Source: Bacteroidaceae bacterium (GTDB lineage: Bacteria > Bacteroidota > Bacteroidia > Bacteroidales > Bacteroidaceae). Taken from it: a DNA stretch of 45,170 bases. Position 1 is the stretch's first letter. Each line of letters starts with the position of its first letter. Shown here one piece after another: positions 1 through 45,170 of the stretch. The position numbers and the translations under genes were made by a program. Where the stretch lies: assembly GCA_017465905.1 (NCBI GenBank), contig JAFTVE010000051.1, positions 1-45,170 of the forward strand, written 5' to 3'. The notes beneath the pieces were generated by a model. It was not told where the DNA came from, made no database searches, and was given only the letters and a program-made list of their open reading frames with translations.

Positions 1-545
1 AGCACGTGGGAGTGCTCGGGATGATAGTTATCATTAGGCCCATAGAGGTTGGTAGGCATCACACTGATAAAATCGGTGCCGTACTGACGGTTGAGGTATT
101 CACAATACTTCAGGCCTGAGATCTTGGCCAAGGCATAGGCCTCGTTGGTAGGTTCCAAAGCAGAGGTGAGCAGGCAGCTCTCGGGCATGGGCTGAGGAGC
201 CAAGCGCGGATAGATGCAGGAGGAGCCGAGGAACTCGAGCTTCTTGCAGCCGTTACGCCATGCAGCATGGATGACATTCATCTCGAGCATCATGTTGTCG
301 TACATGAAGTCGGCCAACGCACTCTGGTTGGCAATGATGCCGCCTACCTTGGCGGCAGCCAAGAAAACGTATTCAGGCTTTTCTTCGGTGAAGAACATCT
401 CGACCTCATCCTGACGACAGAGGTCAAGCTCAGCATGTGCACGAGTGATGATGTTGGTGTAGCCTTGACGCTGCAGCTCACGCACAATGGCAGAGCCTAC
501 CATACCGCGGTGACCAGCTACGTATATTTTACTAGTTTTTTCCAT
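1..545 (-). CDS. fcl: GDP-L-fucose synthase, N-terminal part (runs off left edge)
   Basis: Converts GDP-4-keto-6-deoxy-mannose to GDP-L-fucose with NADPH, supplying fucose for surface glycans; cytoplasmic short-chain dehydrogenase/reductase. The reading frame starts at an ATG whose complement ends at base 545 and stays open for 181 codons to the window edge, so about the C-terminal 130 residues are missing. The Rossmann glycine motif G-x2-G-x2-G is at residues 11-17 (AGHRGMVG). The catalytic pair is Tyr137/Lys141 (YALAK), with a serine in LGSSCIYP upstream; these match the Ser107/Tyr136/Lys140 spacing of the E. coli enzyme. It follows the WecA-like gene on the same strand after 222 bp and is read as part of the same polysaccharide operon. 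The usual partner GDP-mannose dehydratase (gmd) is not in the window. Confidence 0.93.
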
Positions 546-767
546 TATAATATTCTAACGTTAACGAAAATGTTTGAGAATTCTGAATTATGAACATCTA
601 AACTGTACAATGACGAGGTATCTCACAAAGTGTATTATGTTGCACGCAGACTACGCAGAATTCGCAAAGGACGCATTGTTTCACTCGCGTCTGCCTTCGG
701 AATGAGTCAACGAAAACGATGACGAAGACGAAAACTAACTGCTGGATGGTGCTCTCAATACTCAACC
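546..767. other. Intercistronic gap in polysaccharide operon, no gene seen
   Basis: This 222-bp stretch separates the WecA-like gene from fcl. It contains one copy of the AT-rich dispersed motif (GAATTCTGAATTATGAA at 578-594). Short open frames here have no recognisable protein character and I see no convincing promoter or terminator. Confidence 0.5.
578..594. repeat. Dispersed AT-rich short repeat
   Basis: GAATTCTGAATTATGAA, built from the unit GAATTxTGAATT. The same unit recurs in the gaps at 2261-2299 and 25536-25632. Function unknown. Confidence 0.55.
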
Positions 768-1934
768 CTACTTGCCATCCATGAGGTGCTGCATCCAAAG
801 GAAGAAGCCTTCGCGCTCGATATGGGAGAACTTACCGATGCGTTGCATGAAACGCCAGGCGGCATTGTCACGAACCTGGCAACGACGCATAAGCCCATAG
901 AAGCCAAAGGTGCTGAGAAGCGCCATGGCGACTACGACATAGAGCTGCACATCGATGCCAGCGCCACATTTGTAGGCGATATACCATACAAGGATGTTCA
1001 GAAGGTTAATCAGAAGGATACTGATGGTGGTGCCAATGTGGGAGAAGCCCATATCGATGAACAGGTGATGAAGGTGGGTCTTGTCGGGATGGAAGGGAGA
1101 GGTGCCACGAAGCATACGCATGCTCATCACACGCACGGTATCGAATACGGGAATGGAGAGGATGGCGAGGGTCAAAGGTACCAGGCCCATACCCCAATCG
1201 ACATAGACACAACAGAAGGTTTCAGACTTGAGCATATTGAGCACGAAAATGCTCATCACCGTGCCCATAACGAGGGTGCCACCATCGCCTATGAACATCT
1301 TACTGGTGCGCCCGAAGACATTGTGGAAGAAGAAGGGGATGAGCGAAGCGGCACAAGTGCAGGCAAGCATGACCATGGTGATGTCGCCCACAAAGCCAAA
1401 GAATACGCCAAAGATGGCACAGGCCATGATGCTGTAGCCACTGCTATATCCATCAACGCCATCGATAAGGTTAACGGCATTGATGAGACCGACAACAGTG
1501 ATCACCGTGAGGGGAATGCTCACCCATAGGGAGACTTCCTGCAGTCCCCACAGACCATGGAAGCTGTTGATGCTATAGCCACAGGTGTACATAAGCATCA
1601 GTGCAATGCCTATCTCGATAAGGAAACGCACCGCCGGAGAGAGGTCCATGATGTCGTCAATGGTTCCTACATAGAGCATCACCGACATGGCAAGAACGAT
1701 GGTGAAGAGGCTGCTGCAGTCGAAGAAGAGCTGGCAGATGCTCAACGACACCAAGATGCCGAACATAATAGCCATACCGCCCAACACGGGAACAGGAATA
1801 CGTTGGAGCTTGCGGGCATCGGGGTTGTCGACGATGTTCTTCGTCAGAGCGATATGAAGCATCCTGGGATATACCCATATGGCTGCCAACATGGATACCA
1901 GAAAGGGGACAATGACATGAAAGATGAAAGACAT
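768..1934 (-). CDS. WecA/TagO-like undecaprenyl-phosphate sugar-1-phosphate transferase
   Basis: Polytopic inner-membrane enzyme of the MraY/WecA family. It would transfer a HexNAc-1-phosphate (or related sugar) from a UDP-sugar to undecaprenyl phosphate, the first committed step of a lipid-linked surface polysaccharide. At 388 residues it has the family length and about ten hydrophobic segments. Family motifs are in order: the aspartate-rich loop VGTIDDIMD (about residues 89-97), NAVNLIDGVDG (about 152-162), FIGDGGTLVMG (about 214-224), and the His-rich loop HPDKTHLHHL (about 281-290). It starts 27 bp after the UpxZ-like gene, on the same strand. Motifs alone do not fix the sugar. MraY itself is unlikely, because the neighbours are capsule genes rather than the dcw cluster. 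Confidence 0.88.
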   Translation of the reverse strand: MSFIFHVIVPFLVSMLAAIWVYPRMLHIALTKNIVDNPDARKLQRIPVPVLGGMAIMFGILVSLSICQLFFDCSSLFTIVLAMSVMLYVGTIDDIMDLSPAVRFLIEIGIALMLMYTCGYSINSFHGLWGLQEVSLWVSIPLTVITVVGLINAVNLIDGVDGYSSGYSIMACAIFGVFFGFVGDITMVMLACTCAASLIPFFFHNVFGRTSKMFIGDGGTLVMGTVMSIFVLNMLKSETFCCVYVDWGMGLVPLTLAILSIPVFDTVRVMSMRMLRGTSPFHPDKTHLHHLFIDMGFSHIGTTISILLINLLNILVWYIAYKCGAGIDVQLYVVVAMALLSTFGFYGLMRRCQVRDNAAWRFMQRIGKFSHIEREGFFLWMQHLMDGK

Positions 1935-1961
1935 AGCTTGTTGTTGGGGGTTATGGGGTTA

Positions 1962-2258
1962 TCAATCATTAATAAAGGGGTACCAGGGATCATCGGTGGG
2001 GAGATGATAGCCATAGGAGGCTACACGCATGAGCTCAACGATGGTGTGGTGCAGAGCAGGATCGGAGGTGGCAGAATCATACGATGCCAAATAGGGATCG
2101 ACAAGAGCCATAGTCAGTGCCAAGCACTGCTCCTCATCGGACTCTGAAGAGAAACCTCCCTGAAGGTACAATGCGGTATGCATAGCTATCAGGGCTTCGG
2201 CACGTGCCTGAAGTGAGGCGGTGGGGTCGTAGGACTTATATAATTGAGCGTAAGACAT
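1962..2258 (-). CDS. UpxZ-like regulator of polysaccharide loci (tentative)
   Basis: A 98-residue soluble protein without signal peptide or membrane segment, between the NusG-like gene and the WecA-like gene. In Bacteroides capsule loci that slot holds upxZ, whose product inhibits the antiterminators of other capsule loci so that one capsule is made at a time. The segment EEQCLALTMAL resembles the conserved acidic-then-CLALLM stretch I recall for UpxZ proteins. It is shorter than most UpxZ members (roughly 120-160 residues). The assignment rests on position plus a short local similarity, so a different small regulator is possible. It is acidic and helical in character. Confidence 0.55.
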   Translation of the reverse strand: MSYAQLYKSYDPTASLQARAEALIAMHTALYLQGGFSSESDEEQCLALTMALVDPYLASYDSATSDPALHHTIVELMRVASYGYHLPTDDPWYPFIND

Positions 2259-2333
2259 GATGAATTCTGAATTCTAAATTATGAATTGTGAATTGTGAGG
2301 TAGGAGTCAACGCCAACAGCCAACAGCCAAAAG
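2259..2333. repeat. Two kinds of short tandem repeat between upxY-like and upxZ-like genes
   Basis: Bases 2261-2299 are made of GAATTCTGAATT / GAATTGTGAATT units. Bases 2312-2330 are CCAACAGCCAACAGCC-type heptamer repeats that run almost to the upxY-like stop codon. Neither encodes protein. Similar units occur elsewhere in the window. Confidence 0.6.
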
Positions 2334-2888
2334 CTAAAGTACTTGTATCAAGTCGGGGTGTACCTCGGCAGCTACAGCCAAAAGGCTGGGGAGCTGGACT
2401 ATGACACGACGGTTGCGAAGGCCCTGCACCTTGACAAAGATGCCCTCTACCCCATCGAAGGGACCTCCGATGATGCGCACGGGGGTGCCACGGCGAAGGT
2501 TGAGCTCTTCGGGACGGAAATAGAGAAGGCGCTCGTTATGGCTATCGCTCACTCGAATGAACTGGGACATCTGCACATCGGGAACCAAGATGGGCTCATT
2601 GCGACCATTGACTGGGCGAGTCAAGTACTGCACAATAGGCAACTGGGGCTTGAGCTCACGCATCATGGGCTGGGAAGTGCGGACAAACAGCAAATTATGA
2701 ATGGCAGGCATCAACTCGCGTGACTTGACTCCGTTGCGACCAGTGATAATCTCATGGCGCATGGGAACGAAGGTTTCGATACCCTGCTCAGAAAACCAGT
2801 CGCGTGCAACAAGCTCTCTGTGGTAAGGGGCACTCATGGCATACCATACCAAAGGGTCAGCATACGAATCTTCAGAAATCAATGTCAC
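2334..2888 (-). CDS. UpxY-type NusG-family transcription antiterminator
   Basis: A 184-residue NusG paralogue. The N-terminal NGN domain (about residues 12-115) begins with the typical WYAMSAPYHRE segment, where NusG proteins read W-Y-x-x-x-x-x-x-x-x-E. The C-terminal KOW domain (about 130-184) contains GTPVRIIGGPFDGVEGIFVKV. It is the first gene of the polysaccharide operon, and this is exactly where Bacteroides loci carry upxY, which acts on the 5' leader of its own operon to prevent premature termination. The start is 124 bp from the nearer crossover site of the upstream invertible segment. With the promoter in the present orientation, no promoter pointing into this gene is visible. A housekeeping NusG is excluded by context (no secE or rplK nearby) and by sequence style. 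Confidence 0.87.
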   Translation of the reverse strand: MTLISEDSYADPLVWYAMSAPYHRELVARDWFSEQGIETFVPMRHEIITGRNGVKSRELMPAIHNLLFVRTSQPMMRELKPQLPIVQYLTRPVNGRNEPILVPDVQMSQFIRVSDSHNERLLYFRPEELNLRRGTPVRIIGGPFDGVEGIFVKVQGLRNRRVIVQLPSLLAVAAEVHPDLIQVL

Positions 2889-3007
2889 AAACAGTCCGAT
2901 TTTTCAGTTATTACAGCGAAAAGGATGTTCTCTTGGCTCCTGACAACTAACAAAATCTGTTTGTTATCAGCGAATTACAGCCCCAGTTTGTTCTTTTCGC
3001 ACTTTTC

Positions 3008-3038
3008 ATAATAAATCTCTTAGCAAGAGATTTATTAT
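3008..3038. repeat. Left crossover site, 31-bp palindrome
   Basis: Two perfect 14-bp arms (ATAATAAATCTCTT and its reverse complement) around the 3-bp centre AGC. The 21 bp from 3012 to 3032 are repeated inverted at 3215-3235. The dyad form suits two recombinase monomers binding either side of a short asymmetric spacer. In the ON orientation it would also form a hairpin at the very 5' end of the capsule mRNA. Confidence 0.85.
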
Positions 3039-3073
3039 AAAATATTTATAACGAAATGATACTCAACATTTTA

Positions 3074-3082
3074 CCCCCCCCC
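3074..3082. repeat. Nine-cytosine homopolymer inside the invertible segment
   Basis: An uninterrupted run of nine C. After inversion it would lie just upstream of the -33 element (TTTG would map to 3077-3080 in the flipped numbering, with the C run moved to 3165-3173). Length variation by slippage is possible but not shown. Confidence 0.6.
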
Positions 3083-3166
3083 TACAGGTTTTCTCTTACA
3101 AATATCAGAACCTTTCCCCGAGTTCTTTTTCAAATCGCAATGAATGGCAAAAAAACCAATAAATAA

Positions 3167-3197
3167 TTTGTAGTTACGATATTTATGTATACTTTTG
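3167..3197 (+). promoter_or_regulatory. Bacteroidetes-type promoter within invertible segment
   Basis: -33 TTTG at 3167-3170 and -7 TACTTTTG at 3190-3197 with 19-bp spacing, a full match to the sigma-ABfr consensus. As read here it fires rightward into the 3' end of the recombinase gene, antisense to it. Confidence 0.8.
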
Positions 3198-3214
3198 TGC
3201 ATCGAACTTTTATT

Positions 3215-3235
3215 AATCTCTTGCTAAGAGATTTA
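3215..3235. repeat. Right crossover site
   Basis: Exact reverse complement of 3012-3032. Its own dyad arms are shorter (8 bp, AATCTCTT/AAGAGATT around GCT) than those of the left site, so the two sites are not equally palindromic outside the shared 21 bp. Confidence 0.82.
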
Positions 3236-3281
3236 CTACTATTCTATTTCCATTTACCCTAAACAGGCGATTTTTCTGAAG

Positions 3282-4229
3282 TTACAACATGTTCAATATC
3301 CGCTTATTAGCCTTATCTATCTCCAGATAATTGAAAGATGAGAGATAAATTTGCGTTGTCAACTCAGAATCGTGTCCCATTCCTTCACTAATAACAGAGA
3401 TGGGAATATGCGATGCACGGGCGATACTGGCCCATGAATGACGCGCCACATACATGGTGAGTGATGCATCGAACTTTATAATCTGCCCGATACGCTTGAG
3501 TTTATTGCACAACCACACCGAACGCGTCTTGTATTGCTGACGTTCGTCCACACCCTCGTTCTCGATAAGTGGCAACAGATAACGAGCTCCCTTCACATGA
3601 TAGCGGTCTACAATCTCCTGCATGCAACGCTCCCAACGGATGGAGAGGAGCTGCCCTGTCTTGCGGCGGGTATATGTCAAGCGGCCGTTGTAAAGGTTAT
3701 CTGCAGTGAGGAAGGCCATATCAATCAACGACATGCCACGAGTATAGAAACTGAATAGGAACATGTCACGAGCAAAAGCCAAGTCACAGTTGCCGGAAAG
3801 GTCCAGATTCTTGACCAGACGGACTTGTCTGAGTGTAATGGCTCGCTTGGCGGTCTTATCAACACCCGTATAAACCTGCCTGAAGGGATGACGCTGCTCA
3901 ACGAGACCCTTCTCCACTGCCTTATTATAGGCTGCACGCAAGATACGCATATAAAAGGAGGAGGTGTTCATCGCGACACCCCTCAGACGCAGATAGACCT
4001 CATAATGCAGGACTAACGTCTCGTCAATCTCGTCAAGATAGATGTCGCGCCCTCCATTGAAACGCGCAATGCTGTTCAACGCCGCCGTGTAGGTCTCGGC
4101 TGTACGTTCACGTCCACAATAGCGTAGCTGATCTATCAACTTATGCATGAAACCAAACAGTGTTTCTCGACAGGGTCGGCACTTCTCTTTACAGAGTACA
4201 CCCCTAAAATTTACCTGAATTACCGTCAT
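3282..4229 (-). CDS. Tyrosine site-specific recombinase, probable promoter invertase
   Basis: 315 residues. An N-terminal SAM-like core-binding domain (about 25-115) is followed by the catalytic domain. Catalytic features in order: Arg in the box FYTRGMSLIDMAFL (about 164-177); Lys in the beta-hairpin YTRRKTGQ; box II YVARHSWASIA (about 260-270), where the usual first His of H-x-x-R is Tyr; GMGHDSELTTQIYL with the second His and the Tyr nucleophile (about 284-297). This Y-V-A-R-H form is, as I recall, common among Bacteroides shufflon and inverting recombinases. The gene sits beside a 21-bp inverted-repeat pair flanking a promoter, so the local switch is its likely substrate. No mobile-element ends or cargo are seen. 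Confidence 0.9.
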   Translation of the reverse strand: MTVIQVNFRGVLCKEKCRPCRETLFGFMHKLIDQLRYCGRERTAETYTAALNSIARFNGGRDIYLDEIDETLVLHYEVYLRLRGVAMNTSSFYMRILRAAYNKAVEKGLVEQRHPFRQVYTGVDKTAKRAITLRQVRLVKNLDLSGNCDLAFARDMFLFSFYTRGMSLIDMAFLTADNLYNGRLTYTRRKTGQLLSIRWERCMQEIVDRYHVKGARYLLPLIENEGVDERQQYKTRSVWLCNKLKRIGQIIKFDASLTMYVARHSWASIARASHIPISVISEGMGHDSELTTQIYLSSFNYLEIDKANKRILNML

Positions 4230-4240
4230 GTTTTTTTCGG

Positions 4241-4248
4241 CAAAATTA
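4241..4248 (-). promoter_or_regulatory. Possible -7 element of recombinase gene
   Basis: CAAAATTA on the plus strand reads TAATTTTG on the minus strand, a TAnnTTTG match 12 bp before the start codon at 4229. No TTTG lies at the proper distance upstream, so support is partial. Confidence 0.35.
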
Positions 4249-4285
4249 GAATGTATTTGGATACATCGGACGTATGCAAAAGAAT

Positions 4286-4313
4286 CAGGGGCGAGCCGTG
4301 TGGCTCGCCCCTG
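4286..4313 (-). terminator. Intrinsic terminator of the 1363-residue surface protein gene
   Basis: Perfect 12-bp arms (CAGGGGCGAGCC and reverse complement) around a 4-nt loop, 24 bp after the stop of the 4338-8429 gene. On the minus strand it is followed by a T-rich stretch (TTCTTTTG). Confidence 0.75.
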
Positions 4314-4337
4314 ACTTGTATATTCAGATAAGACTCG

Positions 4338-7300
4338 TTACTTTACCAGAACTTTCTGTACTTCGACTGTTCCGTCGGTGCGGAAGATGCGGAAGATATT
4401 GATGCCAGACTGAGGAGTAGCAATGCGTACACCATCGAGCGTATAAATCTCGGTAGCAAGTACGGGAGCTACTGACTCCATATCTTGGATACCCTCACCT
4501 TCGCCTTCGGACTTACCAAGGTAGTAGAGATGCCATGCACCCACAACCTCGTAGTCATTGCCCAGGATCTCCGTCTTGGAGAGTCCGATGCGTGCCTTAC
4601 CATCGGCACCTACTTCGAACTGAAGCTTGTTGAGGTAGTGGCCCTGGTTGAAGAACTCAACGGTAGGTGTGGTTCCATCAGGAGCAAACATGCCGTTGGG
4701 GAGAGTGTAGCACTTCACACCATAATCAGTTGTTGAAGCATCTTCATAGAGGTTCATCACCTTGGTCTCGTACTTATTATCAGATGTGGTAGCGTATAGG
4801 GTGGTGAGATGAGTCTCTTCACCGCTCTCCTTACGGTTCCACTCTTCGTCATAATAGCCTGCACGGTAGTAGGTGTGTACGGTCACTTCATACTTACCCT
4901 CGGGAAGACCGACGAGGTCTTGGTAAAGGTCGATAGCTGCACGGTTGTAGCTTACGGTGTTCTGCTTATATCCGTTCATCGGACTGGTTGTCCAACCTTC
5001 GATAACGCCAGTAGCCTTGTCGCCCTTGGCGGGGTCAAAGTCGGGATTGATGATGAGCGAGGTCATATCAACAGGCTCGGGATCGGTGGGTTCAACCTCA
5101 CCGAGGTAATAGAGTCTCCATTCGCCTACTACCTCATAGTCATTGGCAAAGATTTCGGTCTTCTCGAGTCCGATGCGTGCCTTACCATCCTCACCCACAA
5201 CAAACTCCAGCTCGTTGAGGTAGTGGCCCTGGTTGAAGAACTCAACGGTAGATGATGTTCCGTCAGGTGCAAACATTCCATTGGCAAGGGTGTAGCACTT
5301 AACGCCGTAGTCGGTGGTGGCTGCATCTTCATAGAGGTTCTTGACCTTCACCTCGAACTTCTCGTCAGCTGTAGCGGCATAGAGGGTGGTCAGATGTGTC
5401 TCTTCGCCACTTTCCTTACGGTTCCACTCTTCGTCATAATAGCCTGCACGGTAGTAGGTCTGTACGGTAACCTTATACTTACCCGGTGTGAGGCCCACGA
5501 GGTCCTGATAAAGGGTAATCTCAGCACGGTTATAGCTTACGGTATTCTGTTTGTAGCCATTCATGGCGCTGGTGGTCCAGCCTTCGATAACGCCTGTTCC
5601 CTTGTCGCCCTTTGCGGGGTCAAAGTTATTGTTGATGATGAGTGAAGTTACATCAACAGGTTCATCGCCACCACCACTCATATCGGGAATCTTAAGTTCT
5701 ACGACAGCGAGGTTACACTCCTCAACCTTGGCTGTAGCCTGGGCATTGTCGTATGAGCCAGCCTCATAAGCTGCAGCAACCTCGGCATAGAGTGTCTTGG
5801 CAGCCTTCACGGCATCGGCCGATGCGGTTGCAGCATACTCGTCGATAGCTGCAGCCAGGTTAGCGATTGCGGTATTGAGCTTCATATAGGTATCAGTACC
5901 TGCAGCGACAGCCTCCATTGCTTGCTTGAGCACGATGAGGGCATCGTAGCGACTCTCATCGGCTGCAGCCTCAGCAGCAGAAATAGCAGCCTGCAGTGCA
6001 TCCAATTCAGGCTTGCCGGCCTTGTTTGCAAGGAGTGCCTGAGCTTCAGGAACAGTAGCAGCAATCACCTCGCCCAGAATTTCAACATTCTTGGCGCGAT
6101 AAATAAGGTTGGCATTGGTCCACCATGCACGGCTACCGTCAGCATAACGGAGGTCGTTGCGGATACCAACACGCAGAGTACCATCGGTTACGAGGCCATA
6201 GACTGTCTGCACATAGCGTCCATCGGTAAATGCCTTATAGGCACTGGCTGCACTGTTGGGAACATAGCCCTTCTCAGGATACTTATAGTCCTCGGCATGA
6301 GCTGATGTGTCGCTGGGGCAGTCGAGCACTGAGTTCATCAGCTTATCGTAGCTATTAATATAGGTATATGCCTTGTACTGCTCAGTACCTGTCAGTGCGG
6401 TATAGTCGGCTGCAAGGTAGCAAGCATTTACGGTGAACTCATAGAGTCCGTTGGGAAGGTTGGTGAGGTTCTGATGAACGTCGAACACCATATTGGGGCC
6501 TTCACCTACGGGATTATCGCCAGTAGGGAAAGTAACGCCGGGCTGTGAGGTCCAACCACCTTCCTCGGCAAACGAAGCATTCTTCAGCAGGTTAGAGCAG
6601 TTGGTGCCGTCAACAAGTGCATTGGCAATGGCATCGGCAAGCAGTTTGTCGAGGTGGGCAATCTCAGCCACAACCAGCTCGGCACTCAGATGTCCGTTCT
6701 CCAGGATATAGAGACCTGTACCATTAGGATAGAGCTCGGTGACCTCCTCAGAGAGGAAGAGATAATCGGAGAGGTTATACATGGCATCCTCATACTCGAT
6801 ATCGGGGTTGATAGTCTCCATATAGGCGCATGCCTCCTGATACTTGGTATAGAAGAGGGCATAAGCCTCGATGCTGGCTTCGAGTGCATTGATAGCCTCA
6901 TCAAAAGCCGCGATGGCTGTACCTATCGACGCTGCATCCGTAGCAGCAGCCAAAGCATTGCGGGCTGCGATATAGGCCTCGAAGGCTGCTTTGTGATGGT
7001 GCACTTCATTCTCGTCGAAGAAGGTTTCATAGTCAACCGACTTGCCCATGTAATCCGAAGCGAAGTAAGCAAAAGCATCGTCACTATTGCCCATGTAGTG
7101 AAGCTGCCAGTTGTCGAAGAGTGTCCAGTCGCCACCAATCTGTCCCTCTTTCTTGAGGCCGATGGTGAGCTTGCCGTCACTTACGTAGCAGAGCAAGGTG
7201 TTGCCCAAGTACTTTCCTGCTTGCATATAGGCTGCAGCAGTAGCCATATCGTTGGGGATGTAGCCATAGCTATTGGTCGAAGTGTTAGAACCTATCGCCT

Positions 7301-8429
7301 CAGCTGTAGCCTGCGAGCTGGCAAGCATCAAGGGCTGCTCAATGGTAGCCATTGCCGTAGAGGTGGCATAGAGGCGGGCAAAGCAGAGAGAGTCGTCACC
7401 CTCCTGCAGAGCAGCATAAGCCTTCTCATCGTCGGGAGCATTTCCGGCACGGTAGTAACCATCAACACTCACACGGTAGATACCTGCAGGCAGCTCGGCG
7501 AGGGCCTGGTGATAATCGTAGGTCTTGTTGTAGAACTCCGCATTGCCAAACTGCTGGAATCCAGGAGCTGTACCCTTCCATCCATCATTATTGTTCGCGT
7601 TATACGAAGGATTGGTGATATAGGCTGTGTAGTTGGCTGGAGTCTCGGGCGAAGCCTTGGCTGTCTGGAACTCGACAACGAGCCATACCAGGTCCTCTGC
7701 AGCCTTGTTGAGCTGCTCAGCCGTACTGGCCGTATTGTCATAGACAGCCTGCACGGCAGCGATGTCAATACCGGCATTCTCGGCCAAGGCCTTGTCGATA
7801 GCGGCCTTGAGGGCAACGGCAGCTTCATATACCACCTTCTTGTCTACATAGCTCTGATACTCGGCAGGAGCAACGAAGTACCACTCATTCTGCCAAAGCT
7901 CAGGGTCGTAGTAAGGGGGATAATAGGTAGAGGTATCGCACAGATAGATGCGATTGTCGTTCTTCTCGGGGATTACACCCAGGTATGCACCGGGATAAGT
8001 CTCGGGATTGAACGATTTGTTCTCGGGAGAGAGACCAATGCGATAGGTTCCACCCTCCTGAGGCTCGAAGGTAAAGAGCTTCTGCACATCGTCGGCCTTG
8101 TTACGGTCTACCCAGATGCTCTCCACGCCGTCAATAAAAGTGTACATCACCTGCCCCTTGGTCTCCACAGAGTCGGCAAGGTAGTAGGAGATGTCGTCGA
8201 GCTCATACTTCTCAATCCACACCTTGTAGCCCTTGGTGCCGCTCACACTGGCACGAGTGTTCCAGTCATTGGCACCGAGGAAGAATCCATCGGCATCGGG
8301 ATTATAAAGATAAAGAGTTTCACCTGTTTGCAGCGGCACAGAGGCTGGGGCTGCAGGCTTGGTCCACTGGGCATACGCTCCCACGACCATCAGCACAGAA
8401 AGTGCCAGGAAAGTAAATAGTTTTTTCAT
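4338..8429 (-). CDS. Large secreted multidomain surface protein with duplicated C-terminal module
   Basis: 1363 residues with a clear signal peptide (MKKLFTFLALSVLMVVGAYA, cleavage before Gln21). The order is: an N-terminal region to about residue 200 rich in aromatic beta-strand patterns; helical spacers of FIVAR-like Ala-rich character (about 200-255, 490-560 and 840-915); beta-sandwich, CBM-like modules each showing a G-x-Y-x-V/F-T/S-V signature (about 265-460 and 620-820); then two near-identical modules of 195 residues (about 925-1119 and 1120-1314). It ends with a short C-terminal segment like type IX secretion or Bacteroidales surface tails (IYTLDGVRI...VQKVLVK). There is no recognisable catalytic site, so a glycan- or matrix-binding adhesin is an inference. 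It is transcribed divergently from the GH84 gene with 168 bp between them. Confidence 0.8.
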   Translation of the reverse strand: MKKLFTFLALSVLMVVGAYAQWTKPAAPASVPLQTGETLYLYNPDADGFFLGANDWNTRASVSGTKGYKVWIEKYELDDISYYLADSVETKGQVMYTFIDGVESIWVDRNKADDVQKLFTFEPQEGGTYRIGLSPENKSFNPETYPGAYLGVIPEKNDNRIYLCDTSTYYPPYYDPELWQNEWYFVAPAEYQSYVDKKVVYEAAVALKAAIDKALAENAGIDIAAVQAVYDNTASTAEQLNKAAEDLVWLVVEFQTAKASPETPANYTAYITNPSYNANNNDGWKGTAPGFQQFGNAEFYNKTYDYHQALAELPAGIYRVSVDGYYRAGNAPDDEKAYAALQEGDDSLCFARLYATSTAMATIEQPLMLASSQATAEAIGSNTSTNSYGYIPNDMATAAAYMQAGKYLGNTLLCYVSDGKLTIGLKKEGQIGGDWTLFDNWQLHYMGNSDDAFAYFASDYMGKSVDYETFFDENEVHHHKAAFEAYIAARNALAAATDAASIGTAIAAFDEAINALEASIEAYALFYTKYQEACAYMETINPDIEYEDAMYNLSDYLFLSEEVTELYPNGTGLYILENGHLSAELVVAEIAHLDKLLADAIANALVDGTNCSNLLKNASFAEEGGWTSQPGVTFPTGDNPVGEGPNMVFDVHQNLTNLPNGLYEFTVNACYLAADYTALTGTEQYKAYTYINSYDKLMNSVLDCPSDTSAHAEDYKYPEKGYVPNSAASAYKAFTDGRYVQTVYGLVTDGTLRVGIRNDLRYADGSRAWWTNANLIYRAKNVEILGEVIAATVPEAQALLANKAGKPELDALQAAISAAEAAADESRYDALIVLKQAMEAVAAGTDTYMKLNTAIANLAAAIDEYAATASADAVKAAKTLYAEVAAAYEAGSYDNAQATAKVEECNLAVVELKIPDMSGGGDEPVDVTSLIINNNFDPAKGDKGTGVIEGWTTSAMNGYKQNTVSYNRAEITLYQDLVGLTPGKYKVTVQTYYRAGYYDEEWNRKESGEETHLTTLYAATADEKFEVKVKNLYEDAATTDYGVKCYTLANGMFAPDGTSSTVEFFNQGHYLNELEFVVGEDGKARIGLEKTEIFANDYEVVGEWRLYYLGEVEPTDPEPVDMTSLIINPDFDPAKGDKATGVIEGWTTSPMNGYKQNTVSYNRAAIDLYQDLVGLPEGKYEVTVHTYYRAGYYDEEWNRKESGEETHLTTLYATTSDNKYETKVMNLYEDASTTDYGVKCYTLPNGMFAPDGTTPTVEFFNQGHYLNKLQFEVGADGKARIGLSKTEILGNDYEVVGAWHLYYLGKSEGEGEGIQDMESVAPVLATEIYTLDGVRIATPQSGINIFRIFRTDGTVEVQKVLVK
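4497..5666 (-). repeat. Tandem duplication, two copies of 585 bp inside the surface protein gene
   Basis: Matching landmarks are exactly 585 bp (195 codons) apart, for example the segment at 4972 and the one at 5557. The encoded modules share long identical runs such as GYKQNTVSYNRA, RAGYYDEEWNRKESGEETHL and TDYGVKCYTL. The boundaries given are approximate. Confidence 0.8.
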
Positions 8430-8535
8430 GATAATGGTTATAATAGTTATTCGGAGGTAAAATTACGTAAATTCTTGGGATAAAAAAAATAAAAACACAG
8501 TTTTATTCATGGACAAGGGCTATTGAATACAGTTT

Positions 8536-8567
8536 CTTGCATATATGAGAAAAACGGCGTACCTTTA
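8536..8567 (+). promoter_or_regulatory. Probable promoter of GH84 gene
   Basis: CTTG (8536-8539), 20 bp, TACCTTTA (8560-8567). Each element differs from TTTG/TAnnTTTG by one base. The -7 element is 30 bp before the start codon. Confidence 0.45.
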
Positions 8568-8597
8568 TAGCGCGAATCAACAACAATCTATTTATAT

Positions 8598-11255
8598 ATG
8601 AAAAAGAAGAACTTTTTATCTATGGCCATGACACTGTGCCTGACAGCATCAGTGACAGCACAAACAGTAAACGTATCGCCAGTTCCACAACGATTGGTGT
8701 GGGGCGACAAGGCATTTGACCAACCCAAGAGCATCGTCATCAAAGGAGCCGACGAGGCCGACGCCGACGCCGTAGCCCTGCTGCGCAACCACTTTGCCGA
8801 GGAGGGCAAGGGCATCAAGGTTGTCATCGGCGAGCGCGGCGACAAGGCCGTGAAGGCATACGACAAGCAGATTCCCCACAAGGTGGAGGGCTACTATATT
8901 AATATAGGTAAGAAACAGGTGGTGATTGCCGGCAACGACGAGGCTGGAACCTACTACGGTGTGCAGACCTTCCTGCAGATGGCTTCGCAGCCCGAGGTGA
9001 TGACCGCCGAGGTGAAGGACTGGCCCGACGTGCTGGAGCGCGGCGTGGTGGAGGGCTTCTACGGCAACCCCTGGAGCCACAAGGACCGTCTGCGCCAGTT
9101 CGACTTCTACGGACGCAACAAGATGAACGTATATATCTATGGTCCCAAGGACGACCCCTACCACCGCAACCAGTGGCGTGAGGCCTACCCTGCCGACGAG
9201 GCACAGCGCATCAGCGAACTGGCCAAGGCGGCGGCACAGAACAAGGTTGACTTCGTATGGGCCATGCACCCGGGTGGCGATATCCAGTGGAACGAGGCCG
9301 ACCTGAAGAGTTCAGTACAGAAGCTGGAGTGGATGTATGCCCTCGGTGTACGTGCCTTTGCCATCTTCTTCGACGACATCTTCGGTGCCGAGCAGTCGAA
9401 GGGCATCAAGCAGGCCGAGTATATGAACGCGCTGAACCGCGAGTTTGTGCACAAGCACCCCGACGTGGCCCCCCTCATCCTCTGCCCCACACAGTACAAC
9501 AAGAGCTGGTCGGGCGGTTCGTACCTCTCTGACCTGGGCACCACGATGGACAAGGATATCCGCATCATGTGGACAGGCGCTACCGTGGTGGACATGATCA
9601 ACAAGACCGACATGGACTGGATCAACGCACAGATACGGCGCAACGCCTACATCTGGCTCAACTACCCGGTGAACGACTTCTGCATCGACCACATGCTGAT
9701 GGGTCCCACCTACGGCAACGACCTCGACATAGCGCCACAGCTGAGCGGCTTCGTGTCAAACCCCATGGAGTATGCCGAGGCATCAAAAGTATCGCTCTAC
9801 AGCATTGCCGACTACACCTGGAACATGGATGCCTACTCCTCTGTAGCCTCTTGGGAGCGTGCACTGACGGAGCTGATGCCCGCGCATGTAGATGCCTTCC
9901 GACTATTCTGCCAGCACAATATCGACCTTGGCCCCACAGGCCACGGTCTGCGCCGCAAGGACGAGTCGAAAGCCTTCAAGCAGGCCTCCGAGACATTCAA
10001 CGCCGCCATGGCCGATGGCTACGATGCCGCTGCCGTAGAGGCCATGACACAGGAGTTCACCGCCATGGTGACTGCCGCCGACGAGCTGTTGGCCTCAACC
10101 GAAGAGCCCGAGATGATAGCCGAGATAAAGCCCTGGTTAGAGGTGATGAAGCTCATCGGCCAACGCGGCCAGCTGACCATGCTGCTCCATACATTGCTTG
10201 ATAATGGTAATGAAAGGAGCTTCATCGCCACCTACGAAAAGATGCTGCAGCTGGAGCAAGCACAGAAGGCCATCCTCTCGCGTAACTTCGAAGGCTCCAT
10301 CAAGAAGCCCAATCCCACCGTAGCCAATGAGGTGGTAGGCCCCTTCATCAAGGCCAACACCAAGAACCTCATCCGCGAATACAAGAGCAAGCACACCTAC
10401 CGCAAGGAGATATTCCCTGCCGACCTCATCGAGGAGGGACGCTATTATATAAAGGTGAACGGACGCTGGCTCACCGACGTGAATGCCAACCCCGACCGCA
10501 CAGGTGACCACCCCGTATTCCAGGCCGAGGAGGATGTCATCAACCCGCAGCGTCAGGAGTGGAACATCGCCATCGACCCCACCACCGAGCGCTACAAAAT
10601 CACCAATGCACAGGACGGCCGCTACATCAACGAGATGGGCAACTTCTGGAGCGACAAAAGCCTCAACCCCTACGATCCCGCATGGCACTCATTCAATATT
10701 TACCGCTTGAATGGCAAGTATGCCATCCAGAGGGCAGGCAATGCCGGTGGCCTCATGTGGAGTGCCGATGAGGAGCGCATCAAGCCCACGGCAGAGAAGA
10801 ACATCCGCTACGAGCACTTCATCTTCGAGCTCATCCCCGTAGGCGGGAAAGCCACCGAGTGCCCTACCTTCGAGCCCGGTGCAGCCGTGCGCATCGCCGA
10901 CGCCGAGGGACGCTACCTCACCAACACCACAGTGAACGGCGTGGGAGGCACACCCGAGTTTATGGAGCGAAAGGAGGACAGCAGCCAACTGTGGCACCTC
11001 AACCTCGTGGTCGAGACAGGACGCTTCAACCTCATCAGTGCTGCCGACGGCCGCTACGTGAACGAAATCTGCAACTTCGGCACCAACGCATACAATCCCC
11101 TCTGGAACACCTACGTGCTGACCGAGCAGAACGGCAAGTATGCCATCCGCAACGCCGGCAACGGAGGCTCACAGTTCTGGATTGTCAACGGCAAGCACCC
11201 CGCAACAGCCAACATCCCAGTAGCAGAAGCCTATCAGTTTACGATTGAGAAATAA
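8598..11255 (+). CDS. GH84 beta-N-acetylglucosaminidase with C-terminal beta-trefoil-like region
   Basis: Secreted or periplasmic family-84 glycoside hydrolase (hyaluronidase/O-GlcNAcase type), acting on terminal beta-linked GlcNAc by substrate-assisted catalysis. 885 residues with a signal peptide (about 1-22, ending SVTAQ). An N-terminal GH20b-like domain (about 23-140) ends in GTYYGVQTFLQ. The catalytic barrel starts at ERGVVEGFYGNPWSH (about 149-163) and carries the family's catalytic aspartate pair, Asp259-Asp260, in FFDDIFG. Substrate-site segments WTGATVV and WLNYPVND follow. A helical domain covers about 440-600. The last 280 residues show two copies of a Y-I/L-x-(15-25)-W pattern with RYINEMGNF and RYVNEICNF, like ricin-type trefoils. 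This extension makes it longer than the 737-residue B. thetaiotaomicron enzyme. Host mucin or glycosaminoglycan foraging is inferred. Confidence 0.93.
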   Translation: MKKKNFLSMAMTLCLTASVTAQTVNVSPVPQRLVWGDKAFDQPKSIVIKGADEADADAVALLRNHFAEEGKGIKVVIGERGDKAVKAYDKQIPHKVEGYYINIGKKQVVIAGNDEAGTYYGVQTFLQMASQPEVMTAEVKDWPDVLERGVVEGFYGNPWSHKDRLRQFDFYGRNKMNVYIYGPKDDPYHRNQWREAYPADEAQRISELAKAAAQNKVDFVWAMHPGGDIQWNEADLKSSVQKLEWMYALGVRAFAIFFDDIFGAEQSKGIKQAEYMNALNREFVHKHPDVAPLILCPTQYNKSWSGGSYLSDLGTTMDKDIRIMWTGATVVDMINKTDMDWINAQIRRNAYIWLNYPVNDFCIDHMLMGPTYGNDLDIAPQLSGFVSNPMEYAEASKVSLYSIADYTWNMDAYSSVASWERALTELMPAHVDAFRLFCQHNIDLGPTGHGLRRKDESKAFKQASETFNAAMADGYDAAAVEAMTQEFTAMVTAADELLASTEEPEMIAEIKPWLEVMKLIGQRGQLTMLLHTLLDNGNERSFIATYEKMLQLEQAQKAILSRNFEGSIKKPNPTVANEVVGPFIKANTKNLIREYKSKHTYRKEIFPADLIEEGRYYIKVNGRWLTDVNANPDRTGDHPVFQAEEDVINPQRQEWNIAIDPTTERYKITNAQDGRYINEMGNFWSDKSLNPYDPAWHSFNIYRLNGKYAIQRAGNAGGLMWSADEERIKPTAEKNIRYEHFIFELIPVGGKATECPTFEPGAAVRIADAEGRYLTNTTVNGVGGTPEFMERKEDSSQLWHLNLVVETGRFNLISAADGRYVNEICNFGTNAYNPLWNTYVLTEQNGKYAIRNAGNGGSQFWIVNGKHPATANIPVAEAYQFTIEK

Positions 11256-11260
11256 CCCCC

Positions 11261-11396
11261 TATTGGCGAAAGTTCATAAATCGGTTGGCTTTGGCAAGCA
11301 TAATGTGGATTTTTGTACATTCAGCAACGCAACTCCTGTACAAATTTACAACTCTTTCTCTGCCGAAGCCAACCGATTTATGAACTTTCGCCAATA
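11261..11396. repeat. Long inverted repeat, 31-bp perfect arms, directly after GH84 stop
   Basis: Arms 11261-11291 and 11366-11396 are exact reverse complements, starting TATTGGCGAAAG and ending CTTTCGCCAATA. One mismatch further in, four more pairs form, giving 36 bp. The 64-nt centre contains a further nested pair (TTTGTACA/TGTACAAA). It starts 6 bp after the GH84 stop codon. It could be a large terminator, a MITE-like element or a recombination substrate. No good promoter is seen in the centre on either strand. Confidence 0.85.
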
Positions 11397-11450
11397 GAAA
11401 AAGGAAAAAACGAACAGCCCTTTTTGAAAAAAGGGAAATGTGTTCTCCAG

Positions 11451-11490
11451 AAAACGAATAGCCCATTTCCGAAAAAGGGCTATTCGTTTT
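11451..11490. terminator. Strong hairpin with T tract, probable terminator
   Basis: Perfect 14-bp arms AAAACGAATAGCCC / GGGCTATTCGTTTT with a 12-nt loop, ending in TTTTTCTTTG. The upstream segment 11407-11425 is nearly identical to the left arm and can pair with 11472-11490 instead. Confidence 0.6.
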
Positions 11491-11758
11491 TCTTTGTTTA
11501 TAGGCTTCAAACTCTTGAAATGCAAGGCTCCGATCAAAATGTCAGAGCCTTGTAATAGAAAAATTCTCTTTGTCCAATTTGAAAAATGCATGTATGCAAT
11601 TCAAAAACCACCTTTTTCGTTCTCCCCAAATCTGACGTTTTGCTACTGACATAGCCGATTGGGTGACAATATGATAGATATATCACACTGCCTCATATAG
11701 CTTTCATTCCGACGCGTGTAGCAAATCATAGGATTTGTCTCCCAATCTGCGACAAAAC

Positions 11759-11790
11759 CTTGGTATTTCGCCCATTTATCATTACCTTCG
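11759..11790 (+). promoter_or_regulatory. Probable promoter of TonB receptor/DUF4249 operon
   Basis: CTTG (11759-11762), 20 bp, TACCTTCG (11783-11790). One mismatch in each element against TTTG/TAnnTTTG; it ends 27 bp before the start codon. Confidence 0.45.
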
Positions 11791-11817
11791 CGGCAAATTA
11801 GAATTGAAGCTATAGAG

Positions 11818-14229
11818 ATGGACAACACACCACATAAGTATTACAAACAACGATGGTTACTATGGGTGCTACTGCTGATGGCTATGCCTATCAACGCGCA
11901 GCGCTATACCATCAGCGGCTATGTGAGGGATGCCGCGGCGGAGGAGACAATGATAGGGGCTACGGTGTATGACCACGTGAGTGGGAGCGGCACGGTGACC
12001 AATGCCTACGGATTCTACTCGCTCACACTGCCCGAGGGGAAGGTGGAGCTGACGGCTTCGTATGTGGGCTATGCGCCACAGACACTCCCCCTTCAGCTCA
12101 CGGCCGACACGGTGGTGAATATCGCCATGCGGGCACACTCCGAACTGGAGGAGGTGACCATCGTGGGCAATCGCCTGGACCTGGGCGTGCGAGGCTCGCA
12201 GATGAGTGCCGTGGACATTCCCGTGGCACAGATTAAGGCGGTGCCGGCAATGTTTGGCGAGACCGATGTGCTGAAGGTATTGCAGCTGCTCCCCGGTGTG
12301 CAGAGCGGCACGGAGGGCACGGCAGGACTCTATGTGCGTGGCGGCAGTCCCGACGAGAACCTGATGCTGCTCGACGGCGTGCCCGTATATAATGTGAACC
12401 ACATGTTTGGCTTCTTCTCGGCCTTCAATGCCGATGCCATCAAGAACGTGACCCTGTATAAAGGCAGCTTCCCCGCCCACTATGCAGGCCGACTCTCCTC
12501 GGTGGTGGACGTGCGCATGAAGGAGGGCGACATGTATAACTACCACGGCAATCTGCACGTGGGGGCCGTATCGTCGAAGCTGAGTCTCGAAGGACCGCTA
12601 TGGAAGGGAAAGACCTCATTTAACATCTCGGCACGACGCACCTACTCGGACCTTGTCACCAATGCAGCCATCTGGTATATGACCCATATCGAGGGGGACG
12701 ACACGAACTATGGGGCGGGCTACTACTTCTACGACCTGAACGTGAAGGTGAACCATAAGTTCAGCGACCGCGACCGCCTGTACCTGAGCTACTACTCGGG
12801 CGACGACGAGATATACTTCTCCATCAACGAGGCCGACAACAAGGACTACAGCCGCGACAGCAAGCTGGGATGGAAGTGGGGCAACATCGTCACGGCAGCA
12901 CGGTGGAACCACGTCATCACGCCCAAGATGTTTCTCGACGCATCGGTCAACTACACCCAGTACCGCCACAAGATAGGCATGGGATTTGACGAGCTGGACA
13001 AGATTCAGGGAAAGCCCTACAAGGCACAGTTGGACATGAAGTCGGGCATCTTTGACCTCACGGGAAAGGCCGAGCTGCACTATAGCCCCACCCCACAGCA
13101 CGACATGCGCATGGGCATGGCCTACACGTACCATACCTTCCGCCCCGAGGTGGTGAGCATGAGCGAGAAGACGGGGCACGACACCAATCGCCAGCAGCTG
13201 GGACAGCCCGATGTGCTTGCCCACGAGACACAGCTCTACGCAGAAGACAACATGACGCTGGCCGATGCCGTAAAGCTCAATGCAGGCCTCAACTACTCGA
13301 CCTACACCGTAGGCGGCAAGTTTTACCACTCGCTGGAGCCGCGCCTCAGCAGCCGTCTGCTACTCACAGACAACCTCTCGCTCAAAGCGGGATATGCCTA
13401 TATGACGCAGTATGTGCACATGCTGTCGAACAGCAGCATCAGTCTGCCCACCGACCTGTGGGTGCCCTCGACCGAGCGCATCGTGCCCGAGCATGCCCAC
13501 CAGGTGGCTGCCGGTGCCTACTATGAGCTGGAGGGACTGTGCGACCTCTCCGTGGAGGGGTACTACAAGCACATGAACAATCTGCTCGAGTACCGCGAGG
13601 GAAGCTCCTTCATGGCGGGTACGGCCGAGTGGGAAGACAAGGTGGCTATGGGCCGCGGATGGGCCTACGGACTGGAGCTGATGGCACAGCGCTCCATCGG
13701 CAACTTTACCGGTTGGGTGGCCTACACGTGGGCCAAGGCAATGCGTCAGTTCGACCGCGAGGGACACATCATCAATGGCGGGCGCCCCTTCCATGCCAAG
13801 TATGACCGCCGACACGACATCAACGTGACGGCCAACTACAGGTTTAGCGAGCGCTTCGACCTCTCGGCCACCTGGGTATATGCCACGGGCAACTGCGGTA
13901 CCCTCTATACCCACTACTACGAGAACCAACCCCACACACCCGACGACTACACAGGCAAGCTCGGCTACTTCTCCGACCGCAACAACTACCGCTTGGAGCC
14001 CTACCACCGTCTGGACCTCTCGGTGAACTTCCACAAGCGGTTCCGCCGCCACCCGAACATCAAGCGCACCATCAACCTGAGCGTCTACAATGCCTACAAC
14101 AGCATGAACCCCTTCATGGTATACCTCTACGATGGCTATGACTGGGAGACCGACCGATATTACAAGACCCTGCGCAAAGTAACGATATTCCCCATCATAC
14201 CTTCGTTTAGCTATGGAATTCAATTTTAA
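11818..14229 (+). CDS. TonB-dependent receptor with CarboxypepD-regulatory-like N-domain
   Basis: Outer-membrane active transporter of 803 residues. Signal peptide about 1-28 (hydrophobic LLWVLLLMAMPINAQ). A carboxypeptidase-regulatory-like domain (about 29-112) contains ETMIGATVYDHVSGSGTVTNAYGFYSL. The plug domain (about 118-235) contains VRGGSPDENLMLLDGVPVYN, and the rest is a 22-strand-type barrel with a C-terminal beta-signal ending in aromatic YGIQF. There is no SusD partner; instead a DUF4249 lipoprotein follows after 11 bp. This receptor/DUF4249 pairing recurs in Bacteroidota and its substrate is not established. No anti-sigma or sigma gene is adjacent, and the N-terminus lacks a long extension that would suggest a transducer. 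Confidence 0.9.
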   Translation: MDNTPHKYYKQRWLLWVLLLMAMPINAQRYTISGYVRDAAAEETMIGATVYDHVSGSGTVTNAYGFYSLTLPEGKVELTASYVGYAPQTLPLQLTADTVVNIAMRAHSELEEVTIVGNRLDLGVRGSQMSAVDIPVAQIKAVPAMFGETDVLKVLQLLPGVQSGTEGTAGLYVRGGSPDENLMLLDGVPVYNVNHMFGFFSAFNADAIKNVTLYKGSFPAHYAGRLSSVVDVRMKEGDMYNYHGNLHVGAVSSKLSLEGPLWKGKTSFNISARRTYSDLVTNAAIWYMTHIEGDDTNYGAGYYFYDLNVKVNHKFSDRDRLYLSYYSGDDEIYFSINEADNKDYSRDSKLGWKWGNIVTAARWNHVITPKMFLDASVNYTQYRHKIGMGFDELDKIQGKPYKAQLDMKSGIFDLTGKAELHYSPTPQHDMRMGMAYTYHTFRPEVVSMSEKTGHDTNRQQLGQPDVLAHETQLYAEDNMTLADAVKLNAGLNYSTYTVGGKFYHSLEPRLSSRLLLTDNLSLKAGYAYMTQYVHMLSNSSISLPTDLWVPSTERIVPEHAHQVAAGAYYELEGLCDLSVEGYYKHMNNLLEYREGSSFMAGTAEWEDKVAMGRGWAYGLELMAQRSIGNFTGWVAYTWAKAMRQFDREGHIINGGRPFHAKYDRRHDINVTANYRFSERFDLSATWVYATGNCGTLYTHYYENQPHTPDDYTGKLGYFSDRNNYRLEPYHRLDLSVNFHKRFRRHPNIKRTINLSVYNAYNSMNPFMVYLYDGYDWETDRYYKTLRKVTIFPIIPSFSYGIQF

Positions 14230-14240
14230 CGCATACAACG

Positions 14241-15350
14241 ATGACAAGACATACTAAAAACTTTCAACTTTCATCTTTCAACTTTCAACTTATCATCGTG
14301 CTTGCCAGCACGATGCTCACCTCCTGCGTCAACGACATCCCCTACGATGCCGAGATAGGCGCTCCCAAACTGGTGCTCAACGCCATGCTCAGAGCCAATG
14401 GCGAGCAACTCACAGCCACAGTGGGGCGTACCGCACACTTCCTCGACACCGAGGAACCTCAGCGCCTGAGCGATGCCACCGTCACAGCCACCATCAATGG
14501 CGAGGATTTCCCCCTTGTATACGATGAGGCCAGCGAGAGCTACCTCAGCTACTACGGCCTTAATGCTGGCGATGAGGTTACACTGACAGCCACACATGCA
14601 TTGGGTACCGTCAGTGCTACGGAGCGCGTAAAGTATCCCACGCCCATTGCCGTTACCAACACCACGATGCTGCCGTTCACTCCGCCTGGCGACCCATTGA
14701 GCGCCGCCTTTCTTAACGAGGTGGATAGTGCCTTGCTCGTGAGCATCTATATTGATGACCCTGCCGAAGAGGCCAACTACTACCGCCTATCAATACATTA
14801 TGAGGGGAGTTATAAGGTGACATTCCCCGATGACATATACACCCGTGGCTACAACACTACGGAAGAGACCTTCTATCCGCACTATCTTTTCACCGAGAGC
14901 AGCACCCGGCTGATGACAACCAGCGAGAGCATGTCGCAAATGTTTAGCGGACTGCTCTATATGTCAAGCACCAACTCCTTCATCTTTACAGACCAAAACC
15001 TGCGCAATGCCGACGGGCAGCCTATCGTAGATTTCATGTTCTTGATGGAATCACCAGCTACTCCAAACTTTAATCCCGAAAGCGGATGGATGGAAGAGGA
15101 TGAATGGAACGACTACATATCACCTGCCGACACCGTGAGCCGCGCCACCTACCACTACGCCTTCATGTTAGAGCACCTCAGCGAGGATTACTACAAATAC
15201 TTAGAAGATGTTGCCGCTTTTGATATGACAGGCGGTGCTTTCGTAGGCGAGCCTATGCCCATACACACCAACATTCGCGGCGGACTGGGCATTGTGGGCA
15301 GCTACAGCACTACGGAGTGTAGCAACCACATTGAGCACAAGATAAAATAA
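14241..15350 (+). CDS. DUF4249-family lipoprotein, partner of the TonB receptor
   Basis: 369-residue surface or periplasmic lipoprotein. A basic N-terminus is followed by a hydrophobic stretch and lipobox LTSC (Cys about residue 29). The mature part opens with a beta-rich Ig-like domain: KLVLNAMLRANGEQLTATVGRT, then ATVTATINGEDFPLVYDE, typical of DUF4249 proteins. The larger C-terminal domain contains YYRLSIHYEG and ends GGLGIVGSY. It is 11 bp downstream of the receptor gene, so co-transcribed, and presumably works with it in substrate capture. Codons 7-18 of the signal peptide are made of the AT-rich dispersed motif ACTTTCAACTTTC, which is odd. The alternative of a later start is unlikely, because no other Met precedes the hydrophobic core until the MLTSC methionine. 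Confidence 0.82.
   Translation: MTRHTKNFQLSSFNFQLIIVLASTMLTSCVNDIPYDAEIGAPKLVLNAMLRANGEQLTATVGRTAHFLDTEEPQRLSDATVTATINGEDFPLVYDEASESYLSYYGLNAGDEVTLTATHALGTVSATERVKYPTPIAVTNTTMLPFTPPGDPLSAAFLNEVDSALLVSIYIDDPAEEANYYRLSIHYEGSYKVTFPDDIYTRGYNTTEETFYPHYLFTESSTRLMTTSESMSQMFSGLLYMSSTNSFIFTDQNLRNADGQPIVDFMFLMESPATPNFNPESGWMEEDEWNDYISPADTVSRATYHYAFMLEHLSEDYYKYLEDVAAFDMTGGAFVGEPMPIHTNIRGGLGIVGSYSTTECSNHIEHKIK
14260..14294. repeat. ACTTTCAACTTTC tandem repeat forming part of a signal peptide
   Basis: About three and a half imperfect decamer units (ACTTTCAACT/TTCATCTTTCA) translate as NFQLSSFNFQL at the start of the DUF4249 lipoprotein. The same unit occurs inside the U32 gene (about 19371-19410, CAACTTTCAATTTT). 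Confidence 0.65.
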
Positions 15351-15358
15351 AAAAAATA

Positions 15359-15399
15359 CAGCGGAGAATCTTGCAAACATGTCACAAGATTCTTCGCTG
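15359..15399 (-). terminator. Intrinsic terminator of mannonate dehydratase gene
   Basis: 15-bp arms CAGCGGAGAATCTTG / CAAGATTCTTCGCTG with one G-T pair and an 11-nt loop. On the minus strand it is followed by TGTATTTTTTTTATTTT, a classical U tract. It may also stop the convergent DUF4249 transcript. Confidence 0.75.
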
Positions 15400-15435
15400 C
15401 ACTCAGAGCAAAATACTTCTACAGATATTCTCTGT

Positions 15436-16608
15436 TTACTTACTTAATTCATTGCGCACAACGGCCATCACACCATCCATCTGTGCAAGTCCCATCATAC
15501 GGCCATGGAATGAATAGCCAGCGTTGTAGCCCTTGTCCTCATCGCCCAACATCGTGCGACCATGGTCTACACGCATAGGCACATCGGGATTCTCTCGTTC
15601 GAAGATGCGTACCACCTCGATGAGGTTGGCACGTCCCTTGAGGTGATCGGCCTCAATGAAGTCGCCATTGGGCAACACATCGGTGCTGCGCAGATGCACA
15701 AAGTGAGTGCGGCTGGCATACTTGCGGGCCAATGCAGGCACATCGTTCTGTATGCCGGCAGAGAGTGAACCACAGCAGAAGGTCAGTCCGTTGTGCGGAT
15801 TATCAACGGCATTCAAGAACCACGCAATATCCTCATCGCACGTCACGATACGTGGCAATCCCAACAGCTGGCAGGGAGGATCATCGGGATGTACACACAT
15901 GTTCACTCCATACTCCTCACACACAGGCATCACGGCCGAGAGGAAGTAGCGCATATTCTCACGCAATGTGTCGCGGTCGATACCGTCATAAAGTGCCAAC
16001 AATTCGCGGAAACGACTCACGGGGTCAGCATCACGCTCGCTGATATTACCGTTGACGAAGCCCTGTGTCTTCACAATGATAGTATCTACCAAGGCACGAC
16101 GTACCTCGTCGGTAATGGTCTTGTGCATCTCGGCAGCAGCAGCCAGTTCCTCTGCTGTATAGTCGGCCTCAGCACCGGGGCGGCACAGGATGTAGCAGTC
16201 GAAGTAGACAAACTTCACGCGGTTGAAGTAAAGTGAGGTGGAGCCGTCGGCCCAAGGGTGATCCAACTCGGTGCGTGCCCAGTCAAGCACCGGCATGAAG
16301 TTGTAGCACACGGTCTTCACACCTGCCTTGCCCAGATTGGCGAGGCTCACCTTATAGTTCTCGATGAGGGCGTCACGTTCGGGACCACCATACTTGATGG
16401 CTTCACACACGGGCAAGCTCTCCACTACCGACCAACGAAGGCCATAGCTCTCAATATATTGCTTAAGGTCGTTGATGGCCTCCAATGTCCAAATCTCTCC
16501 GTTGGGTACGTCGTGCAATGCTGTCACTATACCCTCCACGCCTATCTGACGCAACATCGTCAGCGTGATCTTATCGTTCTTTCCGAACCATCTCCAAGTC
16601 TTTTCCAT
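15436..16608 (-). CDS. uxuA: Mannonate dehydratase
   Basis: Dehydrates D-mannonate to 2-keto-3-deoxy-D-gluconate in hexuronate (glucuronate) catabolism (EC 4.2.1.8). Cytoplasmic metal-dependent TIM barrel of 390 residues, the usual UxuA length. It begins MEKTWRWFGKNDKITL; an upstream in-frame Met at 16650 was rejected because it overlaps the promoter -7 element and adds a non-family extension. Family segments include VCYNFMPVLDW (about 104-114), NMCVHPDDPP (about 233-242, metal and substrate site), THFVHLRSTD (about 309-318) and MRVDHGRTM (about 351-359). It stands alone; kdgK/kdgA or uxaC are not in view. Glucuronate from glycosaminoglycans would fit the nearby GH84, but that link is speculative. 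Confidence 0.95.
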   Translation of the reverse strand: MEKTWRWFGKNDKITLTMLRQIGVEGIVTALHDVPNGEIWTLEAINDLKQYIESYGLRWSVVESLPVCEAIKYGGPERDALIENYKVSLANLGKAGVKTVCYNFMPVLDWARTELDHPWADGSTSLYFNRVKFVYFDCYILCRPGAEADYTAEELAAAAEMHKTITDEVRRALVDTIIVKTQGFVNGNISERDADPVSRFRELLALYDGIDRDTLRENMRYFLSAVMPVCEEYGVNMCVHPDDPPCQLLGLPRIVTCDEDIAWFLNAVDNPHNGLTFCCGSLSAGIQNDVPALARKYASRTHFVHLRSTDVLPNGDFIEADHLKGRANLIEVVRIFERENPDVPMRVDHGRTMLGDEDKGYNAGYSFHGRMMGLAQMDGVMAVVRNELSK

Positions 16609-16636
16609 ATGCTCTGACTCTATGTTATATCGACAA

Positions 16637-16644
16637 CAAAAGTA
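16637..16644 (-). promoter_or_regulatory. -7 element of uxuA
   Basis: CAAAAGTA on the plus strand reads TACTTTTG on the minus strand, 28 bp before the uxuA start codon. The -33 element is not clear. Confidence 0.5.
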
Positions 16645-16707
16645 CGACAATTCTTCGATACTCCGCCGTCAACAATACATAAACTTTGTTTCTATATACT
16701 AACAGCC

Positions 16708-17349
16708 CTATATATCATACAAGCCGTCATGCTCCTTCTCCAGCTCCTTAGCCCGCTCCTGCAGTCGCTTCTCCAACCGTTTGAGTCCCCCTTCAAGCGA
16801 CTCGCCCAATCCACGTAGCGACTTCTCCAATCCATCGGCAAGGCCCTCAAGATACCGAGAGAGTTTCTCCTCATCAATACCAGTTCCCTCCTCATTCATT
16901 ATGGCGCGTAAGAAAGCATTGGTTACATAGAGGCGCGTCAGCGAGGGGTCGGACACATCGCTGTCCACTATCACCAGATAGGCATACTCCTCCTCTGCAT
17001 TATTTACATATACAGAACGAAAGCCCTTCTCCTTCAATAGAGCGTAGTCGTTGGGCACCACGTCGAGCACCTTATCGGAAAAGCGCTCACGTGTAGACTC
17101 CTTGCACTGGTCGAGCTTGAGCGACATCCACTCTTCCACCCCCATCAGTGCCATCGCACCACTCACCAATCGCTGAGCCTCCGGCGACATATCATCATCG
17201 AGTACATCATTGAAGTGATAATCTCTATTCAGCACGCGGCATACCGCGCCCTCCTTCTCCTTATATCTGTTTATGAACCGCTCCAGTGAGTCGGCATAGC
17301 TCAGCGAACACACGAGCAGCAGGCAGGTCAATGTAAAAAACTTCTTCAT
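16708..17349 (-). CDS. Secreted DUF4252-like protein with C-terminal coiled coil
   Basis: 213 residues with a signal peptide (MKKFFTLTCLLLVCSLSYA, cleavage about 19/20). The mature protein begins DSLERFINRYKEKEGA, similar to the opening of DUF4252 proteins of Bacteroidales (a helix followed by an E-G-A/V strand). A central alpha/beta region (about 75-150) contains VYVNNAEEEYAYLVIVDSD. The last 60 residues are a charged heptad-like helix (LEKSLRGLGESLEGGLKRLEKRL...). No catalytic motif is seen and no function is known for the family. It has its own promoter and is probably monocistronic. Confidence 0.6.
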   Translation of the reverse strand: MKKFFTLTCLLLVCSLSYADSLERFINRYKEKEGAVCRVLNRDYHFNDVLDDDMSPEAQRLVSGAMALMGVEEWMSLKLDQCKESTRERFSDKVLDVVPNDYALLKEKGFRSVYVNNAEEEYAYLVIVDSDVSDPSLTRLYVTNAFLRAIMNEEGTGIDEEKLSRYLEGLADGLEKSLRGLGESLEGGLKRLEKRLQERAKELEKEHDGLYDI

Positions 17350-17371
17350 CGCTTCTCTTCATTTAACTGGA

Positions 17372-17403
17372 CAAATATAGCGACTTTTGTCAAGAACGAC
17401 AAG
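17372..17403 (-). promoter_or_regulatory. Promoter of DUF4252-like gene
   Basis: On the minus strand CTTG (17403-17400), 20 bp, TATATTTG (17379-17372). The -7 is a full match, the -33 has one mismatch, and the element lies 22 bp before the start codon. Confidence 0.6.
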
Positions 17404-17502
17404 AGAAACTTAATGTAATATACCCAATACACAGATTTTAAGACGACAAGAACAGCCAACCGACACCATAGAAAGCGACAATACTCTCATAAACAAAAGC
17501 TA

Positions 17503-17534
17503 TTTGCACAAACCGATGATGAAGACTATCTTTG
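17503..17534 (+). promoter_or_regulatory. Promoter of tpx
   Basis: TTTG (17503-17506), 20 bp, TATCTTTG (17527-17534): a full consensus match, giving a leader of about 55 nt to the tpx ATG at 17594. It overlaps and so rules out a longer in-frame start at 17504. Confidence 0.8.
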
Positions 17535-17593
17535 CACTGTCAAAAAAGAACAATAAACAAACAAAAACGTTTACACAAGAAAAGAAGAATACT

Positions 17594-18100
17594 ATGGCTA
17601 CAACAAATTTCAAAGGAAACAAGGTAAACCTCGATGGCACCTTTATAGCAACTGGAACAATTGCCCCTCAGGTAGAATTGGTGAAAAATGATTTGTCGAC
17701 ATGCACACTCGACGAACATAAAGGTCGATATGTGGTACTAAACATATTCCCCAGCATCGACACGGGAGTATGCGCTGCTTCGGTACGCAAGTTCAACAAG
17801 TTGGCAGCCTCTACGCCCAACACGGTAGTGCTGTGCATCTCGCGCGACCTACCCTTTGCGCAGAGCCGATTCTGCGGCGCAGAGGGCATAGAGAATGTGG
17901 TGACGCTGTCGGACTTCCGCAGAGAGAGTACCTTCGGCAAGGACTACGGCGTGCAGATGGCCGATGGTCCATTGGCCGGTCTACTGGCTCGTGCCGTGGT
18001 AGTCATCGCTCCCGACGGCAAGGTGTGCCATGCCGAGCTAGTGCCCGAAATCACTACCGAGCCCAATTATGAGGCGGCGATAAAGGCTATTAAGGACTAA
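17594..18100 (+). CDS. tpx: Thiol peroxidase (Tpx, atypical 2-Cys peroxiredoxin)
   Basis: Reduces lipid and hydrogen peroxides with thioredoxin as donor; soluble. 168 residues, the normal Tpx length, starting MATTNFKGNKVNLDG. Family segments: APQVELV (about 24-30), the peroxidatic cysteine in FPSIDTGVC-AASVRKFN (Cys about 61, with the conserved Thr of the active site), and the resolving cysteine in FAQSRFCGAEGI (about 95). The start at 17594 is chosen over the upstream Met because the promoter -7 element would lie inside the longer form. It is monocistronic, with a strong bidirectional hairpin after it. Confidence 0.95.
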   Translation: MATTNFKGNKVNLDGTFIATGTIAPQVELVKNDLSTCTLDEHKGRYVVLNIFPSIDTGVCAASVRKFNKLAASTPNTVVLCISRDLPFAQSRFCGAEGIENVVTLSDFRRESTFGKDYGVQMADGPLAGLLARAVVVIAPDGKVCHAELVPEITTEPNYEAAIKAIKD

Positions 18101-18122
18101 TCGGTAATCAATAAAAATTGAG

Positions 18123-18152
18123 GAGGGTGTGCAAAGATCTTTGCACACCCTC
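18123..18152. terminator. Bidirectional terminator between tpx and SPFH lipoprotein gene
   Basis: A 30-bp perfect palindrome: GAGGGTGTGCAAAGA followed by its reverse complement. It lies between the convergent stops at 18100 and 18175. The minus-strand transcript gains a TTTTTA tract. Confidence 0.8.
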
Positions 18153-18174
18153 AAGCTATAAGCTATTCAGTTCA

Positions 18175-19005
18175 CTATCGACGTACGTTCCACATATTTG
18201 AAGTACCCGTGTTGCCAACCAACACATCAATATTGGCTCCATCCTTCTTCTCGATGATTTCCCATGCCTTCAGCTGAATAAACTGATCGGTGCTCAGTCC
18301 CAGCTCCTTCTGATAGGCCTTGTCGGCAATGGCACGCTGACGCTCGGCTGCCTCTTTAGCCTTGAGCATCTCAAGACGGCTCTCTTCAGTGCGCTTGGCC
18401 TGTGTTGCAGCAGCTGTGTTGTCCATCTCAGCCTTCTGCTTCTCATTGGGAATGGCACGTCCTACCACCACATTAACCACAGTTACAGGAAGCTCGCCTC
18501 CCTTCTCTGACAAATCGGCTATATAATCCTCCATATCATTCTTCACCGCATAGTTGATGGAATCGAGCACCTCTCGATTGCTCATGAGGTCGAACGGGCC
18601 AAACTTGGAGATGTAGTTACGCACCGTGTTTCTATATACCTCCTGAATAACATTCACATACCAGTTGGGACCATAGTTTTTGATGAGAACGGGCGATTTG
18701 TTGTCCTTTACCTGCAATTGGATCTGGGTACTGAAGTCGAGCAAAGTGTTATCGTTTGAGGCTGCATCATCAAGCTTTTCATCAAACTTCTGAGGCAACA
18801 TGGACACGATAACATATTTTGTCGAGAACCATTCATACTGACGACCCGTCTCTACCGGCTCATCATCGACACCGCCATGTCCAAAGAGATAGGGCTGATG
18901 GATAAGCACAGCCTCTTCGCCCGCACCAGGAGCCACATTTACACACGATGTGATGCCACACATCATACCTGCTACAAGAGCACATTTCACTAAATTCTTC
19001 ATCAT
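18175..19005 (-). CDS. SPFH/Band-7 (prohibitin-like) lipoprotein
   Basis: 276 residues with a lipoprotein signal (GMMCGITSC, Cys about 21) in place of the N-terminal anchor helix usual in this superfamily. The SPFH domain (about 25-190) runs from AGEEAVLIHQPYLFGHGGVDDEP through LDFSTQIQLQVKDNKSP to VVNVVVGRAIPNEKQKAEMDN. A charged coiled coil of Ala/Glu/Lys/Arg follows (about 185-240), as in prohibitins. The C-terminus LKAWEIIEKKDGANIDVLVGN is typical of bacterial prohibitin-like proteins. It is likely oligomeric and tied to the membrane. It begins 8 bp after the U32 gene, so both are in one transcript; the functional link is unknown. Confidence 0.82.
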   Translation of the reverse strand: MMKNLVKCALVAGMMCGITSCVNVAPGAGEEAVLIHQPYLFGHGGVDDEPVETGRQYEWFSTKYVIVSMLPQKFDEKLDDAASNDNTLLDFSTQIQLQVKDNKSPVLIKNYGPNWYVNVIQEVYRNTVRNYISKFGPFDLMSNREVLDSINYAVKNDMEDYIADLSEKGGELPVTVVNVVVGRAIPNEKQKAEMDNTAAATQAKRTEESRLEMLKAKEAAERQRAIADKAYQKELGLSTDQFIQLKAWEIIEKKDGANIDVLVGNTGTSNMWNVRR

Positions 19006-19013
19006 ACTACGTA

Positions 19014-20930
19014 TTAATAGTTACTATTATTCTTATTGTTCACACTATCATTCTCTTTTACCAACATCATACACTGCTTGCAGTCGAACTCCAAGACAAA
19101 GCGGCGTCCGTCAGCCGACACCAGATTGTATGGCTCACGATAGGGCGACTTGACGCCTCCATGGCGGGGACACCAGCCTAAGGCATAGCGCAGGCAGTGG
19201 CGGCAGAACATCAGCGTGGCTCCACGCGGTGCACTGATCTCATAGGCTGGAGCAATCTCCTCAACGCCCAATGAGCGGTAGAAGGCCTCAGCACGACGGT
19301 TGCCGACGTTGGCCAGATAAGACAATTGACAATTGACAATTGGCAATTGACAATTATTGCTTGCATCGCTCTCAACTTTCAATTTTGATTTTTCAATTTT
19401 CAATTTACAGGCTCTCCCAAATGCCTCTACCGCAGTGCGGCGCATATCGGCTAGTACGGACGAGGGGATAAACCAATTGTCGGAGAAGTCAATCTCGATA
19501 CTCTGGACTATAAAGTTGGTGCCGCCCAGCTTAGAGAGTTGCGCCTCGATGCCTGCACGTTGCTCGCTACGGGCCTGCTCCTTGTCGCGGGTAAAGTTGA
19601 CCGTGACGCTGTGTCCCTCATCATCAGTGAAGGTGAGCGAGAAACCGAAAGAGATATCGCGCAGGCATATATTTATAGGTATGCGACGCTCTGCCGAGGG
19701 ACGTGAGAGCAGACGTTCAAACTCCATGTCATAGTTGCGGAAGAGCGGTGTACGGGCACGCAAGCCACGGGGCATATCCTTCGGATAGAGGCGTATGCCC
19801 TCTACCCTGTTCACGCGAAACCCTTGCAAGCGCCCCTGCTCATCGATGAAGCAGAGTCCGTCGCCATTATGGAATGTCTTGACCGACGACACGGCAATGT
19901 ATCCGCGCCCTATCTCCTTGACGTGGCCTACGGGCTCGCCCACTGATTTTGGGGTGTCGAAGGAGAACACATCGGTACGACGACCAGTGAGGAAGTAGTC
20001 GGTAAAGCCACGATTGAAACTCTTGTCGAGTTGTGGGGTGAAGGTATAGGTGCTCACGCCCTGCGAGGCACGCTTGTACTCGGGGCGACGGGCCAGGATC
20101 GCATCAATAGCCTGGCGATAGTAAGCGGTAACGTTCTTGACGTACGACACATCCTTCAGTCGGCCCTCAATCTTGAACGAGCAGATGCCTGCATCCATCA
20201 TCGCCTCGAGGTGGGCACTGCGGTTCATATCCTTGAGCGACAGCAAGTGACGCTGCTCCTCGATAACGCGTCCGTCGGCATCCACAAGGTCGAAGGGCAA
20301 GCGACAAAACTGGGCACACTCTCCCCTATTGGCACTGCGGCCGAAGCAAGCCTGCGAGGCGTAGCACTGACCGCTATAGCTCACGCAGAGCGCTCCATGC
20401 ACGAAGGCTTCGAGCGGCACAGGGCAAGCACGATGTATCTCCTCTATCTCCTTGAGCGAGAGCTCGCGGGCCAGCACCACCTGAGAGAATCCCACCGAAT
20501 GGAGGAACTGCACCTTCTCCGCCGTGCGGTTATCCGTCTGCGTACTGGCATGCAGTGCTATGGGTGGCAAGTTCATCGTAAGCAAGGCCATATCCTGCAC
20601 GATGAGTGCATCAACACCAATGCGGTAGAGTTGCCATACAAGCGCCTCCACTTCGGCGAGCTCGTCATCCTTGATGAGGGTATTGAGCGTCACATACACA
20701 CGGGCTCCAAACTGATGGGCATAGTCGGCCAACTGACGCAAATCGTCAATCGAGTTGCCCGCTGCAGCACGGGCTCCAAACTTAGGCGCACCGATATACA
20801 CGGCATCGGCTCCGTGGCGGATAGCCTCAATACCGCACTCAAGGTTCTTAGCGGGAGAGAGTAACTCAATTCTCCTCACGACAACACAACCACTATTACG
20901 ATTGGAAGAAGTCAACTGTTCACTTTTCAT
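19014..20930 (-). CDS. U32-family protein, RlhA-like (with DUF3656-like domain)
   Basis: 638 residues. The N-terminal TIM-barrel-like U32 domain starts IELLSPAKNLECGIEAIRHGADAVYIG (about 21-47). The family signature is E-A-F-V-H-G-A-L-C-V-S-Y-S-G-Q-C (about 173-188), followed by further cysteines in SQACFGRSANRGECAQFC. A DUF3656-like domain (about 385-530) is present, as in E. coli RlhA (653 residues), which hydroxylates 23S rRNA C2501; the shorter TrhP type acts on tRNA U34. Despite the historical name peptidase U32, an RNA hydroxylation role is more likely. A C-terminal cysteine set (CRHCLRYALGWCPRHGG, CKQC) could bind a metal. About 30 residues near 508-538 come from an AT-rich repeat inserted in frame. 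The start may be slightly later, because the first 18 residues are not family-like. Confidence 0.85.
   Translation of the reverse strand: MKSEQLTSSNRNSGCVVVRRIELLSPAKNLECGIEAIRHGADAVYIGAPKFGARAAAGNSIDDLRQLADYAHQFGARVYVTLNTLIKDDELAEVEALVWQLYRIGVDALIVQDMALLTMNLPPIALHASTQTDNRTAEKVQFLHSVGFSQVVLARELSLKEIEEIHRACPVPLEAFVHGALCVSYSGQCYASQACFGRSANRGECAQFCRLPFDLVDADGRVIEEQRHLLSLKDMNRSAHLEAMMDAGICSFKIEGRLKDVSYVKNVTAYYRQAIDAILARRPEYKRASQGVSTYTFTPQLDKSFNRGFTDYFLTGRRTDVFSFDTPKSVGEPVGHVKEIGRGYIAVSSVKTFHNGDGLCFIDEQGRLQGFRVNRVEGIRLYPKDMPRGLRARTPLFRNYDMEFERLLSRPSAERRIPINICLRDISFGFSLTFTDDEGHSVTVNFTRDKEQARSEQRAGIEAQLSKLGGTNFIVQSIEIDFSDNWFIPSSVLADMRRTAVEAFGRACKLKIEKSKLKVESDASNNCQLPIVNCQLSYLANVGNRRAEAFYRSLGVEEIAPAYEISAPRGATLMFCRHCLRYALGWCPRHGGVKSPYREPYNLVSADGRRFVLEFDCKQCMMLVKENDSVNNKNNSNY
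19321..19410. repeat. AT-rich tandem repeat inserted in frame in the U32 gene
   Basis: Five ATTGACA-type units (about 19321-19357) plus TTTCAATTTT-type units (about 19373-19407) lie inside the open frame. They are read as a polar insert containing NNCQLPIVNCQLS and KIEKSKLKVES. Neither a stop nor a frameshift results. The same motifs occur in gaps elsewhere in the window. Confidence 0.75.
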
Positions 20931-20972
20931 CCAATAATCCTACAATTATTTCGTACTATAATAAAACAAGTA

Positions 20973-20980
20973 CAAATATA
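20973..20980 (-). promoter_or_regulatory. Possible -7 element of U32/SPFH operon
   Basis: CAAATATA on plus reads TATATTTG on minus, 42 bp before the U32 start. No -33 element at the proper spacing. Confidence 0.4.
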
Positions 20981-21092
20981 GTGTTTTTTTATGACAAGAA
21001 GCCCTACAAGAGCATTTGATAGGACAATTACAACCAAAAAGCACCGTGTTGACATAAAAAAACAAACTTTTTTGAAAAAAAATCTCAAATAT

Positions 21093-21123
21093 TTTGTCAG
21101 TTCAAAAATAACCCGTACCTTTG
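21093..21123 (+). promoter_or_regulatory. Promoter of tRNA-Lys
   Basis: TTTG (21093-21096), 19 bp, TACCTTTG (21116-21123): perfect consensus, ending 21 bp before the mature tRNA. Confidence 0.82.
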
Positions 21124-21144
21124 CATCGCAATTGAAAAAGAGAT

Positions 21145-21217
21145 GCACTCTTAGCTCAGTTGGTAGAGCAATTGACTCTTAATCAATGGGTCCAGGGTTC
21201 GAGTCCCTGAGGGTGTA
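21145..21217 (+). tRNA. tRNA-Lys (anticodon CTT)
   Basis: A full cloverleaf folds. The acceptor pairs GCACTCT with AGGGTGT (two G-U pairs). The D arm is GCTC/GAGC. The anticodon stem is ATTGA/TCAAT with loop CTCTTAA, so the anticodon is CTT, reading AAG. The T arm is CAGGG/CCCTG with TTCGAGT. The discriminator is A and CCA is not encoded. It has its own promoter upstream and a hairpin terminator immediately downstream. Confidence 0.96.
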
Positions 21218-21218
21218 C

Positions 21219-21248
21219 AAAGAGGTCAACCTATCGGTTGGCCTCTTT
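21219..21248 (+). terminator. Terminator of tRNA-Lys transcript
   Basis: AAAGAGGTCAACC, loop TATC, GGTTGGCCTCTTT (one mismatch), running into TTTTCTTT. It begins 2 nt after the tRNA. Confidence 0.8.
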
Positions 21249-21372
21249 TCTTTATATATATTCCTAACCACGCAATAAGCCAACAATACGTCTCAATATT
21301 ACACTCCCATCACAAAGATGCGCATTATCCAAGACAAGAATCGCGCAACAAGGGCATTTTTCCTAACTTATT

Positions 21373-21404
21373 TTTGCAATTAAAAAGGGTAAAGCGTATA
21401 TTTG
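21373..21404 (+). promoter_or_regulatory. Promoter of long-chain acyl-CoA synthetase gene
   Basis: TTTG (21373-21376), 20 bp, TATATTTG (21397-21404), full consensus. It places the transcript start near 21411, which argues against the in-frame Met at 21402. Confidence 0.8.
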
Positions 21405-21458
21405 CATCCGATAAAAACCGAGGATAGCGCACGCTTCCTTTCAAAAATAAACATATTT

Positions 21459-23360
21459 ATGAAAAAGACTTTAGTAGATTTGTTTGAGGAATCAGTCCGC
21501 AAATTTGCCAATAACACATTTTTGTTGGAGAAGACGGACAAGGTATTTGAGCCCACTACTTACAAAGAGGTACAGCAGAAGGTATATCAGTTAGGTGCCG
21601 GCTTGCAGGCTATGGGTGTAAAGAAGGGTGACAATATGGCATTGCTCAGCGAAGGCCGCAACATGTGGGTCATCGGAGAATTGGCCATGTTCTATGCAGG
21701 TGCTGCCAATGTACCCTTGTCAATCAAGTTGGAGGAGAGCAACGACCTGATGTTCCGCCTCATCCATGGCGACGTTAAATATATGATGGTATCAGGCATC
21801 CAGCTTAAGAAGGTACGATTGATCAAGGACAAGCTCCCTGCAGTAGAGAAGATCATCGTATTTGATGCACAAGACCACTACGAAGATCGCGAGATAGCCT
21901 TATCTGAGGTACAGCAGATGGGCGACGAATGGCTCAAGACACACACCATGGAGGAGTTCCTCGCCGTAGGACAGTCACTCCAGAACGACGACATCGCCAC
22001 TATCACCTATACCAGTGGAACCACCGCTGACCCCAAGGGTGTAGTGCTTACCCACCGCAACTACACATCAAACGTAGAGCAGGCCCGTACACTTGTAGCT
22101 ATCGACGAGACATGGCGTACACTCATCATCCTGCCACTCGACCACTGCTTCGCCCACGTGGTTGGCTTCTACATCATGATGGCCTGCGGTGCTACTGCAG
22201 CTACCGTACAAGTAGGTCGTACAGGTGCCGAGACATTGCGCAACATACCTTTAAATATAAAAGAGGTACGCCCCCACTTCATTCTCAGTGTTCCATCATT
22301 GGCCAAAACCTTCAAGAAGAACATCGAATCAGGTATCAAGAAGAAAGGTGCAATGACCGTTCGCCTCTTCAATTGGGGTATGGCCGTAAAGCAATGCTAC
22401 TACGGAGACAGCAACCTCGACTCAAAGGGTCTGCGCGCATTGCTCAAGCCACTCGTATGGCTGTTCGACAAGGTATTGTTCTCTAAGGTACGCGACAACT
22501 TTGGTGGCGAGCTCCGTTTCTTCATCGGTGGCGGTGCCCTCCTCGACAAGGACCTGCAAAAGTTCTATGTAGGTGTAGGCATGCCCATGTTCCAGGGATA
22601 TGGACTATCTGAGGCAACTCCCGTCATCTCATCAAACGGTCCCGACCTCTATCGCTTCGGTTCTAGCGGTAAGCTTGTCAAGCCCATCGAAGTTAAGATT
22701 TGCGACAGCGAAGGCAAGGAGCTCCCTGTAGGCGAACTCGGAGAGATCGTTGTCAAGGGCGAAAACGTCATGAAGGGCTATTGGAAGAATCCCGAATCAA
22801 CAGCAGACACCATTCGCGACGGATGGCTCTACACTGGCGACTTGGGCTATATGTCAAAAGAAAACCTGCTTTATGTAAAGGGACGTTTCAAGAGCCTTCT
22901 CATCTCAAGCGACGGTGAGAAATACAGCCCCGAAGGTATCGAAGAGGCATTCGTAGAGCATCTGGCTACAGTAGACCAAGTAATCCTCTACAACAACCAG
23001 TCACCCTACACCATCGCCCTGCTCGTGCCTAACAAGGAGAACATCCGCACCAAACTGAAAGAGCAAGGACTCGACCTCAGCACCGAAGAGGGCCGCAAGG
23101 CAGGTGTACAACTCATCGATGCCGATATCGCCCGTTTCAAGAAAGGCGGTGACTTGGCAGAGCTCTTCCCCGACCGCTGGCTGCCCAGCACCTTCGCTGT
23201 ATTGCCCGAAGCTTTCACCGAGCAGAATGGCATGATGAACAGCACCATGAAGATTGTGCGCGGTAAGATTGAGAAGGCATACGCCGACCGCATCGAGGCA
23301 CTCTACACTCCTGAAGGCAAGAGCATACTGAACGAAAAGAATTTGGATTCACTGAAATAA
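21459..23360 (+). CDS. Long-chain fatty acid--CoA ligase (AMP-forming)
   Basis: Activates long-chain fatty acids to acyl-CoA via acyl-adenylate; soluble or membrane-associated. 633 residues from the ATG at 21459 (MKKTLVDLFEESV). ANL-superfamily motifs are in order: P-loop-like YTSGTTADPKGVVLTHRN (about 181-198), GYGLSEATPVIS (about 379-390), the adenylate motif YTGDLGYM with the Asp about 459, and the hinge plus C-terminal lid KGRFKSLLISSDGEKYSPEGIE with the Gly-Glu-Lys segment. The N-terminal linker is short, as in Bacteroidota FadD/FAA1-like enzymes. It is monocistronic, with its own promoter and terminator. The in vivo role (uptake of exogenous fatty acids or membrane lipid recycling) is not shown by context. 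Confidence 0.93.
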   Translation: MKKTLVDLFEESVRKFANNTFLLEKTDKVFEPTTYKEVQQKVYQLGAGLQAMGVKKGDNMALLSEGRNMWVIGELAMFYAGAANVPLSIKLEESNDLMFRLIHGDVKYMMVSGIQLKKVRLIKDKLPAVEKIIVFDAQDHYEDREIALSEVQQMGDEWLKTHTMEEFLAVGQSLQNDDIATITYTSGTTADPKGVVLTHRNYTSNVEQARTLVAIDETWRTLIILPLDHCFAHVVGFYIMMACGATAATVQVGRTGAETLRNIPLNIKEVRPHFILSVPSLAKTFKKNIESGIKKKGAMTVRLFNWGMAVKQCYYGDSNLDSKGLRALLKPLVWLFDKVLFSKVRDNFGGELRFFIGGGALLDKDLQKFYVGVGMPMFQGYGLSEATPVISSNGPDLYRFGSSGKLVKPIEVKICDSEGKELPVGELGEIVVKGENVMKGYWKNPESTADTIRDGWLYTGDLGYMSKENLLYVKGRFKSLLISSDGEKYSPEGIEEAFVEHLATVDQVILYNNQSPYTIALLVPNKENIRTKLKEQGLDLSTEEGRKAGVQLIDADIARFKKGGDLAELFPDRWLPSTFAVLPEAFTEQNGMMNSTMKIVRGKIEKAYADRIEALYTPEGKSILNEKNLDSLK

Positions 23361-23387
23361 GAGAATCAGAGAAACTTACAACAATAG

Positions 23388-23422
23388 GAGGGAACCGTTT
23401 CTGATGGTTCCCTCTTTTTTTT
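23388..23422 (+). terminator. Intrinsic terminator of acyl-CoA synthetase gene
   Basis: GAGGGAACC / GGTTCCCTC with a 9-nt loop, followed by eight T. It begins 27 bp after the stop codon. Confidence 0.9.
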
Positions 23423-23539
23423 ATCAATGCGGTAAACAACGCATATGAATACATACTCGTCAATATCCCACACAAATTTTTATTATTGAATTACACATTA
23501 ATAAGCAAAATAAGTTTATCTGACACCAATAATACAAAA

Positions 23540-23568
23540 GCGGGTATGCCTGTGCTAGACATACCCGC
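23540..23568 (-). terminator. Intrinsic terminator of nqr operon
   Basis: GCGGGTATG / CATACCCGC with an 11-nt loop, 33 bp after the nqrF stop. On the minus strand it is followed by TTTTGTATT. Confidence 0.8.
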
Positions 23569-23601
23569 AAAAACTATTTATAAAATAAATTTCTCTACTT
23601 T

Positions 23602-24879
23602 TTATCCGCCGAAGTCGTCGAAGTGGATCATATCCTTCTCTACGCCGAGGCTGTCGAGGAGGTCGAGCACGGTCTTGGCCATCATGGGAGGACCACAGAG
23701 GTAGTACTCGCAATCTTCGGGATTCTCGTGCTGCTTGAGATAGGTGTCGCCCATCACAGGAGCTACGAAGCCAGCGGTGTACTTGATGCCTGCTGCATCG
23801 GCCTTGGGATCGGGACGGTCGAGCGCGAGGTGGAAGTGGAAGTTGTCGAACTCCTTCTCCAAGGCGAGGAAGTCGTCGAGGAAGGGGATCTCCTCCAATG
23901 CGCGGGCACCGTAGAAGTAGTGCATCTGACGGTCGCGGCACTGACGGGTCTTGAGCATGTGCATGATCTGTGCACGGAGGGGAGCCATACCGGCACCACC
24001 ACCTACCCAAATCATCTCACGGCCCGACTCGTAGTTGGGACGGAACTCTCCGTAAGGACCGCTCATCATCACCTTGTCGCCGGGCTTGAGGCTGAAGATG
24101 TATGACGAAGCGATACCGGGCATCACATCCATGAAGCCACCGCCCTGCTCTTTGGGTTTGAAGGGAGGTGTAGCGATACGTACGTTCAGGGTGATGATGT
24201 CGCCCTCGTCGGGATAGTTGGCCATAGAGTAGGCACGCACTGTGGGTGTGTCGTTGGTACACTTCAGGTTGAAGAGACCAAAGTTCTGCCAAGCGGGCAG
24301 ATAGGTGTCGCCGATGAGTGACTTGTCGAAGTCCTTGTCGTAGTCGATGCTGTATGCAGGAATCTTGATCTGTGCATACGAACCGGGCTCGAAGTCCATG
24401 TGCTCGCCGGGAGGCAATGCCACCTTGTACTCCTTGATGAAGGTAGCGACGTTCTTGTTTGAGATAACCTCGCACTCCCATTCCTTGACGCCCATTACAG
24501 ACTCGTCTACCTTGATGGCCATATCGCCCTTCACCTTTACCTGACAGCCGAGACGCCAGTGGTCCATCTGCTGCTTGCGGCTGAAGTGGCCCTTCTCAGA
24601 GGGAAGTATCTCGCCACCGCCCTCTACTACCTGGCACTTGCACTGGCCGCATGAGCCCTTACCGCCACAGGCAGAAGAGAGGAAGATACCGTTTGATGAG
24701 AGTGTGCTGAGCAGGGTTGAGCCGCTCTCCACCTCGAGTTCGTTCTCACCGTTGATGGTGAGCTTCACGGGGCCTGAGGCCACCAGATATCTCTTGGCTA
24801 CCAACAGGATGGCTACCAAGGCAAGTATAATCACGAGGAATACTGCGATACTTGCAATAATCAATTTCATATCAATCAT
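23602..24879 (-). CDS. nqrF: Na+-translocating NADH:quinone reductase subunit F
   Basis: Electron-entry subunit: oxidises NADH and passes electrons from FAD through a 2Fe-2S centre to the membrane subunits. 425 residues. One N-terminal membrane helix (about 4-27). The plant-ferredoxin-type domain has cysteines in SACGGKGSCGQC (about 70-79) and LGC (about 111). FAD-binding motif RAYSMANYP (about 216-224). NADH-binding GGGAGMAPLR (about 289-298). C-terminal CGPPMM (about 397-402) and a terminal aromatic/acidic tail. It is the last gene of the operon, with a good ribosome site GGAGG 9 nt before the ATG. Confidence 0.97.
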   Translation of the reverse strand: MIDMKLIIASIAVFLVIILALVAILLVAKRYLVASGPVKLTINGENELEVESGSTLLSTLSSNGIFLSSACGGKGSCGQCKCQVVEGGGEILPSEKGHFSRKQQMDHWRLGCQVKVKGDMAIKVDESVMGVKEWECEVISNKNVATFIKEYKVALPPGEHMDFEPGSYAQIKIPAYSIDYDKDFDKSLIGDTYLPAWQNFGLFNLKCTNDTPTVRAYSMANYPDEGDIITLNVRIATPPFKPKEQGGGFMDVMPGIASSYIFSLKPGDKVMMSGPYGEFRPNYESGREMIWVGGGAGMAPLRAQIMHMLKTRQCRDRQMHYFYGARALEEIPFLDDFLALEKEFDNFHFHLALDRPDPKADAAGIKYTAGFVAPVMGDTYLKQHENPEDCEYYLCGPPMMAKTVLDLLDSLGVEKDMIHFDDFGG

Positions 24880-24898
24880 ATTCTTATTCCTCCTATTA

Positions 24899-25525
24899 TT
24901 AGATTGTAAGACCAGAGAAACACATGAATGCCATAGCCATCAAGCCTACGGTGATGAAGGTGATACCGAGACCACGCAGGGGCTTGGGTACGTCAGAGTA
25001 CTGCATCTTCTCACGGATAGCGGCGAGGCCCACGATAGCGAGCAGCCAACCGATACCCGAGCCGAGAGCGTAAGCTACGGAATCCCACACGTTGAGGATA
25101 GCCTGTGTGTTGTTGGGGTCCATAGTGATGCGCTGCTGCATGAAGAGCGAAGCACCCATGATGGCACAGTTAACGGCGATAAGGGGAAGGAAGATACCGA
25201 GCGAAGCATACAGCGAAGGGCTGAAGCGCTCTACTACCATCTCTACCAACTGCACGATACCGGCAATCACGGCAATAAAGAGGATAAAGCTCAAGAAACT
25301 GAGGTCGACGCCCTCGACCAAGCAGTCGGGACCGAGCACCTTAGTTTGCAACAGATAGTTCACGGGAAGGGTGATGAGCAACACGAAGGTCACTGCCACA
25401 CCGAGGCCGAGAGCAGTCTTCACATTCTTTGATACGGCAAGGTAAGAACACATACCCAAGAAGAATGCGAATATCATATTGTCCACAAATATGGAGCGGA
25501 CGAAAAGACTAATAAAATGTTCCAT
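24899..25525 (-). CDS. nqrE: Na+-translocating NADH:quinone reductase subunit E
   Basis: Integral membrane subunit of 208 residues with six hydrophobic segments, homologous to NqrD/RnfA. The two conserved cysteines that, with the NqrD pair, hold the intramembrane iron-sulfur cluster are in [11 protein letters not shown] (Cys 26) and [13 protein letters not shown] (Cys about 120). 19 bp separate it from nqrF. The gap to nqrD upstream is unusually long and carries repeats. Confidence 0.97.
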
Positions 25526-25636
25526 AATCTTTAATAATTCTGAATTTTGAATTTTGAATTCTGAATGGCCATCCGGCTACATATACATCGCGGAGCCTTA
25601 ATTCAGAATTCAGAATTTAGCATTCATAATTCTACT
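25526..25636. repeat. nqrD-nqrE intercistronic AT-rich inverted repeats
   Basis: GAATTxTGAATT units at 25536-25566 and their inverse (ATTCAGAATTCAGAATT) at 25599-25632 flank about 32 bp of unique sequence. RNA from this gap can form an extended AU-rich stem. All other intergenic gaps of the operon are 3-23 bp, so this looks like an insertion. Confidence 0.7.
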
Positions 25637-26272
25637 TTAGTTTTGTTCTTCCTGCAATTCTGTATGACGGGCACGCTGGTACCAGATGATGCAAGCCACG
25701 ATGATGAGGGCTGCGGGGGGCATCAGCATGAGACCGTTGTTGATATAACCATGGTCGTAGCACCACTGCGGGATAACCTGGTAGCCGAAGAGGCAACCGC
25801 TACCGAGCAACTCACGGAAGAAGGCCACGATAACGAGTATCTTGGCATAGCCGAGGCCATTGCCGATACCGTCGAGGAACGATGCCCAAGGACCGTTGGC
25901 CATGGCAAACGCTTCGAGGCGACCCATGAGGATACAGTTGGTGATGATAAGACCTACATACACAGAGAGCTGTACGCTGACATCGTAGGCAAATGCCTTG
26001 AGGAACTCACTCACGATGGTTACCAACGCAGCTACCACAACCAACTGCACGATGATACGGATACGGTTGGGGATGGTATTGCGCAAGAGCGAAATGATCA
26101 CATTGGCCATGGCCACGATAACCGTAACCGAGAGGCCCATCACGATGGCGGGCTCGAGCTGAGCAGTAACCGCCAGCGCCGAACAGATACCCAATACCTG
26201 TACGGTAACAGGGTTGTTCATACCCAGAGGAGTCTTCAGCGCCTCCATATTCTGCTTTGAAAATAATGACAT
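25637..26272 (-). CDS. nqrD: Na+-translocating NADH:quinone reductase subunit D
   Basis: Integral membrane subunit of 211 residues, six hydrophobic helices, NqrD/RnfE family. Cluster-ligand cysteines are visible in VLGICSALAVTAQLEPA (Cys about 31) and LIITNCILMGRLEAFA (Cys about 112). It forms the inverted-topology pair with NqrE in the Na+ path. It begins 18 bp after nqrC. Confidence 0.97.
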   Translation of the reverse strand: MSLFSKQNMEALKTPLGMNNPVTVQVLGICSALAVTAQLEPAIVMGLSVTVIVAMANVIISLLRNTIPNRIRIIVQLVVVAALVTIVSEFLKAFAYDVSVQLSVYVGLIITNCILMGRLEAFAMANGPWASFLDGIGNGLGYAKILVIVAFFRELLGSGCLFGYQVIPQWCYDHGYINNGLMLMPPAALIIVACIIWYQRARHTELQEEQN

Positions 26273-26290
26273 AACTGTTTCCTCCTTTGA

Positions 26291-27058
26291 TTATTGGTTA
26301 ACAACTTCAATTTTGGCAGCGGGCACTGACTCTACGCAAGCTGAGTCGGCAGCGCACTGGGCAGCCTCGCAGGCCTTAGCGGCACAAGCACCCTTGGTAA
26401 GGAAGGGCTTGTAGAAGCCTAAGCAATTCTTGAGCATGGCATCCACACCGTTCGATGTGATGGTACCGCCCGAGATACCGTCGACCTCAACAGTCTCGTC
26501 CTTTACCTTACCGAACTTCACCACGCTGATGACCACGTTGCCCTCGCCATCAACAGCTTTCTTGCCGATGAAGGGAACCTGGAACTTGTCGCGGTTGGTG
26601 ATCTCGGCACCCAGACCGGGAGTCTCGCTGGCATGAGCGAAATAGGTGCCGTAGATGGTCTGCTTGTCGGCATTGAGCGCCACATAGCCCCAGATGGGAC
26701 CCCACAGACCTGCACCGTAGAGGGGTACTACATACTTGGTCTCACCCTCCACCTCACATACGTAGAGGGGGAGTTGCTCACCTACAGCCGCGTTGGCTAC
26801 GGCGAAGCCACCGGTCTCGGCAGCTACGTTGCCCTGAGCGTCGAGCAGCTGGTCGGCCTTCACATACTTGGCATAGGCAGCCTCGGCGTCCTTCTCGAAG
26901 ATATTGAGGGCGGCGAGTACCTGCTTTTTCTTGTCAAGCTCAATATTCTTCTCCTGCATGGGCTTCAGCAACGATGACACGAAGGCCAAGAGGAATGCTA
27001 CGATAATAACCATAACCGAAGCATATATAAATGTATAGGAATTCTTATTCGTATTCAT
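26291..27058 (-). CDS. nqrC: Na+-translocating NADH:quinone reductase subunit C, with Cys-rich tail
   Basis: 255 residues. A single N-terminal membrane helix (about 10-30) is followed by a periplasmic FMN-binding domain. FMN is attached covalently through a threonine in the S-G-x-T-x-[TS] motif, here SGGTITS (196-202), with Thr199 as the attachment site. YAGAGLWGPIWGYVAL-type FMN-domain sequence is present (about 108-125). After the family's normal end (KPFLTK, about 222) there is a 33-residue extension with four cysteines at 225, 230, 235 and 241 (C-x4-C-x4-C-x5-C). That extension is not needed for the known mechanism. The order after nqrB and before nqrD is canonical. Confidence 0.96.
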   Translation of the reverse strand: MNTNKNSYTFIYASVMVIIVAFLLAFVSSLLKPMQEKNIELDKKKQVLAALNIFEKDAEAAYAKYVKADQLLDAQGNVAAETGGFAVANAAVGEQLPLYVCEVEGETKYVVPLYGAGLWGPIWGYVALNADKQTIYGTYFAHASETPGLGAEITNRDKFQVPFIGKKAVDGEGNVVISVVKFGKVKDETVEVDGISGGTITSNGVDAMLKNCLGFYKPFLTKGACAAKACEAAQCAADSACVESVPAAKIEVVNQ

Positions 27059-27081
27059 AACAGTATTCGATTATTGGGTTA

Positions 27082-28248
27082 TTACTTGCTCTTCAAAGCA
27101 CGCTTGGCACGCTTCGAGATGTTAGCTTGATATACATAGTAGTCGATGAGCGGAGCAAAGAGGTTCATCAGCAGGATGGCAAGCATCATACCTTCGGGGT
27201 AACCGGGGTTGAGCACGCGGATGAGCACCGCTACCACACCAATGAGGAAACCGTAGATGTACTTACCGCACTCGGTACGGCATGAGGTAACGGGGTCGGT
27301 AGCCATGAACACGGCGCCGAAGCAGAAACCGCCGAGAGCGAGGTGCTGATACCAAGGCATCATAGCCACTGCATTGTCGGGGTTGCCCCATTGGTTGAAC
27401 ACCCAAGCCATCAGACCACCACCAACGAATACACTGAGCATGGTCTTCCAAGAAGCTACGCCTGTACCCAACAGGATGAGGGCACCGAGGGCGATAGCCA
27501 CTACGCTGGTCTCACCGATAGAGCCGGGGATGAAGCCCCATACCATATTCAAATCCCATGCGGGAGCGGCACCCGATGTGGCAGCCACACCAAGTGCAGT
27601 AGCCTGTGTGTAACCGTCGATGTCGGCACCCAAACCGAAGATGGCGCTGTCGGCTACCCAAACGGCATCACCGGAGATTACGCTCGGATAAGCGAAGAAG
27701 ATGAATGCACGCGTCACAAGAGCCACGTTGAAGATGTTCATACCCGTGCCACCATATACCTCCTTGGCGAAGATAACGGCAAAGGCTGTAGCCACGGCGA
27801 GTACCCACAGCGGAGTACCTACGGGCACAATCATCGGGATGAGAAGACCCGATACGAGGAAGCCCTCGTGAATCTCCTCGCCCTTCCACTGGGCCACGGT
27901 GAACTCGATGCCGAGACCTACAAGGTAAGAAACGATAATCTTAGGCAACACAGCCAGGAAACCGTAGCCAAACAGCTCCCAGAAAGAGCCGTCGAGGCCA
28001 GCGGCCAGATAGTGCTGGTAACCTACATTGTACATACCGAAGAGCAGGGCGGGCACCAAAGCGATGCACACCATAATCATCATACGCTTAGAGTCGAAGC
28101 AGTCATGGATGTTTGAGCCACTCTTAGCCGTATGGTTGGGCACGAAGAGGAATGTCTCGAACCCGCCGAACACAGAACGGAAAGCCTGGAACTTACCGCC
28201 TTTCTCGAAGTTCGGCTTAATCTTGTCTACTAATTGTCTTAATCCCAT
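27082..28248 (-). CDS. nqrB: Na+-translocating NADH:quinone reductase subunit B
   Basis: Ten-helix membrane subunit of 388 residues that carries covalent FMN and riboflavin and contributes to the Na+ channel. A soluble N-terminus (1-50) precedes the first helix. The FMN-attachment segment DGYTQATALG has Thr217 in the position of the flavinylated Thr236 of Vibrio cholerae. Quinone-site and flavin-site regions such as GGTGMNIFNVALVTRAF and the C-terminal NLFAPLIDYYV are present. It starts 3 bp after the nqrA stop. Confidence 0.97.
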   Translation of the reverse strand: MGLRQLVDKIKPNFEKGGKFQAFRSVFGGFETFLFVPNHTAKSGSNIHDCFDSKRMMIMVCIALVPALLFGMYNVGYQHYLAAGLDGSFWELFGYGFLAVLPKIIVSYLVGLGIEFTVAQWKGEEIHEGFLVSGLLIPMIVPVGTPLWVLAVATAFAVIFAKEVYGGTGMNIFNVALVTRAFIFFAYPSVISGDAVWVADSAIFGLGADIDGYTQATALGVAATSGAAPAWDLNMVWGFIPGSIGETSVVAIALGALILLGTGVASWKTMLSVFVGGGLMAWVFNQWGNPDNAVAMMPWYQHLALGGFCFGAVFMATDPVTSCRTECGKYIYGFLIGVVAVLIRVLNPGYPEGMMLAILLMNLFAPLIDYYVYQANISKRAKRALKSK

Positions 28249-28251
28249 AGC

Positions 28252-29601
28252 TTATTCCATTTCAGAGCGGAGCTTCATCAGTCCTTCGCGGACGATGCGC
28301 TGCAACTCAAGTTTCGACGAATCTACAAATTCACACAATGCAAAGTCCTCGGGAGCCACCTCGTAGATACCTGCAGCCTCCATCTTCTCGATGTCGCCGG
28401 CAATGATTGCCTTGATGAGGTATTCGGGGAAGATATCCATGGGGAACACCTTGTCATACTCGTTGGAGTTGATCATGTGGCGCTCCTCACCCTTGAGGCG
28501 TGCGTCGAGCACATACTCTCTGTTGGGGCAGAGGAAGCTGAAGTAGGCACGACTCACGCTGAACTCCTTGAAGCGGGGCATAGCCCAACCGAGCAGCTCA
28601 TGCTTGTCGCTACCGTCGGGGATCACGGTCACCATGTTGGCAAATGCACCCAGATAGCTTTCGGGAGTAGCTACGGGACCGGTGAGCACGTTACCGTTGA
28701 TGATACGGTTGACGCAACCGCCCTTGATGCGGCCACCAACGATGTCGCCAATCTGTGCACCGAGGATTACCTTGCTGTAGGCAGGATTCTCCACCTGTGA
28801 GCCGGCTACGGCGATGGTACGAGTGAAATCTACGACACCTTTATTAAATAGACGACCAATGAAAATCACTTCCTCGGCACCGATGGTCCATACAACCTCA
28901 CCCTTGTTGATAGGCTTCACGTGGTTAATCTGAACACCTACGTTACCTGCAGGATGCTTACCCTTGAATACGGTAATCTCAACATTCTTAGCATCAACAA
29001 TATTGGGGCACTTCTGTGCCGCACTAACACCCAAAAAAGTAGGTGCCAACTTGGCCAATGCGCTAAGACCAGCCTGGAAGTCAACCTCACTGTCTTTAAT
29101 CACATACTCAAAATCGGGAGCCAGCGGTTTGCTGTCGAAAGCAGAAACGAAGATAGCCTTCGGACGGCTTTCAGGGTTTGCTACAACATCATAGGGACGC
29201 TGGCGAAAAAATGCAAACATACCACTGCTGAGCAATGCCTGCTTTACCTGTTCTCCATTGAGTGAATGAACACTCTTCACACCAAATTCCACGAACTCCT
29301 GCTTAGCATCAGGGGCAACAACGATGCTCATCACCTTACGGCGTGCACCACGGTTAACCGCAACTACATTGCCGGAAACAGGACTCACGAACTTCACTTC
29401 GGGATGCTTCTTGTCAACAAACAGAGCCTCCCCGGCCTTCACATGCTGCCCTTCAGCTACAACCACCTTAGGAGTAATACCAACAAAATCATCGGGCACG
29501 AGAGCGTACGACTTCGATGAATTTACTGGCACAAGTTCCTTAGCTGCTGAACCTTTGAGCTTTATGTCCAAGCCTTTTCGTAACTTAATTACTTCTGGCA
29601 T
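28252..29601 (-). CDS. nqrA: Na+-translocating NADH:quinone reductase subunit A
   Basis: Soluble cytoplasmic subunit of 449 residues, first gene of nqrABCDEF. The typical N-terminus IKLRKGLDIKLKG is followed by a biotinyl-like barrel (VVVAEGQHVKAGEALFVDKKHPEVKFVSPVSG, about 46-77) related to RnfC/Nqo1. The central FAFFRQRPYDVVANP is a family hallmark, as is GGRIKGGCVNRIINGNVLTG (about 295-314). No iron-sulfur motif is present, as expected for NqrA as opposed to RnfC. The complex couples NADH oxidation to Na+ export, the main respiratory entry point in Bacteroidales. Confidence 0.97.
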   Translation of the reverse strand: MPEVIKLRKGLDIKLKGSAAKELVPVNSSKSYALVPDDFVGITPKVVVAEGQHVKAGEALFVDKKHPEVKFVSPVSGNVVAVNRGARRKVMSIVVAPDAKQEFVEFGVKSVHSLNGEQVKQALLSSGMFAFFRQRPYDVVANPESRPKAIFVSAFDSKPLAPDFEYVIKDSEVDFQAGLSALAKLAPTFLGVSAAQKCPNIVDAKNVEITVFKGKHPAGNVGVQINHVKPINKGEVVWTIGAEEVIFIGRLFNKGVVDFTRTIAVAGSQVENPAYSKVILGAQIGDIVGGRIKGGCVNRIINGNVLTGPVATPESYLGAFANMVTVIPDGSDKHELLGWAMPRFKEFSVSRAYFSFLCPNREYVLDARLKGEERHMINSNEYDKVFPMDIFPEYLIKAIIAGDIEKMEAAGIYEVAPEDFALCEFVDSSKLELQRIVREGLMKLRSEME

Positions 29602-29645
29602 AACATTTATAATAGTTAATTAACTTGAATCTACAAAATTCCGTG

Positions 29646-29653
29646 CAAATTTA
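29646..29653 (-). promoter_or_regulatory. -7 element of nqr operon
   Basis: CAAATTTA on plus reads TAAATTTG on minus, 44 bp before the nqrA start. At the -33 distance only a CGAA (TTCG) is found. Confidence 0.5.
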
Positions 29654-29854
29654 GCAATTATTTACGAACCGCGAAACAATAAACATGATTAATTTGCTAT
29701 CTCACCAATCTATTTTGTTCCCCTTTTAGCCCATTTAGGCAACCGCAATGAAACTATAGAACTTTTTCAGCCACATCAAGTCCTCACATACGCCATCAAA
29801 CAATAAAGGGTTCACCAAGATAGAGAAAAACTCACACTTTTTTAGCCGTTCAGA

Positions 29855-29886
29855 TTTGGTATTTACCTCAGCATGCATTAACTTTG
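29855..29886 (+). promoter_or_regulatory. Promoter of tamB
   Basis: TTTG (29855-29858), 20 bp, TAACTTTG (29879-29886): full consensus. It overlaps the ATG at 29856, so that ATG cannot be the start. The transcript would begin at about 29889-29893, only a few bases before the GTG at 29898. Confidence 0.75.
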
Positions 29887-29897
29887 CACATAAGAAC

Positions 29898-32800
29898 GTG
29901 AAAAGAAAAAAGAGAAGACGCATTCAGCTGATACTGAGCCTTATTACATTGCTCATCATCGGCGTTACGATGTTGTTGAATTCACCACGATTTCAGCAAC
30001 GTATATCTGTCATACTCGCCACTGAACTAGAAAACAAGATTGGCACTCGCGTCAATCTTGGAGGTGTACACTGGCTCTTCCCCAACGACCTCATCATCGA
30101 CAGCCTTGCCATTGACGACCAGGAAGGCGACCTACTCTTCTCCGTCGACCGCATTGCCGCCAAAATCGAGTGGAAACCCCTCATAAGAGAGAAGAAGATT
30201 TCTATCCGCAACATCCGCATATTCAATCCCACTGTATCCGTCTATAAAGACAGTCCTGAGGCTGTAGCCAATTATCAATTCCTCATTGATGCCTTTGCAG
30301 CCAAGGAAAAGCATGAGTCCTCAAAACTAAATTTGCGCATCAACTCTTTCCTTATCCGCCACGCTCACCTCAAATACGACATACGCCACTACGAAAATAA
30401 TGAGTCAGAAGAGAGCAGCCTCTTCAAGCACATCAACATTGAAGATTTTTCCACCCACATATCATTGAAGGCTCTCACCAACGACTCCATTAGTTGCATA
30501 TTACGTCAGTTGAACTTCAAGGAACAATCAGGGATACAAGTAGACGATCTCTACTTCAGGTTTGTAGGCAATCATCATGGAGCGACACTTGCCAATTTCC
30601 ATCTTGAGATGCCACATACTTCGCTCCGTCTCGACACCATTTGGGCTAGTTACTCACCCGACAGATTTGCAGAATCCCTAATCGTAAAAGGCAAAGTACA
30701 GCCCTCATACATCACTCCCCAGGACTTGAGCAGCATAGTACCCGAGGTCAAAGATGTCAAGGAAAGAATACACTTAACAGCTGACTTCATAGGAGGACTA
30801 TCCCAATTCAACCTTAAAGACTTAAACGTACACACCTCAAACAAGGACTTTGAGATACAGGCAAATGGTTCATCCCATATAAGGGGCAAGAGCACAGACG
30901 CCATAAACATCAATTTACAGAGAGTGCTACTGTCCCATAACGCATGGAATATATTGGAGACTCAATTACCCAATCTATATTCGTCAATACCCACAGAAGT
31001 AACTCGCCTAGGGAAAGTAGAAATTAAGGGAGACGTCAGTCTCAACAAAGCAGTCAGCCAAATCGACTTGACAGCCGTTACCGATGCTGGAACAGCCAAA
31101 GCCAATATGCAGATTGACGAGGATGGGCGCTATACAACATCTATCAAGGGAAGTGACATCAACGTTGTAAAAATCCTTCCTACAAGCCCGCTCATTAGAA
31201 CCAATCTGACGTTAGCTGCACAAGGGACCTACAACCATAATGCCCCAGATAAAAAACTTCCCCTACGAGGGAACTTCTCAGGTGAAGCTACCAACACGGA
31301 GTTATTGGGATACACTTACCAAACTATCCGTCTTGATGGGAACTATGCTCCAGAGAGCTATGAAGGAACTATCAGTTTAGATGACCCCAACGGGCAACTC
31401 ACTATCGATGCTATTTACAGCACGGGAGATATACCCCAATACACCATCAACCTTGACGCTGATAGCCTTAACCTATATGCCATGAACCTCATCAGCATTC
31501 ACGAAGGCAGCACATTTAGCACAGAGCTAAATGGAGACATCAAAGGTATAGACTTCAATCACATGAGCGGCAAGATTAATATCAACAACACAACCATTCA
31601 TCGCGAAGGAGATGATTATACCATAGAGAGCATCAACATATACTCAACTGACCCGAAAGAAATCGACCCGACAAACGCTCAACAGCAACACCTATCCATA
31701 GGATCTGATTTTGTTGCAGGATCCATTATTGGCGACTTCACATACCAGACCTTAGGTGAAAGTCTAAAATGGCACTTGTACCACCACCTCCCATCTTTAT
31801 GCAACCACAAGCACACACACCATCTTGGCAACAACAATTGCAACCTGAGTTTCGACATCTACGATGTAGAACCTTTGAAGGAATTCCTTCTTCTACCGAT
31901 AGATATTGAAAAAGCGATAACTATCAAAGCATTCTTAAACGACAACAATCAGAAGATTTGGCTTAAGACAGAAGTACCGCAACTCACCTTTAGCGAGCAG
32001 GAACTTAGAGGAATGGAGATCACACTTGAATCAACCCCCAACAAGAGTATAGTCAAGGGAGGTGGTACCCTTGAAAATCAGGATGGCATAAAGGTCACAG
32101 CCAACATGACCGCCAATGCTGACAACGACCAACTTACCCTTGGTACCTCATGGAATAGCTCACCCAACAAGCTATTCGACGGTCAGTTCCAAACAAAGCT
32201 CCAGTTTGCCTACACCGACGACAATCAACTCTCCGTTTTTATTGACAGCGACAGTTCAAGTACCACTATTAACCATGCCGATTGGAAATTACACCCATTC
32301 CATGTACATATAGCCCCCAAACACATTACAATAAAGGATTTCCGGTTTGAGCACAATGCCAATGAATTCGTTAGCATCGACGGCACTGTCGCAGACACCC
32401 CTTCGGATACACTGCAGGTGAAGCTAAACGACTTAGAGCTCAACTACCTGTTATCCCTTGTAAAGCTCGAAGGCATTAGCTTCGGAGGCAAACTTAGCGG
32501 CTACATCAATGCAGCTGACCTATACACCAAAACGCCCTACCTTGATGGTGACATATATGCCAAGGACTTCACCTTCTGTGACGGATATATGGGCGACACA
32601 CACGCTCGTGCTCATTGGAATCAAGATTCTGCAAGACTCGAATTCTTAGCAGACGTACAGGAGAACTCACGTCACACAGCCCACATTGATGGTTTGGTCG
32701 ATATTGCCGACAATGAGCTTTGGCTCGACATTGATGCAGATAGCCTAAATGCAGCATTCCTCAACAGCATGCTAAGTTCATTCATGAGCGACATCAAAGG

Positions 32801-34346
32801 CCACGCAAGCGGACACATCACCGTCGGAGGCAAGATGAACGCCATAGATCTCAATGGCACCCTGCTTGCCGATGCCAGCATGAAACTCACCCCCACCAAT
32901 GTGACATACCAGCTAAAAGACAGCATAAGGTTAACACCTGGAAGAATTCAGTTTGACGACATTACCGCGTATGATAACCGCAGACAAAAGGCTATCATCA
33001 ATGGAGCTGTGACACACAAATATTTGAAAGATTACGCCTACAGTCTCAATGTCGATGCACGAAACATATTGGGTATAGATCTCCCCAACACAGGAGACGA
33101 CAGTTTCTACACCACGATACGAGGCACAGGCGACATAATGATTAATGGCGGCCCTAACCAACCCTTACGAGTAGATATCGACGCTCGCCCTGAAGCAGGC
33201 TCAGAGTTTGCGCTAAGTATAACCAGCCAAAACGTCAACTCCAGCGAATCGTTCATCACTTTCCGAGACCGGGCATCTAAACGAAACACCATACCAAACA
33301 ATTCTCCACTTCAGACTCAGAGAAGACGAAGAACAACCCAGCCCACCACTCCACTACAGCTGAACATCAGAGCAAACGTCACTCAAGACGCTAAACTCAA
33401 ACTTGTCATGAACCAAGCCACCGATGATCACATCAGCGCCTATGGCGACGGAGACCTACAAATCAACATCAACGATGATGAAATTGAACTATTCGGAACC
33501 TACAGAGTAGCCAGAGGAGATTATCACTTCAGTCTTCAAGATGTTATCACCAAAGACTTTAGTTTGATTGAAGGAAGCACGGTCACCTTCGATGGAGACC
33601 CGATGTCAGCCCAGCTACAGATCACAGCACGCCACACTGTCAACAACAACGTACCGCTCAAAGACCTCAGTGCAGAATTAAATGACAACGTACGTGTCAA
33701 CTGTTTGCTAAACATCGGAGGTCCTCTAAGTGCCCCGACCCTTGGTTTCGACATAGAATTGCCACAAGGTACCGAGGAGCAAAGATCCATCTTGCGCAGC
33801 TACACGAGTACTGAAGAGCAGAGAAACATGCAATTCGTCTACCTTTTGGGATTAGGCAAGTTCTACACGCAGGATATGACGCAGAACATTGAGGAGGGAA
33901 ACGGGAACATGGAGTCGTTCCTCAGCAACACCATTTCAGGACAAATCAGCAATCTGCTTGCCAGTGTCATTAACAACGACAATTGGAACTTTGCCAGCAA
34001 CATCCGCACCGATAATCTGATGAGTGGCACGACTACCGGCACATGGGACAATATGGAAATCGCCGGAATCTTGGAGGGACGAATGCTGAACAACCGTCTC
34101 CTTATCAACGGTAATTTCGGCTACAGGGAGAACGCCTTGTATGCTTCAAACTTTATTGGAGACTTCGACGTACGCTATCTCCTTACTAACTCCCTGAGCG
34201 CGAAGATCTACAATAAGACCAACGACCGCTATTTCACCAAGACCTCACTCAACACACAAGGCGTGGGTCTGCTATTCCAAAAGGACTTCAATCATCTCAT
34301 TCCACGTCGTAAGAAGAAGGAGTCTGTCCCTGACAGTATACCCTGA
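29898..34346 (+). CDS. TamB-like translocation and assembly module protein (AsmA/DUF490)
   Basis: 1482 residues from GTG 29898. A very basic N-terminus (KRKKRRR) and one membrane anchor (about 9-28) are followed by a long beta-rich periplasmic region of repeated beta-helix style, with AsmA-like N-terminal sequence (PRFQQRISVILATELENKIGTRVNLGGVHW). The C-terminal DUF490/TamB domain (about 1090-1460) contains YRVARGDYHFSL, DPMSAQLQITARHTVNN, and FDIELPQGTEEQRSILRSYTSTEEQRNMQFVYLLGLGKF. TamB proteins bridge inner and outer membranes in phospholipid transport or outer-membrane protein assembly. No TamA/BamA partner is adjacent. The start was chosen because the upstream in-frame ATG lies in the promoter. 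The 3' end overlaps the convergent phosphopantetheinyl transferase gene by 55 bp. Confidence 0.9.
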   Translation: MKRKKRRRIQLILSLITLLIIGVTMLLNSPRFQQRISVILATELENKIGTRVNLGGVHWLFPNDLIIDSLAIDDQEGDLLFSVDRIAAKIEWKPLIREKKISIRNIRIFNPTVSVYKDSPEAVANYQFLIDAFAAKEKHESSKLNLRINSFLIRHAHLKYDIRHYENNESEESSLFKHINIEDFSTHISLKALTNDSISCILRQLNFKEQSGIQVDDLYFRFVGNHHGATLANFHLEMPHTSLRLDTIWASYSPDRFAESLIVKGKVQPSYITPQDLSSIVPEVKDVKERIHLTADFIGGLSQFNLKDLNVHTSNKDFEIQANGSSHIRGKSTDAININLQRVLLSHNAWNILETQLPNLYSSIPTEVTRLGKVEIKGDVSLNKAVSQIDLTAVTDAGTAKANMQIDEDGRYTTSIKGSDINVVKILPTSPLIRTNLTLAAQGTYNHNAPDKKLPLRGNFSGEATNTELLGYTYQTIRLDGNYAPESYEGTISLDDPNGQLTIDAIYSTGDIPQYTINLDADSLNLYAMNLISIHEGSTFSTELNGDIKGIDFNHMSGKININNTTIHREGDDYTIESINIYSTDPKEIDPTNAQQQHLSIGSDFVAGSIIGDFTYQTLGESLKWHLYHHLPSLCNHKHTHHLGNNNCNLSFDIYDVEPLKEFLLLPIDIEKAITIKAFLNDNNQKIWLKTEVPQLTFSEQELRGMEITLESTPNKSIVKGGGTLENQDGIKVTANMTANADNDQLTLGTSWNSSPNKLFDGQFQTKLQFAYTDDNQLSVFIDSDSSSTTINHADWKLHPFHVHIAPKHITIKDFRFEHNANEFVSIDGTVADTPSDTLQVKLNDLELNYLLSLVKLEGISFGGKLSGYINAADLYTKTPYLDGDIYAKDFTFCDGYMGDTHARAHWNQDSARLEFLADVQENSRHTAHIDGLVDIADNELWLDIDADSLNAAFLNSMLSSFMSDIKGHASGHITVGGKMNAIDLNGTLLADASMKLTPTNVTYQLKDSIRLTPGRIQFDDITAYDNRRQKAIINGAVTHKYLKDYAYSLNVDARNILGIDLPNTGDDSFYTTIRGTGDIMINGGPNQPLRVDIDARPEAGSEFALSITSQNVNSSESFITFRDRASKRNTIPNNSPLQTQRRRRTTQPTTPLQLNIRANVTQDAKLKLVMNQATDDHISAYGDGDLQININDDEIELFGTYRVARGDYHFSLQDVITKDFSLIEGSTVTFDGDPMSAQLQITARHTVNNNVPLKDLSAELNDNVRVNCLLNIGGPLSAPTLGFDIELPQGTEEQRSILRSYTSTEEQRNMQFVYLLGLGKFYTQDMTQNIEEGNGNMESFLSNTISGQISNLLASVINNDNWNFASNIRTDNLMSGTTTGTWDNMEIAGILEGRMLNNRLLINGNFGYRENALYASNFIGDFDVRYLLTNSLSAKIYNKTNDRYFTKTSLNTQGVGLLFQKDFNHLIPRRKKKESVPDSIP

Positions 34347-34981
34347 GTACCCATCACCCACGTACACACAAAGTCAGGGAACAGTTGATAGTTCACTAAG
34401 ATTGCAGCATTGGAAAGAAAGCCTACGGTTACGCTGAAGTTTCCTTGCGTCTCCAAAGCATAGGGCAATATATTGAAGGCCTTCTGAAAATCAGCGCCTT
34501 CAGCTACATCAAAAAATTTGTACAGGGCCTCTTTTGCCGACCATCCCAGAAGCTGGTATAACAGTCTATCACGCTCATCACATTTATCTATATACGCAGC
34601 CTCCTCCGAGGTGACAAACCGATGGGCTACACGCGAGACCCTCGGAGAAACTTGTTCAATATCTATGCCTATAGGAGCATCGTAGCAGTAAGCCAATGCT
34701 GCATATCCCTTTGTATGGGAGATACTGATATGACAATTACCATCTGATAAATAAGGGCGCCCTGTCTGATGATATGCCACCACAGACTCCGTCCCCAACA
34801 GTTCAGCCACAAGTACACGTACAGCAAGCCATTCGGCACGCCGGCTTTCATTACGTATTCCTTCCAACTGGCGATCATATAAATGAGTTCCAAGCATAGC
34901 GTATAGCTGATCGGCAGTCTCTGTAATGTGCCAAACAGCTATTCCGCCACCTTCAAATGTATGATGCGCATACTTTGGCAT
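34292..34981 (-). CDS. 4'-phosphopantetheinyl transferase superfamily protein
   Basis: 229 residues, Sfp-like length. It would transfer phosphopantetheine from CoA to a carrier protein. Family motifs: GNCHISISHTKGYAALA (about 81-97), the Mg2+-binding GIDIEQVSPRV (about 105-115), and WSAKEALYKFF (about 148-158). This is probably the acyl-carrier-protein activating enzyme in Bacteroidales lacking AcpS, but no carrier protein gene is nearby, so the substrate is uncertain. It lies 35 bp after ssb on the same strand and is probably the last gene of mutY-ssb-pptase. Its 3' end overlaps tamB tail to tail. Confidence 0.88.
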   Translation of the reverse strand: MPKYAHHTFEGGGIAVWHITETADQLYAMLGTHLYDRQLEGIRNESRRAEWLAVRVLVAELLGTESVVAYHQTGRPYLSDGNCHISISHTKGYAALAYCYDAPIGIDIEQVSPRVSRVAHRFVTSEEAAYIDKCDERDRLLYQLLGWSAKEALYKFFDVAEGADFQKAFNILPYALETQGNFSVTVGFLSNAAILVNYQLFPDFVCTWVMGTQGILSGTDSFFLRRGMR

Positions 34982-35016
34982 AGTGTTCTATCGGATACTC
35001 CGAAGAGGTACTCTTT

Positions 35017-35460
35017 TCAGAAAGGCATCTGATCTGTCTGTGCAGTGGAGGCTCCATTACCAGCATTGGCTACACCTGCCGAGGGAACAACACTTTGAAC
35101 CGTCGTAGAGGCAGCAGTACCCTGCTGCGGACGTGACAACATCTCCATGTTATCCACATAAATCTCCACCACAGTACGGCGCACACCATTTTGATCGTCA
35201 TATGAGCGACTGTGAATACTACCCTCAACATACAATTTGTCGCCCTTATGCACATATTTCTCTACAGTCTGAGCCAAACCACGCCAGAAAACCAAGTTAT
35301 GCCATTCTGTACGCTCAGGGACTTGCGTACCGTTAGGCAGTGTATACGCACGGTCCGAAGTTGCCAACGACACACTGGCGACAGCTACATCACGATCAAT
35401 ATAACGCACATTGGGCTCGCGTCCCACATTTCCTATAAGAATCACCTTGTTTACTGACAT
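35017..35460 (-). CDS. ssb: Single-stranded DNA-binding protein
   Basis: 147 residues. The N-terminal OB fold (about 1-108) shows NKVILIGNVGREPNVRYI, SLATSDRAY, TEWHNLVFW and VHKGDKLYVEGSIHSRSY. A Gly/Ala/Thr/Gln-rich linker follows, then the acidic tip DQMPF that recruits partner proteins. Length and tip are standard for bacterial SSB. It sits 64 bp after mutY. A possible separate -7 element (TAAATTTG at 35496-35489) lies in that gap. Confidence 0.97.
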   Translation of the reverse strand: MSVNKVILIGNVGREPNVRYIDRDVAVASVSLATSDRAYTLPNGTQVPERTEWHNLVFWRGLAQTVEKYVHKGDKLYVEGSIHSRSYDDQNGVRRTVVEIYVDNMEMLSRPQQGTAASTTVQSVVPSAGVANAGNGASTAQTDQMPF

Positions 35461-35488
35461 AGTTCTATTGTTTTATGATTTGAGATGT

Positions 35489-35496
35489 CAAATTTA
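35489..35496 (-). promoter_or_regulatory. Possible -7 element of ssb
   Basis: CAAATTTA on plus reads TAAATTTG on minus, 28 bp before the ssb start. No -33 match at 19-21 bp. Confidence 0.4.
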
Positions 35497-35524
35497 TGCA
35501 ATTATTTTCACATACGGAGTACAT

Positions 35525-36577
35525 TCACCTACTTTTTTCTTTCTCCATATACCGTTCTATCAAGCGCGGCAAAGCATAGCGGTCGAGATCAGCAAATGCC
35601 ACAGCCACATAATCATCACACTTGGGCAAATCACCCTGCACCACCAGTTCATGAAACGTAGCATACAAGACTCTATGCGAGAGTACATGTTTGACACCCC
35701 CTACGCCCCCTTTATACAGATACTCCGGCAAATTCTCGTGCCAATCTACAAATTCAGGCAACAGGAACAGGGAGTCACTATCAATGGGGGTATCTGTTTC
35801 GATTAGCGGAAATTCATACAGATTCCGCCAGATGTCGTTGGCAGTACGTTTGTGCAACAACAGGGCATCGCCATTGTGTATATATAAATAGGTAAGATAG
35901 CGTGGAGTCACCTTCACCTTATGCGTCTTTACAGGCAATGCTTCTACCCTACCCTCAGCAAGCGCCACGCACTTATCCGCCAAAGGACACTCAGCGCAAT
36001 TCGGGGAATGAGGAGTACACTGCAGAGCGCCAAACTCCATCGCTGCCTGATTATACTTCGCTGCGTACTCATCAGGAAGCAACGTCTGGGCTACCTCAGT
36101 TATTACGCGTTTGCCATGAACGGAGTCTATAGGCTGGTCAATACCGTAGACCCTTGACCACACCCGGCATACATTACCATCCACAGCAGCCTTAGCCTCA
36201 CCAAAAGCGAATGAGGCGATTGCCGCAGCTGTATAGTCACCCACTCCCTTGAGTTGGCGTATCTGGTCGTAAGTATTAGGGAAAGCACCCAGCGCCACAA
36301 TCTGCTTCGCCGCAGCGTGGAGGTTCCTAGCCCTAGAATAGTACCCCAATCCTTGCCAAGCCCGCATTACCTCATCTTCAGAAGCTGTTGCCAAAGCCTC
36401 CACAGTAGGAAAGCGTTCAATAAAACGGACGAAATAGTCGTACCCTTGCGCCACACGAGTTTGCTGCAGGATTATCTCAGAAATCCAAATAGCATATGGT
36501 TCTGAGGTCGAACGCCACGGCAGGTCGCGTTTATTCCTGTCGTACCATGCTAAAAGACGTCTGCAAATCTCATCCAT
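35525..36577 (-). CDS. mutY: A/G-specific adenine glycosylase
   Basis: Removes adenine mispaired with 8-oxoguanine. 350 residues from the ATG at 36577 (MDEICRRLLAWY); an upstream Met at 36607 overlaps the promoter and is rejected. Features: catalytic Glu in SEIILQQTRV (about 34-43), helix-hairpin-helix LKGVGDYTAAAIASF (about 110-124), catalytic Asp in AAVDGNVCRV (about 130-139), the 4Fe-4S loop C-x6-C-x2-C-x5-C in CTPHSPNCAECPLADKC (about 189-205), and a C-terminal NUDIX-like domain (about 225-350) for 8-oxoG recognition. It is first in the mutY-ssb-pptase set and divergent from the HU gene. Confidence 0.96.
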   Translation of the reverse strand: MDEICRRLLAWYDRNKRDLPWRSTSEPYAIWISEIILQQTRVAQGYDYFVRFIERFPTVEALATASEDEVMRAWQGLGYYSRARNLHAAAKQIVALGAFPNTYDQIRQLKGVGDYTAAAIASFAFGEAKAAVDGNVCRVWSRVYGIDQPIDSVHGKRVITEVAQTLLPDEYAAKYNQAAMEFGALQCTPHSPNCAECPLADKCVALAEGRVEALPVKTHKVKVTPRYLTYLYIHNGDALLLHKRTANDIWRNLYEFPLIETDTPIDSDSLFLLPEFVDWHENLPEYLYKGGVGGVKHVLSHRVLYATFHELVVQGDLPKCDDYVAVAFADLDRYALPRLIERYMEKEKSR

Positions 36578-36604
36578 TTTCAATGTCCATATCTGTTTAT
36601 ACTG

Positions 36605-36636
36605 CAAATTTAGTCAAAAAGACGAGACAGAGCAAA
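36605..36636 (-). promoter_or_regulatory. Promoter of mutY
   Basis: On the minus strand TTTG (36636-36633), 20 bp, TAAATTTG (36612-36605): full consensus, 27 bp before the mutY ATG. Confidence 0.8.
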
Positions 36637-36697
36637 CAAAGTGAGCCATTTACAAAAAAAAGAACCGAATATATTTTTTTAGGAACAAGAAAAACTC

Positions 36698-36705
36698 TAT
36701 ATTTG
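36698..36705 (+). promoter_or_regulatory. -7 element of HU gene
   Basis: TATATTTG, full -7 match, giving a leader of about 45 nt. The -33 region is T-rich without a clear TTTG. Confidence 0.5.
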
Positions 36706-36756
36706 CAGACTGAAATCCAAAAGGACAAATTGTACAACAATAAAAATATTAGAAAA

Positions 36757-37032
36757 ATGACAAAATCTGAGGTTGTTAACGCTATTAACAAGAAGACTGG
36801 AGTTGACAAGGCTGACGCTTTAAAGTGCGTTGAGGCATTCATGGAAGTAGTAAAGGAATCGTTGATCAACGAGGAGAACGTTTACTTAAGGGGATTTGGT
36901 AGCTTCATTTTGAAGAAGAGAGCACAGAAGACTGCGCGCAACATTTCTAAGAATACAACTATTGTTGTTCCCGAACACAACATTCCCGCATTTAAGCCCG
37001 CAAAGACATTTGCTGCTGACGTGAAGAAATAA
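36757..37032 (+). CDS. HU/IHF-family DNA-binding protein
   Basis: 91 residues, the standard HU length, from the ATG at 36757 (MTKSEVVNAINKKTGVDKADA). The helical dimerisation half is followed by NVYLRGFGSFILKKRAQKTARNISKNTTIVVPEHNIPAFKPAKTF, the HU beta-arm and C-terminal region, with the P-A-F-K-P tail. The arm tip has Val-Pro-Glu-His in place of the more usual I-P-A. It is an abundant nucleoid protein. An upstream in-frame Met (36496) would read through the divergent mutY promoter and is rejected. The small basic protein at 37064 follows after 31 bp. Confidence 0.95.
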   Translation: MTKSEVVNAINKKTGVDKADALKCVEAFMEVVKESLINEENVYLRGFGSFILKKRAQKTARNISKNTTIVVPEHNIPAFKPAKTFAADVKK

Positions 37033-37063
37033 AAAAAGTATTAATCCATAAAATTTATTAACT

Positions 37064-37153
37064 ATGCCAAACGGTAAGAAGCATAAGCGTCATAAAATGG
37101 CGACTCACAAGAGAAAGAAAAGACTGAGAAAGAACAGACACAAGAGCAAGTAA
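37064..37153 (+). CDS. 29-residue AURKAIP1/COX24-type basic protein (probable ribosomal mS38 relative)
   Basis: A short open frame encoding MPNGKKHKRHKMATHKRKKR plus RKNRHKSK-type tail: 20 of 29 residues are Lys, Arg or His, and none are acidic. The K-R-H-K-M-x-x-H-K-R-K-K-R-L-R-K-N-R pattern is the core of the COX24/AURKAIP1 C-terminal domain, known in the mitochondrial small-subunit protein mS38 and annotated in many Bacteroidetes genomes. It is probably a ribosome-associated small-subunit protein. It lies 31 bp after HU and is followed by a hairpin. It was identified by reading the gap directly, and its conservation with HU and rng is expected in related genomes. Confidence 0.8.
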   Translation: MPNGKKHKRHKMATHKRKKRLRKNRHKSK

Positions 37154-37176
37154 GCTCTGAACTCAGTTAGCAACAA

Positions 37177-37229
37177 GACAAGGAACAAACATCAGAATAT
37201 GGAACATGATTTTGAGTTTGTTCTTTGTC
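37177..37229 (+). terminator. Terminator-like hairpin after the HU/small-protein genes
   Basis: GACAAGGAACAAAC (37177-37190) pairs with GTTTGTTCTTTGTC (37216-37229) with one G-U, 25-nt loop, followed by GTATTTTG. It could end the HU transcript or attenuate read-through into rng. Confidence 0.5.
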
Positions 37230-37272
37230 GTATTTTGTAAAGTATTCATTTACTAATTAGAACCCAAGAAAA

Positions 37273-38847
37273 GTGACAACCGAATTATTCATCGATGTAC
37301 AGCCCCAAGAGATTACCATCGCCCTTACCGAAGACAAGGTGCTGATGGAGTATCAGCGAGAGGGACGCGAGGCGTCGTTCTCTGTGGGCAACATGTACTT
37401 AGGACGGGTAAAAAAAATTATGCCTGGCCTGAATGCATGCTTTGTTGATGTAGGTTCAGCCAAAGAAGCTTTTCTTCACTATCAGGACTTGGGTAGTCAC
37501 TACAACTGCTACCACAAGTATGTGAAACAGGTAATCAGCGACAAAAAGAAACTTGCTCCCATCTCCAAAGCCACCGGCCAGCCCGAACTCCCCAAAGAAG
37601 GAAGTATCAGCAACTATCTTCAGACCGGGCAGGAGATTATGGTGCAGGTTGTCAAGGAGCCCATATCCACCAAAGGTCCAAGACTCACCGCCGACCTCTC
37701 TTTTGCCGGCCGTTTCTTGGTACTCACTCCATTCTCCGACAAGGTCTCCGTATCGTCAAAGATCAAGTCATCAGAGGAGCGAGCACGACTCAAGCAACTC
37801 ATACAAAGCATCAAGCCCAAGAACTTCGGCGTCATCGTACGTACTGTGGCCGAAGGCAAGCGTGTAGCGGAGCTCGATGCCGAACTCAAGATCCTAGTCA
37901 AGCAGTGGGACGAGGCTATCGTCAAGGTTCAGAAAGCCGAGAAGCCCCCAGTGCTCATTTACGAAGAAAACAGCCGTGCTGTCGCCATGTTGCGCGACCT
38001 ATTCAGCCCCTCCTACGAAGCCATCTATATCAATGACAATGCCGTATACGACGAGATACGCAACTACGTAGCCTTGATTGCTCCCGACAGAGCGCATGTC
38101 GTAAAACACTACACGGGCACTCTGCCCATCTTCGACAACTTCGGCATCACCAAACAGATAAAGTCATCGTTTGGCCGAATCGTGCCCTACAAAGGAGGAG
38201 CCTACATGGTCATTGAGCACACCGAAGCTCTCCACGTAGTCGATGTCAATAGCGGCAACCGCTCACGAGGCAACACCAATCAGGAGGAGAATGCCATAGA
38301 CGTGAACCTCGGCGCTGCCGATGAACTGGCCCGCCAGCTCCGCCTGCGCGATATGGGCGGCATCATCGTGGTCGATTTCATCGACATGGACACAGCCGAA
38401 AACCGCCAGAAGCTCTATGAGCGCATGTGCCAGAATATGTCGCGCGACCGTGCCAAGCACAACATCCTTCCGCTCAGCAAGTTTGGTTTGATGCAGATTA
38501 CTCGCCAGCGCGTACGTCCCGCAATGGATGTCGCCGTTGAGGAGACCTGTCCTGTATGTTTCGGCAAAGGCACTATCAAGTCATCCATACTCTTCACCGA
38601 CACGCTGGAAAACAAAATTGATTACCTTGTAAACAAGCTGAAGATAAGCAAATTCAACCTACACATCCACCCTTACGTGGCAGCCTATGTCAACCAAGGG
38701 GTAGTATCTCTGAAAACTCGCTGGAGGATGAAGTATGGCTTCGGCATACGCATCACCCCCAACCAGAGTCTACCGCTACTTGCCTATACATTCTACGATG
38801 CCCAAGGCAACGAGATTGACATGAAGGAAGAGGTAGAGATGAAGTAA
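37273..38847 (+). CDS. rng: Ribonuclease E/G family protein
   Basis: Endoribonuclease for rRNA processing and mRNA decay; cytoplasmic. 524 residues, RNase G size, with a GTG start at 37273 (reads TTELFIDVQPQEITIAL). S1 domain about 36-140 (NMYLGRVKKIMPGLNACFVDVGSAKEAFLH). 5'-sensor and RNase H-like regions follow, with GPRLTADLSFAGR (about 135-147). The DNase I-like catalytic part has Mg2+-binding aspartates in LHVVDVNSG (about 317-325) and IIVVDFIDM (about 361-369). The zinc-link CPVCFGKG (about 424-431) serves the tetramer interface. It lacks the long C-terminal scaffold of RNase E. Confidence 0.93.
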   Translation: MTTELFIDVQPQEITIALTEDKVLMEYQREGREASFSVGNMYLGRVKKIMPGLNACFVDVGSAKEAFLHYQDLGSHYNCYHKYVKQVISDKKKLAPISKATGQPELPKEGSISNYLQTGQEIMVQVVKEPISTKGPRLTADLSFAGRFLVLTPFSDKVSVSSKIKSSEERARLKQLIQSIKPKNFGVIVRTVAEGKRVAELDAELKILVKQWDEAIVKVQKAEKPPVLIYEENSRAVAMLRDLFSPSYEAIYINDNAVYDEIRNYVALIAPDRAHVVKHYTGTLPIFDNFGITKQIKSSFGRIVPYKGGAYMVIEHTEALHVVDVNSGNRSRGNTNQEENAIDVNLGAADELARQLRLRDMGGIIVVDFIDMDTAENRQKLYERMCQNMSRDRAKHNILPLSKFGLMQITRQRVRPAMDVAVEETCPVCFGKGTIKSSILFTDTLENKIDYLVNKLKISKFNLHIHPYVAAYVNQGVVSLKTRWRMKYGFGIRITPNQSLPLLAYTFYDAQGNEIDMKEEVEMK

Positions 38848-38862
38848 CATCACACAAGAAAG

Positions 38863-38889
38863 AGAGGAGGAGCCATGAGCCCCTCCTCT
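38863..38889. terminator. Hairpin terminator between rng and LysM protein gene
   Basis: AGAGGAGGAGC / GCCCCTCCTCT (one mismatch), 5-nt loop, then TCTTCTTAT. It lies between the convergent stops at 38847 and 38913 and probably serves both. Confidence 0.65.
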
Positions 38890-38912
38890 TCTTATATCTG
38901 CCGCAAGCACAA

Positions 38913-39785
38913 TCAGCGCAAGCGTATTATATCACCTACCATCGGGGAGTAAGTATCTGGTGACACCTTGTTCATCTTATACAAGCGGTCGAGGCGCACG
39001 GCATACTTTTGCGATATCATGTGCATACTCTCCCCGTCAGCCACCACATGATGCGTATGAGGCTCCTTTGCACGGCGATGCTTACGGTGCAGATAGATGA
39101 TATCACCCTTTACAGGCACATAGTTCTTGTAGAGATCATTGTAGCGTATCAGCTTACGCTTCGGTATGCCAAACTCCTCCACTATGCCCTGCATTGTATC
39201 ACCCTGACGAGCCACGATGTATACGATACCGCTGGCAAGACGGGGTGTATGCGGCCCAAGATAGCGGGTCTGATTTCCCTGATTATGGTCAAACCGATCG
39301 AGTCCATAGCGTTCGATAATCTCAATCAGTTTCTCAGCATAAGTAGGACTGGTGGCATATCCGGCACGTTTGAGTCCGCGTGCCCAACTGATGTAATCAG
39401 TCTCGTCAAACTTGAAAAGAAAAGCATATCGTGCTCCAGTAGCAAGAAATATTGAGTGATCCTCATAGGAATCGCGTACAGATTTGTACACTCTGAAGCA
39501 CTCGCCCACCTCATCGTCATCGTGATAGGTGCGCTTGCCGTCCCAACTGTGGCATTTAATACCAAAGTGATTGTTCGATTTTTGCGCCAGCTCACTCTTC
39601 CCTGCGCTAGACTCCAGCAAGCCTTGTGCCAAGGTGATACTGGCAGGAATGTGATACTTATTCATCTGCTCGATGGCAATACCCTTATACTTTTCTATAT
39701 AAGCGATATAGTCGTTATTCTGCGCGCTCAATGAGCCAAGCACCGCACACAGCGCAACTACAATTGCAACAATTCGTTTATTCAT
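38913..39785 (-). CDS. Secreted N-acetylglucosaminidase (GH73-type) with two LysM domains
   Basis: 290 residues from MNKRIVAIVVALCAVLGSLSAQ (signal peptide, about 21 residues). The longer frame starting at 39890 lacks a signal peptide at its end and would overlap the divergent cdd promoter, so it is rejected. The Flg/GH73 glucosaminidase domain (about 25-175) has the catalytic Glu in ITLAQGLLESSAGKSELAQKSNNHFGIKC and YATSPTYAEKL near its end. Two LysM repeats (about 195-242 and 247-290) contain VARQGDTMQGIVEEFGI and VADGESMHMISQKYAV for peptidoglycan binding. It cleaves the glycan backbone during cell-wall growth or separation. It is divergent from cytidine deaminase. Confidence 0.9.
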   Translation of the reverse strand: MNKRIVAIVVALCAVLGSLSAQNNDYIAYIEKYKGIAIEQMNKYHIPASITLAQGLLESSAGKSELAQKSNNHFGIKCHSWDGKRTYHDDDEVGECFRVYKSVRDSYEDHSIFLATGARYAFLFKFDETDYISWARGLKRAGYATSPTYAEKLIEIIERYGLDRFDHNQGNQTRYLGPHTPRLASGIVYIVARQGDTMQGIVEEFGIPKRKLIRYNDLYKNYVPVKGDIIYLHRKHRRAKEPHTHHVVADGESMHMISQKYAVRLDRLYKMNKVSPDTYSPMVGDIIRLR

Positions 39786-39800
39786 AGCGTGAAATAAATG

Positions 39801-39808
39801 CAAAAGTA
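39801..39808 (-). promoter_or_regulatory. -7 element of LysM/glucosaminidase gene
   Basis: CAAAAGTA on plus reads TACTTTTG on minus, 15 bp before the chosen start at 39785. The -33 element is not clear. Confidence 0.5.
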
Positions 39809-39851
39809 ATAAAAAGCCACGGCCTACACAACAACTTATCTGTTCTTTTTG

Positions 39852-39859
39852 TACCTTTG
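39852..39859 (+). promoter_or_regulatory. -7 element of cytidine deaminase gene
   Basis: TACCTTTG, full -7 match, 37 bp before the cdd ATG. No clear -33. Confidence 0.5.
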
Positions 39860-39896
39860 CTGTAAACAGTGAGGACAAATCAAAAAACATATAAGC

Positions 39897-40379
39897 ATGA
39901 AAGAATTAATCCATACTTGCCACTACAAGCTCTACGCTTATGATGAGCTTTGCGAGGCCGATCGCAAACTGGTTGATGCCGCTAAAGAGTCCACCCAAAG
40001 TAGCTACGCCCCCTATTCGCAGTTCCAGGTCGGTGCTGCCGCATTATTATCAGATGGCACTATCGTATCGGGCAGTAACCAGGAGAATGCCGCCTATCCC
40101 TCTGGTCTGTGCGCTGAGCGCACCACCCTCTTCTTTGCCAATGCGGCACACCCCGACAAGGCTGTCGAAGCGCTTGCCGTAGCAGCCTATACCAACAGCA
40201 AGTTCACCAATGTCCCTGTCCCACCCTGTGGCGCGTGCCGTCAAGTCATGCTCGAGGTGGAGCAGCGCTATCACAAACCCATCCGCATCCTGCTCTACGG
40301 CACCGAGAGGACGTACGTTGTCGAGGGAGGTATCCGCGAACTGTTGCCCCTCATCTTCGATGCCTCGTTCCTGAAGTAA
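39897..40379 (+). CDS. cdd: Cytidine deaminase
   Basis: Zinc enzyme converting cytidine and deoxycytidine to uridine forms in pyrimidine salvage; 160 residues, homotetrameric class. Motifs: YAPYSQFQVGAAALLSDG (about 39-56), the substrate-binding N-x-E in SNQENAAYPSGLCAERTTLF, with zinc Cys and catalytic Glu in CAE (about 72-74), and the second zinc pair PPCGACRQ (about 110-117). The C-terminus ELLPLIF is typical. It stands alone with its own promoter. Confidence 0.97.
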   Translation: MKELIHTCHYKLYAYDELCEADRKLVDAAKESTQSSYAPYSQFQVGAAALLSDGTIVSGSNQENAAYPSGLCAERTTLFFANAAHPDKAVEALAVAAYTNSKFTNVPVPPCGACRQVMLEVEQRYHKPIRILLYGTERTYVVEGGIRELLPLIFDASFLK

Positions 40380-40768
40380 TCGCACAGCGTATTCCTCAAA
40401 GACTTTCTTTGAATCTGGGGTCTCCATGAGACGGAAAGCAGAGAAATCCTGTACGAAAATTTTGTAGCAGATTGTAAAGCAAATCCTGCGGTTTGCTTAC
40501 ATGGTGTTGAAATCGGAAGTATAGACTTGCTAAACTCAAAAACTTATGAATTCAAAAACTCACGTTTCGCTTACTTCTTGCTTTTTCCTAATCGCTCATG
40601 GCTGCGTTCTTTTTGTTCGCTTTGGGGATTGAGCGAGAAGAGGGCAAGGATTCCCCTATTCATCTTCTCTCGTGAACATAAATTGTCGTAAATTGGCCAT
40701 GAATTTTTCACAAATAGATTAAGGTCTTCTGTTGTTCAAAGCGCTTGCAGCTTCGAAGATGTAAAAAA
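40380..40768. other. About 390 bp without a recognisable gene
   Basis: Six-frame reading gives only fragments with many stops. There is a short segment with CTCACGTTTCGCTTACTTC and ATGGCTGCGTTC-like wording that resembles decayed, repeated sequence, but I cannot assign it. No promoter with both elements is seen. Confidence 0.45.
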
Positions 40769-40797
40769 GAAGCGGTGGATGACATGTCCACCGCTTC
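40769..40797 (-). terminator. Terminator of FISUMP surface-protein operon
   Basis: GAAGCGGTGGA / TCCACCGCTTC, perfect 11-bp arms, 7-nt loop. On the minus strand it is followed by TTTTTTAC. It lies 47 bp after the stop at 40844. Confidence 0.85.
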
Positions 40798-40843
40798 CTT
40801 TATATTTAGTTTGTTGTCATTGGACTTCACTCGGTCAACACCG

Positions 40844-43800
40844 TTATTCTGTATCCTTTACTGGACGTATCCACATGAAATCCCCGAACCAACATTCTCC
40901 TATCCAAAGGCTGTCTGCGCTCATATCTATGTAATAGTACTCATGGCTTGCACTGTTCGGTTCATTGTCGTAGTGATACTTGGTAGCAGACCAGTAACAT
41001 GTAGAACTGCTACTCGGAGAGATATATTCATCTTTATAGGCTTCCGAATAGCCGCAATAGGGTAAAAAGATACTGTTGCCGTTCTTACCTGTCACTCGAC
41101 ATCCCTTCACATTGTCCACAGTCGCTTCTTCCCATGTACAGTTGTCTTTCAATTCCTGCCATTCGTCTTTGGTAGGGATACGCCAACCATTGCCCCAAGC
41201 ATAGTCTACAATGTCTTCGTCTGCCTCGGTAATGTTATCGTACAATTGAGGGGTTTCGTACATCTCCAAAGAGAACATGTCGGTCAGGTGATTATAGTTT
41301 TGGTTTTGGTCTTGCATTGAAGCAAACAAATTGTACCTAAGTCCCTTATCCGATGGCTTGCCGGCACTGAAGTTCCAACTTGACCATTTCACGCTAAGCC
41401 CGAGGTCTACGGCTTCGGCCACATCACCGGGGAATCCGCAGTACTCATCTATGGCATCGGTGCTAACCTCGCTCTCATTGGTGTAATAGACAACACCGTC
41501 GATAATGGCAACACCCCGATAGTAGTAAGTGGTAGCTTGTTTCAGATTGTTTATCTTTATGATAAATTCCTGTCCCGAAACGGGGTTCTCCACATCAACA
41601 AAACATTCTTCCGAAAAGGCTACATTTGGTTCGGTAGAATAGCATACGCCCAATCTACGGCCTTCTTCGGCCTTCTCCAAGCCATATGCCTTTACAGAAA
41701 CTCTTATGTTATTATAGTCAGGATAATACTCGCGATGTTTATGTTTAGTATACCTTGCCGAGAAGTGGGACAATTCAACATAAGGTTTGCCTTGTACGGG
41801 ACGAATATAACAATCTTTGTCTGCACCGACAGATCTGACCATCAGATTCTGCCGTACGGCCATTGGAGGATAATTATCGCTTTCTGCACAAGTACCTGAG
41901 AGCATATACATTTCGTAAGGCAAGAATACGCTGTTGCCATTCTTTCCTGCAACCTTATAACCCAATACCTCATTGTAGTGCCCCAATGTCCACTCGCAGC
42001 TGTCACGCAGTTCACACAATTCTGTATATGTGGGCATACGCCAATCTCCGCCCAGTTGAGTGAAAGCATAGTCGTGCTCCGTACCATAAATAAACTCTGT
42101 GGTTATACCCCAATCATTCCTTGTCTGCTCATCCCATGTCACGACAGTTCCTTTTTCTTCGGGTGACTCAGCCCCGAGATTATAGGATGCCCACTTTACA
42201 TGCAGCCCGAGGTCTACGAGGTCACCTTCCGTAATGTCTGTGAATACAGGGAGTGACTTCGAGGTGGTGATTGTTTGTGTTTCGGAATAGAACACCTCAC
42301 CATCTATCTTTGCGTATGCACGTATATAGTATGTGGTTTCATCTGCCAATGGGCCTATGAGTGTGTCGGTGGATGAAGTAACCTTTTGACTCTCCTTTTC
42401 ATCGAATGTCATGTAGTCGTCTGTTTCTATCGTAGGATTCTCATTTCTTGTTGAATAGCACAAACCATGTTCTTCGACATTATAGTATGATTCGTATCCG
42501 CTCATCCGATAGTCACATTTGACATAAACTTCATTTTTGAGCGAAAGACTACAAGCCAACTTAAAATACTCCAAAGTGCTTTCGCCCATTACCGGACGAA
42601 CATAGAATGAAAGATCGTGAGACCCATATTTGTAAACATAGCCACCGACATCTTCATACAATGTCGCTTCATCTACATATTTTGAGCCGTCTACTGAACC
42701 ATAAAAGTTCCATGTGGCCTGTATATTAGCACTCTTGTCATTGTTGCCACACATATAATCATGGGAACCACCGCGAGAAATATGCCATATAGGCCAACTC
42801 TCAGAACTCCCACTCATATAGTCGTTATCTGCAGTGATCGGAAATGTTATGCTATTGCCGTTTGGTCCAGTTACTTTAATCACAAAGTCGAAATATGGAT
42901 TCTCAATCATATCCACATAGTCAATATCGTGGATGACCTCGAATGTACACTTCTCATACAATTCTTGCCAGTCAGTAGCATTGGGCAGACGCCAGCCGTC
43001 TCCCCAGTTCACTGTGGCAATATCATATTCGCTCCCGCAATAGTTCCATGGCAACTGTAAGACCTTTGCAGTCTCCTTATCCATATTGCCCACCACATCA
43101 CCAGGATAAAACTTCTTACCCTTTTCATCCGTGCTTGAGGAACCCACATCCCAACTTGCCCATTTCACGCTTAAGCCCAAATCTACAGCTTCGGCCTTAC
43201 TGCCTCCCACTTCGGGCGAAATCACCACGCTATCCTCTTCTTTCTCGATAACAGGTCGGACAGGGAAACCATCTACACGTGAGAATTCGTATGCGACTGC
43301 GTACCCTTTCTCTGCGTCAAGACTCAACCGATTAGCTTCATTCACCTCTACACCTGATGTTCCAGTCCAAAAATATCCGTCCGAACCATCGGAATAGAGA
43401 TCCGACCACATTTTATAGCCTGTAGCAGGAAGGAATATGCTATTTCCATTGGGGCCTGTTACAATGGCACCGTTCACCCCATTGACAGCGGTATACTGCC
43501 AAGTACACTTGTCTATCAGTTCCTGCACCTCTTCATTAGTCGGCATACGCCAATCACCTCCCCACTTCACATGAGCGACATCATATGGCGTTCCGCTGAT
43601 TTCTGAGCCTATATCCACATATCCATCATTCTTATAGTATTGGTATGAGCTCTCGTTATAAGTTGCTTTCTCCACTGTCTCGCCCCAAGCATAGTAACCT
43701 CCGTATTCCTCGGGAGTCGAGGCACCCACGTTCCACGGTGCCCACTTGACGCTCAATCCGAGGTCAACAGCCTCTTCTGCTTCGGGAACACTCCCAACAG

Positions 43801-43951
43801 TACGTGCCTCAAAATAGAATCGCTGTATTTCATTTACCTCTATCTCCATGATAGTGCCGCCGATCTTCTCTATCACCATGAACTCACGCTCCTGTGCTAC
43901 GGTACAAAATACAAGCATGAATGATGTCATCAATGCTGTCAGTCGTTTCAT
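40844..43951 (-). CDS. Secreted protein with four FISUMP (Fib_succ_major) repeats
   Basis: 1035 residues with a signal peptide (MKRLTALMTSFMLVFCTVAQ). A short N-terminal strand region (about 22-50) precedes four copies of the Fibrobacter succinogenes major paralogous domain. These begin at about residues 60, 252, 577 and 844, each with the opening AVDLGLSVKWASWNVG-like motif, then W-G-x-x-W-R-M/L-P-T and a V-T-G-x-N-G-N-S-I-F-L-P signature, and closing ..V-R-P-V. Two fibronectin-III-like segments with LGVCYSTEPN / GLCYSTRNENPT and TTYYYRGVA / TTYYIRAYA lie before copies 3 and 4 (about 450-560 and 740-835). FISUMP proteins are surface-exposed and of unknown function; adhesion or matrix binding is a guess. 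The start codon overlaps the upstream gene by 4 bp. Confidence 0.88.
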   Translation of the reverse strand: MKRLTALMTSFMLVFCTVAQEREFMVIEKIGGTIMEIEVNEIQRFYFEARTVGSVPEAEEAVDLGLSVKWAPWNVGASTPEEYGGYYAWGETVEKATYNESSYQYYKNDGYVDIGSEISGTPYDVAHVKWGGDWRMPTNEEVQELIDKCTWQYTAVNGVNGAIVTGPNGNSIFLPATGYKMWSDLYSDGSDGYFWTGTSGVEVNEANRLSLDAEKGYAVAYEFSRVDGFPVRPVIEKEEDSVVISPEVGGSKAEAVDLGLSVKWASWDVGSSSTDEKGKKFYPGDVVGNMDKETAKVLQLPWNYCGSEYDIATVNWGDGWRLPNATDWQELYEKCTFEVIHDIDYVDMIENPYFDFVIKVTGPNGNSITFPITADNDYMSGSSESWPIWHISRGGSHDYMCGNNDKSANIQATWNFYGSVDGSKYVDEATLYEDVGGYVYKYGSHDLSFYVRPVMGESTLEYFKLACSLSLKNEVYVKCDYRMSGYESYYNVEEHGLCYSTRNENPTIETDDYMTFDEKESQKVTSSTDTLIGPLADETTYYIRAYAKIDGEVFYSETQTITTSKSLPVFTDITEGDLVDLGLHVKWASYNLGAESPEEKGTVVTWDEQTRNDWGITTEFIYGTEHDYAFTQLGGDWRMPTYTELCELRDSCEWTLGHYNEVLGYKVAGKNGNSVFLPYEMYMLSGTCAESDNYPPMAVRQNLMVRSVGADKDCYIRPVQGKPYVELSHFSARYTKHKHREYYPDYNNIRVSVKAYGLEKAEEGRRLGVCYSTEPNVAFSEECFVDVENPVSGQEFIIKINNLKQATTYYYRGVAIIDGVVYYTNESEVSTDAIDEYCGFPGDVAEAVDLGLSVKWSSWNFSAGKPSDKGLRYNLFASMQDQNQNYNHLTDMFSLEMYETPQLYDNITEADEDIVDYAWGNGWRIPTKDEWQELKDNCTWEEATVDNVKGCRVTGKNGNSIFLPYCGYSEAYKDEYISPSSSSTCYWSATKYHYDNEPNSASHEYYYIDMSADSLWIGECWFGDFMWIRPVKDTE

Positions 43952-44436
43952 CGTCTTATAATCTTTATGGTCGGTTGATTGGTTATTGTTATCATATACA
44001 TTCCGGCAGGCAACTCTCCAAGGTCTATCACCAATTCCGAATTGTTCTCAGCGGTTGCCCGTATGCCAAGAAATACGCCTTTGGCATCGTATACAGCAAC
44101 CTTGCTGCCAGCCTCAAGTCCTTTGACAGTAACATGCCTATTGTCTACATACGTATAGCGCAGGACATTCGTTTCATTGTGCTGTATATCCGCCCCGACA
44201 GTATCTACCTTTTCAAAGCAACACTCGCTGATGTCCGTGCGGAGATACCCCACACTCATGCTTGCTGAGATTATCAGCAGTGAATCTTCATGAAGTGTTG
44301 CCACTGGCTTGTCGGGTAGCACAAACAGAGTCTTTGTCCCGTCATTCAACAGAACCTTCAATGCCGTCACCTCATCGGCAGATAGCCGAGCAGAGGCAAA
44401 GGAGAAGCAAATTAAGCTAATCAATAGTTTTCGCAT
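43948..44436 (-). CDS. Small secreted protein with C-terminal sorting-like domain, coupled to FISUMP protein
   Basis: 162 residues. Signal peptide about 1-20 (MRKLLISLICFSFASARLSA). The mature part starts DEVTALKVLLNDGTKTLFVLPDKP, a wording common to small Bacteroidales surface proteins that accompany FISUMP proteins. The C-terminal half (about 90-162) resembles a type IX sorting or surface-tail domain: VTVKGLEAGSKVAVYDAKG, then ELPAGMYMITITNQPTIKIIRR. Its stop overlaps the FISUMP start codon (ATGA, bases 43948-43951), so translation is probably coupled. Function is unknown. Confidence 0.72.
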   Translation of the reverse strand: MRKLLISLICFSFASARLSADEVTALKVLLNDGTKTLFVLPDKPVATLHEDSLLIISASMSVGYLRTDISECCFEKVDTVGADIQHNETNVLRYTYVDNRHVTVKGLEAGSKVAVYDAKGVFLGIRATAENNSELVIDLGELPAGMYMITITNQPTIKIIRR

Positions 44437-44490
44437 ATAAAAGACTTATAGGAAATTTTGTAGATAAAGATATTTATCCTCCTGATAATC

Positions 44491-44910
44491 TTAATAATAC
44501 AGAATCTCTCTTTTCTCTATTTGTTTGAACTTTTTGTTTACGGGTTTTGCACCTTCTTCTGCAATCTTCATTAAAATGTCTACGCGGCGTTCTATCCAAT
44601 TGCCAAATTCATCCATCTGTGTGTAAGTATAATTCTCTTCCGTAATACTCTCATATTCGACATCCGTCCCTTTAATGATACTCTTTTCCAGATAATTGTC
44701 TTTGTCATAATGGAGAGTTGAGTTGCATTCATAAGTAAAACCATCTTTTCCGCTCAAAGAAGATATATTCCCTTTCTCATCATAAACAAATGAATAATTT
44801 GTTCCACAACCATAGGGATTGGAATCATCCAGTTTGATAACACGACCATCAGCGTCTCTGGTTATAGCAATTTTCTTGCCTTCTTCGTAATAGAAGTATG
44901 GATGTCCCAT
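44491..44910 (-). CDS. YD-repeat-like hypothetical protein, possibly 5'-truncated by frameshift
   Basis: 139 residues without signal peptide in this frame. It contains RHS/YD-like short repeats: ITRDADGRVIKL, FVYDEKGNISSL, HYDKDNYLEKS and MDEFGNWIERRV. This pattern (D-x-x-G-N/R-x) occurs in many Bacteroidales secreted proteins of unknown function. The ATG at 44910 has no good ribosome site. In another frame an ATG at 44951 encodes MENTDSLKELYKK, reaching a six-A run. One extra A would join it to this gene. The gene lies between the transglutaminase-like gene and the FISUMP pair on the same strand. Confidence 0.6.
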   Translation of the reverse strand: MGHPYFYYEEGKKIAITRDADGRVIKLDDSNPYGCGTNYSFVYDEKGNISSLSGKDGFTYECNSTLHYDKDNYLEKSIIKGTDVEYESITEENYTYTQMDEFGNWIERRVDILMKIAEEGAKPVNKKFKQIEKREILYY

Positions 44911-44986
44911 GCTTTTTTATAAAGTTCCTTCAATGAATCAGTATTTTCCATAAATATTTGTTTTTTTTAATTGTTAATTCAGCTTA

Positions 44987-45170
44987 TCACCATATAGCTT
45001 TAACTTCCACCTTTGAATTTACATACTTGGGCATAGCCATACCTATGTCTGCTCCGATATAGGTTGGATCACACACTAAATAACGCTGACCATTAAGTGA
45101 GACATAGTTTCCTGAAATTGTTTCGGGGAAGTGAACCGCCGTAGCTAAGTGCCCCGGATAGTGAAGCAAA
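44987..45170 (-). CDS. Transglutaminase-like protein, C-terminal 60 residues (runs off right edge)
   Basis: An open frame entering from the right edge and stopping at 44987. It shows GHLATAVHFPE followed by GQRYLVCDPTYIGADIGMAMP, which matches the His and Asp parts of the Cys-His-Asp triad of bacterial transglutaminase-like (papain-fold) domains; the Cys part would lie beyond the window. There is no start codon in view: the first complete codon is TTG within the domain. Likely a secreted or periplasmic enzyme or protease-like protein; substrate unknown. Confidence 0.7.
   Translation of the reverse strand, partial: LLHYPGHLATAVHFPETISGNYVSLNGQRYLVCDPTYIGADIGMAMPKYVNSKVEVKAIW

Follow-up and report, generated by a model that had tools for sequence, protein, structure and literature searches.

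An invertible promoter candidate in front of upxY

The start of this contig raises the question of whether a Bacteroidaceae polysaccharide operon is switched on and off by inversion of its promoter and, if so, by which enzyme. The window, that is, the entire stretch of DNA analyzed, is a whole contig of 45,170 bases from a 2.84-Mb genome in 54 contigs that is 79.7% complete. On its minus strand, a tyrosine recombinase gene is followed by the putative switch, upxY, a 98-amino-acid ORF, a gene for a WecA/MraY-type transferase, and a truncated epimerase gene. Judged from its sequence and from comparison with related loci, we consider it highly probable (roughly 0.88) that this locus is an inverton, in which an invertible promoter governs a polysaccharide operon of the UpxY type.

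A sequence-only reading of this DNA had described a perfect 21-bp inverted repeat, and positions 3012 to 3032 are indeed the reverse complement of positions 3215 to 3235 in 21 of 21 letters; the arms grow to 27 nt at 93% identity once mismatches are allowed. The segment between them (3033 to 3214) measures 182 bp, as had been stated, and is the predicted invertible segment; segments between homologous sites occur in both orientations elsewhere. Beyond the earlier description, each arm is itself nearly palindromic (AATCTCTT-AGC-AAGAGATT), so that direction is set by the three central bases alone. The core sites are TCTCTT-AGC-AAGAGA in the left arm (3016 to 3030) and TCTCTT-GCT-AAGAGA in the right arm (3217 to 3231). 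Their centers, AGC and GCT, are complementary and lie 201 bases apart, and the first core site is located 51 bases past the end of the recombinase ORF.

When the window was shuffled 20 times by a Markov procedure, perfect inverted repeats of at least 16 bp within 1 kb numbered 0.0 on average, and those of 14 bp numbered 0.1. The core TCTCTTNNNAAGAGA with up to one mismatch was found 11 times in the genome versus 10 times for the reversed control; exact copies number two, namely, the switch pair, and no other two lie on one contig. The window itself holds two perfect repeats of at least 13 bp with copies 60 to 700 bp apart, the switch repeat and a 32-bp repeat at 11260 to 11397. The latter region contains a 37-nt inverted repeat (97%) that, together with a hairpin at 11451 to 11490, is part of a dispersed palindromic repeat of REP-like appearance, with 79 matches to positions 11250 to 11500 in the same genome.

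The Bacteroidetes-type promoter TTTG-N19-TACTTTTG at 3167 to 3197 (plus strand) is the single match to TTTG-N17-23-TANNTTTG on both strands of 2201 to 4400 and, as claimed before, is directed away from upxY, facing the recombinase gene (OFF). A relaxed promoter pattern had no minus-strand match in 2201 to 4400 and hence none from the repeat to upxY on the coding strand. Promoter orientation thus upholds the view that the locus was captured OFF, but the additional claim that it is silent is a prediction: a scan from the recombinase stop to upxY found no terminator-like site, so that transcripts of the recombinase gene could run on into upxY. It is also conceivable that the OFF-state promoter, which faces the 3' end of the recombinase gene, dampens the recombinase by antisense transcription. 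The leader that would link the left arm to upxY (2889 to 3011, minus strand) was folded in search of an antitermination signal and gave a z score of -1.66, which is not significant, with 18 of 200 shuffles folding equally well; a scan against Rfam returned a single match far below the gathering score, which we disregarded.

Recombinase gene and polysaccharide locus

The recombinase gene (3282 to 4229, minus strand) is complete and ends 46 bp outside the repeat (3236 to 3281), in agreement with the earlier reading. It encodes a tyrosine recombinase of 315 amino acids, the probable inverting enzyme, that matches PF13102 with 72 bits; its score with PF00589 (22.6 bits) is under the cut-off of 27.1. 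Residues R164, K190, R263, H286, and Y295, which we take to be the catalytic residues, are invariant across 15 aligned relatives. There are seven matches to this protein in its own genome at E ≤ 0.001, itself included, and the others are at most 32% identical. Across the family, 182 of 399 genomes have homologues at E ≤ 1e-30. At 4283 to 4316, a strong hairpin resembling a bidirectional terminator lies between the recombinase gene and the preceding gene, which encodes a protein of 1,363 amino acids that matched no Pfam or NCBIfam family.

On the other side of the switch, upxY (2334 to 2888, minus strand, GTG start) encodes a transcription antiterminator of 184 amino acids (NF033644, 144.2 bits, cut-off 100). 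The 98-amino-acid ORF that follows (1962 to 2258, minus strand) matched no Pfam or NCBIfam family and presumably occupies the place where upxZ often sits. An undecaprenyl-phosphate sugar transferase of the WecA/MraY type and 388 amino acids is encoded next (768 to 1934, minus strand; PF00953, 99.9 bits); its best NCBIfam match, TIGR02380, reached 147 bits, under the cut-off of 326. The contig starts inside the fourth gene, and most of the polysaccharide locus, with any genes for a flippase, a polymerase, and further transferases, therefore lies off the contig. This gene encodes a truncated NAD-dependent epimerase/dehydratase (3 to 545, minus strand; PF01370, 147.6 bits) that, from the look of its sequence, we take to be possibly a GDP-L-fucose synthase. 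The earlier description of the polysaccharide as fucose containing would depend on this single incomplete gene.

The locus shows three features of its class, with inverted repeats around a Bacteroidetes promoter 5' of upxY, an adjacent gene for a tyrosine recombinase that is intact, and a gene for an initiating sugar-phosphate transferase (PF00953) soon after upxY. We compared 20 upxY-like loci of the genus, of which, besides that of the window, 15 were measurable and 4 gave no alignment. None of the 15 had an upstream inverted repeat of at least 13 bp within up to 1 kb; repeats of 11 to 12 bp were present at 3 of them, one with just 335 bases available. Among the nine loci with at least 43% identity, five had an exact-consensus promoter facing upxY. 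Since the other measurable loci lack the repeat and several have a fixed promoter, the switch seems to be a module that a single capsule locus has gained and not a trait of the whole genus. With this locus, a bet-hedging device known from other bacteria extends to a Bacteroidaceae genus that has been little studied.

Site pairs beside recombinase relatives

To define the site family, we fetched the best 80 of at least 557 recombinase relatives from the genome collection; 17 loci with fewer than 700 bases downstream were left out, and 63 were tested. Two TCTCTT-NNN-AAGAGA sites in switch geometry were found downstream of the recombinase gene in 44 of these 63 loci, without complementary centers being required, and the remaining 19 had no downstream site pair. 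The same geometry test upstream of the relatives, used as a control, was positive in 0 of 79 cases. Although the center rule had not been applied, all 44 loci with two sites included a pair with complementary centers; four of them (L196, L202, L212, and L214) also show further site combinations with unmatched centers.

With the window counted and the other loci again taken from the best 80 of at least 557 relatives, a complementary-centered site pair is present in 49 of 81 loci. In these 49 pairs, the agreement of the centers follows from the pairing rule itself, and the arms are near-invariant, partly because the search pattern chose the sites. Most commonly, the first site lies 29 bases past the recombinase stop and the site centers are 173 to 174 bases apart. 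The centers fall into 22 of 32 possible classes. In several loci, such as L142, L171, L213, and L215, one arm is duplicated with the same center.

Evidence for inversion at homologous sites

One footprint of inversion was observed in a genome of the same genus (G007), the recombinase of which is 70% identical to that of the window. Two 132-base segments between GCC-centered sites match at 125 of 132 positions (~95%) when one of them is inverted and at 76 positions at best otherwise, and the 160 bases of the left flank are collinear (142 matches). One promoter, with one mismatch to the consensus, is directed at its gene, and the other is directed away from its gene. These near-identical invertible promoters in opposite orientations (L071, 9175 to 9336, and L072, 9927 to 10088) lie at a great distance from the recombinase homologue and precede two genes for secreted-looking proteins that share a near-identical C-terminal end. 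For a third pair of this genome, with centers CGG/CCG, scanning both directions revealed no promoter. The G007 recombinase (L138) has no site pair in the 4,993 bases read downstream, and since none lies beside it, action in trans on the site pairs of this genome is likely.

A second case comes from the pMMCAT-type plasmids, of which 12 of 20 records were examined for orientation. In NZ_CP072238.1, the UpxY-proximal segment is inverted, whereas the other 11 share one arrangement; inverting this interval in silico left a single difference in 3,903 bases. This is also the one record split in two pieces among the 18 that cover at least 80% of the query. As a caveat, passages of the article in which pMMCAT received its name state that ambiguous invertible regions were partly corrected by hand (PMC8102008). 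Homologous segments also align on opposite strands across genomes, as in L151 with L175 and L183 with L187.

Assigning orientation by the best promoter near each end, we scored 39 of the 49 cassettes (the window plus loci from the best 80 of at least 557 relatives) as OFF and 10 as ON. For the 22 of them with a clear promoter score, the numbers were 20 and 2, respectively, and the window is a clear OFF case. Contigs end within 500 bases downstream of the recombinase gene in 16 of the best 80 of at least 557 relatives and upstream in 0 of 80. This asymmetry is as expected if mixed orientations break assemblies, and repeats or variable cargo may contribute to it. For the window locus, no DNA match to the region was found in 18 other genomes of the genus, and the homologue with 96% identity in genome G018 sits at a contig end. 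The exact 21-mer arm was absent from the viral contigs searched, a set from which records very near the genome of the window may be left out.

Comparison with known systems

The switch is of an already known type, namely, a phase-variable UpxY polysaccharide locus with a local tyrosine recombinase. The closest counterpart is the locus on the plasmid pMMCAT of Bacteroides and Parabacteroides (NZ_CP072253.1 and near-identical records; the name is given in passages of PMC8102008), in which recombinase, TCTCTT-type switch, UpxY, and MraY-family transferase follow each other in the order seen in the window. Its recombinase is 52.8% identical to that of the window over 94% of the latter. The two loci differ in that pMMCAT has two tandem switches with different centers and the window has one, in that the window has the 98-amino-acid ORF between upxY and the transferase gene, and in that the window is a contig of a metagenome-assembled genome with an unassigned replicon. 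Two pMMCAT records (L240 and L241, 4946 to 6275 in each), both among those counted for orientation, carry a transposase gene and a hypothetical gene between recombinase and switch.

Three further systems were compared through excerpts of the respective articles. Tsr19/BF2766 of B. fragilis is a tyrosine recombinase that flips a local polysaccharide promoter as well as a distant one (PMC4747536, PMC3090145). Together with IVp-I, it resembles the window in combining a local tyrosine recombinase with a polysaccharide-operon promoter that is often OFF, and differs in that its operon starts with other polysaccharide genes and in the distant target. The class IP-ARG of the Bacteroidales has an invertase gene directly followed by an invertible promoter, and upxY and wecA come soon after it, as in the window, but carries other cargo and resides on conjugative elements (PMC8748976). 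For both systems, the comparison is one of published descriptions. The Mpi-controlled capsule promoters of B. fragilis likewise precede operons starting with upxY-type regulators, whereas Mpi is a serine recombinase that acts in trans on ARACGTTCGTN repeats (PMC8375218). The repeat of the window reads TAAATCTCTTAGCAAGAGATT instead, and its neighbor is a tyrosine recombinase, which led us to set Mpi-type switching aside. Of the two routes named by the sequence-only reading, flipping by Mpi or by local tyrosine recombinases, the second is therefore retained and the first is dropped, Mpi being a serine enzyme with a different repeat in the parts consulted of PMC8375218 and PMC4747536. The central claim of that reading, an invertible promoter before upxY that faces away from it, is backed by the shared anatomy, the inversion footprints at homologous sites, and the published loci as excerpted from PMC13114119 and PMC8748976.

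Proposed mechanism and alternative explanations

We propose that the adjacent tyrosine recombinase would bind both TCTCTT...AAGAGA sites and pair them, and that strands would be exchanged within a short overlap centered on the matched bases (probably TT-AGC-AA), so that the 182-bp segment is turned around. As assembled, the promoter would drive transcription into the 3' part of the recombinase gene. Once inverted, it would instead drive transcription across the left site and into upxY, with a leader of about 156 nt, a length that includes an assumed start site. The UpxY product would then carry the polymerase through the operon by antitermination. We infer both the activity of this recombinase and the inversion of the window copy.

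Inversion by a recombinase encoded elsewhere, with the adjacent gene a passenger or directed at another target, is unlikely, given that this gene is complete, keeps the invariant residues, and belongs to a group linked to the site type in 44 of 63 loci (best 80 of at least 557 relatives). The genome does encode the other matches among the seven noted above, which speak for this alternative, and their identity of at most 32% speaks against it. Elsewhere, such a division of labor is suggested by G007, where the site pairs are not beside a recombinase homologue, and by P. vulgatus CL10, where the upxY promoter inverts despite a defective adjacent recombinase, according to part of PMC13114119.

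We assign still less weight to a relic that formerly inverted and is now fixed with its promoter facing away. The predominance of OFF cassettes (39 of 49, the window among them) would fit a relic, and so would the flipped form of the window copy not being found in the 18 genomes of the genus or the viral contigs; functional systems can be biased toward OFF as well, however, IVp-I being mostly OFF in culture (excerpt of PMC4747536), and the window retains a repeat that is perfect over 21 bp, a full-consensus promoter, and an intact recombinase ORF. That the repeat is a palindrome of some other kind, for instance a terminator or what is left of an attachment site, without any inversion appears extremely improbable: a single arm can form a hairpin, but no terminator match was obtained at the repeat, repeats of such length average 0.0 in the shuffles, the switch pair is unique in its genome, and the site is common to recombinase-linked loci in many genomes. 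An inverton served by its own adjacent recombinase is thus our preferred reading.

The three-base center as a putative pairing address

The comparison of many switches suggests that the center acts as a pairing label. As three bases are never their own reverse complement, the center gives the symmetric site its direction, and matched partners would consequently invert, whereas unmatched neighbors would ignore each other. In a scan of 12 largely complete genomes, three contained site pairs, three had one lone site each, and six had none; all 28 pairs in the first three have complementary centers. Tandem switches use different centers in both independent arrangements found, counting non-overlapping pairs, namely, in pMMCAT and in a P. 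massiliensis plasmid. In the latter (OY726003.1, L227, 5900 to 6436), tandem switches TTC/GAA and CGT/ACG follow one recombinase gene. A strict rule of one address per locus within a genome is contradicted by the center AGT, which recurs in G252 (5 of 11 pairs), G292 (5 of 8), and G095 (9 of 9).

We tentatively put forward, at somewhat less than even odds, that a cassette spread throughout the Bacteroidales combines the shared site TCTCTT-NNN-AAGAGA with a three-base center serving as pairing address and direction, and that this module has been placed before cargo as varied as operons for capsules, genes for surface proteins, and helicases of phage defense. It is established that matched bases in the overlap are required by tyrosine recombinases. 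The address rule is a sharp, testable form of this known principle and not a new one; as overlap homology is already standard, the surprise lies in compactness and spread. Bacteroidota repeat motifs were published by Jiang et al. 2019, as stated in a passage of PMC11892184, which also reports statistical links of inverton groups to invertase groups. Among the papers listed in our literature searches, we found no description of the three-base center, which does not establish its absence from print. The newer points are the center as a pairing label and the occurrence of the same cassette before DrmD-like defense helicases. A fixed palindrome with a variable three-base center would permit switches and their likely enzymes to be found from sequence alone; it would predict which sites recombine together, flag defense operons that may be phase variable, and offer a rule, open to testing, for designing inversion switches that are orthogonal to each other.

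Cargo of the cassettes

Cargo was defined mechanically as the first ORF of at least 150 amino acids past the switch, and 39 of the 48 fetched pair loci (from the best 80 of at least 557 relatives) qualified. In these 39 loci (L139 to L216), cargo included SNF2 helicases matching DISARM DrmD models (7 loci), DUF3575 proteins (6 loci), UpxY (1 locus), and one each of SusC and the restriction-type families DUF6079 and BPTD_3080, along with many ORFs that had no family match. The cassettes before DrmD-like helicases (7 of 39) and before single restriction-type proteins suggest that some anti-phage operons may be phase variable. The sole other upxY-linked cassette among the 39 is that of Dysgonomonas mossii (L204, 6912 to 7841). 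It has the same center pair, GCT/AGC, as the window, which could reflect either chance or common origin.
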